This document shows positions 1 to 42,601 of a DNA stretch of 42,601 nucleotides, one piece after another (the first letter of the stretch is position 1; every line of letters starts with the position of its first letter). The translations under genes and the position numbers were made by a program. The notes under the pieces were generated by a model. The model saw only the letters and a program-made list of their open reading frames with translations. It did not search any database and was not told where the DNA came from. This DNA is from Spirochaetia bacterium (GTDB lineage Bacteria > Spirochaetota > Spirochaetia > PWKH01): positions 1 through 42,601 of the forward strand of contig SKJE01000083.1 in the NCBI GenBank assembly GCA_007116075.1, read 5' to 3'.

Positions 1-669
1 GAGACTTCCCGAAGAATATGCAGATTCTTCGGAGCAGATGATGCGGACTGGACGATGCTTGGAACAACCGACGTTTTTGTTACGGTTCATAATGTTGAAA
101 TTCTCTTCAAAAAACTTGAAGATGAACAGATAGAATCTTTGAAAAGCCGGTTCTCCGGCTCACAGGATGAGCGAGCTATGACTGAATTAGAACAGAAATT
201 TCATGCTACTGTAGACCTGCGGGCGGCAAAGATTATCGATGTTGCCCGACATCCCGAGGCTGACAAGCTGTATATTGAAACCATCTCCCTCGGAGATGAA
301 CAGCGCCAGATTGTCTCAGGACTTGTGCCCTACTATACGGAAGAGGAACTGCTGGGTAAAACCATTGTGCTGGTGTACAACCTGAAGCCGGCAAAACTTC
401 GGGGAGTAAAGAGCCAGGGAATGCTGCTGGCTGCGAGCAAGGATGACCTGGTTGATGTGCTCTTTCTTGATGATGTAGAGCCGGGAACCAGGCTGACGTT
501 GGAGGGGGCACCGCTCCAGGAGGAACCCCTCAAAAAGATTAAGATTGATGAATTCTTCACTATGCCTATTCATGTGAAGGATTCGGTGGTCATGGTAGAT
601 AACAAGGCTTTGCTTGTTAATGGAACACCCGTGACTACAGTAATGGTTCCCGAAGGCAGTGTAGGGTAG
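1..669 (+). CDS. metG: Methionyl-tRNA synthetase, C-terminal part (5' end outside window)
   Basis: The frame is open from base 1 (E-T-S-R-R-I...) to the TAG at 667, so this is the 3' end of a longer gene, about 222 codons. The residues LFKKLEDEQIESLK resemble the end of the MetRS anticodon-binding region. They are followed by a tRNA-binding OB-fold domain of the Arc1p/EMAPII type (ATVDLRAAKIIDVARHPEAD, then KPAKLRGVKSQGMLLAA). MetRS charges tRNA-Met in the cytoplasm, and the C-terminal OB domain increases tRNA affinity or supports dimerisation. About 50 residues follow the OB domain, a longer tail than in E. coli MetG. The catalytic HIGH/KMSKS part lies upstream of the window. The next gene starts 4 nt after the stop, so the two are probably cotranscribed. 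Confidence 0.88.
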   Translation, partial: ETSRRICRFFGADDADWTMLGTTDVFVTVHNVEILFKKLEDEQIESLKSRFSGSQDERAMTELEQKFHATVDLRAAKIIDVARHPEADKLYIETISLGDEQRQIVSGLVPYYTEEELLGKTIVLVYNLKPAKLRGVKSQGMLLAASKDDLVDVLFLDDVEPGTRLTLEGAPLQEEPLKKIKIDEFFTMPIHVKDSVVMVDNKALLVNGTPVTTVMVPEGSVG

Positions 670-673
670 CTGT

Positions 674-1687
674 ATGGCTGCTGGAGACCTGGAAGAGCGG
701 TCCCTGCGGGATCTCACTCCCGCTGCTTCACTGTTCCAGTCTCCCTTCTGGGCTTATGTAAAAGCCCGAAACGGTTGGACCCACCGGGTATACTCCCTGA
801 AGGGTAAAGATCCCTTTCTGGTGCTTATCAAGCGGTGGGGACCGTTCACTCTCGGATACGCTCCGGGTATTGATGAATCCCATATACCCCATGATGGTGC
901 AACCTTCTCAGATGTTGCCGATGATATCTCCCGTTTTGTCAGGGGTATGTTCTGTCTTCGCTTTGATTCGGAATATCACTTGGATATCAAGGCGGACCGT
1001 TGTGAGTTCAGTTCACAGAACACCCTGATCCCCGGTTTCGATATCCAGCCGGTTGATACTGTCATTATTCATACCGCATCAGAACATCCCCGTAAGGAAT
1101 ACCGGACTAGGGCTGTGCGCCAGATCAGGAAGGCTGAACGGCAAGGCATAACCTGCGGATGGGAACATGACTCTACCTGGTTTTCCCATTGGTATGCACT
1201 GTACCGGGAGACATCTCGCCGCTGCGGATTTTTACCCCGAAGCGGCGAGTACCTTCTGCATCTGCTCCAGTATGGAGGTGACCAGGCAAGGCCTCGGCTG
1301 GCCCTTGCCTGGAAGGACGGTATACCGGCTGCTGGCGCCATGGTTATGATAAAGGGTGGACGTGCATGGTATCTCTATGGTGCAACAGGTGCCGAAGGAC
1401 TCAGTCATGGTGCTATGTACTGCCTTCAGGACTGGATCATCAGGGATCTGCACGATAGAGGAATCGGTACCTATAACCTCTACGGAACAGCTCCTCGGGA
1501 CGTGGCGGATCATCATCTTGGGTCACTGTCATTATTCAAGAGCGCCTTCGGGGGCACCAGCATCCGGATGCTCGGACTAGTGGACTGTCCTGTGATGAAG
1601 GGGCCCTACCGGCTCTTCAGGTATGTTGAGAATAAGCGGATTACTCGTGCCCGGGGTCCCTTTGACCCAGACTTTTCACGGCATTGA
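674..1687 (+). CDS. FemAB/FemX-type aminoacyltransferase (GNAT fold)
   Basis: 337 residues. The pattern QSPFWAYVKARNGW near the N-terminus, YRTRAVRQIRKAERQGI in the middle, then GIPAAGAMVMIKGGRAWYLYGAT and LFKSAFGG near the C-terminus is characteristic of the FemAB/peptidoglycan-bridge (MurM/FemX) family, which has two GNAT-like domains. Known members transfer amino acids from aminoacyl-tRNA to the lipid II stem peptide; other members act on other acceptors. The gene starts 4 nt after metG and its 3' end overlaps the convergent murD by 47 nt, so two cell-wall-related genes meet tail to tail. No signal peptide or membrane segment is visible. The family is clear; the substrate and aminoacyl donor are not known from sequence. 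Confidence 0.82.
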   Translation: MAAGDLEERSLRDLTPAASLFQSPFWAYVKARNGWTHRVYSLKGKDPFLVLIKRWGPFTLGYAPGIDESHIPHDGATFSDVADDISRFVRGMFCLRFDSEYHLDIKADRCEFSSQNTLIPGFDIQPVDTVIIHTASEHPRKEYRTRAVRQIRKAERQGITCGWEHDSTWFSHWYALYRETSRRCGFLPRSGEYLLHLLQYGGDQARPRLALAWKDGIPAAGAMVMIKGGRAWYLYGATGAEGLSHGAMYCLQDWIIRDLHDRGIGTYNLYGTAPRDVADHHLGSLSLFKSAFGGTSIRMLGLVDCPVMKGPYRLFRYVENKRITRARGPFDPDFSRH

Positions 1688-2891
1688 TAAACTGATATCC
1701 CCGGTCCTCGGCATTGAGAAATCCCTCAAATGAGGCCGCCCCCGGTGATAGCAGAACCCGATCCCCCGGTCGGGCATGGGTGAGTGCACTCTCAACTGCC
1801 TGTTCCATTGTCTCAAAGGGTCCGAAGAAGGGATGGATACATGATTCCATGAGTTTCTTCGAGAACGACCCGGAGAGTAGATGAACTGTAGTACAACGGG
1901 GGATTACTTCCCTGAACAGTTCAACAGACAGCCCCTTGTCGGTTCCGCCAGTGATGAGGTGATCCGGTTGAATCGCCTCCAATGCCCGAAGGACAGCTTC
2001 AGGTATCGTAGCTGCAGAATCATTGAACCAGCTGATGCCCCGGTAGACCCCTAACGGCTGCAGACGGTGATCGGGGGCACGGAAGGATTTCGCAGCTTCC
2101 AGTACCTCCTGGCTTGTCATGCCGAAATGACGGGCAGTAAGGAGCGCCTGCCCGGCGGTTTCGCCCAGCACGCCGGGTATACCGAGATCTATCTCCTCAG
2201 CATGATAGACGGGCATTCTGTCGACGGAAAAGGGGAGGGAAAGGTTGTCCGGAATAACTGACCAGCCGCCGTCCTGGGCGAAGAGGTACTCCTTGTCCTT
2301 CAGGTACTGGGCAAGAGTGTAACCGTTCTCGAGGTGATCAGGGTACAGTGATGTAAGCAGTGAGGCCCTGTGGGGAATAGCTGTCCCGAGCATTCTGAGA
2401 TCCCTGAGCTGCCAGGAGGAGAGCTCCAGCACAAGCGGGTCAGGTCCATCGGTCTTGTGCAGGGAGAATAGAGATATCCCCATATTGCCTGCTAGTTCGC
2501 ATAAGGGGAATTTCCGGGAGAGAAGATGATGAACAAGATATGCGGTGGTGGTTTTGCCCTTGGTGCCGGTTATGCAGATCAGGGGCCGGGTAATCCGATT
2601 CAGATTCCAGGATATATCTGTCTCTATCCGATGAGCCGCAGCAAGCAGCGGGTTGTCCCACCTGACGGCACTGTTCTTGATTACCAGTTCAGCCTCAGTA
2701 ATATCCCTCATTCGATTGGTTCCGAGGACATAGGTGATGCCCTCAAGGTCTTCAAGAGCTTTCAGGGATGGGGCGAGTGCTTCAGGGGTGCGAAGATCGG
2801 TTACCAGCACATCATCCCCGCGGGAAGCAAAAAAACGGGCTGCCCCAGTGCCTCCTCCGTGGAGACCGAGACCTAGAATAGTTACCTTCAC
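1641..2891 (-). CDS. murD: UDP-N-acetylmuramoylalanine--D-glutamate ligase
   Basis: 416 residues, a little shorter than E. coli MurD (438). A Rossmann-like N-terminal domain (ILGLGLHGGGTG) is followed by the Mur-ligase ATP loop GTKGKTTT at residues 109-116, then LELSSWQL, YPDHLENG, and the C-terminal domain with FNDSAATIPEA and LLSPGAASF. It adds D-glutamate to UDP-MurNAc-L-Ala in the cytoplasm using ATP. The start is GTG at 2891, preceded by AGGAG 7 nt upstream; an internal ATG would remove the nucleotide fold. A promoter-like TTGTTA-17-TAGGAT lies at 2912-2940. The last 47 bases are antisense to the end of the FemAB-type gene. Here murD stands apart from any dcw-type cluster. Confidence 0.95.
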   Translation of the reverse strand: MKVTILGLGLHGGGTGAARFFASRGDDVLVTDLRTPEALAPSLKALEDLEGITYVLGTNRMRDITEAELVIKNSAVRWDNPLLAAAHRIETDISWNLNRITRPLICITGTKGKTTTAYLVHHLLSRKFPLCELAGNMGISLFSLHKTDGPDPLVLELSSWQLRDLRMLGTAIPHRASLLTSLYPDHLENGYTLAQYLKDKEYLFAQDGGWSVIPDNLSLPFSVDRMPVYHAEEIDLGIPGVLGETAGQALLTARHFGMTSQEVLEAAKSFRAPDHRLQPLGVYRGISWFNDSAATIPEAVLRALEAIQPDHLITGGTDKGLSVELFREVIPRCTTVHLLSGSFSKKLMESCIHPFFGPFETMEQAVESALTHARPGDRVLLSPGAASFEGFLNAEDRGYQFINAVKSLGQRDPGHE

Positions 2892-2911
2892 GGGCGTGCT
2901 CCTCTTATTTT

Positions 2912-2940
2912 ATCCTAACCAGGGGAGGAAAAAATAACAA
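2912..2940 (-). promoter_or_regulatory. Predicted sigma-70-type promoter of murD
   Basis: On the minus strand TTGTTA (2940-2935), a 17-nt spacer and TAGGAT (2917-2912) precede the GTG start of murD by about 20 nt, leaving room for the AGGAG ribosome-binding site. Predicted from sequence only. Confidence 0.4.
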
Positions 2941-2957
2941 GTACAACCTCCATCCCC

Positions 2958-2986
2958 TTGACCAGATACTGCCGTACCGGCATAAT
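2958..2986 (+). promoter_or_regulatory. Predicted promoter of the 30-residue ribosomal-type gene
   Basis: TTGACC (2958-2963), a spacer of exactly 17 nt, and CATAAT (2981-2986): a good sigma-70-type match. The start codon is 31 nt downstream with AGGAG in between, so this gene has its own leadered transcript. Confidence 0.6.
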
Positions 2987-3017
2987 GCATCATAACTTGT
3001 AAGAAAGGAGCGATACA

Positions 3018-3110
3018 GTGCCCTGCGGAAGAAAACGAAAACGACATAAAATAGCTACCCACAAGAGAAAGAAAAAACTGAGAAAGAATCGGCACAAGAA
3101 GAGAAAGTAA
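3018..3110 (+). CDS. Very small basic ribosomal-type protein (AURKAIP1/COX24 domain, 30 aa)
   Basis: A 30-codon gene starting at GTG 3018 with AAAGGAG at 3004-3010. It begins MPCGRKRKRHKIATHKRK and is almost entirely Lys, Arg and His, with no acidic residue. The sequence resembles the bacterial AURKAIP1/COX24-domain mini-proteins of Bacteroidetes and spirochaetes, relatives of mitochondrial mS38 and actinobacterial bS22, which bind the small ribosomal subunit. It has its own promoter (2958-2986), a good ribosome-binding site and a hairpin terminator directly downstream, so it is a complete single-gene transcription unit. It is too short for most gene finders. Family assignment is from remembered sequence resemblance; binding to the 30S subunit is inferred from relatives. 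Confidence 0.8.
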   Translation: MPCGRKRKRHKIATHKRKKKLRKNRHKKRK

Positions 3111-3136
3111 ACTTTTCTTCTATGCTCAAGCCATAA

Positions 3137-3181
3137 AAAAAGACTGTCCAGGTTCATGAAAAAACCGTGGACAGTCTTTTT
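3137..3181. terminator. Bidirectional rho-independent terminator
   Basis: AAAAAGACTGTCCA (3137-3150) pairs perfectly with TGGACAGTCTTTTT (3168-3181), a 14-bp stem with A and T tracts on either side. An inner GGTT/AACC can extend it. It lies between two convergent genes (the 30-aa gene and the pyrophosphorylase) and can end transcription from both. Confidence 0.9.
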
Positions 3182-3188
3182 GTGCGCT

Positions 3189-4730
3189 TTAGTCAAGCTG
3201 ATCAATCGGCAGCTCCTCCCAGCAGGAGCCGTCCTGTAATGCAAGTCCGTAGCTCTTTCTCAGCAGGTGCTTAAGACCAGTATGGAGCTGGAGAAAGGAG
3301 CGTCCGACTGTGTCCTTTGTTTCCCCATCAATATAATCAGGGGCAAGGGATGTCAGTATCTGTTCAATCAGCAGCTTTGCTGCAAGAAATCGTTCATGTT
3401 TTCGGACCCCGATTATGAGAGGCTTTTCCAGCAGGCCGATGACCTCCCAGGTGATCTGCTCAATCTGCGAATAGGCTCCGGCATCCTTGTGCTGGTTGCT
3501 GATGCGGAGGGGAAGGGTTTCGATGATCTGTTCGAGATCCCTCACTAGTGTATCGAGGGAGAAAAGTCCCGCTGCACAGTTGAACAGCAGCTCATTGCCT
3601 GTTTTAACATGGTCTTCAACCTGCTGTTCATCAATACCGGGACCGATGTCCATACAGTCAAGTTTTCCCTCGCTGTTGCGTACCAGCACCCCTCCCTTCA
3701 CATCAACCGGTGTTTTAAAGGAAAACTCAAAGGATCCCTGGGCTTTCTTGAGGGCGGTAAGTGCCAGATGCAGGGGGTTTACGGTATTACCCAGGTTGTC
3801 AATATTTCCGAGGAATGCAAACCGTTTCCCCTCCCTATGAAGTGTTTGATAGACCGGTTCCAGTACAGAGAAATTCTGTCCGTGTCCTCCCGGCAGAGGC
3901 AGTGGTGCTTGAGATGCACCTCCGGCTTCAAGGAACACCTTGAGATCATCACCCGGCAAGTAGGTACGGAAGGCTGCTATCATGGGCTGAACAGCAGTAT
4001 ACTTGTCGCTGAGGTGCGCTCCGCCAAGCTCTCTTGAGAGCTTCAGGTATTCCGTATCCTGCCGCATCTGAGCCAGTTCATGAAGAATAGGTTCATGGGT
4101 TGCATTGCTGGTCATCTGGAAGAGGGGGATGATCCCGAAATCAATGGGTGTAATATCCGGGAATCTTTTTTCCATGAGTCTCCGGTACTTCAGGGATTCG
4201 ATCATCAGTGATCGGACCTTCAAATACATGAAGCTTCTGCCGGGGGTGCCGTCGGGATTGATGAACCCGGGTGTTGATCCCTTCGGCTTTCCGCTGCACA
4301 GGTCGCTCAGTGGTGAAAAAACGGGTTGGACTGATGCGAAGAGCTGTTCCCCATAGGATTGGTTTTTCTTTGTATCGATGTAGCTTGTGGCGGAGCCGCC
4401 GTTGAGAATTCCGAAGGCTGTATAGGGGTACAGGAGCATACCCCAGATTTCAAGCAGGCTCCTAGGAGCATAACAGAGATCATCCTGGATAAGTTCCGGG
4501 AAATCATTTTCTGTGAAACCGGGAAGATATGAATCAAGGAATTCCCGGCATTCGTCCCTGCTGAGGGTAATACCTTCAATGTCAGCAGCTGAGATGACCT
4601 GGTCTCCGTCGATGGAGGGGAATGACTGAAACTCCCGAGGCCGCTCTTTCTGCGTATTAAACCTTTTCTGGATGCGGTGTACTGCCTCCGCATCTATTCC
4701 GTGTGCTGTTAGTAGTGTATCTATATCCAT
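3189..4730 (-). CDS. UDPGP-type nucleotidyltransferase (probable UTP--glucose-1-phosphate uridylyltransferase)
   Basis: 513 residues from ATG 4730. Family signatures are FGILNGGSATSY (nucleotide loop, about 105-117), FLGNIDNLGNTVN (matching the SNIDNLGATVD motif), FKTPVDVKGGVL and a FN-CAAGLFS segment where the family has FNTNN. These place it in the eukaryote-like UDPGP family (UGP, UAP, AGX), not the GalU family. It should make a UDP-sugar from a sugar-1-phosphate and UTP. The loop lacks the usual G-x-G-T spacing (GGSATSY), so sugar specificity is open; UDP-glucose is the default guess. An in-frame TTG 36 nt upstream was rejected because it forms part of the predicted -35. No Shine-Dalgarno precedes the ATG, and the -10 ends 7 nt before it. 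Confidence 0.75.
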   Translation of the reverse strand: MDIDTLLTAHGIDAEAVHRIQKRFNTQKERPREFQSFPSIDGDQVISAADIEGITLSRDECREFLDSYLPGFTENDFPELIQDDLCYAPRSLLEIWGMLLYPYTAFGILNGGSATSYIDTKKNQSYGEQLFASVQPVFSPLSDLCSGKPKGSTPGFINPDGTPGRSFMYLKVRSLMIESLKYRRLMEKRFPDITPIDFGIIPLFQMTSNATHEPILHELAQMRQDTEYLKLSRELGGAHLSDKYTAVQPMIAAFRTYLPGDDLKVFLEAGGASQAPLPLPGGHGQNFSVLEPVYQTLHREGKRFAFLGNIDNLGNTVNPLHLALTALKKAQGSFEFSFKTPVDVKGGVLVRNSEGKLDCMDIGPGIDEQQVEDHVKTGNELLFNCAAGLFSLDTLVRDLEQIIETLPLRISNQHKDAGAYSQIEQITWEVIGLLEKPLIIGVRKHERFLAAKLLIEQILTSLAPDYIDGETKDTVGRSFLQLHTGLKHLLRKSYGLALQDGSCWEELPIDQLD

Positions 4731-4737
4731 GTACACT

Positions 4738-4766
4738 ATGATAGAGCATAAATGCATAGGTGGCAA
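4738..4766 (-). promoter_or_regulatory. Predicted promoter giving a leaderless pyrophosphorylase mRNA
   Basis: Minus strand: TTGCCA (4766-4761), 17-nt spacer, TATCAT (4743-4738), then only 7 nt to ATG 4730. With normal initiation 6-7 nt after the hexamer, the transcript would begin at or one base before the start codon. No purine-rich ribosome-binding site is present. Confidence 0.55.
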
Positions 4767-4784
4767 TGCGTCACGTTGTGCAGC

Positions 4785-4814
4785 TTGACACTTCTGACTG
4801 TGTCATGGTACGTT
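4785..4814 (+). promoter_or_regulatory. Predicted promoter of the rpsF operon
   Basis: A perfect TTGACA at 4785-4790 is followed after 18 nt by TACGTT (4809-4814). This would place the transcript start near 4821, just before or inside the structured leader. The -10 is only a partial match, so the exact start is uncertain. Confidence 0.45.
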
Positions 4815-4859
4815 ACGTTGACCTCTTTATCCGCCGTTGGCGGATCAAAAAGACCGTAA
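4813..4859 (+). promoter_or_regulatory. Candidate S6:S18-binding leader structure of rpsF
   Basis: A GC-rich hairpin ATCCGCC-GTT-GGCGGAT (4829-4845) is enclosed by possible CTTT/AAAG pairs and by TTACG (4813-4817) with CGTAA (4855-4859). An unpaired ACCG (4853-4856) sits on the 3' side, immediately before the AAGGAGG at 4858-4864. A hairpin with a bulged CCG next to the ribosome-binding site is the known form of the autoregulatory S6:S18 motif in many bacteria. Whether this one matches the consensus needs a covariance-model search. If TTACG is used, transcription must start upstream of the -10 predicted here. Confidence 0.45.
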
Positions 4860-4868
4860 GGAGGCTCT

Positions 4869-5540
4869 ATGAGAACCTACGAAATGACTGTAATCTTTCG
4901 TGCAGCCGATGAGGACTTCACGAAGGGTAAGCAGCTTGTAGATGAGCTGCTTCAGAAGCACGGTGTGACCGTGGAAAAAGAAGATGATAAGGGAAACCGC
5001 ATCCTCGCATATCCGATTAAAAGAAATGACAAGGGACATTATCTCTACCGTGAGATTAAGAGCGAGCCGACTGTAATTGTACAGCTCGAACGTGCCCTCA
5101 AGCTCATGCAGTCGGTGCTTAAGTTTTTAATTGTCCGCAAGGATGATCAGGCTGCTCCTGCTGTTTCAGCTCCTAAGGCTGAAACGCCTAAAAAGGAGAC
5201 CGCACCTGCTCCAGCTCCAGAGGCTGCAGAACCAGAACAGGAAACAGAACCTGCTCCAGCTCCAGAGGCTGCAGAACCAAAACAGGAAACAGAACCTGCT
5301 CCAGCTCCAGAGGCTGCAGAACCAGAACAGGAAACAGAACCTGCTCCAGCTCCAGAGGCTGTAGAACCAGAACAGGAAACAGAACCTGCTCCAGCTCCAG
5401 AGGCTGTAGAACCTGCAGCAGCTGAAAAAGTGCAGCCTGCCGAAGCAGAAACGCCTGAAGAGCCGAAACAGGATGTGCCTGTAGAGGAACCTGTCAAGGA
5501 AGAAGAAGCGGTAACTGAAAAACCAGAAGAAAAAGCATAA
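4869..5540 (+). CDS. rpsF: 30S ribosomal protein S6 with long repeat-containing C-terminal tail
   Basis: 223 residues. Residues 1 to about 95 are a normal S6 (MRTYEMTVIFRAADE, RILAYPIKRNDKGHYLYREI, LKFLIVRKD). S6 binds 16S rRNA on the platform as a heterodimer with S18. The remaining 130 residues are low complexity and rich in Glu, Pro and Ala, built on nearly five copies of a 15-residue unit (EPAPAPEAAEPEQET), then more acidic sequence ending TEKPEEKA. S6 proteins are usually 95-140 residues, so this is much longer. The start has AAGGAGG 4 nt upstream. It is first in an operon with ssb, rpsR, a membrane protein, rplI and dnaB. The tail is probably disordered and strongly negative. Confidence 0.96.
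   Translation: MRTYEMTVIFRAADEDFTKGKQLVDELLQKHGVTVEKEDDKGNRILAYPIKRNDKGHYLYREIKSEPTVIVQLERALKLMQSVLKFLIVRKDDQAAPAVSAPKAETPKKETAPAPAPEAAEPEQETEPAPAPEAAEPKQETEPAPAPEAAEPEQETEPAPAPEAVEPEQETEPAPAPEAVEPAAAEKVQPAEAETPEEPKQDVPVEEPVKEEEAVTEKPEEKA
5205..5413 (+). repeat. 45-bp tandem repeat inside rpsF
   Basis: A 45-nt unit beginning CCTGCTCCAGCTCCAGAGGC repeats with starts at 5205, 5250, 5295, 5340 and 5385, the last copy incomplete (to about 5413). Copies are nearly identical in DNA, differing by single bases (AAPEQ, AAPKQ and AVEPEQ variants), which points to recent expansion. The length is a multiple of three, so copy number can change without breaking the frame. Confidence 0.95.
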
Positions 5541-5558
5541 CACAAAAGGGGATACGGT

Positions 5559-6035
5559 ATGGCTAACAGCGATGTAAATGTAGTCGTCCTAGTAGGCCGC
5601 CTGACTCGAGATTCTGAACTGCGCTACACCAATTCAGGAACGGCAATTTGCAGATTTTCCTTAGCTGTCAATAGAAGAAAGAGGTCAGGAGACAGCTGGG
5701 ATACCGAAGCGAATTTTTTTGATGTTGTCCTGTGGGGCAAACAAGGTGAAGCTCTCCAGAGATATCTTGAGAAGGGAAAGCAGGTCTCCGTGTCAGGAGA
5801 GCTGCGGCAAAGCCGCTGGGAACAAAACGGACAGAATCGCAGCAGGGTAGAGATTGTAGCGAGTACACTTCAGCTCCTCGGAGGAGGCAGCGGAGGAAAC
5901 AGCTCAGGAAAACGCCCTGAAGGCTCAGCTTCTGGTCCGAAAAATGAACCCCCTTCCCGTGATATGAACGGTTTTGGCGGTGACAATGCTGACTTTAGCG
6001 GACCGGATGATTTCGATGATGATATACCATTCTAA
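5559..6035 (+). CDS. ssb: Single-stranded DNA-binding protein
   Basis: 158 residues. An OB-fold occupies residues 1 to about 110 ([49 protein letters not shown]). A Gly/Ser-rich linker follows, then the acidic tip DDFDDDIPF that recruits replication and repair proteins. It coats single-stranded DNA as a tetramer. It lies between rpsF and rpsR, 18 nt after the former, a placement typical of many bacteria. Confidence 0.97.
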
Positions 6036-6052
6036 GAGGGAGTATAACCACC

Positions 6053-6424
6053 ATGAGTGAAGAGAATAAAGACCAGAGACATACAGATAACCGTGCACCA
6101 CGGCCCAGAACCCCCTACCGGGGCGGAAGCAATGATGGACGGGATTCACGGGATTCAGATGATCGGCAGGATTTTCGCGGTCGTCGCAATTTTTCCGGCG
6201 GATCAGGAAGACGGCCGATGTTCCGAAAAAAGGTGTGCAGATTCTGTACCCAGAATATTAAGGTTGACTACAAGGACCCGGAAAGTCTCCGGCGATTTGT
6301 TACAGAACGTGGAAAGATTCTGCCGCGAAGGATCACCGGCACCTGTGCTAAGCACCAGCGGCTGGTCACCAGGGAGATTAAGCGGGCAAGAGTGCTTGCA
6401 TATCTTCCCTACGAAAGGAAATAA
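6053..6424 (+). CDS. rpsR: 30S ribosomal protein S18, zinc-binding type with basic N-terminal extension
   Basis: 123 residues. The S18 core starts near residue 57 ([13 protein letters not shown]) and ends [11 protein letters not shown]. Cys62, Cys65, Cys98 and His101 (CRFC ... TCAKH) form the C+ zinc-ligand set found in some S18 proteins and missing in E. coli. The first 55 residues are an extra disordered-looking segment rich in Arg, Gly, Asp and Ser ([31 protein letters not shown]). S18 pairs with S6 on the platform; here S6 carries an acidic tail and S18 a largely basic extension. A GAGGGAG ribosome-binding site precedes the ATG. Confidence 0.96.
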
Positions 6425-6448
6425 TGATGTTTCCAGGGGTTGCCGTCT

Positions 6449-7393
6449 GTGATCTTAGAATATAACACCAAGGATTTGACCACTGCAGGAAAGACAGTAA
6501 TGCTGTCGTTTATTCTGTATATGGTTGATCCCTTTTCCCTTTTTTTTACCGTTCCGATCCACTTTCATGGGTTGAACAACGGAAAGCGGGAGGTAATACT
6601 ATTCAGTGGTGTGGGAATTACCCTGGCAGTAGCCCTGAGGGAGCTGATACGTTATCGGGGAGTTGACCTGGATGGTGCGGTGCTGGTATTTTTTGTTATC
6701 GGCTTCGGGTTTCCGGTGATGCTGTCCTTGATGAGTACAGCCTTCTACCTGATCACACAGATTCGGGTGATGGGTCGAGTTGCAGTTGTGTATCTTGCCT
6801 CAACCCTTACCGGAATTTTGATGGTGGCGTTTTTCCAGCGCAGCGGTGATATGATGCAGGAAACCTTGACCCTGTTTGCACAGAGTCTTGATGCCCTGGG
6901 ACTTACCGCTGGATCAGGGGTGCTTTTCAGCAGCCGTCAACTAGCAGAAGCTGCGGTCTATACCTTTACACGGGTGTTTGCAGCGATGCTGATTGTGCAG
7001 TTCGGTATCGGCTATGGTTTAGCTTGGGAGTATTTGAAACGAAAGAAGGGACTGACCGTCAGCCTTCTTGACCGAATCAGCGTACCTGACTGGTTTATCT
7101 GGGTGCTGCTTGGTTCATGGACGGTAATCCTGCTGGATATCGTGCTTGGTCTGGGAATGCTGGGTATTATTGGTTGGAACCTGGGACTGCCTGCGGGACT
7201 AATATACGTACTGCGGGGTATGGCGCTGTTTCGACGTATAAGTGCTAAAAGGCGTCGGGTACCCTTTTCTGGGTTCCAGATCGCAATCATACTGATGCTG
7301 GTGATGTTTATACCTGGTGTTAACATCCTCAGCCTGGTCGCCCTGGGGATACTCGGGGTCAGTGAAATTTGGATAGTCTACCGGAACGAGTAG
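6449..7393 (+). CDS. DUF2232/YybS-like polytopic membrane protein
   Basis: 314 residues from GTG 6449, which has AGGGG 9 nt upstream; a TTG three codons earlier has no spaced ribosome-binding site. The protein has roughly eight hydrophobic segments: LSFILYMVDPFSLFFTV, GVGITLAVALREL, GAVLVFFVIGFGFPVMLSL, VVYLASTLTGILMVAFF, a segment near FAAMLIVQFGIGYG, then three more to MLVMFIPGVNILSLVALGIL. Its place between rpsR and rplI is where Bacillus and other bacteria carry YybS/DUF2232 proteins, whose function is unknown. The call rests on gene position and membrane topology rather than on a motif. Confidence 0.6.
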   Translation: MILEYNTKDLTTAGKTVMLSFILYMVDPFSLFFTVPIHFHGLNNGKREVILFSGVGITLAVALRELIRYRGVDLDGAVLVFFVIGFGFPVMLSLMSTAFYLITQIRVMGRVAVVYLASTLTGILMVAFFQRSGDMMQETLTLFAQSLDALGLTAGSGVLFSSRQLAEAAVYTFTRVFAAMLIVQFGIGYGLAWEYLKRKKGLTVSLLDRISVPDWFIWVLLGSWTVILLDIVLGLGMLGIIGWNLGLPAGLIYVLRGMALFRRISAKRRRVPFSGFQIAIILMLVMFIPGVNILSLVALGILGVSEIWIVYRNE

Positions 7394-7408
7394 AACAAGG
7401 AGAAGCAT

Positions 7409-7960
7409 ATGAAAATCATTCTGAATCAGGATGTGTATAACCTCGGCGAAGAGGGAGATGTTTGTGACGTCGCCAGAGGATATGCGAGAAATTACCTAGT
7501 GCCGAAGAAACTTGCGGTGGTGTTCAACAATGCCACTAAGGCTCAGTTTGAAAGCAGAAAAACAATTATAGAAGATAAGAAGGATTTTAAACGAAAGGAA
7601 GCTATGTCTCTTAAGGAACGTCTTGAGGATATCAGCTTGATCGTGAAGATGTCCGCTGGTGAATCAGGTAAGCTCTTTGGAGCGGTTACTTCAGCTACCA
7701 TTGCCGATGCTCTTGCCCGGGAGGGTGTTGAGGTCGAACGGAAAAAAATCGAAGTTCCCTCACATCATATTAAGATGGTCGGAACCTATCAGATTAAAGT
7801 ACGTCTCTATGAGCAGGAATCTGCGGAGCTGAAGGTGGTCATCGACAGTGACAGGAAGCAGGCGGAAAAGCCCGCTGAAGCTCCTAAGGCTGCTGCAAAG
7901 CAGGAACCAGTAAAGGCTGAAGAAACTGAAGAGACCGAAACACCACAGCAGGAAGCGTAA
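7409..7960 (+). CDS. rplI: 50S ribosomal protein L9 with Ala/Glu-rich tail
   Basis: 183 residues. The N-terminal rRNA-binding domain is clear (MKIILNQDVYNLGEEGDVCDVARGYARNYLVPKKLA), followed by the long connecting helix and the C-terminal domain (KLFGAVTSATIADAL, VPSHHIKMVGTYQIKVRLY). About 33 extra residues follow, rich in Ala, Glu, Lys and Pro (EKPAEAPKAAAKQEPVKAEE). L9 sits at the base of the L1 stalk and restrains frameshifting. AAGGAG lies 6 nt before the ATG. dnaB begins 2 nt after its stop. Confidence 0.96.
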   Translation: MKIILNQDVYNLGEEGDVCDVARGYARNYLVPKKLAVVFNNATKAQFESRKTIIEDKKDFKRKEAMSLKERLEDISLIVKMSAGESGKLFGAVTSATIADALAREGVEVERKKIEVPSHHIKMVGTYQIKVRLYEQESAELKVVIDSDRKQAEKPAEAPKAAAKQEPVKAEETEETETPQQEA

Positions 7961-7962
7961 CT

Positions 7963-9309
7963 ATGGAGAGCAGGATCACTGCAGGACGGGTGCCTCCACA
8001 TAATAACGATGCGGAGAAGGCTGTTCTCGGGGCGGTCATGCTTGATACTGAAGCCCTTGAGATAGTTCTTGACTATCTCAGGGCTGATGATTTTTACCGT
8101 GCAGCCCATCAGAAAATCTTTGAAATCATCATGCAGCTTGATGGTAATCACGATCCTCTGGATATTATCACCGTCACTGATATGCTGAAACGTGAACAGG
8201 CACTTGATGCCTGCGGTGGTACATCCTATATCTCTGAACTTACCTCCAGTGTTCCCTCCAGTGCAAACGTAGGATACTATGCTCAGATCGTGCAGAGTGC
8301 CAGTGTAAAACGGAGGCTTATCAGGGCATCCTCAAAAATAATGGAGCAGTCCTACAGTGACATTGAAGATCACAAGGAAATCCTGGCGGATGCAGAGAAA
8401 CTTATCTTCGATATCCTTGAGGGAAATCAAGTAAAGGGTGGTTACCGCACCAGCATAGACGTCATAAATGAAACGATCAATATGATTGAGAAACTCTATC
8501 AGGCAGGCGGTGACTATACCGGTGTGCCCAGCGGGTTTCCCGAACTGGATAAAATGACCAGTGGTTTTCAGCCCTCTGACTTCATCGTAATTGGTGCCCG
8601 ACCATCGGTAGGAAAGACCGCCTTTGCACTTTCAATTGTGAATTACATGGCCCTGAAGAAAATTCCCGTCGGGTTCTTTACCCTGGAAATGGCGGGCAGA
8701 TCGGTGATGCAGCGGCTGCTCTCAATGGAGTCGAGAATCGATCTGCAGAAAATCCGCAGTGGCCTGCTGAAGCATTCGCACTTTCACAGCCTCACCGAGG
8801 CAGCGGCCCGGCTCTATGAAGCCCCCCTGTTTATTGACGACACGCCGAATATTAAGCTTCTTGACCTTCGTGCCCAGGCAAGGAGGATGAAGAAGAATGA
8901 GCAAGTGCAGGCAATATTTATCGATTATATTGGTCTTGTTGAACCTGAAGTAAGAGGAAATGTTCCCCGCCATGAACAGGTTGCAATAGTTTCACGGTCT
9001 TTGAAGGCGCTTGCCCGGGAACTCGATATTCCGGTAATCTGCCTCTCCCAGGTGGGACGGCAGTCTGAGGGAAAGGAACCTAACCTGGCGGACCTGCGTG
9101 AGTCCGGTTCTATTGAACAGGATGCCGATGTGGTGCTCTTTATCCATCGAGATCGTGGTGAAGGCGACCAGGAGCAGGAGGATACAAAGCGGCTGTTAGA
9201 GACCGATGTGATTCTTGCAAAACAGAGAAACGGTCCTGTGGGACACTTTAAACTCGGATTTAATAAACGCTACACGCGGTTTGAATCCCTTACCCGGGGC
9301 GATTATTAA
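7963..9309 (+). CDS. dnaB: Replicative DNA helicase DnaB
   Basis: 448 residues. The N-terminal domain (VPPHNNDAEKAVLGAVMLD) is followed by the RecA-like helicase domain. Walker A is GARPSVGKTAFAL at about 211-221; the Walker B region is VQAIFIDYIGLV; then LSQVGRQSEGKEPNLADLRESGSIEQDADVV and the C-terminal KQRNGPVG-HFKLGFNKRYTRFE. It is the hexameric helicase of the replication fork. It follows rplI by 2 nt as the last gene of the rpsF operon. Its stop overlaps the stop of the convergent rseP by 4 nt. No intein is present. Confidence 0.97.
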   Translation: MESRITAGRVPPHNNDAEKAVLGAVMLDTEALEIVLDYLRADDFYRAAHQKIFEIIMQLDGNHDPLDIITVTDMLKREQALDACGGTSYISELTSSVPSSANVGYYAQIVQSASVKRRLIRASSKIMEQSYSDIEDHKEILADAEKLIFDILEGNQVKGGYRTSIDVINETINMIEKLYQAGGDYTGVPSGFPELDKMTSGFQPSDFIVIGARPSVGKTAFALSIVNYMALKKIPVGFFTLEMAGRSVMQRLLSMESRIDLQKIRSGLLKHSHFHSLTEAAARLYEAPLFIDDTPNIKLLDLRAQARRMKKNEQVQAIFIDYIGLVEPEVRGNVPRHEQVAIVSRSLKALARELDIPVICLSQVGRQSEGKEPNLADLRESGSIEQDADVVLFIHRDRGEGDQEQEDTKRLLETDVILAKQRNGPVGHFKLGFNKRYTRFESLTRGDY

Positions 9310-10679
9310 CCTCCCCGGGCAAAGAAGCTGATATCATTCATGAGGGTCAGCAGAAAGATGAACATGATCAGTGAAAACCCAATCATCTGAAGTATATAGT
9401 ATTTCCTTGGACTAATCATTTTCCCCCGTATCGCCTCATAGAGTGAGATGAGAATCTGTCCTCCGTCGAGTGCCGGTATCGGCAGGAGATTGGCGAAGGT
9501 GAGGGCAATACTGATAAATCCGATGAGCCTAAAGAGGGTAATTATCCCCTGCCTGAACCCAGCCGAAAACCCCTGTGATGTGATATCTCCCATAAGATAG
9601 GTGATTCTCAAGGGGCCTGCTACGGCATCGGAGGTATCAACGCTTCCCGAGAAAAGCATACCGATTCCCTTGATGGTAAGTACAAAGGTCTCAAAGGATT
9701 CAGCTATGCCGGGCCCGATAGCCTGGAAGAAATTGTAGTCCGGTGTCTGCCTCTCGACCAGCTGAAATGAAAAGTCCGGCTGGAGCAAACCCTGCTGGTT
9801 ATAGCGGGGGATGTAGGTCATGGTAATGGTGCTCTGGCCCCTCTGTACTTTCAGTTCTGAGGATCCCGGCGTCGAGGCGAAGGCACGGTAGAGCTCAATC
9901 GAGTGGTTCACTGGAGTGCTGTCCACAGCAGTGATCCGATCTCCTGGCTTCAGCCCTGCTGATGCCGCTGAGCCATCCGGCTGCACATGGGATATCACCG
10001 GTTCAATATAGGGTCCAACCCCAAGGTATCCTGTTCCGGTGGAACGATTGATCCGTGGAACAGCTGTTATGGACAGAACGTTTCCATCCCGTACTGCAGT
10101 AATCTCAAGGGATATCTCCGGCTGAGCAGATATGATCTGCTGGAGATCTGAGAAGGTCTCTACTGGTTCTCCCTGGATGGAACGGATGTAGTCTCCTGTC
10201 TGCAGTCCGGCTTGAGCTGCAGGTGATAGATCCTCTGAGCCGTATATGTCCGGATAATCGCTTGTGATGATGATCCTGTTCTCGTAGGTCTGGTAACTGT
10301 ATCCAATCCACCATACACCGGTAAACAGCATCACTGCCAGCAGAAAGGTGAATACCGGCCCTGCAAGAAATGTTGCCACCCGCTTTAACGGGGACGCATA
10401 GAAGAGCGATCCCGCTGAGGGGGTAAAGGAATCAAGTTTGGCACTGAGGGCTTGGCGGAATTCCTCCTCACCCTTCATCCTGCAGTAGCCGCCCATGGGA
10501 AAGATATTGATACGGTACTCAGTCTCACCCCTGGTAAAGGAAAAGATCTTTTTACCCCACCCAATGGCGAAGGCCTCCACAGTGATACCGAAGTACTTTG
10601 CCACCAGGAAATGACCCAGTTCATGAATGAAAATGATAATGCCGAGTCCTATGAGTCCAATGAAAATAGTAGTTATCAT
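9306..10679 (-). CDS. rseP: Site-2 intramembrane metalloprotease RseP
   Basis: 457 residues. The zinc motif HELGH is at residues 19-23 in the first membrane helix, and NLLPIPALDGGQ in the last third supplies the third zinc ligand. Between them are a membrane segment and two PDZ-like domains (AAQAGLQTGDYIRSIQGEPV and AASAGLKPGDRITAVDSTPV). RseP enzymes cut anti-sigma factors or signal peptides inside the inner membrane. The ATG overlaps the dxr stop (ATGA), so translation is probably coupled. It is the last gene of the long minus-strand operon that includes rpsB, uppS, cdsA and dxr. Confidence 0.95.
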   Translation of the reverse strand: MITTIFIGLIGLGIIIFIHELGHFLVAKYFGITVEAFAIGWGKKIFSFTRGETEYRINIFPMGGYCRMKGEEEFRQALSAKLDSFTPSAGSLFYASPLKRVATFLAGPVFTFLLAVMLFTGVWWIGYSYQTYENRIIITSDYPDIYGSEDLSPAAQAGLQTGDYIRSIQGEPVETFSDLQQIISAQPEISLEITAVRDGNVLSITAVPRINRSTGTGYLGVGPYIEPVISHVQPDGSAASAGLKPGDRITAVDSTPVNHSIELYRAFASTPGSSELKVQRGQSTITMTYIPRYNQQGLLQPDFSFQLVERQTPDYNFFQAIGPGIAESFETFVLTIKGIGMLFSGSVDTSDAVAGPLRITYLMGDITSQGFSAGFRQGIITLFRLIGFISIALTFANLLPIPALDGGQILISLYEAIRGKMISPRKYYILQMIGFSLIMFIFLLTLMNDISFFARGG

Positions 10680-11797
10680 ATGCGTTGTATTGCTTCATCC
10701 GCTGCGGAACGGGCCGCACGGTCGATTTCCAGTACCTCATCAAAACTGCTGACCCTTCCAGGCCACTGTTTTGTCAGTGCATCTCCCACAAGCCGGGAGA
10801 TATCGGTAAATGTGATAAAACGATTAAGAAACGCTCCCACCGCCTGTTCATTGACCGCATTATAGACAATAGGAAGCGCACTGGAACCTTCCAGACAGGT
10901 AAAAGCATATGAGAGCATAGGGAAACGCTTATAGTCGGGTTCTTCAAAGGTTAATGATTTCCCAGCAAGAGTGAAGGGTGCAATGCATGAGTCTACCACG
11001 TCGGGGTAGGTGAGTGCATTGAGAATAGGGATCTTCATACTTGTAGCGCTGATCTGTGCATAGAGAGATCCCTCGCGGGTTTCAATTAATGAATGCACAA
11101 GGCTTTGTGGATGAACCACAACAGAGATATCCCTGCTGTTCATACGGAAAAAATGGGAGGTTTCTATGACCTCAAGGCCTTTATTGGCCAACGTGGCTGA
11201 ATCGATAGTAATTTTTGGTCCCATCTTCCAGGTTGGATGGTGCAGGGCTTCTTCAGGTGTTATCTGGGAAAAACGGTGTTCCGGTACATTCCTGAAGGGT
11301 CCTCCGGAGGCGGTCAGGATAACTTTACTGATAATCCGTCGGGGTGTATGATCCATCAACTGAAAAATCGCTGAATGTTCCGAATCCACCGGAACGATGG
11401 TCCGTCCGTGGTGGCGGGCAAGGTCAAAGAGCAGACTTCCAGCCATTACCACCGACTCCTTGTTTGCCAGGGCCAGATCCTTTCCATGTTTCAATGAAGC
11501 AATAGAATAGTTCAGCCCGGATGCGCCGGTGATGCCATGGAGCACCATGTCTGCGTCGGTCTCTTTGATCATATCGATGAGTCCGCTCTGACCGCAGTAG
11601 TCAGCATCGGGATGCTCTGCTCCGGTCAATGCGGTCACCGCCTCAGGATAGGAAGCTGCAACCTTGAACAGGTTATCGACATTTCTATGGGCAGAGAGTC
11701 CTACGACTTCAAAGAGTTCGGGGTGTTCGCTAATAATGCTCAATGCAGTGGTACCGATGGATCCAGTGCAGCCAAGGATAATCAATCGTTTTTTCAT
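10676..11797 (-). CDS. dxr: 1-deoxy-D-xylulose 5-phosphate reductoisomerase
   Basis: 373 residues from ATG 11797, one base after the cdsA stop. Longer in-frame starts run into cdsA and add non-homologous residues. The NADPH loop LGCTGSIGTTAL is at 7-18, with LANKES, PVDSEHSAIFQ and KMGPKITIDSATLANKGLEVIE marking the metal- and substrate-binding regions. It converts DXP to MEP in the non-mevalonate isoprenoid pathway, feeding undecaprenyl phosphate made by the nearby uppS. The order uppS-cdsA-dxr-rseP is widely conserved. Confidence 0.96.
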   Translation of the reverse strand: MKKRLIILGCTGSIGTTALSIISEHPELFEVVGLSAHRNVDNLFKVAASYPEAVTALTGAEHPDADYCGQSGLIDMIKETDADMVLHGITGASGLNYSIASLKHGKDLALANKESVVMAGSLLFDLARHHGRTIVPVDSEHSAIFQLMDHTPRRIISKVILTASGGPFRNVPEHRFSQITPEEALHHPTWKMGPKITIDSATLANKGLEVIETSHFFRMNSRDISVVVHPQSLVHSLIETREGSLYAQISATSMKIPILNALTYPDVVDSCIAPFTLAGKSLTFEEPDYKRFPMLSYAFTCLEGSSALPIVYNAVNEQAVGAFLNRFITFTDISRLVGDALTKQWPGRVSSFDEVLEIDRAARSAADEAIQRI

Positions 11798-11798
11798 G

Positions 11799-12656
11799 TC
11801 AGCGTACCATATACCATATATAGACCAGGTAGTAGTATACGGGTGCGGCAAAAACTATTGAATCGATCGTATCAAGGATGCCGCCCCGGCCGGGCATTAA
11901 GTGTCCCGAATCTTTTACCTGTACCGAACGTTTCAGAACGGACTCAAAGAGATCCCCGACAATAGAAGCAAGGGACACCAAGCCTCCCAGCAGGATCATG
12001 TGCCACCACTGAAAGGGGGGAAGGGATGTGCGGAACAGTGATGCATAGCTTAGAGCTATGAGCATGGTCATGCATATTCCCCCAATAAATCCGGCGATGC
12101 TCTTGTTGGGACTCGCCTTCACAATGCCGCGGCTTGTCTTTCCGAACATCATGCCGAATACATAGGCAAAGACATCGGTAGAGAACACCAGCAGGAAAAA
12201 GAACATGTACAAGTGTGAAGCATGTTCAAATTGTGCGAAATAGACTACATAGGGAGTAAACAACCCGGGATAAACGAGCATGAAAAGGATCATCACCGAC
12301 CGTGTGAGGGAATTGGTGAAATTGTCCCGTAGACCCTGAAAAATCTCCAAGGATAAAATAAAGAGTATCAGCAGTACCAAAACCGTCCAGATGACCGAAA
12401 AGGTGGGCATGAAAAATAAAGAAAGGTATGCCGTAATGGGAAATATGCCGCTGATCCAGAAGGGGACCGGAAGGGTGAGCCCCATTTTTTGTTCAAGGAG
12501 AAATTTCATCTCCCTGGCGCCTGAGAGTGTAAAAAACATGACCACCAGGAAAAAAAGCGCATGATGATAATGGGGAAAATAGAAGATCGACAATAATACC
12601 AGAGGTACTCCAATCAGGGTGACCGCTATTCGTTGGAAGATTTTCTTTTTATTCAT
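11799..12656 (-). CDS. cdsA: Phosphatidate cytidylyltransferase
   Basis: 285 residues, hydrophobic throughout, with about eight membrane segments. The CDP-DAG synthase signature is near the C-terminus (LKRSVQVKDSGHLMPGRGG, then ILDTIDSIVFAAP). It forms CDP-diacylglycerol from phosphatidate and CTP, the entry step to phospholipids. The ATG overlaps the end of uppS by 8 nt (ATGAATAA). Confidence 0.94.
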   Translation of the reverse strand: MNKKKIFQRIAVTLIGVPLVLLSIFYFPHYHHALFFLVVMFFTLSGAREMKFLLEQKMGLTLPVPFWISGIFPITAYLSLFFMPTFSVIWTVLVLLILFILSLEIFQGLRDNFTNSLTRSVMILFMLVYPGLFTPYVVYFAQFEHASHLYMFFFLLVFSTDVFAYVFGMMFGKTSRGIVKASPNKSIAGFIGGICMTMLIALSYASLFRTSLPPFQWWHMILLGGLVSLASIVGDLFESVLKRSVQVKDSGHLMPGRGGILDTIDSIVFAAPVYYYLVYIWYMVR

Positions 12657-13383
12657 TGTTTAAGCCCCCGAAGGTGCGTTTACGTTCCAGATAGTCCAGC
12701 AGGCAGGCCTTTACGGTCTCTTCATCCCAGTCAGGCCAGCAGCTCGGGTGAAAGCAGTACTCTGCATAGGCTCCCTGCCAGAGCAGGAAATTGCTGAGAC
12801 GCCGTTCCCCGGCTGAACGGAGTATAAGTTCCGGATCATCCATGCCTGCTGTGTCCAGGAAAGAAGAGAATTCCTCCTGGCTGATTTCATCCAGACGGGT
12901 TCCTTCACTATGCAGCTCAGCCAGCTTTTTCGCTGCCCGGAACAGTTCATCCCTGCTGCCGTAGTTGACTGCAAGATTTACCTGCAGTCCATGATGTTCA
13001 CGGGTAAGCTCAGCTGTCTGATCAAGCAGGTCTAGCACCGTATCGGGCAGGTTGTCCCGCCGACCGATATGGCATACCCGTATATCGTGTTCCTGGTAGA
13101 AGGGAAGTTCCTTAAGCAGATATTTTGAAATAAGACCCATGAGGTAAGAAACCTCCTGCTTAGGACGTTTCCAGTTCTCTGTAGAGAAGGTATAGAGTGT
13201 GACATATCGAATGCTGGGTATACCAGCGAGATAGGCGATCACCCGTTTTGCAGCTTTCAATCCCTCAAGATGTCCCTTAGAACGAGGCAGGCCGCGGCGA
13301 CGTGCCCAGCGGCCGTTTCCGTCCATAATAATGCCGATATGGCGGGGGAGATGCTCTTGGTGATTGAACTGCATGGTTGCCAC
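12649..13383 (-). CDS. uppS: Undecaprenyl diphosphate synthase (cis-prenyltransferase)
   Basis: 244 residues from GTG 13383, three bases after the frr stop. The catalytic loop MDGNGRWARRRGLPRSKGH (Asp21) is at residues 20-38, followed by YTFSTENWKRP and, near the C-terminus, DPELILRSAGERRLSNFLLWQ-AYAE. It condenses isopentenyl diphosphates into the C55 carrier for peptidoglycan and glycan export. An ATG three codons in is an alternative start and would not change the domain. Confidence 0.95.
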   Translation of the reverse strand: MATMQFNHQEHLPRHIGIIMDGNGRWARRRGLPRSKGHLEGLKAAKRVIAYLAGIPSIRYVTLYTFSTENWKRPKQEVSYLMGLISKYLLKELPFYQEHDIRVCHIGRRDNLPDTVLDLLDQTAELTREHHGLQVNLAVNYGSRDELFRAAKKLAELHSEGTRLDEISQEEFSSFLDTAGMDDPELILRSAGERRLSNFLLWQGAYAEYCFHPSCWPDWDEETVKACLLDYLERKRTFGGLNNE

Positions 13384-13386
13384 CAG

Positions 13387-13941
13387 CTACACTTCCAGGA
13401 TTTCAGTTTCTTTTTTGCTCAGCATTTCATCGACCTGTTTCACATAGCCGTCAATGAGTTCCTGGATCTTGGTGGTGGCAAGTTTCAGGTCATCTTCACT
13501 GATTTCCTTGGCCTTTTCAAGTTTCTTTAAATCTTCATTGCCGTCTCTTCGGACATTTCGCAGGGATACTTTGCTCTGCTCGGCAATCTGTTTAGCGTGC
13601 TTTACCAGATCCTTCCTCCGATCTTCAGTCAAAGGTGGAATATTTATTCTGATGATACGCCCGTCACTATTTGGGTTCAGGGAGAGTTCAGACTTCTGTA
13701 TAGCACGTTCAATCTCATTGAGCAGTCCCTTGTCCCATGGCTGAATCACCACGAGTCTTGCCTCAGGAACGGAGACACTTGCTACCTGAGAGAGGGGAGT
13801 CTCCTGACCGTAGTAGTTTACCCGTATCTTCTCAAACATCCCCGCAGAGGCGCGTCCAGTCCTGAGGGATTGAAAATCGTGCTCAAGGGTCTTGAGGGTT
13901 TTTTTCATTTTTTCTTCAGTACGTGTTAGTACTTCATTCAT
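13387..13941 (-). CDS. frr: Ribosome recycling factor
   Basis: 184 residues from ATG 13941, which has AAGGAG 8 nt upstream; a GTG three codons earlier overlaps that site and was rejected. Sequence is typical of the family: TLEHDFQSLRTGRASAGMFEKIRVNYYG, LVVIQPWDKGLLNEIERAI, IRINIPPLTEDRRKDLVKHAK. It splits post-termination ribosomes together with an EF-G, and two EF-G-type genes are present at 36803-41058. pyrH, which usually sits between tsf and frr, is absent here. Confidence 0.96.
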   Translation of the reverse strand: MNEVLTRTEEKMKKTLKTLEHDFQSLRTGRASAGMFEKIRVNYYGQETPLSQVASVSVPEARLVVIQPWDKGLLNEIERAIQKSELSLNPNSDGRIIRINIPPLTEDRRKDLVKHAKQIAEQSKVSLRNVRRDGNEDLKKLEKAKEISEDDLKLATTKIQELIDGYVKQVDEMLSKKETEILEV

Positions 13942-13963
13942 AATCAGCACTCCTTATCGTAAA

Positions 13964-13994
13964 GCAGGTACTGAACCTTCTGGCCAGTACCTGC
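13964..13994 (-). promoter_or_regulatory. 10-bp hairpin between tsf and frr
   Basis: GCAGGTACTG (13964-13973) and CAGTACCTGC (13985-13994) form a perfect 10-bp stem with an 11-nt loop, in the 73-nt gap between the tsf stop and the frr start. No U tract follows on the minus strand, so a classic terminator is unlikely. An RNA-processing site or mRNA-stabilising hairpin is possible. Confidence 0.6.
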
Positions 13995-14014
13995 AGATAC
14001 AGTTTAAAGAATTA

Positions 14015-14860
14015 TTACACTTCTTCTCCGACCTTGTAGTAAAAATATCCAACAAGGTCGATCTTAGCTCCCTTCTGCTTGCCGAGATCAGCAAGCACCT
14101 GGGCAACGTCTCTCTTGTCATCCTTTACAAAGGGCTGCTGAAGAAAGCAGATTTCTGAGTAGTGCTTGTTTATTTTTCCCTTTACGATATTGTCAACAAC
14201 CTGGGGAGGTTTGCCGAGGGCTGCAACCTGATTGCGGAAGATCTCCTCCTGTTCAGCCATATATGCAGGATCAACATCAGTGCTGTCCAAGTAGGGGGGA
14301 TTATGAAATGCCGCATGGAGTGCACAGTCAAATGTGGTTCCCTGGACATCCTCATCCTTGAACACAGCGGGGTTGTCGCTCTTAAATTTTACCAGTACTC
14401 CCAGAGATCCCTCTCCATGGATATACTGGGTTACATATTCATCTTCTGCGATATCTGTAGTGATAAACCGCTTGATGCCCATGTTCTCCTTTATCCTACT
14501 GATAAGGGTATCCATCCTGTCCGCAATTGCAGGATCATCAACTTTGGTGATGCCCTTTTCAATTACCTCTTTCACCATGGAATGACCAAGCTCAATAAAA
14601 TCCTTGTTTCGTGCAACAAAGTCAGTCTCACAGAACAGTTCAAGCATTCCTGCCTTGCTGTCAGTCACCAGGGTGGTCACAATACCGTTATTGGTTGCCT
14701 TATGACTCCTCTTGGCAGCTGCTGCAAGACCGAGCTCCTTGAGTTTCTTTTCAGCTTTTGCTGTATCACCGCCGGCTTCTATGAGGGCTTTTTTGCAGTC
14801 AAGCATACCCGCACCGGTCATATCTCGTAGTTTTTTTACGTCACTGGCTTTAATATCCAC
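14015..14860 (-). CDS. tsf: Elongation factor Ts
   Basis: 281 residues from GTG 14860, with AAGGAG 6 nt upstream. The N-terminal signature KKLRDMTGAGMLDCKKALIEAGGD is followed by GLAAAAKRSHKATNNG and the core with ETDFVARNKDF. It exchanges GDP for GTP on EF-Tu. It sits 30 nt after rpsB as in most bacteria. Confidence 0.96.
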   Translation of the reverse strand: MDIKASDVKKLRDMTGAGMLDCKKALIEAGGDTAKAEKKLKELGLAAAAKRSHKATNNGIVTTLVTDSKAGMLELFCETDFVARNKDFIELGHSMVKEVIEKGITKVDDPAIADRMDTLISRIKENMGIKRFITTDIAEDEYVTQYIHGEGSLGVLVKFKSDNPAVFKDEDVQGTTFDCALHAAFHNPPYLDSTDVDPAYMAEQEEIFRNQVAALGKPPQVVDNIVKGKINKHYSEICFLQQPFVKDDKRDVAQVLADLGKQKGAKIDLVGYFYYKVGEEV

Positions 14861-14890
14861 ATTCAGCTCCTTACGCTATGTAATGTTTTT

Positions 14891-15787
14891 TTATTCTTCG
14901 TAGAGTACTTCTTCATCTACCAGGTTAGTGGGTTCATTAAGCTCTTTAGCCCGAACTTTTTCAGGATCAACTGCTACTGCTACTGATTCTTCTTCTTCTT
15001 CTTCGAAGTCCTCTTCAATTTCTTCTGGTACCTTCTTCCCGGCATTTTTATCACCGATAAATTCTTCAGAGTCTTCATCAAGGGTCTCGATGAACTCAAT
15101 ACCAACTTCGTTATCAGCATCAACGACTGCATTGGCCATAATCTCTGCAAAGAGAGAAATAGCACGGATTGCATCATCATTGCCGGGTATGGGATAATCA
15201 ATATGGGTGGGGTCACAGTTTGTATCAACTACAGCAATAACCGGAATACCGAGCCGTTTTGCTTCAGCAACGGCGATGGTCTCTTTCCTGGTATCAATTA
15301 CAAACATGATTCCCGGAACATCCTTCATGTCCTTGATTCCACCGAGGTTCTTCTCAAGCCGTGACTTTTCACGGTTCAGCTTTGCAACCTCTTTCTTAGT
15401 AAGACTTTCGAAGGTTCCATCAATTTCCATCTTCTCGATTTTCTTAAGGCGATGGATAGATTTTTTAATAGTTGAGAAATTGGTAAGCATTCCGCCAAGC
15501 CAGCGAAAATTAACGTAGGGCATGCCGCATCGCTGGGCTTCCCGTTCAACTGCTAACTGGGCCTGTTTTTTAGTGCCCACAAAGAGCACTGGTTTACCCT
15601 GCTTAACCACTTCACGGACAGCCGAGTAGGCCTCCTTAATCGAAACGATGGTTTTTTGCAGGTCAATAATATGAATCCCGTTACGTTCAGAAAAGATGAA
15701 ACGCTTCATCTTGGGATTCCAACGTTTGGTCTGATGACCAAAATGTACGCCTGATTCTAGCAGGCTTTTCATAGTTACTACCGCCAA
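14891..15787 (-). CDS. rpsB: 30S ribosomal protein S2 with acidic C-terminal tail
   Basis: 298 residues. The start is TTG at 15787, supported by AGGAGG 6 nt upstream and by the usual S2 N-terminus ([20 protein letters not shown]); the ATG five codons later is too far from the ribosome-binding site. The core ends near residue 230. About 65 further residues include a Glu-rich stretch ([13 protein letters not shown]) and end [10 protein letters not shown]2 binds the back of the 30S head and is needed for S1 docking in many bacteria. An unusually long acidic tail is shared in style with S6 in this window. Confidence 0.96.
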
Positions 15788-15802
15788 GGTAATCCTCCTG
15801 AT

Positions 15803-15829
15803 GCATGCCCCATCTAGATAGGGTCATGC
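15803..15829 (-). promoter_or_regulatory. Leader hairpin upstream of rpsB
   Basis: GCATGCCCCATC (15803-15814) can pair with GATAGGGTCATGC (15817-15829) with one bulged base, giving about a 12-bp stem with a tiny loop. It ends 9-10 nt before the AGGAGG of rpsB. A stable structure so close to the ribosome-binding site could be the S2 autoregulatory element, but no match to a described S2 leader class can be shown here. Confidence 0.55.
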
Positions 15830-15844
15830 TCCTTCTCTCTATCT

Positions 15845-15859
15845 CGCTGCATTGCAGCG
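15845..15859 (-). promoter_or_regulatory. Short GC-rich hairpin after maf
   Basis: CGCTGC-ATT-GCAGCG (15845-15859) is a perfect 6-bp stem with a 3-nt loop, 6-20 nt after the maf stop on the minus strand. No T tract follows. It may be a weak terminator or part of the rpsB leader. Confidence 0.4.
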
Positions 15860-15864
15860 GAAAT

Positions 15865-16458
15865 TCAGGGCCCCTTCACAACGTGGGGGTATACCTGTAC
15901 TCGTATAATGCCAAAAATTTCCTCTATTGGCAACCCCACAATATTCCAAAAAGACCCTTGTATGTCCCGGACAAAAAGACCTCCACGTCCCTGAATCCGG
16001 TAAGCCCCAGCTGCATGCTCCCATTCACCACTGTCGAGATATGCATCAATTTCGTCTTGTGAAAGATCATGGAAGGTGACTTCAGTGACCGCAGAACCGA
16101 TATGCACCTCCTCTGTAGAGGGGAGGTGTACAGCATATCCGGTGACTACCCGATGAACAGCGCCTGAGAGGGATGTGAGATACCCTGAAGCCTCTTTTCG
16201 GCTTTCAGCTTTGCCGATGATCTGTTCACCTAGGGTCACCACGGTGTCGGCGGCAAGGATTATACCTCTTCCTGCATGAGGATGCTCCTTCAGGCAGGCA
16301 GCGAGCTTACGCCGTGCAAGAAGTCGGGTAAGTGATTTCGGATCTGTTTCGCTGCTTGATTCATCGGCATGAGTCGGCAGCTGCATGCAGGATATACCGA
16401 GCTGGCACAGCAGGGCATATCGTGCAGGACTTGCTGAGGCAAGGGTCAGTTCAATCAC
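15865..16458 (-). CDS. maf: Maf-family nucleotide pyrophosphatase
   Basis: 197 residues from GTG 16458, which overlaps the ABC-F stop as GTGA and has AGGAGG 4 nt upstream; an ATG six codons earlier has no ribosome-binding site. The sequence has LTLASASPARYALL at the start, IILAADTVV in the middle and GAYRIQGRGGLFVRDIQGSFWNIVGLP near the C-terminus, all typical of Maf. Family members hydrolyse non-canonical or modified NTPs (dTTP/UTP or m7GTP types). Which substrate this one prefers cannot be told. Confidence 0.88.
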   Translation of the reverse strand: MIELTLASASPARYALLCQLGISCMQLPTHADESSSETDPKSLTRLLARRKLAACLKEHPHAGRGIILAADTVVTLGEQIIGKAESRKEASGYLTSLSGAVHRVVTGYAVHLPSTEEVHIGSAVTEVTFHDLSQDEIDAYLDSGEWEHAAGAYRIQGRGGLFVRDIQGSFWNIVGLPIEEIFGIIRVQVYPHVVKGP

Positions 16459-18398
16459 GGGACCTCCTGTGAACATTGAGCGATCTCTTCAGTGATATCT
16501 CCCCAGCGCTCCATGAGCTGGTGCTGTTCTTCCTCGAGTTCCTGTTCTCTGGTCTGGAGCAGACGAATTGCATCTCCATCCTCGTAGTGCTCGGGGAGGG
16601 CCATATCTATGTGAACCTGCTTGACATCTTCCTCGAGGGATTCCAGCCGATGGATGAGTTCCTGTTCCTCCTGATAGAGCGACCGAAGCCTGTTACGTGC
16701 CCGTTTCTGTTCTTCATGATCACCATTGGACCTCTGGGGCTTCCTGGATGGTGACGCGTCATTAGATGAAGAAGATTCCTCTTCCTGATGAGAGGATATC
16801 TTCCAGAGGAAATAGTCGTAATCACCTTCAAACAGGCGGGGAGCTTCCTGGGAAAAATAGAGGATTTTGTCACTCAATTCACGGATGAATTCCTGGTCAT
16901 GGGAGACAAAAATAAGGGTGCCGTCATAGGATTTAAGAGCATCAAGAAGAATTTCCTTTGACATGATATCCAGATGGTTGGTGGGCTCATCGAGGATCAG
17001 GCAGTTGTGGGGCTGCATAAGCAGCTTGAGCAGCTGCACCCGGCTCTTCTCACCGCCGCTGAGTACGTGCAGGGGTTTGAACACATCGTCATCATGGAAA
17101 AGAAATCCGCCGAGGTAGCCCCTGACGGAGGGCAGCAGCTCCCGGGGAGCACTGTGCTCAATCTCTTGAAGGACTGTATGGGTGCCCTTGAGTACTTCAT
17201 CGATCTCCTGCTGGAAATACCCGATGGACACATCCTTGCCCAAAATCCGCTGTCCCCCATATTCCTGGTCGATGCCGGCGGCTATCCTGATAAGCGTCGA
17301 TTTCCCGGCACCGTTGCGGCCGGTCAGGGCAATCCGCTCTCCCCTGCGAATCGTGAGATCAAGATGTGAGATAACCTCAAGAGAACCGTAGGACTTTCTT
17401 ATCCCCCGGAGGTGCATCACCTCCCTGCCGGAATGGGCAGGCTTGGGAAAGGAGAAAGCGATACGTTTCAGGTAAGGAGGGATTTCGATTCGCTGCATAT
17501 GTTCCAGCATGGTAACGCGACTTTGTACCTGGGAAGCCTTGGAGGCTTTGTATCTGAACCGCTGGATAAACTGTTCAATCCGTTGGATCTCCAGCTGCTG
17601 CTGTTTATGAGCTTGGATAAGCTTCTCTGTCTCCTCCCGTTGAAAATGCTCAAAGGCGGTAAATGTACCGGTATACCTCGTCAGTGATCCGGACTGAAGA
17701 TACAGAACCTCTTTGACCGTATCATCGAGAAACTGCCGGTCGTGGGAGACCACCACAACTCCTCCCCGGTAGGTCCGGAGAAATCCAGTAAGCCAGATAC
17801 GGGCATCCAGGTCCAGATAGTTAGTTGGCTCATCCAACAGCAGGATATCACCCTCACTCAAAAGCACTTTAGCAAGTGCTATGCGCATCTTCCATCCTCC
17901 GGAGAACTCCTGGCAGCCTCTGGTTAAGTCAGCAGTAGTGAATCCGAGGCCCAGAAGCACTGCATATATATGCCGCTCCCGATCATAGTAGGAACTGGTT
18001 ATAAGCTGCTGCTGGAGACTGTCCAATGTTTCCACGAGATGCGCAGGAGGCGGGTTGGAAGCGTCGTAGGTCGTAAGGCGGTGCTCTATCTCCCGTTGCT
18101 GTTCAAGAAGGGACTGAAACCGCTGATATGCCTGTTCCACCTCCTCATAGATGCTGTGGTCTCCATTGAGTTCCAGGGACTGGGGGAGATAGATAACCCG
18201 GGTTCCCCTGGAATGCTGAACTGTACCACTGTCTGGTTCCGCCAGTCCGGCTAGCACCTTCATGAATGTACTCTTTCCCGACCCGTTCGCACCGGCGAGA
18301 GCAATTCTGGCGGTTTCATGTATTGTGATATTTATATCCAGCAGGATATCCTGGTCAGCAAACGCAAGATGAAGTCCCTGGACAGTTACCGTGTGCAT
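16455..18398 (-). CDS. ABC-F family ATPase (ribosome-associated, Uup-like)
   Basis: 647 residues with two ABC domains and no membrane segment. Walker A motifs are GANGSGKST (about 35-43) and GRNGAGKST (about 363). Signatures are FSGGWKMRIALAK and LSGGEKSRVQLLK, each followed by LDEPTNYLD or LDEPTNHLD. The linker between the domains carries the P-site tRNA-interaction region expected of ABC-F factors. A C-terminal charged coiled-coil of about 90 residues (ARNRLRSLYQEEQELIHRLE) resembles Uup. It probably acts on stalled or assembling ribosomes, consistent with its place at the head of the rpsB-tsf-frr operon. GGAAG precedes the ATG. No evidence allows it to be called an antibiotic-resistance factor. 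Confidence 0.9.
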   Translation of the reverse strand: MHTVTVQGLHLAFADQDILLDINITIHETARIALAGANGSGKSTFMKVLAGLAEPDSGTVQHSRGTRVIYLPQSLELNGDHSIYEEVEQAYQRFQSLLEQQREIEHRLTTYDASNPPPAHLVETLDSLQQQLITSSYYDRERHIYAVLLGLGFTTADLTRGCQEFSGGWKMRIALAKVLLSEGDILLLDEPTNYLDLDARIWLTGFLRTYRGGVVVVSHDRQFLDDTVKEVLYLQSGSLTRYTGTFTAFEHFQREETEKLIQAHKQQQLEIQRIEQFIQRFRYKASKASQVQSRVTMLEHMQRIEIPPYLKRIAFSFPKPAHSGREVMHLRGIRKSYGSLEVISHLDLTIRRGERIALTGRNGAGKSTLIRIAAGIDQEYGGQRILGKDVSIGYFQQEIDEVLKGTHTVLQEIEHSAPRELLPSVRGYLGGFLFHDDDVFKPLHVLSGGEKSRVQLLKLLMQPHNCLILDEPTNHLDIMSKEILLDALKSYDGTLIFVSHDQEFIRELSDKILYFSQEAPRLFEGDYDYFLWKISSHQEEESSSSNDASPSRKPQRSNGDHEEQKRARNRLRSLYQEEQELIHRLESLEEDVKQVHIDMALPEHYEDGDAIRLLQTREQELEEEQHQLMERWGDITEEIAQCSQEVP

Positions 18399-18442
18399 TG
18401 TTACTTCCTGAAAATATGAATAGTGAGTGTATTATTCTTGTA

Positions 18443-18448
18443 TATAAT
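18443..18448 (+). promoter_or_regulatory. Predicted -10 element of aroDE
   Basis: A perfect TATAAT lies 42 nt before the aroDE start in the 92-nt divergent gap with the ABC-F gene. No good -35 is visible at 16-18 nt. An 11-bp palindrome GGTAT-C-ATACC (18449-18459) follows directly and could bind a regulator. Confidence 0.4.
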
Positions 18449-18490
18449 GGTATCATACCTGTAATTGAAACTTCAAGGAGCCTTTGAGAT

Positions 18491-19945
18491 ATGCTGTGCC
18501 TGACACTGACCGGAAATACCCTCGAGAAAAACACCGAATACATAGAGCTATACCACACTATGTCGGATCTCTGTGAATTGAGAATCGACCTGCTGGAACA
18601 GATGAATCTGCAGGACATTATCGCCTTTTCTCAACAAGCTCAACTTCCCCTGATACTGACCTGCCGAAGGGAGCGTGACGGCGGAGCTTATCGCAGAACT
18701 GACCGAACCAGGACTGGACAACTGAACCGACTGCTCAGGGAGGGAACGTGGGCCTATGTTGATCTTGAGGAAGATTTCCGAAGGGGAGAACTAGAACAGA
18801 TTGCCCGGGAGCGCAACATTCGTATTATCCGTTCTTTCCATGATATGCAGCGGGTCCCGGCAGACCTTTTTTCCCGAATTGAGCGAATTGCAGCCAAGGG
18901 GGAAATTCCGAAAGCAGCGGTAACCGCCTTGAATATCCGGGATGCTCTGACACTGTTTTCTGCTGAACAGCAGCTGGCTCATATTGAAAAGAAGATCATC
19001 CTGGCCATGGGTGATTACGGCGTACCTAGACGTATCCTCTACCGCAGGACCGGTTCTCTGCTGACCTATGCATCACCCCCAGGTACTTCAGCTGCTCCGG
19101 GACATCTGGATATCGAGAGCATGAAACATATCTATCGATCGGACCAGGTCAACAGCCAGACAAACATATACGGGATTATTGGGAATCCCGTGCTCCATAC
19201 CGCATCACCCCGTATCCATAACCCCGCCTTTCATAAGGTGGGAATCAACGCAATATATGTGCCTTTCCTGGTTGATGATGTAAGAACTTTTTTTACCTTT
19301 GCCGACAGACTGTCGGTGAAGGGGTTCTCTGTTACCGTACCCCATAAACAGCAGGTGCTTCCGTATCTGGGCAGGATCACCCGGGAAGTTAAGCAGATCG
19401 GCAGTTGTAATACTGTTGTATGGGAGCGGGAGTACTGGAAGGGTATCAACACCGACTACTACGGATTTCTTCGTCCAATATTAAATCTTCTCGATGGGGA
19501 GCGTATTAAACGTGCAGCGGTAATTGGAGCCGGAGGTGCAGCCCGGGCAGTTGTCTGGGCTCTGAGAAACCACCAATGTTCAGTCGTGATCCTCAATCGA
19601 ACTCCCCAGCGGGCTGAGGAACTTGCCCGGCAGACCGGATCATCCTGGGCAGCCCTTGATGATACGGCGAGCATCAGTCAGGTGGACCTGATTGTTCAGA
19701 CTACCAGCGTGGGGATGGCCCCCGACACTGATGCTGACCCTCTGCCGGGGTACACGTTCAGGGGGGATGAGGTGGTCTACGAACTGATCTACACTCCAGA
19801 AATGACGGCTTTCATGAAGCGGGCCAAGCTGTCGGGCTGCAGCCTTGTGCCGGGTAAGCAGATGCTGCTGGGGCAGGGGATTATGCAGTTTGAGACTTTT
19901 ACTGGTCTGAATTATCCCTTTACTGAAGATACAGTGGTCTTCTGA
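18491..19945 (+). CDS. aroDE: Fused type I 3-dehydroquinate dehydratase / shikimate dehydrogenase
   Basis: 484 residues carrying two successive shikimate-pathway enzymes. Residues 1 to about 215 are a class I dehydroquinase: LTCRRERDGG, His117 in SFHDM, the Schiff-base lysine at 141 (EIPKAAV) and Arg180/181. The Gln of the usual APGQ is His205 here (APGH). Residues about 226-484 are shikimate dehydrogenase: YGIIGNPVLHTASPRIHN, catalytic Lys286 (VTVPHK), Asp322 (NTDYYGF) and NADP loop GAGGAA at 346-351. It should dehydrate 3-dehydroquinate and reduce 3-dehydroshikimate with NADPH. AAGGAG lies 10 nt upstream of the ATG. Such fusions are known in plants and some bacteria. aroK and aroC lie 6 kb away. 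Confidence 0.94.
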   Translation: MLCLTLTGNTLEKNTEYIELYHTMSDLCELRIDLLEQMNLQDIIAFSQQAQLPLILTCRRERDGGAYRRTDRTRTGQLNRLLREGTWAYVDLEEDFRRGELEQIARERNIRIIRSFHDMQRVPADLFSRIERIAAKGEIPKAAVTALNIRDALTLFSAEQQLAHIEKKIILAMGDYGVPRRILYRRTGSLLTYASPPGTSAAPGHLDIESMKHIYRSDQVNSQTNIYGIIGNPVLHTASPRIHNPAFHKVGINAIYVPFLVDDVRTFFTFADRLSVKGFSVTVPHKQQVLPYLGRITREVKQIGSCNTVVWEREYWKGINTDYYGFLRPILNLLDGERIKRAAVIGAGGAARAVVWALRNHQCSVVILNRTPQRAEELARQTGSSWAALDDTASISQVDLIVQTTSVGMAPDTDADPLPGYTFRGDEVVYELIYTPEMTAFMKRAKLSGCSLVPGKQMLLGQGIMQFETFTGLNYPFTEDTVVF

Positions 19946-21830
19946 TCTTGCGCACCATGAAGAGTTTTCCCACAGCCAGGTTCACCTTCGTATCCTCGGG
20001 GATGATTATTCCCTCAAGGATGTCTCCAGTTTTCTCCCGAAAAAGCTCAGTAGGCTTTACAAGAATCGGTTCCTGCTCCTTGCCTCTAAGAGACAATTCC
20101 AGGATATCCGAGGGCGATTTGATCGCCTGCCTGATAAGCTGCAGTTTTCCCTGGTAGTCAAACCCCTTGGCTTCGAATATAGTTCGGCGTTTCGAGCTTC
20201 TTCTCAGCTGTTCTGCTGAAAGCATGAGCCGCTGGTCAATTCTGTAGGAGAGTTCCAGTTGAACCTCTCTGCTGTAGTGTTTCAAGAGGGACTTCAGATC
20301 ATCAGTGATTCTGGTTGACGGAACTTCATGAGATGGGTGTTCAACATGAGCGAACATGGGGTATTCAATGCGATGAAACTCATCAGCTTTGCCCTGGGGT
20401 TCGGCTGATTTGGTCCTGATCACTCTAGGTATAAAGGGAACCCCCGCTTTGGTAAGGGTGCTGCGCAGCAGGTCCAGGTTCCGGGGTGAGACGAGAAAAA
20501 TTCCCGGTGCCAGTTGATCCTGCACCATTTCTGATAACCCGGGATGTCCGGTAATCATTCTGGAGAGCCGCTGGTCGCACTGCAGCACCACCCCTTCAAA
20601 GAGCTTGAGAGCATGATACCCTTCTACCCAGTTGGATATAATCTTACTGGTTGATTCCTGCATCTTCGTGCCGGTGATCTCTTCAATCAGTCTGATCATC
20701 TCTTCAAGACCCATACCCTCATCCAGACAGGTGAGAACACTCTCTTCGGTCAGTCTCAGAATCGCCATCCGGTCAAATGTCACCAGCTGTGCACATCGAT
20801 AGAGTTGAAACCAACGAATGCTCGTTTCAGCTCCATCCACATGGATGCGGAGATCAGCCGATAGGGTACACTCTGGATCCGGGCCCGGAGGCTGCAGCAG
20901 CATGTCTAATACTGCACCGAAGGAGTATGTGTCTCCACTACATGAGATGATTGCGGATTCACTGCAGAAATCGAGGGTCTGTTCAGCTTCCTCCAGGGTA
21001 CATCCAAAATGTATCATCATTAATGCAATCATGTCCTGACGATAAAATGAGTGTTCTCTGCAGAACTGAAGGAGCGCAGAAAGCTTTCGGGGGTCAGAAT
21101 CTGACCGGTTCATCAGTGATGCAAGTCCGTAGAGCAGCACCTGATCTTCACCGAGACTGAACAGGGATGTTATCCGATCATGGTTCAGGGAGAGCTCACG
21201 GGTGCCGGTGGCAATCAGCCCTAAGTGATCCGCCGTTCGTGCGAGCAGATTCAGTTGATCCACCGTAATACGATCAGGAATCATGCGCTTCACCGTCTCG
21301 CTGAACTGTATCTTGAGCTTTCCCTGGGTAGTGAACAATCTTCGGTGATGTTCCGCAAGAAACAGCCAGGCCGTCAAGAGCGACGGAGTAAACCAGCACG
21401 GCTCAGCAATTGGACTATGCCGCTGGTACAGCTGATCCAAGACAAGAGAGACCCGATCGGTAATAAGCGGATGGAGGACGTAATTGCCTCTCACGGCAAT
21501 AATCACCAGCCGCTCTGAGAGATTCATGAGCTTTCTGGAAAGCTGCATCCATCCCCATCCCCTCAGTGAGAGTATTTCGTGGAGCCTTCTACTGTCAGTC
21601 ATATTCAGGTGATGCACCAGGGTGATGATCTCCATATCCTCATTGTCAAGCAGAGAGGCCATGGCATCTGCTGTCTGGGGCAATGAAAAAAATCTGACCA
21701 GTTCATCAATCAGGAGTTTTTTATGAAAAGGGGTGGGTACCTCTCCCAGATAGATTCCGTAGAGATAGAGCAGCTGATCGTCAGTTAGTGACTTGAAAAA
21801 CGTTTCAAGCAGTACGGCAGTATTATCCAT
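19920..21830 (-). CDS. Helicase-associated (Helicase_C_3-type) partner of XPB helicase
   Basis: 636 residues from ATG 21830, which overlaps the XPB stop by 8 nt (ATGGATAA). No Walker motif is seen. The N-terminal half is helical and hydrophobic-patterned. Residues roughly 395-500 (ILRLTEESVLTCLDEGMGLE, then a run to GVVLQCDQ and LAPGIFLVSPRNLDLLRSTL) resemble the Helicase_C_3/XPB N-terminal domain, and the same pattern occurs near residues 49-165 of the neighbouring helicase. In mycobacteria a protein of this type is encoded beside XPB. Its job is unknown; a stable complex with the helicase is inferred from the overlap. The 3' end overlaps aroDE by 26 nt. Confidence 0.7.
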   Translation of the reverse strand: MDNTAVLLETFFKSLTDDQLLYLYGIYLGEVPTPFHKKLLIDELVRFFSLPQTADAMASLLDNEDMEIITLVHHLNMTDSRRLHEILSLRGWGWMQLSRKLMNLSERLVIIAVRGNYVLHPLITDRVSLVLDQLYQRHSPIAEPCWFTPSLLTAWLFLAEHHRRLFTTQGKLKIQFSETVKRMIPDRITVDQLNLLARTADHLGLIATGTRELSLNHDRITSLFSLGEDQVLLYGLASLMNRSDSDPRKLSALLQFCREHSFYRQDMIALMMIHFGCTLEEAEQTLDFCSESAIISCSGDTYSFGAVLDMLLQPPGPDPECTLSADLRIHVDGAETSIRWFQLYRCAQLVTFDRMAILRLTEESVLTCLDEGMGLEEMIRLIEEITGTKMQESTSKIISNWVEGYHALKLFEGVVLQCDQRLSRMITGHPGLSEMVQDQLAPGIFLVSPRNLDLLRSTLTKAGVPFIPRVIRTKSAEPQGKADEFHRIEYPMFAHVEHPSHEVPSTRITDDLKSLLKHYSREVQLELSYRIDQRLMLSAEQLRRSSKRRTIFEAKGFDYQGKLQLIRQAIKSPSDILELSLRGKEQEPILVKPTELFREKTGDILEGIIIPEDTKVNLAVGKLFMVRKIRRPLYLQ

Positions 21831-23499
21831 CCCACATCTCCATTTGGTACTGATATCCCTGTTCGGTAAGGAAATGCTGGCGGTTAGCAGCAAACTGCTC
21901 TTCACTGGTAAAACGGGTAACCAGGTTATAGAAATGGGCATTCCTTTTTTTTGGCCGAAGGATACGGCCCAGTCGCTGGGCCTCCTCCTGGCGGGATCCG
22001 AAGGTTCCCGATACCTGGATAGCTACCGATGCATCGGGAAGATCTATGGCAAAATTCGCCACCTTGGAAACCACCAGTACATGAATATCACCTTTTCTGA
22101 ACTGTGCGTAGAGTTCTTCCCGTTTTGCATTGGCCACCTTTCCGGTGATCAGAGGAGCATGCAGAACCTCTGCGAGTTCTTTGAGCTGTCGAATATACTG
22201 TCCGATGACAAGGATATGGTCTTCCTGATGGTTCTCAATAATCTGGGCGACAGCTGTCTTCTTGTTCGGATTCTCACTGGCAATTCTAAATTTTTCTGCA
22301 CGGCCTGCTACTGCATAGGGTATTTCAAGATGTTCAGGAAGGGGCAGCCGGATTTCTGTACAGACTGCCTCAGCTATCCAGCCCTTCTGCTCCAGCTCCT
22401 TCCAGGGAATGTCGTATCGTTTCGGACCAATGAGGCTGAACACTTCATCCTCCCGGTGGTCCTCCCGCACAAGGGTCGCGGTCATGCCGAGACGCATCAC
22501 AGCCTGGATTTCAGAGGTAACCTTGAATACCGGAGCAGGCAGGAGGTGCACCTCATCATAGATGATCAGTCCCCAGTCATGTTCGGTGACAAGCTTAAAA
22601 TGGGGAAAATCACTTTCCCGGTCAGGCCGCCAAGTGAGGATCTGGTAGGTGCACACAGTAATCGGTCTCATCTCCTTGCGGGCTCCTGTATACTCACCGA
22701 TATCCGATTCAGCCACGGTAGTTTTATCAAGAAGCTCATCAATCCACTGATGCACTGCAGCGGTATTCGTGGTAATGATCAATGTCTGTGTTTTGAGCCG
22801 CTCCATGATACCAATGCCGATCACCGTTTTACCGGAACCACAGGGCATAACCACCGTACCGTATCCCAACCCGGGAGAGGGCTGCTGCTGTCCTAGAAAT
22901 GCCTGTACCGCCTCATACTGGTAGTCCCTGAGACTGAATTCCCTGCCTGAAGCTGTAACGCTGCGCAGTGTGATAGGATGATGGGCTCCCTTGGAGAGCG
23001 GGACCAGGTCTTCAACCGGGTATCCGAGCTTAATAAGGTGTATCTTGATCTGACCACGGTGCAGCAGGTGAAGATGAAACACCCTGCCGCCGACTGGTGT
23101 AAGCAGTTTTTTCAGGACAGGGTAGTGAAGCAGTTGCTGATACAGCAGGTCGCTGGTACAGTTGAGACAGAGGGTCTGGCCGTCGGGGCCTTCAGAGAGA
23201 TAGAGCATACCGTACCTGGAAGCGGTATCCCTGATAAAATGCTCAATGGACTGGGGTACCGGATACTTAGACCATCTATTCAGTCGACTTATGACCTTCT
23301 CACAGGTAATACCGGCGGATGAGGCGTTCCAGAGGGAAAGGGGAGTGAGCCGATAGGTATGGAAATGCTCAGGAGATTTTATGAGCTCCGAGAAGGGGGC
23401 AATATCATCACGGGCTTGTGCAAATTCCTGAGCATGAACTTCCAACAGCAGTGTCTTGTCGCTTTGCACGATTACAGGTTTATCTTGAGCATGTAGCAT
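21823..23499 (-). CDS. XPB/Rad25-type DNA helicase (SF2)
   Basis: 558 residues from ATG 23499 (MLHAQDKPVIVQSDKTLLLE), the start that matches mycobacterial XPB and has a promoter 8 nt upstream; two upstream in-frame ATGs are possible but less likely. Residues 49-165 form the N-terminal XPB domain. Walker A is PCGSGKT at 219-225, DEVH at 315-318, and TATLVRED at 340-347 is the RED motif that distinguishes XPB. The C-terminal lobe has QEEAQRLGRILRPK (motif VI). Bacterial XPB unwinds DNA 3'-5' and anneals strands in vitro; its cellular role is unsettled, and repair is the usual suggestion. mfd lies 9 kb away but nothing links them directly. Confidence 0.92.
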   Translation of the reverse strand: MLHAQDKPVIVQSDKTLLLEVHAQEFAQARDDIAPFSELIKSPEHFHTYRLTPLSLWNASSAGITCEKVISRLNRWSKYPVPQSIEHFIRDTASRYGMLYLSEGPDGQTLCLNCTSDLLYQQLLHYPVLKKLLTPVGGRVFHLHLLHRGQIKIHLIKLGYPVEDLVPLSKGAHHPITLRSVTASGREFSLRDYQYEAVQAFLGQQQPSPGLGYGTVVMPCGSGKTVIGIGIMERLKTQTLIITTNTAAVHQWIDELLDKTTVAESDIGEYTGARKEMRPITVCTYQILTWRPDRESDFPHFKLVTEHDWGLIIYDEVHLLPAPVFKVTSEIQAVMRLGMTATLVREDHREDEVFSLIGPKRYDIPWKELEQKGWIAEAVCTEIRLPLPEHLEIPYAVAGRAEKFRIASENPNKKTAVAQIIENHQEDHILVIGQYIRQLKELAEVLHAPLITGKVANAKREELYAQFRKGDIHVLVVSKVANFAIDLPDASVAIQVSGTFGSRQEEAQRLGRILRPKKRNAHFYNLVTRFTSEEQFAANRQHFLTEQGYQYQMEMWDG

Positions 23500-23507
23500 A
23501 GTAGTAC

Positions 23508-23536
23508 AGGATACCTGCTTCATGTGAGTTATGCAA
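23508..23536 (-). promoter_or_regulatory. Predicted promoter giving a leaderless XPB mRNA
   Basis: Minus strand: TTGCAT (23536-23531), 17-nt spacer, TATCCT (23513-23508), then 8 nt to ATG 23499. There is no Shine-Dalgarno. This favours 23499 as the start and predicts a leader of only about two bases. Confidence 0.5.
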
Positions 23537-23599
23537 TATCCCCTTGGCCTGCAGGGATGAGTTGGGATACAATGCAAGAAGTTTGATCTGGAGGAAATT

Positions 23600-24592
23600 A
23601 TGAAACAATACGGTTGGGGGATTTTAGGTGCAGGAGTTATTGCCCGAAAGATGGCGGATGCACTAAATCGACATGAGCGGAGTAAACTGACGGCAGTGGG
23701 CTCACGGGATCCCCGACGGGCAGAATCCTTTGCCGAGACATACCATATACCGTCCTGGGGAGATCACGAAATGGTGGTGACCCATCCTGGAGTGGATGTT
23801 GTCTATGTGGCAAATACTCATAATTTCCATGAACAAACAGTCCGGCTTGCTTTGGAGCATGGGAAACATGTCCTCGTGGAAAAACCCTTTACGGTCAATG
23901 CCTCTCAGGCTGACCAGCTGATCTCCCTTGCCAGGGAGAAAAAACTGTTCCTGATGGAGGCGATGTGGACCAGATGGCTCCCCCTCTGGAAGACTATGAA
24001 GGAGCGTATCTCCCGGGGTGATATAGGGGATATCGCTCAAATCAATGTAGTCTTTGGAAAAGTCATCGAACCTGAGTACCGCCATCGGCTGGAGAATCCG
24101 AACCTTGCAGGAGGAGTCACCCTGGATATGGGGATTTATCCCCTATCGTTCTGTTCCTATCTGACCGGATCCCTCCCTCAGCATGTTCGCTCCCTTGCAA
24201 AGATGACCAGTCTTGGTGTTGACGAACAGGTCTCCTGCAGTCTGGAATACCCCGGGGGTACTATGGCCCAGATTACTGCCGGATTTGAAGTTCATATGGA
24301 GCGCAGGGCAGTGATCATGGGAAAGCGAGGCTATATAGTATTTCCTGATTTTCCGACCGGCGATTATTTCTCCATCTATTCTCATGGAGGAACCGGCACT
24401 ATTGAACAGGAGCAGGGTATCAGCGTGGATCATGAACCGAACGGTTTCATCTATCAGGTGGAAGAGGTGGCCTCATGCCTTGATCGCGGAGCCCTGGAGA
24501 GTAGTGTCATGGGCCTTGATGAAACCCGGGGACTCATGGAAGTAATGGATACCATGCGCAGCCAGTGGAACCTGGTCTATCCCTTTGAATAG
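23600..24592 (+). CDS. Gfo/Idh/MocA-family NAD(P)-dependent oxidoreductase
   Basis: 330 residues. The Rossmann motif GILGAGVIARKM is at 7-18. The family EKP motif (HVLVEKPFTVNASQA) is near residue 95, and the C-terminal substrate domain has LAGGVTLDMGIYPL. Enzymes of this type oxidise or reduce sugars, inositols and dihydrodiols; the sequence is closest in feel to the dihydrodiol-dehydrogenase-like group. GGAGG lies 5 nt before the ATG. It is divergent from XPB and convergent with the nitrilase, overlapping it by 16 nt. The substrate is unknown. Confidence 0.85.
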   Translation: MKQYGWGILGAGVIARKMADALNRHERSKLTAVGSRDPRRAESFAETYHIPSWGDHEMVVTHPGVDVVYVANTHNFHEQTVRLALEHGKHVLVEKPFTVNASQADQLISLAREKKLFLMEAMWTRWLPLWKTMKERISRGDIGDIAQINVVFGKVIEPEYRHRLENPNLAGGVTLDMGIYPLSFCSYLTGSLPQHVRSLAKMTSLGVDEQVSCSLEYPGGTMAQITAGFEVHMERRAVIMGKRGYIVFPDFPTGDYFSIYSHGGTGTIEQEQGISVDHEPNGFIYQVEEVASCLDRGALESSVMGLDETRGLMEVMDTMRSQWNLVYPFE

Positions 24593-25356
24593 AACCGGGG
24601 AACCCGATCTCCAAATAGATCGTTTTCCTGGCTGATTGCCTTGGATACAGCCTTCTGGGGATCAATATCGGCAGTCTGCAGGGATGTCTGATCATTCCCT
24701 GCAGAAGCAAGAACAGTGCCGGTCTCATCGACAAGCTGGCTTCTTCCGGTGAAGGTGATGGTGCCTTCAGCACCTATTCGATTTGCCAGAATCCAGAAAA
24801 CCCTGTTTTCGATAGCCCTGACTCGGGACGTGAGCTGGGCATATTCTCGGATTACGAGGTTTGAGGGATGACATATCACCTGAGCTCCCTGAAGAGCAAG
24901 GCTTCTTGCTGCCTCAGGAAAGAGATGATCAAAGCAGACAAGCAGGCCCAGCTTCACTCCCTTCCAGGTACATGGGATAAGCTTGCGGTTTCCCGGGGTA
25001 AATACGAGCTTTTCTGTATTGTAGAGGTGAAGCTTCCGGTAGTTTGAGAGAAGCCCCTGGGAGTCGACTGCGGCGGCACTGTTATATACTCGACTGGAAG
25101 AGCGCTCCGGATATCCGTATACGTACAGAGTCCCGGTCTTTCGGGAAAGGTCCTGAAACCAGCGGCAGGTTGCACCTTCAGCAGGTTCGGCATATCCATG
25201 AAGCTCCTCCCGGGATGCATACCGATATCCGCTGAGGGCGAGTTCCGGAAGTACCAGGATGTCTGTATCGGCCTCAAGCAGCTGCGATTCAAGGTATTCC
25301 CGGGTATCCTGGGGCTTGAGATGCATTGGTTCGTACTGGAAAAACCCTACACGCAT
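24577..25356 (-). CDS. Carbon-nitrogen hydrolase (nitrilase superfamily)
   Basis: 259 residues from ATG 25356, inside the end of aroC (10-nt overlap); an in-frame upstream start would extend deeper into aroC. The catalytic triad is visible: Glu38 (LVLPELALSGY), Lys108 (YRKLHLYNTEK) and Cys141 (GLLVCFDHLFPE). The family hydrolyses nitriles, amides or carbamoyl groups; FDHLFPE with a Phe-Asp after the Cys suggests an aliphatic amidase or omega-amidase-like member. Tight coupling to aroK-aroC gives no metabolic clue, because no shikimate step needs an amidase. Confidence 0.85.
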   Translation of the reverse strand: MRVGFFQYEPMHLKPQDTREYLESQLLEADTDILVLPELALSGYRYASREELHGYAEPAEGATCRWFQDLSRKTGTLYVYGYPERSSSRVYNSAAAVDSQGLLSNYRKLHLYNTEKLVFTPGNRKLIPCTWKGVKLGLLVCFDHLFPEAARSLALQGAQVICHPSNLVIREYAQLTSRVRAIENRVFWILANRIGAEGTITFTGRSQLVDETGTVLASAGNDQTSLQTADIDPQKAVSKAISQENDLFGDRVPRFYSKG

Positions 25357-26411
25357 GTCCGCCTCCCGAACTGTGCATACCATCGGTCAATGAGCACCAG
25401 AGCGGTCATTGCTTCGATTACAGGCACTATTCTTGGTACAATACAGGGATCATGGCGACCTTCAATCACCATGGTTCGAGGATTACCCTCAAGGTCAATG
25501 GTCTGCTGGGATGTGTAGATCGACGGGGTAGGGCGAACCGCAGCACGGAAGGTGATGTCCTGGCCAGTTGAAATACCCGACAAAATACCTCCTGCATGGT
25601 TTGAGTCAAATTCGTGAAAGCTCCTGATGGGATCATTAAATTCAGATCCGAAGAACTGGGGGGATGAAAATCCTTCACCGAAGGCTATTGCCTTTACCGC
25701 ACCGATGGATATGATCCCGTGGGCCAGCAGGGCATCGAGTTTCTGGAACACCGGGTCACCGAGCCCTGGGGGGATGCCGGTACAGGTACAGGCCACGACT
25801 CCGCCGACACTTTCTCCGCGCCGGGAAGCCTCTGTTATGACCCGCTCCATCTCAAGTGCCTTTTCCTGATCTGCACAGCGAACTGGATTGAGCTCTATCA
25901 CATTGGGGTTATAGCTGCCGGCATGGATATCCTTGATCTGTATGGTGTGGGCAGTGATGGAAACGCCTCTATGGGCAAGGAGCTGCATTGCAACCGCTCC
26001 TGCGGCTACCCTGGCTGAAGTCTCCCGTCCTGAGGAGCGGCCGCCTCCCCGGTAATCGCGAAATCCGTATTTCATCTGGTAGCCGAAGTCACCATGGCCT
26101 GGCCGGAAGGCATCCTTGATGGAGTCGTAGTCTTTACTAATCTGCTGCTCATTGATAAGCATCAGCGTCAGGGGTGCACCGGTGGTCTTCCCCTCGAAGA
26201 GTCCTGACATCACCTGGATCTGGTCACGTTCTTTCCGCTCTGTGGTGATACTGCTCTGTCCAGGTCTGCGGCGATCCATCTGTGCCTGGACAGCCTCAAG
26301 ATCCAGGGGAAACCCGGGTTCGATGCCGTCGATAACCACTCCGTTGGCGTGACCATGGGATTCTCCGAAGGTTGTTATCCGGTACAGTTCTCCGAAACTA
26401 TTTCCTGCCAT
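25347..26411 (-). CDS. aroC: Chorismate synthase
   Basis: 354 residues. Family motifs are GESHG (16-20), RRRPGQSSITTERKE, RDYRGGGRSSGRETSARVAAGA and the C-terminal RPTPSI and RHDPCIVPR. It makes chorismate from EPSP using reduced FMN. It overlaps aroK by 14 nt upstream and the nitrilase by 10 nt downstream, so the group is one transcription unit. Confidence 0.97.
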   Translation of the reverse strand: MAGNSFGELYRITTFGESHGHANGVVIDGIEPGFPLDLEAVQAQMDRRRPGQSSITTERKERDQIQVMSGLFEGKTTGAPLTLMLINEQQISKDYDSIKDAFRPGHGDFGYQMKYGFRDYRGGGRSSGRETSARVAAGAVAMQLLAHRGVSITAHTIQIKDIHAGSYNPNVIELNPVRCADQEKALEMERVITEASRRGESVGGVVACTCTGIPPGLGDPVFQKLDALLAHGIISIGAVKAIAFGEGFSSPQFFGSEFNDPIRSFHEFDSNHAGGILSGISTGQDITFRAAVRPTPSIYTSQQTIDLEGNPRTMVIEGRHDPCIVPRIVPVIEAMTALVLIDRWYAQFGRRTCV

Positions 26412-27003
26412 AATACCTCGCTATGATCTCCGGCAGCTGACCACACATGTAGTGTTCAGACCGGTTCAGTGATGCCTCCCCCAGGGAGACAGAAACGTCG
26501 CAGCTGGAACGGTAGGTGTTCATCCTTCGCTCATACAGCTTCAGGAAGCTTCCCCAGGGATCTCGATGATCCAGGAAAGGGGGAATTCCCTTTGGAATAA
26601 TCCTGTTATACAATGCTTCGGCGGGAGCATCAAGGAGGATGAGAATTCCCTCATCCGAACATAATTTCATGAGCCGATCGTTCTCGCAGGCGCCACCCCC
26701 CAGGGAGAGGCTGAAACTCTGATTCTGCTGTTCACGGCATAACCGGTCGGTGAGCTCATACTCGAGCTCCATAAATCGTAGGATTCCCTCCCTGCAATAC
26801 CAATCACGAAGTGTCATATCCTCAGGAAGGACTGAAGCAATAAGATGGTCACTGTCATACCAGGGAATATCTAGAGATGCTGCAGCACTGCGGGCAAGTG
26901 AACTTTTTCCTGTGTGTTTCATCCCGAAAAAGCAGAGCCGAATCGGCTTGTCACTGATAGATCGTTGTCTGAGATATGTTATTGAAGGGGTCCTGCTGGT
27001 CAT
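26398..27003 (-). CDS. aroK: Shikimate kinase (P-loop)
   Basis: 201 residues. An extra segment of about 20 residues precedes the kinase core. Walker A is GMKHTGKSS at 27-35, then IPWYDSDHLI with the substrate-binding Asp, LSLGGGACEND for the GGG loop, and a lid with RIIPKGIPPFLDHRDPW. It phosphorylates shikimate. The start overlaps the upstream membrane-protein gene as ATGA. Divergence from typical AroK is noticeable, but position beside aroC supports the call. Confidence 0.85.
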   Translation of the reverse strand: MTSRTPSITYLRQRSISDKPIRLCFFGMKHTGKSSLARSAAASLDIPWYDSDHLIASVLPEDMTLRDWYCREGILRFMELEYELTDRLCREQQNQSFSLSLGGGACENDRLMKLCSDEGILILLDAPAEALYNRIIPKGIPPFLDHRDPWGSFLKLYERRMNTYRSSCDVSVSLGEASLNRSEHYMCGQLPEIIARYYGRK

Positions 27004-27578
27004 GGGGTTCTCTTTTTTCGCCGCTTTGGAACCTTTTTTCGCTTTCTAGGTTTCTTGAGCTGACCGTTAAATGCGGCAAGTTCGAGTGTCTTATTAAGCT
27101 CTTCCTTAATCAGGGCTATCTGCTCGCGCATCTGCTGCATCATCTGTTCATGGTGAGCGGTGCTTGCCTCTGAGCGGATGGGGGGGCTTTCTTGTAAAAG
27201 AATTTTTTTTTTACCCTCATCAGCAGTCTCAGGATCAGGTGATGGTTGTGGTGCATCCAGGAGCATCTGGGTCTCTGATAGGGATGCATTGCGGTTGCGC
27301 TGCAGGGATATCTGGATGGAGAGCATGGCGAAAAAAAGCACCAGGTTAACCATGGAGGGGGCAAAGGCAGCTGCAAGTTCCCGGGTCTCCATGATGAGGG
27401 TATCTCCGGGTGAGGCAAGATAGAGCATATAACCGCGATATGCGCTGTTTATGATAAAGGCGAGGGTAGGTAGAATCCAGTAGATACCAAGTCCCCTGGA
27501 AAAAATCAGGGAAAAGGCAATTAAGAATGGCAGCAGGGAGATGGCCGTCTGGATTAACTCAATAGTAAATAGATTCAT
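27000..27578 (-). CDS. Unrecognised membrane protein with coiled coil and very basic tail
   Basis: 192 residues from ATG 27578; an upstream in-frame start at 27629 would overlap the palindrome and adds a charged, unlikely N-terminus. Three membrane segments are visible: about 6-26 (IELIQTAISLLPFLIAF), 31-48 (IYWILPTLAFIINSAYRG) and 67-87 (SMVNLVLFFAMLSIQI). A coiled-coil-like stretch follows at about 140-172 (HEQMMQQMREQIALIKEELN), then a tail of Lys and Arg (KKPRKRKKVPKRRKKRTP). A run of ten A residues in the coding strand (27203-27212) encodes Gly-Lys-Lys-Lys. No family recognised. It heads the aroK-aroC-nitrilase unit. The tail could bind nucleic acid or acidic lipid. Confidence 0.7.
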   Translation of the reverse strand: MNLFTIELIQTAISLLPFLIAFSLIFSRGLGIYWILPTLAFIINSAYRGYMLYLASPGDTLIMETRELAAAFAPSMVNLVLFFAMLSIQISLQRNRNASLSETQMLLDAPQPSPDPETADEGKKKILLQESPPIRSEASTAHHEQMMQQMREQIALIKEELNKTLELAAFNGQLKKPRKRKKVPKRRKKRTP

Positions 27579-27607
27579 ATCTGTTCCGTTCTTTTTTTTC
27601 TCACGTG

Positions 27608-27633
27608 ATCTATGATAGTATACTATCATAGAT
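27608..27633. promoter_or_regulatory. Perfect 26-bp palindrome over the dgt start, with symmetric -10 elements
   Basis: Each half is ATCTATGATAGTA and its reverse complement, with no spacer (13+13). The centre contains TATACT on both strands (plus 27619-27624, minus 27622-27617), so it can serve as -10 for dgt and for the divergent membrane-protein gene. The plus-strand -10 ends 7 nt before ATG 27632. A site of this symmetry fits a dimeric repressor or a bidirectional promoter. It is not the NrdR box (ACAC...GTGT). Confidence 0.7.
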
Positions 27634-28771
27634 GAACAAACTAGGGAATAAGATCATGGAAAATTACCTTTCGAATGAGATGCTCCACAAGCGGGCTGTA
27701 CCAAGACAAGCTGATATCAGGGGGGATTACTTCAGGGACACCACAGCAATCCTTCACTCATACCCGTTTCGTCGATTAAAGAATAAAACTCAGGTCTTCT
27801 ATGCTCCCCAGAATGACCATATCTGCACCAGGATTGAGCACGCCTTCCATGTATCCACCATTGCCGCTGCTGTCTGCAAGGGGCTGGGACTTGACGACGA
27901 ACTTGCCTGGGCTGCAGGACTTGGGCATGATCTCGGACACGCACCCTTCGGTCATACCGGGGAGCGGGTGCTGGGAGAGCTGACCGGTGAGTTTATCCAT
28001 GAACTGTTCTCCCTTCGGGTGGTAGATATGCTTGCCGGATATGGCGAGGGGCTTAATCTCACCTATGCGGTGCGTGATGCCATTGTCTGCCACTGCGGAG
28101 AGCAATTTGAACAACGCCTGACGCCAAGAAATACCCTTCTTTCCCTGGAAACGCTGGAGGACAGGACCGCAATCCCTGCAACCTGGGAGGGAGTGGCCGT
28201 GCGGTTTGCAGATAAAATAGCCTATGTCGGAAGGGATATTGAGGATGCCCTGCAGCTGAAACTGATCAAGCAGGATGACCTGCCCAAGGCTGCCGCCGGT
28301 TTGCTCGGCAGGTCAAACCGGGATATCATCAATACCCTGGTGCAGGATTTGATTGCATCTTCCCGGGATGGTGAATATATCGGCATGTCCAGTGATGTGT
28401 ATGAGGCGATGATCGAATTGAAGGATTTTAATTATCGTCGTATCTACCGCTCCCCCATGCTTACCGGATATTATGACTACTTTTACCGGATGATAAGTCT
28501 GCTCGATGAATACCTCATGGAGCTATTTGACCGATGGGGTTTCGAATCAGATGAGTATAAACAGGAGAAGAACCTGCTTTCCGCACGGTTCGGGGACTAC
28601 GTGAATAAAATGAAGAAAGCCTACACCTCTTCCGGAGAACCATCAACCCAGATCGTGCTGGATTATGTGGCAGGGATGACCGATACCTACGCTCTTGCCT
28701 GTATACAGGAGATTCTCACTCCCCGGCACATGCATGATAAGTTCAATCAGTTTATACTGGAGCATGATTAA
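27632..28771 (+). CDS. dgt: dGTP triphosphohydrolase-like HD protein
   Basis: 379 residues from ATG 27632; a start at ATG 27656 (371 aa) has AGGGA 8 nt upstream and is equally possible, while 27632 fits a leaderless transcript. The HD-domain ligands are clear: RIEHAFHVSTIA, AAGLGHDLGHAPFGHTGE, then AVRFADKIAYVGRDIEDAL. YPFRRLKNKTQVF at the N-terminus matches the dNTPase family. It should hydrolyse dGTP or other dNTPs to the nucleoside and triphosphate, in balance with ribonucleotide reductase. nrdR, the reductase repressor, is convergent with it and overlaps it by 4 nt. Confidence 0.9.
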   Translation: MNKLGNKIMENYLSNEMLHKRAVPRQADIRGDYFRDTTAILHSYPFRRLKNKTQVFYAPQNDHICTRIEHAFHVSTIAAAVCKGLGLDDELAWAAGLGHDLGHAPFGHTGERVLGELTGEFIHELFSLRVVDMLAGYGEGLNLTYAVRDAIVCHCGEQFEQRLTPRNTLLSLETLEDRTAIPATWEGVAVRFADKIAYVGRDIEDALQLKLIKQDDLPKAAAGLLGRSNRDIINTLVQDLIASSRDGEYIGMSSDVYEAMIELKDFNYRRIYRSPMLTGYYDYFYRMISLLDEYLMELFDRWGFESDEYKQEKNLLSARFGDYVNKMKKAYTSSGEPSTQIVLDYVAGMTDTYALACIQEILTPRHMHDKFNQFILEHD

Positions 28772-29235
28772 TGGTGTTTGTCTGAAGTGAGTTTCCCGAT
28801 TTCAGCAATGAACTGGTCTACATCATCGAACATACGGTACACCGAAGCGAACCTGACATATGCGATGGGGTCAAGCGCATACAGTTTCTCCAGGATCATC
28901 TCTCCCAGTTCACGGGAGGTGATTTCCCGTTTATTCCCTGCCTTCAGTGCGGCACCATCCTCGATTTCACCGAGGATCTGTTCGATGCTGTTCTGGCTTA
29001 CATTCCGTTTTTCCAGAGATTTCTGCAGCCCCCGTTCAAGTTTTCCTAAATCGAAGGGTTCCCTTCGGCCGTCCCGCTTCACTACTTTGAGCGGTTTTTC
29101 CTCTATGTACTCGTAGGAGGTATAGCGGTAGGTGCACTTGAGACAGGCTCTTCTTCTTCGGATGGTTGTACCACTGGAATTCTGCCGTGACTCAAGAACC
29201 CGATCATCCAGGCTCCCGCAATGTGGACATCTCAT
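28768..29235 (-). CDS. nrdR: Transcriptional repressor NrdR
   Basis: 155 residues. The zinc ribbon has Cys3, Cys6, Cys31 and Cys34, with RRRRACLKCTYRYTSYE. The ATP-cone follows (VVKRDGRREPFDLGKLERGL), ending ALDPIAYVRFASVYRMFDDVDQF. NrdR senses dATP/ATP and represses nrd genes at paired NrdR boxes. AAGGAGG is 4 nt before the ATG. No nrd gene or NrdR-box pair is seen in this window. An inverted repeat at 29249-29267 lies immediately upstream. Confidence 0.96.
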   Translation of the reverse strand: MRCPHCGSLDDRVLESRQNSSGTTIRRRRACLKCTYRYTSYEYIEEKPLKVVKRDGRREPFDLGKLERGLQKSLEKRNVSQNSIEQILGEIEDGAALKAGNKREITSRELGEMILEKLYALDPIAYVRFASVYRMFDDVDQFIAEIGKLTSDKHH

Positions 29236-29248
29236 TGATCCTCCTTAG

Positions 29249-29284
29249 GGATAGTTGCAAACTATCCTCTATTGTGGTTATACT
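29249..29284 (+). promoter_or_regulatory. Promoter of the wHTH-ACT gene with an operator-like inverted repeat on the -35
   Basis: TTGCAA (29255-29260), 18-nt spacer and TATACT (29279-29284). The inverted repeat GGATAGTT-GCA-AACTATCC (29249-29267) covers the -35 and also lies just upstream of the nrdR ribosome-binding site on the other strand. A protein binding here would affect both divergent genes. The half-site GATAGT also occurs in the dgt palindrome. Confidence 0.6.
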
Positions 29285-29314
29285 AACAGAAAGTACATAC
29301 TGAAACAAGGTAAT

Positions 29315-29977
29315 ATGAAAACCGTTAGCAGCGCTGTAAAAGATATAATTGAGATGCGCCCCTTTTTGCTCGAAGCGATGATCAGGGGGATACTCAGTTT
29401 TAAGAGTCTCGCCGAAGAACTCAGAGAAGAAATTGAATATCAGACAGGCAGGGATGTTACCCAGTCCTCCATTGTCATGGCTCTGAGAAGATACTCCGAT
29501 GAGCTCAAGACCCTCAGGTCTCAGTTCATCGAGCCTGATATTAACTATGAGATAGCCATGAAGACTCATATTTTTGACATCAACCTGGTAAAGGATGATG
29601 TGCTGCTGGATACGCTCCATCGGGTCTACCATCTGGTATCTATCCAACGGGGAGATTTCCTCAACGTCAGTATCGGTTCCAGTGAAGTGAGTATTGCCGT
29701 CAGCCAGAAGTACAAGCAGCAGCTGCTGGATCTGTTCAAGCCGGAACAGGTGATCCATGCCCAGGAGGACCTGGTTGCGGTAACGGTGATCTTTACCGGA
29801 GATTTTGTCCATACCCCCGGGGTCATCTATGAGGCGGTCAGGAAGCTTGCCTGGGAGAACATTAATGTCTACGAGATTATTTCGACCACCAGTGAGCTTA
29901 CCTTCGTGGTGTCTATAGAGGATTCCATGAAGGCCTTTGAATCACTTAAGTCTTTTCTCTCATTACCTTCACGGTAA
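29315..29977 (+). CDS. Probable winged-helix + ACT-domain regulator
   Basis: 220 residues from ATG 29315, with AAGG 5 nt upstream; an in-frame upstream start lies within the promoter. The N-terminal 75 residues (IEMRPFLLEAMIRGILSFKS, then a helical LREEIEYQTGRDVTQSSIVMALRRY) resemble a small winged helix seen with ACT domains in archaea and some bacteria. The C-terminal part has two segments with ACT-like pattern (DFLNVSIGSSEVSIAVSQ; VAVTVIFTGDFVHTPGVI; INVYEIISTTSELTFVVS). ACT domains bind amino acids or other small ligands, so a ligand-responsive regulator is likely. Target genes are unknown; autoregulation at 29249-29267 is inferred. The 3' end overlaps the 54-aa gene by 32 nt. Confidence 0.65.
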   Translation: MKTVSSAVKDIIEMRPFLLEAMIRGILSFKSLAEELREEIEYQTGRDVTQSSIVMALRRYSDELKTLRSQFIEPDINYEIAMKTHIFDINLVKDDVLLDTLHRVYHLVSIQRGDFLNVSIGSSEVSIAVSQKYKQQLLDLFKPEQVIHAQEDLVAVTVIFTGDFVHTPGVIYEAVRKLAWENINVYEIISTTSELTFVVSIEDSMKAFESLKSFLSLPSR

Positions 29978-30110
29978 TATCTTCATCTCCACTGCAGCCG
30001 TGAAGTGTTCCGATAAGTGCTGAAACAATAGATATAACAACCCGCTCTACATACCCGTTGACCGGTATTTCTTTCCCGTCTACCACTACCTGGACCTGTG
30101 TGTTATCCAT
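29946..30110 (-). CDS. 54-residue conserved-type hypothetical protein
   Basis: 54 residues from ATG 30110, with AAGGAGG 5 nt upstream and an 8-nt overlap (ATGGATAA) with the stop of the MobB-like gene, so translation is coupled. Sequence: VQVVVDGKEIPVNGYVERV and then VISIVSALIGTLHGC, giving a strand-turn-strand start, an amphipathic helix and a last beta strand (DITVKVMREKT). Similar small proteins with the VVDGKEIPLN pattern occur in other bacteria without a known role. The strong ribosome-binding site and coupling argue it is real. It could be a small subunit of the adjacent NTPase. Confidence 0.7.
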   Translation of the reverse strand: MDNTQVQVVVDGKEIPVNGYVERVVISIVSALIGTLHGCSGDEDITVKVMREKT

Positions 30111-30612
30111 GGAGTCCTCCTTGTACGATATAATCATAGATTTCTTCAATCCAATCCCTGTGGACAAGCTGCTGGCCATGGTTCCGGCGGGAAGTAAGAA
30201 ATTCCCGGGTTGCCGGTTCTCCGTCGTATATCAGCATATCTGCTTCATCATGTCCTTCCTTGATTCCCTCGAAGATACTGGATCCGGCATAGATCACTCC
30301 CGAAGGATAATCGGGGATGATGAACCCTTCACAGAAAATGATCCTGCAGCTTTTAAGGAGAGGAAACCGGTGATACAGATCAGTGAGGGTTCTGATCTCT
30401 CCTACCTCCCTCTGTTCAATAAGACATACCGTATCTGCACCTGAACGGCTGAACCGCTCAGTATCTCCTCCATGTGGTAAGGGTACATGGGAGGAGACCT
30501 TGACCGCTCCAATTGGTGAGAAGGTACAATGCTCAATGAGCCTGCACAGCAGAGTAGTTTTACCGCTTCCCTTCCAGCCCTTCAGGGAGAACAGATGCAT
30601 CTTATCAATCAT
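30103..30612 (-). CDS. MobB-like P-loop NTPase
   Basis: 169 residues from ATG 30612 (MIDKMHLFSL); ATG 30600 is an alternative that starts exactly where typical MobB does. Walker A is GWKGSGKT at 12-19. HVPLPHGGDTERFSRSGAD matches the MobB substrate-loop region, and CRIIFCEGFI is the Walker-B-like strand. MobB helps attach a nucleotide to molybdopterin, but no other molybdenum-cofactor gene is in the window, so a different GTP-dependent role is possible. There is no Shine-Dalgarno. The start is 26 nt from the start of the divergent NTPase. Confidence 0.7.
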   Translation of the reverse strand: MIDKMHLFSLKGWKGSGKTTLLCRLIEHCTFSPIGAVKVSSHVPLPHGGDTERFSRSGADTVCLIEQREVGEIRTLTDLYHRFPLLKSCRIIFCEGFIIPDYPSGVIYAGSSIFEGIKEGHDEADMLIYDGEPATREFLTSRRNHGQQLVHRDWIEEIYDYIVQGGLHG

Positions 30613-30650
30613 GGGAATAAAGTGTATCATCCTCAACTATGAATAGGCAA
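30602..30650. promoter_or_regulatory. Divergent leaderless promoters with overlapping -10 elements
   Basis: Plus strand: TTATCA (30602-30607), 17 nt, TATCAT (30625-30630), 8 nt to ATG 30639. Minus strand: TTGCCT (30650-30645), 18 nt, TACACT (30626-30621), 8 nt to ATG 30612. The -10s overlap by two bases and each -35 lies inside the other gene. Neither gene has a ribosome-binding site. Confidence 0.55.
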
Positions 30651-31160
30651 GCACAGCTGGCATCCCTTCTGGACGGAGGAACGAGTATTATTATCACCGG
30701 GGGCAGGGGAGCAGGAAAGAGTACCCTTGCAGCGTCAGCTGCGGATCTCTGCAGATCTCCTGTCGGTGGTGTTGTATCTATTCGCAGTGGTGACGGGTAT
30801 CGTCTGGACCATTATCCTACCGGTGAGCAGCATCTGTACTGCACTACCGAGGCGCATCAGCTCAATGATCCCGACGCAGTACAGCTGACCCGGCGGTTCT
30901 GGTTTTCTCCAGGGGTGTTCTCCTGGGCCTGCAACAGGATATCCCAGGATATTTCATCAGGCAGAAGGATCATCCTTCTGGATGAGATTGGACCGGTGGA
31001 ATTGCAGAACCGGGGCTTTTATGATATGATCCGCCCGGACCGGAGAAACAGGGAAGTTACTTTCCTGCTGGTTGTCAGGGAGGAACTGCTCGAACAGATA
31101 TGTTCGCTTTTTCAACTTCAGCACTGCTCTATCCATACTGTAAGGAATGATCATGAATGA
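30639..31160 (+). CDS. NTPase_1 (THEP1)-like P-loop nucleoside triphosphatase
   Basis: 173 residues. Walker A is GGRGAGKS at 21-28. Walker B with the family-typical continuation is RIILLDEIGPVELQNRGFYD at about 108-127. This is the arrangement of cancer-related NTPase/THEP1 proteins (Pfam NTPase_1), whose true substrate is not established. Start ATG 30639 lacks a Shine-Dalgarno and lies 8 nt after a TATCAT. It is divergent from a second small P-loop protein and overlaps the YhhQ-type gene by 8 nt. Confidence 0.78.
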   Translation: MNRQAQLASLLDGGTSIIITGGRGAGKSTLAASAADLCRSPVGGVVSIRSGDGYRLDHYPTGEQHLYCTTEAHQLNDPDAVQLTRRFWFSPGVFSWACNRISQDISSGRRIILLDEIGPVELQNRGFYDMIRPDRRNREVTFLLVVREELLEQICSLFQLQHCSIHTVRNDHE

Positions 31161-31830
31161 ACTGTTCTGGCTAATTATGCTGGCTGCCAATTTTACTGCT
31201 ATTATGCTCTGCTACCGTTTGTGGGGGAAAACCGGACTCTATGTGTGGATTCCCATATCGGTGATTATTGCGAATATCCAGGTGACCAAGACGGTCATGC
31301 TCTTCGGGTTCGAGGCAACCCTGGGAAACATCGTCTATGCCACAAGTTTTCTAGCCACAGATATTCTTAATGAAAACTACGGGAAACGCGCTGCCGCCAA
31401 GGCGGTGGGCATCGGGTTCTTTTCATTGATTATCATGACCCTCTTTATGAATCTTGCAATTCTTTTTGAGCCTTCATCTTCTGATTTTGTTCATGACAGC
31501 ATGACTGAGATCTTCTCGCTCATGCCGCGAATAGCCCTGGGAAGTCTCGCTGCCTACGGGATATCACAGATGCATGATATCTGGGCCTACGACTACTGGA
31601 AAAAAAAGCGTCCTGCCGCATCTTTTATCTGGCTCAGGAACAACGCAAGCACCATGGTGAGCCAGCTTATAGATTCAGTGGTATTCACGGTCATTGCATT
31701 TTATAACGTATTTCCGACATCGGTGCTCATACAGATCATCGCTACTACCTATGTACTGAAGTGGGTAGTCGCTGCAGCAGATACACCGTTTATCTATCTG
31801 GCAAAACGGTGGGCGTCCACATCACCCTGA
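31153..31830 (+). CDS. YhhQ/VUT-family transporter (probable queuosine precursor transporter)
   Basis: 225 residues from ATG 31153, with AAGGA 6 nt upstream, overlapping the previous stop as ATGAATGA. About six membrane segments. The family pattern is clear: IANIQVTKTVMLFGFEATLG-NIVYATSFLATDILNENYGK, then NNASTMVSQLIDSVVFTVIAF. YhhQ/YpdP proteins import preQ0, preQ1 or related deazapurines for queuosine in tRNA. No tgt, queA or queG is present nearby, and the linked NTPase does not resemble an ECF transporter ATPase. Confidence 0.85.
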   Translation: MNELFWLIMLAANFTAIMLCYRLWGKTGLYVWIPISVIIANIQVTKTVMLFGFEATLGNIVYATSFLATDILNENYGKRAAAKAVGIGFFSLIIMTLFMNLAILFEPSSSDFVHDSMTEIFSLMPRIALGSLAAYGISQMHDIWAYDYWKKKRPAASFIWLRNNASTMVSQLIDSVVFTVIAFYNVFPTSVLIQIIATTYVLKWVVAAADTPFIYLAKRWASTSP

Positions 31831-31884
31831 TGTACCATCGGATGATCTGTATAGGGAATCATCCCTTAGCAAAACAAAAAAAGA

Positions 31885-32703
31885 TTATTTCTGATCCAGC
31901 AGATTGTGCAGGGCTTCTATCATTTCAGCAGTACCCGCAACCGCCGTATCATCGGTTTTCCTGCGATCTATGAGGATTCGGTAATCTATCTCTTCTCCTG
32001 AGAGGTACTCCACCCGCAGACCAAGCGCATCTATTATGCCATGGGCTGCGGCAATATCCCAAGGATATACTGGTGCAAACACAGTTACATCAATGTGTGA
32101 ATGGATGACCGGTGAGAGAATGTGAATGATGCTGCTGCCGAAGGTTCTCAGTTTCACCGGGAGGCCTTTCAGGGAGAGCTGTTTGTGGGCTCCGGAACAG
32201 ACTACAATCTGTTTCGGGGGCGGTGTGAACTGTTTCGGTTTCATGGGAGAGCCGTTGAGAAGGGGCTGTTCACCCGGAAAGCGCTGGATGACCAGTGCCT
32301 GGGAACTTCCGATTCCCCATCGGGGAGCAATGACAATTCCTCCTACCGGCTTGAGCTGCTCGTCAATGATACCTAGGGCAATGCACCAGCTGGGCATGCC
32401 CTGACTGTAGGCATCGGTACCATCTATGGGATCCAGTACAAAACAACATCCAGTACTGTTTTTGAGGGAGTGATCACTCTCCTCGGAGATAACCGCACAC
32501 CCAGGATAGAGGTCAGCCAGTGTCTCGGTGACTCTTCGATGGATGTGCATATCAGTTCTGGTGAGGACAGTCCCGTCTGATTTATAACTCCTGGTGATAT
32601 CCTCCTGGTGCTGCAGCGCATAATCTGAGCATTCGGTAAGTACAGCCATAAGTTTCTCTCTGCGAATCGGGTCTGCAAACAGGTTCTTCATTTCTTCAGT
32701 CAT
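31885..32703 (-). CDS. Inositol-monophosphatase-family phosphatase
   Basis: 272 residues from ATG 32703. Metal-binding motifs are VISEES (about 71-76), DPIDGTDAY at 91-99 and YPWDIAAAHGIIDALG near residue 215. Family members dephosphorylate inositol phosphate, PAP (CysQ type), fructose-1,6-bisphosphate or histidinol phosphate. No further motif decides the substrate. There is no Shine-Dalgarno, and TATGAT ends 6 nt before the ATG. Divergent from mfd. Confidence 0.85.
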   Translation of the reverse strand: MTEEMKNLFADPIRREKLMAVLTECSDYALQHQEDITRSYKSDGTVLTRTDMHIHRRVTETLADLYPGCAVISEESDHSLKNSTGCCFVLDPIDGTDAYSQGMPSWCIALGIIDEQLKPVGGIVIAPRWGIGSSQALVIQRFPGEQPLLNGSPMKPKQFTPPPKQIVVCSGAHKQLSLKGLPVKLRTFGSSIIHILSPVIHSHIDVTVFAPVYPWDIAAAHGIIDALGLRVEYLSGEEIDYRILIDRRKTDDTAVAGTAEMIEALHNLLDQK

Positions 32704-32709
32704 AAAAGC

Positions 32710-32715
32710 ATCATA
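32710..32715 (-). promoter_or_regulatory. -10 element predicting a leaderless phosphatase mRNA
   Basis: TATGAT on the minus strand (32715-32710) ends 6 nt before ATG 32703, placing the likely first transcribed base on the start codon. The -35 is weak (TTCCAA at 18 nt). Confidence 0.45.
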
Positions 32716-32762
32716 CCAGATATCTCAGGAGTGTTGGAAGTGCTGCTGCACATTGCATCCCC

Positions 32763-35700
32763 ATGATCTTCTGTGATATTCTTTTTCCTGCAATGATCGA
32801 ACATTTCATAACTGAACTTGATACAGCTTTAGACTCAGATACCGCACTTGAGCAGATGTCCTCCTATTCACAGCAGTCCAGCTGGGAAGTTCATTTAGAT
32901 GGACTGGAGGGATTTCCCCTTGCCCGGGTGATCACCCGATTGCACCGGCAGTTTCAATGCCCCTTTGTCGTTGTTTCCTCCTCCGAGGATCAGGCAAAGA
33001 TGCTTGTAAGGGATATGAAGAGTATGGGGGCTGATCCGGTTCGTTTTCCCTCCAACGGACAGTCCCTTCTCAGTTTCTATCAGGGAGACTATGATACAAC
33101 TCAGGAACAGATTGCTGCATTGAGCCGACTCACCGAACAAAGGGACAGTGTACTGGTTACTACCCTCAGGGCTTCAGCGATGCCGGTGAAGGGAATTGAC
33201 CTGCTTACCGGCAGCAGGTATACCTTCACCATCGGTGACAGCATTGATACCGAGGTAATAGCTGAAACCCTCTCCCGGCTGGGGTATGAGCGGGTGCCGA
33301 GAACCACAGTCCATGGTGAATTCACCCTGCGGGGAGAGGTGCTTGATCTTTTCCCTCCTGAAGCAGAACAGCCCTGTCGTCTCGCCTTTGGATGGAATGA
33401 AATTGAGTCAATCCATAGATTTGATCCACTGACCCAGATGATCCATGGAGATCTTGTACTCAAGAGCCTGTCGGTCATTCCAGCATCGGTTGATGCCGGG
33501 ACCTCCTTTGGTCATCTATCAGATCTCTTCAGTGGTGAAGAGGTATGTCTGCTTCTCGGAGAAAGCGCCCTTGATCATGGCTGGCAGAGCCTCCAGCGAG
33601 AAGCCCGGGAAGCGTACCGCAGCGCCTATTCCCAGCGTCTTGAACCCCAGCGAGTTGAAGATGTTCTGAGTGACCCCGGTGAGAGTTTTTTTAAACAACC
33701 CAGAAGGTACATCCTTGATGACATCAGAAATCCGGAAAGTAAAAAACGGAACATTCACTTCTCCATGCAGGGACCGCGGTCTTTTTTCGGGAATATGCAC
33801 TACTTCAGAGAGGAGATGCAGAATCTTCTGGAAGCGGATTATCAGGTATTTCTTTTCTGCGGTTCAAAACAGCAGCTGGAGCGGATCAGCCATCTTATGC
33901 GGGATATTCCCGTAGAACTGGTGGAGGAGGACATATCCGGTGGATTTACCCTGCCTGATGTAAAGCTGACGGCGGTTACGGAGAGCGAGATCTTCGGTCG
34001 GAAAAAACGCCACGCTTCATCTTTGACTCATACCGCTTCCAGCCCGCTTGATACCTTTGTTGAGCTTAATCCCGGTGATTACATAGTACATATCCAGTAC
34101 GGAATCGGCAGGTTTATCCAGATAGAAAGAATCCATGCTGCGGGGAAGGAACGGGATTATATCAAGATTGAGTATGCCAAGGGAGAGACTGTATTTATAC
34201 CCATTGAGCAGGTAAACCTTCTCCAGAAATACATCGGTAAGGACGGGAGACCCCCTTCCCTGGATGTTATCGGGGGAACCAGCTGGGAGACCAAAAAGAA
34301 CCGGGTGCGAAAATCTGTAGAGGATCTGGCACAGCACCTGATATCCCTCTATGCCCAGCGGGAGAGACAGCGGGGATTTCCCTTTCCCAAGGACACTGAC
34401 CTCCAGATTGCCTTCGAAGCCTCCTTTCCCTTCGAGGAGACCGAAGACCAGCTGGCCTGCATTGCAGATGTGAAAATAGATATGGAGAGTCCCGAGCCCA
34501 TGGACCGGCTTATCTGCGGTGATGTGGGATTTGGTAAGACCGAGGTTGCCCTGAGGGCATCCTTCAAGGCAGTTGCCGCAAGCAAGCAGGTGGCATTCCT
34601 TGCACCCACTACTATCCTTGCGGAGCAGCATTACGAAACGTTGAAGGACCGGAACCGGGGATTCCCCATAGAGGTTGCCATGCTCTCCCGTCTGGTGGAT
34701 CCTCTTGATCAGAAGCGTGTCCTTAAGGATGTGAGGGAGGGTCGAATTGATATTCTGGTGGGGACCCATCGGATCCTCCAAAAGGATGTAATATATAAAG
34801 ATCTCGGTCTTATGATTGTCGATGAGGAGCAGCGTTTCGGGGTGAAGGATAAGGAGAAGATTAAGGAGTACAAGATTTCTATTGATTCGCTTTCCCTTTC
34901 AGCGACTCCTATACCAAGAACCCTTTATATGTCCCTCTTGAAAATCAGGGATATGTCCCTGCTGACCACCCCGCCTCTTCAGCGCATACCGATTCATACG
35001 GTAATTCACGAATTTGATGAACAGCTTATCGTAGAGGCGATTCAGAAGGAGATTGACCGGGGAGGACAGGTGTTCTATCTCCATAATCGGGTGAAGACGC
35101 TCCAGAAGAGTGTCATGACCCTGCAGAAGCTGCTTCCCCATATATCTATACAGTTTGCCCACGGACAGATGGCGGGTCACCAGATAGAAGAACGAATGCG
35201 TGGATTTATCAATGGTTCATATCAGGTCCTGGTATCCACTACAATCATAGAAAATGGAATAGATATCTCCAATGTAAACACGATTATCATAGATCGTGCG
35301 GATCATTACGGGGTAAGCCAGCTCTACCAGCTGCGGGGAAGGGTGGGTCGTTCTGATCAGCAGGCCTATGCATACCTGTTATTTCCCCAGGATAAAGCTA
35401 TCACAGAGACCGCTATGAAGCGGTTGAAGATTATCAGTGAGCATACAGAGCTGGGATCCGGTTTCAAGATTGCCATGCGCGATATGGAGGTACGGGGAAC
35501 CGGCAACCTGCTCGGCAGGGAACAGCATGGACAGATGGCCTCGGTAGGTCTCGACATGTACCTGCATATGCTCGACAAGGCGGTAGCGAAGCTGAGCAGC
35601 AAGGATGAAGAACCTGAGCAGGAGATGCTGCTTGATCTGGATTACTCAGGATATATCCCTGACAGCTATATCAGTGATGTTGCCTCAAAATTTGAGGTCT

Positions 35701-36059
35701 ACAAGAAGATGTCCTCTGTTCACCAGGAGAAGGAGCTGCAGAACATCACTGCCATGCTGGAATCCACCTATGGTCATATACCCGACGAGGTTGCAAACCT
35801 GCTCTATATAGCGGAGCTGCGTATTATCGGACGAAAACTGTCCATTGCTTCACTCAGGGAACGGCAAGGCAAGGTCCGTGTTGAATTCTCCAGAGTTGCC
35901 GGTGTGTCCGTAGAGCGGGTGCTTTCACTGATTACCGAAAGTGGGGGACATGTACGCCTGGATCCGAATCATCCCCAGGTACTGTTGATGAGTACATCAG
36001 CAATTTCCTTAAAGGATAAATCACTGTTTATTCTTGAAAAGCTGCAGCGCCTGCTGTAA
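32763..36059 (+). CDS. mfd: Transcription-repair coupling factor Mfd
   Basis: 1098 residues (E. coli 1148). N-terminal UvrB-like modules; RNA-polymerase-interacting domain near 430-500 (ELNPGDYIVHIQYGIGRFIQ); SF2 motor with Walker A GDVGFGKTE at about 586 and DEEQRFGV near 686; LSATPIPRTLYMS; the RecG-type TRG region (HYGVSQLYQLRGRVGRSDQ); and the C-terminal D7 module. Mfd removes stalled RNA polymerase and recruits UvrA. ATG 32763 has no ribosome-binding site; ATG 32793 (10 codons in) is the alternative. trmB follows 13 nt after its stop. Confidence 0.96.
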   Translation: MIFCDILFPAMIEHFITELDTALDSDTALEQMSSYSQQSSWEVHLDGLEGFPLARVITRLHRQFQCPFVVVSSSEDQAKMLVRDMKSMGADPVRFPSNGQSLLSFYQGDYDTTQEQIAALSRLTEQRDSVLVTTLRASAMPVKGIDLLTGSRYTFTIGDSIDTEVIAETLSRLGYERVPRTTVHGEFTLRGEVLDLFPPEAEQPCRLAFGWNEIESIHRFDPLTQMIHGDLVLKSLSVIPASVDAGTSFGHLSDLFSGEEVCLLLGESALDHGWQSLQREAREAYRSAYSQRLEPQRVEDVLSDPGESFFKQPRRYILDDIRNPESKKRNIHFSMQGPRSFFGNMHYFREEMQNLLEADYQVFLFCGSKQQLERISHLMRDIPVELVEEDISGGFTLPDVKLTAVTESEIFGRKKRHASSLTHTASSPLDTFVELNPGDYIVHIQYGIGRFIQIERIHAAGKERDYIKIEYAKGETVFIPIEQVNLLQKYIGKDGRPPSLDVIGGTSWETKKNRVRKSVEDLAQHLISLYAQRERQRGFPFPKDTDLQIAFEASFPFEETEDQLACIADVKIDMESPEPMDRLICGDVGFGKTEVALRASFKAVAASKQVAFLAPTTILAEQHYETLKDRNRGFPIEVAMLSRLVDPLDQKRVLKDVREGRIDILVGTHRILQKDVIYKDLGLMIVDEEQRFGVKDKEKIKEYKISIDSLSLSATPIPRTLYMSLLKIRDMSLLTTPPLQRIPIHTVIHEFDEQLIVEAIQKEIDRGGQVFYLHNRVKTLQKSVMTLQKLLPHISIQFAHGQMAGHQIEERMRGFINGSYQVLVSTTIIENGIDISNVNTIIIDRADHYGVSQLYQLRGRVGRSDQQAYAYLLFPQDKAITETAMKRLKIISEHTELGSGFKIAMRDMEVRGTGNLLGREQHGQMASVGLDMYLHMLDKAVAKLSSKDEEPEQEMLLDLDYSGYIPDSYISDVASKFEVYKKMSSVHQEKELQNITAMLESTYGHIPDEVANLLYIAELRIIGRKLSIASLRERQGKVRVEFSRVAGVSVERVLSLITESGGHVRLDPNHPQVLLMSTSAISLKDKSLFILEKLQRLL

Positions 36060-36072
36060 CAGACGAGGTATT

Positions 36073-36735
36073 ATGAATAAGATACGAAGCTATGTGCTGA
36101 GGCCGAAGCGGCTTACCAACCTTCAAGCTCGTGCTCTTGAAGCATACAGAAGCACGTACTGTATTGACTTCCACGAAGAGGGAAGTGACGAATTAACTGA
36201 ATTTCTCACCTCTGCTCCCGCCATCATGGAGATTGGTTTCGGCATGGGGGAAGTGACAGCTGCTTTTGCCCAGGCTCATCCCGACAAGCATATCCTGGGC
36301 CTGGATGTTTTTCTTCCGGGAGTGGGTAAGCTGCTCTATGAAATCCATGAACGCCGATTGGAGCATGTCCGCATCATTGTGCATGATGCAGTAGAGGTGA
36401 TAAGTCATATGATCCCTGCGGATTCACTTGCAGGGGTTCACATCTTTTTCCCTGACCCCTGGCCGAAGAAGCGGCACCATAAGCGACGGCTTGTGCAGGT
36501 TCCCTTCCTGCAGTCCTTGATTCCTCTTCTGCAGAAACAGGGGTATATCTATATGGCTACTGACTGGGAGGACTATGCACTACAGATGCTGGAAGCGTGC
36601 AGAGGGGTAGAGGAGCTGGAGAACTCCTCCAACGGTTTCTGCGAACCCCAGTCGTGGAGGCCGATGACGAAATTTGAAAAAAGAGGTCTTGCTAAGGATC
36701 ATGTGATCAGGGAAATTCTGGTTCGAAAACGGTAG
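36073..36735 (+). CDS. trmB: tRNA (guanine-N7)-methyltransferase
   Basis: 220 residues from ATG 36073, with GAGGT just upstream. The SAM-binding motif is IMEIGFGMGEVTAAFAQAHPD, and FFPDPWPKKRHHKRRLVQ is the family-specific catalytic stretch, ending FEKRGLAKDHVIREILVR. It methylates G46 in the variable loop of tRNAs. Cotranscribed with mfd. Confidence 0.95.
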   Translation: MNKIRSYVLRPKRLTNLQARALEAYRSTYCIDFHEEGSDELTEFLTSAPAIMEIGFGMGEVTAAFAQAHPDKHILGLDVFLPGVGKLLYEIHERRLEHVRIIVHDAVEVISHMIPADSLAGVHIFFPDPWPKKRHHKRRLVQVPFLQSLIPLLQKQGYIYMATDWEDYALQMLEACRGVEELENSSNGFCEPQSWRPMTKFEKRGLAKDHVIREILVRKR

Positions 36736-36743
36736 AAGCACAA

Positions 36744-36776
36744 AGGAACCCGAAGCGTATATGCACTTCGGGTCCT
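36744..36776. terminator. Hairpin between trmB and the EF-G-II-type gene
   Basis: ACCCGAAG (36748-36755) pairs with CTTCGGGT (36766-36773), extended by AGG/CCT past one bulge, in the gap between two convergent genes. No T tract is seen on either side, so efficiency is doubtful. Confidence 0.6.
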
Positions 36777-36802
36777 GTATCACGCTGGTAATTCGTGCTG
36801 AG

Positions 36803-38866
36803 CTATTCTTCTTCAGCCTTCTTTGACGCTTGAATCACATCATCGGCAATTTTTCCGGTGATGCCCTCATAGTGGTTGAATTCCATTTCGAAGGATCCGG
36901 TTCCTGAGGTTATGGATTTGAGATCAATGGCGTAGCGGAGCATCTCTGACTGAGGTACCTCTGCATCAACCATCATAATACCGCCACCCAGGTCCTCCTG
37001 ACCAAATACCCGACCACGTTTACTACTTAAATCAGAAAGAATGTCTCCCAGATAATTACTTTCAATAAAGACATGGAGACGCATAATCGGTTCAAGAAGC
37101 ACCACTGATGCTTTGTTCAAGGCTGCTTTCAGAGCTCCCTTTGCAGCGAGCTTGAAGGACATCTCAGAGCTGTCCACCGGATGCTCCTTACCGTCTACCA
37201 CCTGCACCCCGATATCAACGAGAGGGTATCCGGCGAGAAACCCCTCTTCCATAGCATCAATGAGTCCTTTTTCGATACCAGGCATATATCCCTTTGAGAT
37301 AGCTCCGCCCTTTATTACGTTTTCAAATGAAAACTGCTCTCCCCGGGGAAGGGGCCTTATATCAATAACAACACGTCCGTACTGTCCATGACCACCGGAT
37401 TGTTTCTTATGAGTATACTCTGCACCGGAGGATTTCTGGATCGTCTCCCGGTAGGCTACCCTGGGGGTCTTTGTGTTAATGGTGATCTTCTGCTTATCCT
37501 GGATCTTGTCAAGGATTGCATTGATATGAAGTTCACCCATCCCAGATATGACATTCTCCTTGGTCTCAGCATTAAAATTAATCTGGAAGGTCAAATCCTG
37601 CTCTACGATCCGGTGGAGGGCGTCATTCATTTTATCTTCAGATTTTTTATCATCTGCAGAAACGGTCAGAGAGAAAATCGGTTGGGGAAGTTTTAGAGAA
37701 GCATAGTTAATTTTTAAATCCGGTGAAGCTAGGGTATTATTAGTTGTAACACTGGCTGTCTTCGTAATAACCCCGACGTCTCCGGCAATGAGTTCCTTTA
37801 CTTCGATGAGTTTCTTTCCTTCAGCTTTGTACAATTTGCTGATTTTTTCTTTCTTGTCTACCGAATGGTTTATCAATTCAGTTTCTGTATCAACTTTTCC
37901 AGTGATCACCTTGAAATAGGAGAGTCTCCCGGAAAACTGATCGATGGAGGTTTTATAGACAAACACCGATGATGAAGCACCGGCATCTCTGTCAACTTCA
38001 GACTCCGATCCATCAGCATGTACAACAGGTTCTTTAACATCAACAGGGGAGGGTGCATTGTTCACTATAAAGTTGAGTAAAGAGGTAATACCGCTGTTCA
38101 GTTCAGCGGCGCCGCCGAGGACAGGTACAATTTTGTTATCTCGAAAACCTGCGAGCAGGCCCTTGCGGATATCATCGACTTCCAGGGTGCCATCCTCAAA
38201 ATACTTCTCCAAGAGTGCATCATCACCCTCAGCAGCTGATTCAATAAGTTCAAGACGATACTCCTCAACAATATCCAAGAAATCTGCAGGGATATCCTCG
38301 GATTTCTCAGCGTCAACTGAATAGGCCTTTTTCTCAATTAAATTAATAATGCCCTTGAACTCCGGTCCCTCACCCATAGGAATCACCACGGGTACAAAGG
38401 TAGCTGCAAACTTCTCCTTCAGATCATCAAAGACTGTCTGAAAGGATGCCCGTTCCTTGTCGTATTTGTTAATAAATACCATTCTGGGCATATTCCGTTC
38501 AGCCATGCGTCTCCACAGCTTGATTGTTTCAATCTGAACACCGTCACGCCCGTCAACAAGCAGCAGGGCGCTTTCGGAAGCTCTGAAGGCACTGATAACC
38601 TCACCGATAAAGTCAGCAGTACCGGGGGTATCAAAGAAGTTAATGGTCTTCTCCTTGTATGAAAATGAGCCGTGGCTCATATACATGGATATCTGTCTGG
38701 ATATCTCTTCATCGGTATAATCACTTACCGTTTTACCAGAATCTACAGTCTCGGCCTTGGAAATGACACTTCCTGAGAGCATGAGCCGTTCAAACAGGGT
38801 GGTCTTCCCAGTGCCGTTATGACCAATGACCGCAATATTCCTTATGTCAGCGCTGGTGAAACTCAT
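36803..38866 (-). CDS. Elongation factor G-like GTPase, EF-G-II type
   Basis: 687 residues from ATG 38866, which has GGAGG 4 nt upstream; an ATG 13 codons earlier lacks one. G1 is GHNGTGKT at 15-22, then DTPGTADFIGE, NKYDKE. Domains II-V follow in EF-G order ([57 protein letters not shown]). The G1 and switch I (DYTDEEISRQISMYM in place of the RGITI motif) match the EF-G II subfamily (Thermus EF-G-2, mycobacterial FusA2), whose role in translation is not settled. Strongly diverged from the EF-G encoded just upstream. Confidence 0.9.
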   Translation of the reverse strand: MSFTSADIRNIAVIGHNGTGKTTLFERLMLSGSVISKAETVDSGKTVSDYTDEEISRQISMYMSHGSFSYKEKTINFFDTPGTADFIGEVISAFRASESALLLVDGRDGVQIETIKLWRRMAERNMPRMVFINKYDKERASFQTVFDDLKEKFAATFVPVVIPMGEGPEFKGIINLIEKKAYSVDAEKSEDIPADFLDIVEEYRLELIESAAEGDDALLEKYFEDGTLEVDDIRKGLLAGFRDNKIVPVLGGAAELNSGITSLLNFIVNNAPSPVDVKEPVVHADGSESEVDRDAGASSSVFVYKTSIDQFSGRLSYFKVITGKVDTETELINHSVDKKEKISKLYKAEGKKLIEVKELIAGDVGVITKTASVTTNNTLASPDLKINYASLKLPQPIFSLTVSADDKKSEDKMNDALHRIVEQDLTFQINFNAETKENVISGMGELHINAILDKIQDKQKITINTKTPRVAYRETIQKSSGAEYTHKKQSGGHGQYGRVVIDIRPLPRGEQFSFENVIKGGAISKGYMPGIEKGLIDAMEEGFLAGYPLVDIGVQVVDGKEHPVDSSEMSFKLAAKGALKAALNKASVVLLEPIMRLHVFIESNYLGDILSDLSSKRGRVFGQEDLGGGIMMVDAEVPQSEMLRYAIDLKSITSGTGSFEMEFNHYEGITGKIADDVIQASKKAEEE

Positions 38867-38910
38867 AAATCCTCCAATTTTTAACAGATATGAGTAGGGG
38901 TTCAAAATAT

Positions 38911-38939
38911 ACTTTAAAAGCTCAAACTTGATCTGTCAA
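38911..38939 (-). promoter_or_regulatory. Predicted promoter of the EF-G-II-type gene
   Basis: Minus strand: a perfect TTGACA (38939-38934), 17-nt spacer and TAAAGT (38916-38911), about 45 nt before the ATG, with GGAGG downstream. Second gene of a same-strand pair, but with its own promoter. Confidence 0.5.
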
Positions 38940-38981
38940 CAAGATTACACATGAAGAAGGGAGGAAGAGGAGTATATGCAT

Positions 38982-39008
38982 CGGCAGAGCCTGAAAAAAG
39001 CTCTGCCG
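38982..39008 (-). terminator. Hairpin after the EF-G gene
   Basis: CGGCAGAGC (38982-38990) and GCTCTGCCG (39000-39008) form a perfect 9-bp stem with a 9-nt A/T-rich loop, 23 nt beyond the EF-G stop. No U tract follows on the minus strand, so it may be a weak terminator or an RNA-protecting hairpin. Confidence 0.55.
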
Positions 39009-39030
39009 GAGCATATAATAGGAAAAAATG

Positions 39031-41058
39031 TTATTCTTTTTTTGCGAAGTGAGAAAACTCCATGGCAAAATTACCCCGTCCCTGGGTTATACTTCGCAGA
39101 GCTGTTGAGTATCCGAACATTTTTTCTAGCGGTGCCTTACCATGAATGTGTTCAACAGTTGTTTTACTTTCAAGGCTCTCCACAAGACCGCCCCGGGAAA
39201 CCAGCTGACTGATGACATCCCCGACATAGTCCTGAGGAGTCATGATGTCGATAATCATCATCGGTTCAAGCAGTATCGGGTCTGCCTGGCTGCAGGCACG
39301 TTCAAATCCATGTGAAGCGCAGGCCTCATAGGCGAAGGAACTGGCTGTAAGCATGTCGTAGTCAGCATCAGTCACAGTGACAATGACTCCATACACTGGA
39401 TAACCATAGCGTATTCCTCCGTTAAAGGAGTTCTCAAAACCGCGTTGAACCGCATCGGCGAATTCCCGTGGAAGCCGATCTTCAGGTACAAGGGAGCGGT
39501 AGAGATTTCCATAACTCTTTGGATTAGGCTCTACAGTGAAAGTAATGCCGGCATGCTGTTCCTTTCCTGAAAGTACCTTGGTAAAGCTTTCAGTAAGTTC
39601 AACCTTCTTAGAGATAGATTCACGATAGGTCACCTGCTGTTTACCCACCCGGGCGTCGACATTCAGTTCCTTAGTGATACGGGTTACCAGTACATCAAGA
39701 TGCAGTTCTCCCATACCGGAGATAATCAGCTGTCCGGTTTCTGCATCCTCCTTGTAGGTGAATGTGGGATCCTCTCGCTTAAGCATTTCAAGAGCCTTAC
39801 GGAGTTTATCCTGTTCAGAGGTGGTCTTTGGCTCTATTGCCACGGAGATAACCGGTTCTGGAAAATGCATCTGCTCAAGCAGGATCTGAACGCCCTCGGA
39901 GCTGATGGTATCACCGGTCTGGGCAAATTTAAAACCAACTGCAACACCGATATCTCCGGCAGATATGGAATGGATCGGTTCGTTTTTATTGGCGTGCATT
40001 TTAAACAGCCGGTGGATGCGCTCCCTTTTCCTTTTGTTTACATTAAAGACTGCCTCACCTTTTTTAATCACTCCGGAGTACATCCGGAAAAAGCAGAGAG
40101 GACCTGCCTCGCGGTCGTGCTGTATCTTAAAAACAAGGCCCAGGGGAGTTTCATTGTCGTCACAGTGCACCTCAACGTCTTCATCCTTTTTTACATGATG
40201 ACCAATCAGCGGCGGCACTTCATCCGGTGCCGGGAGATACGCTACAATACCATCAAGAAGAGGCTGTACCCCGATGTTCTTCAGGGATGCCCCAACGAAG
40301 ACTGGAATAAATGTACGGGATATGGTTCCTTTTCTGATAGCCTGGTGTATCAGATCGGTTGGAATGTCTTTGCCCTCCAGGTAGAGTTCAGTCATTTCAT
40401 CTGAATGAGCGGAAAGCTCATCAATGAGATGTTCCCGCCAGGTCCTGCTTATATCCTGGAGCTCCTCCGGAATTGGGGAGATTTCCATATTGCTGCCCAT
40501 GGAATCTCTTACAAAATCAATTTTTCTCATGTTGATCAGATCAATGATACCTTCAAATAAAGATTCTGTACCGATGGGCAAGTAAAGAGGGACAGCAGGT
40601 GCCTTCAGTTTGGAGCGGATTTCCTTAAGTACCTCATAGAAATCAGCACCCATACGGTCCATCTTATTAACAAAGATCATCCGGGGAATTCTGTAGCTGT
40701 CAGCTTGACGCCATACAGTTTCTGACTGGGGTTCAACACCGCCTACAGCGCAAAAAACAGCTACGGCGCTGTCGAGCACACGCAGTGACCGTTCAACTTC
40801 AGCGGTGAAATCCACATGACCGGGAGTATCAATGATGTTGATTTGATGATCCTTCCAGAGACAGGTGGTTGCTGCACTGGAGATGGTGATCCCCCGGTTC
40901 TGTTCCTGTTCCATCCAGTCCATGGTAGCCTCGCCGTCATCGACCTCTCCAATGCGGTGACTCTTTCCGGAATAGAACAGGATCCGCTCTGTGGTTGTTG
41001 TCTTTCCGGCATCAATATGTGCCATGATTCCAATATTTCTCATGTGTTTTTTTGACAT
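39031..41058 (-). CDS. fusA: Elongation factor G
   Basis: 675 residues. G1 is AHIDAGKT at 13-20, switch [18 protein letters not shown]3 DTPGHVDF and G4 NKMDRMG. Domains II-V are complete ([66 protein letters not shown]). It is canonical in the G domain, but spirochaetes are known to carry two specialised EF-Gs (spdEFG1 for translocation and spdEFG2 for recycling in Borrelia); which of these this is cannot be decided here. GAGGA lies 4 nt before the ATG. It is not in the usual rpsL-rpsG-fusA-tuf operon. Confidence 0.9.
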
Positions 41059-41187
41059 ATATTCCTCAATTCGTGTTCAAGCTGTATGTGCAATTAATAT
41101 ACCATAGTACCACATTACAAAAAGTGTTAAAAGGTAGGGTGTAAAATGATCGCCACATACATATAAAAAAAATTTGTTTTAAACCGG

Positions 41188-41215
41188 TTGACATGTCGAT
41201 GCTGTCTATGATAAG
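41188..41215 (+). promoter_or_regulatory. Predicted promoter of tRNA-Val
   Basis: Perfect TTGACA (41188-41193), 16-nt spacer, GATAAG (41210-41215), 19 nt before the tRNA. The rest of the 176-nt gap between fusA and the tRNA is A/T-rich; no clear fusA promoter could be chosen. Confidence 0.5.
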
Positions 41216-41234
41216 TTCTGCATCGTTATCAATC

Positions 41235-41307
41235 GGGTGGTTAGCTCAGTTGGGAGAGCGCCTGCCTTACAAGCAGGATGTCACAGGTTCAAGTCCTGTA
41301 CCGCCCA
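41235..41307 (+). tRNA. tRNA-Val (anticodon UAC)
   Basis: 73 nt fold into a normal cloverleaf: acceptor GGGTGGT/ACCGCCC (one G-T pair), D-arm GCTC...GAGC, anticodon stem CCTGC/GCAGG with loop CTTACAA (anticodon TAC), and T-arm ACAGG-TTCAAGT-CCTGT. The 3' CCA is not encoded: the discriminator A is followed by a T run that may help end transcription. Confidence 0.96.
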
Positions 41308-41327
41308 TTTTTTTAAGAGATTTTCCT

Positions 41328-41386
41328 AATTAGGCTCTTATGAACGCTGCCCCTTGAGGTGAGGATGATTCATGAGAGCCTGAATT
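41328..41386. repeat. Imperfect inverted repeat downstream of tRNA-Val
   Basis: AGGCTCTTATGAA (41332-41344) and TTCATGAGAGCCT (41369-41381) match with one wobble; flanking AATT and AATT extend it to about 17 bp. It could be a terminator or a remnant of an insertion-sequence end. The stretch to 41518 holds no gene; a run of nine C (41394-41402) is its only other feature. Confidence 0.5.
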
Positions 41387-41518
41387 GTTTTCGCCCCCCC
41401 CCTCCCTGGCTCTGCATGCAGGAAATGATGTCTTGCACTTTGTTCCCTCTTCTGAAATATGATAGCTTTCATCTATAATCTGAATCCGCAGGGTATTTCA
41501 TGGACAATTAATCACCGA

Positions 41519-42153
41519 TTATGCACAGTGTCTGCATTGCCGGAGCTTCAGTAATTGAAGTGTAATCAGGGCAATGGAGAAGGCAGGTTTTTGTGATGTC
41601 TCAGTTACGCCAAAGGACGGAAGCAGGGCAGAGGACTTCATTGTTTCAGGGGACATAAAAGGGAAAAATACTTCTGTGGGCATAACTGTCTGCTGAAGAA
41701 GTAATATGTTCGTCCCGTCGAAGAGAATCGTGGCATCCTGGGGGACGAATTCCTTCATAAAGGAGATCCTCTCCTGCTGTACCCCAAGCTGTTACATGAA
41801 GGTACCATAACTGCGTTCACCCAGGGTGAGTGCAGGATAGACCACCTTGGATAGGGAACGGTCAAACAATGTATTTGCATTGGCAGAAGTACAGTGGTGG
41901 GAGAGTCAGAGCATGGCAAGGGTATAGATCCTTTGGAACATGGCGCTTCAGCGGAGCTATGATGCTGTCTCCTGCAAGCTGAACAAACAGCTCATAGATC
42001 CCATATTCAGTTAATCGGATCACCTTGGAGGGAGCAGCAAGCGTCTGTCCGTAGCAGTTCGGAATAAATCCATCACGCAAGGTGATTCTGCCGATCACCT
42101 TGCCGGTTTTCTTCCGTGCGCATTTTCGTGTGCTTTCTAGGTCTGATAGACAT
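41519..42153 (-). pseudogene. Decayed DDE transposase (IS1634/IS4-like)
   Basis: Minus strand. ATG 42153 with an AGGAGG upstream begins MSIRPRKHTKMRT; the frame then shifts to a 78-codon run (IGRITLRDGFIPNCYGQTL, RLTEYGIYELFVQLAGDSII, LKRHVPKDLYP) ending 41862, and shifts again to a run at 41758-41519 with ATILFDGTNILLL. The last matches the FDGTN-type segment of IS1634-like transposases. At least two frameshifts and missing C-terminal regions make it non-functional. No clean terminal repeats or target duplications are seen. Family name is from resemblance only. Confidence 0.55.
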
Positions 42154-42431
42154 AATAGTGTCTCCCTCCTTGAATCGCATAAATTTCACAGGATCCGTAT
42201 CCGCCAGGTTTCTGCTGTTTAATCTATGGTACCGCCTAATATATAACCGTAATATTGATACGAAACAGAGGGTATCACAACACTAAATATACAGAAATAT
42301 GGCTCTTAACCTAAGAAGTTTGAGGAATCTATATGTGTAAACTGGTGCATAGTCAAATGAGATATGTTTATCATGGATTATGTACTAGCTACACGTAATT
42401 ATATCACCGTAAAAGTGAAGGTTTATGTGTT
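42154..42431. other. Noncoding A/T-rich gap
   Basis: 278 nt between the transposase remnant and the receiver-domain gene. No open frame longer than a few dozen codons, no clear RNA and no strong hairpin were seen. Confidence 0.6.
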
Positions 42432-42601
42432 TTAAATTTTACCTAGGGATAATAACTCTCGTATTTTGACTGACAGGGCTTTCATGGAAAATGGCTTCTG
42501 AATAAAGCTCACTCCCTCATCCAAAACACCCTGGTGAGCAATGACATTATCGGTATATCCTGACATAAACAGCAGCTTGATATCTGGATGCATGGTCAAT
42601 A
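42432..42601 (-). CDS. C-terminal end of a response-regulator receiver domain (5' part outside window)
   Basis: The frame is open from the window edge to TAA at 42434-42432 and gives 55 residues: [20 protein letters not shown], then [20 protein letters not shown]. The switch residue region (MSGYTD) and conserved Lys (IQKPF) mark the last third of a REC domain. This MSGYTD-N-I pattern is common at the C-terminus of hybrid histidine kinases, so the gene is probably one, but a stand-alone regulator is possible. Confidence 0.8.

Follow-up and report, generated by a model that had tools for sequence, protein, structure and literature searches.

A perfect 26-bp palindrome between dgt and a divergent gene in an uncultured spirochaete: a candidate bidirectional promoter core

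Homodimeric repressors of the TetR, MarR and GntR types act at palindromic operators that overlap the -10 element of a promoter. Symmetry also occurs in promoters themselves, and symmetric -10 elements that drive divergent transcription are by now established, with the polymerase of E. coli and Salmonella binding such promoters in either orientation, according to the accessible portions of two reports (PMC12825309, PMC10268837). In the same portions, a bidirectional promoter is defined by divergent starts 7-25 bp apart (PMC10268837), and starts most often stand 18 bp apart, distances of 10 and 23 bp being common too (PMC12825309). As for NrdR, the accessible part of PMC12051234 states that two boxes are required, separated by a spacer of 14-17 or 24-27 bp.

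The element considered here lies at 27608-27633 of the window (the whole stretch of DNA analysed, 42,601 nucleotides from an uncultured spirochaete), where ATCTATGATAGTA followed directly by TACTATCATAGAT forms a perfect 26-bp palindrome, assigned to no strand, with arms of 13 and no spacer, exactly where an earlier note on this DNA had placed it. Gapless perfect palindromes of the window number 36 with an arm of 5, 12 with an arm of 6, 2 with an arm of 7 and this one with an arm of 13, which makes it the only one with an arm of at least 8. Among 100 first-order Markov copies of the window, arms of 11 came up at 0.01 per window and arms of 12-13 never. Extrapolating with a roughly four-fold fall for each extra pair, by our own arithmetic, the chance expectation for an arm of 13 is 4e-4 to 6e-4 in the window and about 0.03 in a genome of 2.2 Mb. 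Nor is the palindrome surpassed in 221,634 bases from this genome (the window together with fetched stretches, overlaps counted), where the runner-up has an arm of 9. The perfect dyad exceeds chance expectation for the window and is unusual, as the earlier note had held; that an arm of 13 should arise by chance somewhere when many genomes are scanned is not impossible.

On one side of the palindrome lies dgt (27656-28771, + strand), a dNTP triphosphohydrolase gene with the Pfam domains HD and HD_assoc, whose product matches the NCBIfam dGTPase models strongly, in every case below the curated cut-off. The palindrome had been described as running into the dgt ATG, and it does overlap an ATG at 27632 that is in frame with dgt. 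The likely start, however, is the ATG at 27656, since it is preceded by AGGGAA, a stretch resembling a ribosome-binding site, and is kept in the two genomes of the same genus returned by the search (G001 and G002), where CTAGGGAACAA with the ATG after it aligns to CTAGGGAATAAGATCATG of the window; the ATG at 27632 is without counterpart there. With this corrected start the palindrome is intergenic, 22 nt from the dgt ATG and 29 nt from the ATG at 27578 of the divergent gene, in agreement with the distance of about 30 nt given earlier. This divergent gene (P0001, 27000-27578, - strand) codes for a protein that matches no family of Pfam or NCBIfam at E values up to 0.1, and is called a membrane-protein gene from its hydrophobic N-terminus, judged by eye. 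Just downstream of dgt sits nrdR (28768-29235, - strand; TIGR00244, 178.9 bits, cut-off 124.65). Neither of the two immediate neighbours of the palindrome, dgt and P0001, codes for a DNA-binding protein recognised by Pfam or NCBIfam.

The central AGTATACT of the palindrome can be read as a -10 hexamer on either strand, the two hexamers overlapping in TATA; TATACT stands at 27619-27624 (+) and 27622-27617 (-), just as had been claimed. The former, placed at an aligned position in relatives, is a candidate -10 for dgt, and the latter, proposed from the symmetry of the sequence and also present in G001, G051, G031 and G005, a candidate -10 for P0001. From the hexamer positions, transcription starts are predicted at about 27631 (+) and 27610 (-), 21 bp apart, and the predicted leaders are short both ways, at about 25 nt for dgt and 32 nt for P0001. 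A sigma-70 scan of 27400-27800 returned no site reaching threshold, and no convincing -35 element was found: towards dgt the best match reaches 4/6 with a spacing of 15 nt and 3/6 with one of 17 nt, and in the other direction it reaches 2/6. Overlapping -10 elements of equal score arise in 7.6-64% of Markov copies (range over nine regions of AT-rich DNA), and in G003 and G005 the best-scoring overlapping pair stands at a place other than the aligned one. In a single region, an overlapping -10 pair is not beyond chance; the evidence lies in the fixed position of the hexamer and not in its symmetry alone.

Of these relatives, 42 of 60 genomes of the class, this one included, have dgt, and the 30 whose loci were given were examined. 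A homologue of P0001 lies divergently upstream of dgt in eight of the 30 (the genome under study, G001, G002, G003, G005, G006, G031 and G032), with matches that are weak in G005, G006, G031 and G032 (E 6e-9 to 6e-5, against a very small ORF set) and ORFs about twice as long in G006 and G032. All four family members returned by the search have the starts of dgt and P0001 in divergent arrangement. In G003 the P0001 family, which has no Pfam or NCBIfam match, is met a second time as a fragmentary match, on contig C92 (L039, L041). At the dgt locus of G051 no P0001 match was found, though the DNA core is the same as that of G031, and for this core G051 was added to the eight P0001 loci in a comparison of nine regions. 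Both G051 and G031 carry AGTATACT upstream of dgt; they belong to one genus, in another family, and are therefore not independent. The nine regions have in common a -10-like hexamer, picked by eye in each: TATACT, CATACT, TATCCT or TATAAT, with TATACT (5/9), TATAAT (2/9), TATGAT (1/9) or GATACT (1/9) at the same place on the opposite strand. It stands 31 nt before the dgt start in the genome under study, G001 and G002. In G003, which is of another genus, the distance is 33 nt, and in the five regions from other families it varies from 39 to 77 nt. Of the earlier suggestions the bidirectional promoter fares best, with its symmetric -10 hexamers, its fixed distance to dgt within the genus and its short predicted leaders.

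The symmetry of the arms is a different matter. Over a 20-bp core, 10 of 10 pairs match in the genome under study (TATGATAGTATACTATCATA), 9/10 in G001 (TGTGATAGTATACTACCACA), 6/10 in G002 (TGTGGTATCATACTATCATA), 5/10 in G003 and 6/10 in each of G051 and G031. Loss of the palindrome in relatives, which had been named beforehand as counting against it, is largely what is seen outside the genus. Three positions set the core of G001 apart, and among them positions 2 and 19 mirror each other (A-T versus G-C); given three random changes, such a mirrored pair would be expected with a chance of about 0.05-0.1 by our own estimate, and it lends weak support to a constraint on the dyad. The operator suggested earlier is possible, with G001 and its one symmetric pair change in its favour and the next two genomes, together with the lack of a regulon, against it.

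Further copies of the element were sought widely. With up to 3 mismatches allowed, the 20-mer has no second copy in the genome (93.9% complete), and the exact 20-mer is absent from viral contigs. Over the class, an 18-mer at up to 2 mismatches occurs in 4 of 60 genomes, this one included, and at the other three sites, all away from dgt, it overlaps an ORF (L002), stands 61 nt before one (L005) or lies between two (L003). With 3 mismatches or fewer, the 16-mer core has 8, 5, 12 and 5 sites in the genome under study, G001, G002 and G003, against 8, 2, 3 and 13 for the reversed 16-mer, and no consistent excess is seen over these four genomes. Away from dgt, 20 of the 27 16-mer sites were classified (7/7, 4/4, 4/11 and 5/5 in the same order), the G002 sites outside the classification being two adjacent ones on contig C108, which were viewed, and five others. 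ORFs start both ways at four of the 20 (L077, L078, L085 and L087), with L085 no longer divergent under a stricter ORF choice in a recheck that did not cover L078 and L087. These four sites led to an enrichment test for AGTATACT, based on crude ORF calling that classed the dgt site itself as near a 5' end. It lies between divergent genes at 6 of 34 sites and the control palindrome TCATATGA does so at 4 of 35; with sites near a 5' end added the figures are 11/34 and 9/35, which is no enrichment; the control contains ATG and is for this reason biased towards gene starts. There is no sign of a multi-site regulon, nor of a genome-wide use of AGTATACT at divergent promoters. In the literature, a full-text search with four pieces of 12-14 bases from the palindrome found a single paper, in which the piece belongs to a primer, and no palindromic operator stood out among the matches listed on the regulation of dgt, which leaves its absence unproven.

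Taken together, we tentatively favour a reading, to which we give somewhat less than an even chance, in which the palindrome is a bidirectional promoter core for dgt and P0001 whose arms may be the operator of a dimeric repressor. A sigma-70-type core between dgt (+) and P0001 (-) would be bound by RNA polymerase in either orientation through the hexamers that overlap in the central TATA, with transcription setting out from one or the other predicted start. The arms, which flank AGTATACT with 9 bp on either side, would be the operator of a homodimeric DNA-binding protein, and a repressor bound there would lie over about -23 to +3 relative to either start and switch both genes off together. From the hexamers and the arms we infer the starts, the two-way activity and the repressor, whatever its identity; the operator is possibly there, as the perfection of the arms and a single sister genome (G001) suggest.

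Nearly as likely is a bidirectional promoter with no regulator of its own, in which AGTATACT alone would be functional and the outer arms a lineage-specific accident. Outside the genus it is the TATACT-like hexamer that persists and not the arms, there is neither a second copy nor a regulon, and a palindrome expected about 0.03 times per genome by chance would readily come to notice, as readers of sequence select extremes. Such an accident sits less easily with the nine matching pairs and the pair changed on both sides in G001, and with a dyad placed exactly on the candidate promoter. An unlikely reading takes the palindrome as RNA, namely a hairpin with an 11-pair stem and a UAUA loop in a 5' leader transcribed from an upstream start, acting on the stability or translation of dgt or P0001. 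The predicted folding energies (-13.6 kcal/mol, z -2.0, on the + strand; -17.9 kcal/mol, z -3.9, on the - strand) are in its favour, but the orthologues fold no better than shuffled sequences (G001 z -0.45, G002 z +0.43, + strand only), and if the conserved hexamer is a -10 element most of the stem would be untranscribed. The promoter scan is indecisive here because it found no site upstream, yet none at the palindrome either.

Two further readings would tie the palindrome to dNTP levels, as the earlier note had proposed, and both appear improbable. Dgt works on the same dNTP pool as ribonucleotide reductase, and with nrdR just downstream an NrdR-type or other dNTP-responsive operator linking dgt to the control of the reductase could be imagined. 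Against the 16-bp NrdR consensus, which we take to be ACACWATATATWGTGT, the stretch 27601-27640 scores 8/16 at best, and no match of at least 11/16 occurs in 27401-27700. The only reductase gene of the genome found by PF02867, a search that leaves the anaerobic nrdD outside its scope, carries candidate boxes of 13/16 (L069:840) and 11/16 (L069:881) upstream under the same consensus, and their starts within L069:840-896 are 41 bp apart. The resulting 25-bp spacer fits the 24-27 bp class in the accessible part of PMC12051234, whereas in 27401-27700 the palindrome is a single dyad and the two-box spacing described there is absent. An NrdR box at the palindrome was rejected on these grounds, and such an operator is scarcely credible; if NrdR acts in this genome, its place of action is likely the region upstream of the reductase and not the palindrome. 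A dedicated dNTP-sensing repressor of dgt and P0001, independent of NrdR, is given hardly more credence. Nor does the wHTH-ACT protein, earlier named as a candidate binder, hold up: its own promoter lacks the dgt dyad, and an 8-bp inverted repeat with a 3-nt loop between nrdR and the wHTH-ACT gene (29249-29267, GGATAGTT/AACTATCC) shares the half-site GATAGT with the palindrome but differs in spacing and, by eye, is not kept in G001-G003. The links of the palindrome to dNTP, NrdR and wHTH-ACT are unsupported.

The nrdR/wHTH-ACT intergenic region has a conserved element of its own. There TGTGATTATAATAACA is identical in G001, G002 and G003, corresponding to TGTGGTTATACTAACA at 29273-29288 of the window, and the promoter stretch 29255-29288 has matching stretches in L007, L008 and L009. 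In G001 and G002 a distance of 17 nt separates TTGCAA from the TATAAT downstream of it; in the window the distance to TATACT is 18 nt. Counted by eye, the dyad of the predicted promoter core is 7/8 in the relatives, against 5/8 in the window. The wHTH-ACT ORF (29255-29977) was called from a TTG at 29255; since this TTG opens the conserved promoter element TTGCAA, the probable start is the ATG at 29315 (MKTVSS).

If the promoter is used both ways, dgt and an uncharacterised membrane protein would share one core element in a spirochaete family, which hints at a functional link between them, and if the arms bind a regulator they would offer a control point, other than NrdR, for a dNTP-degrading enzyme. 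Compared with known systems, the palindrome resembles the NrdR box pair as an AT-rich, palindrome-like element (16 bp for NrdR) at the promoter of a dNTP gene, but differs in sequence and in box number. With the operators of TetR, MarR and GntR repressors it shares a perfect dyad of suitable length, centred on a candidate -10 between divergent genes, whereas it has no immediately adjacent regulator gene, no second copy and no match to a recognised motif. The symmetric -10 bidirectional promoters of Warman, Grainger and colleagues have opposite-strand hexamers sharing central bases, as here, and the predicted start distance of 21 bp falls within the 7-25 bp in the accessible portion of PMC10268837; unlike in those promoters, the starts here are predicted and not mapped, and the dyad of 26 bp goes beyond what promoter symmetry needs. 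At present, the palindrome stands as an unusually perfect case of an arrangement already known.
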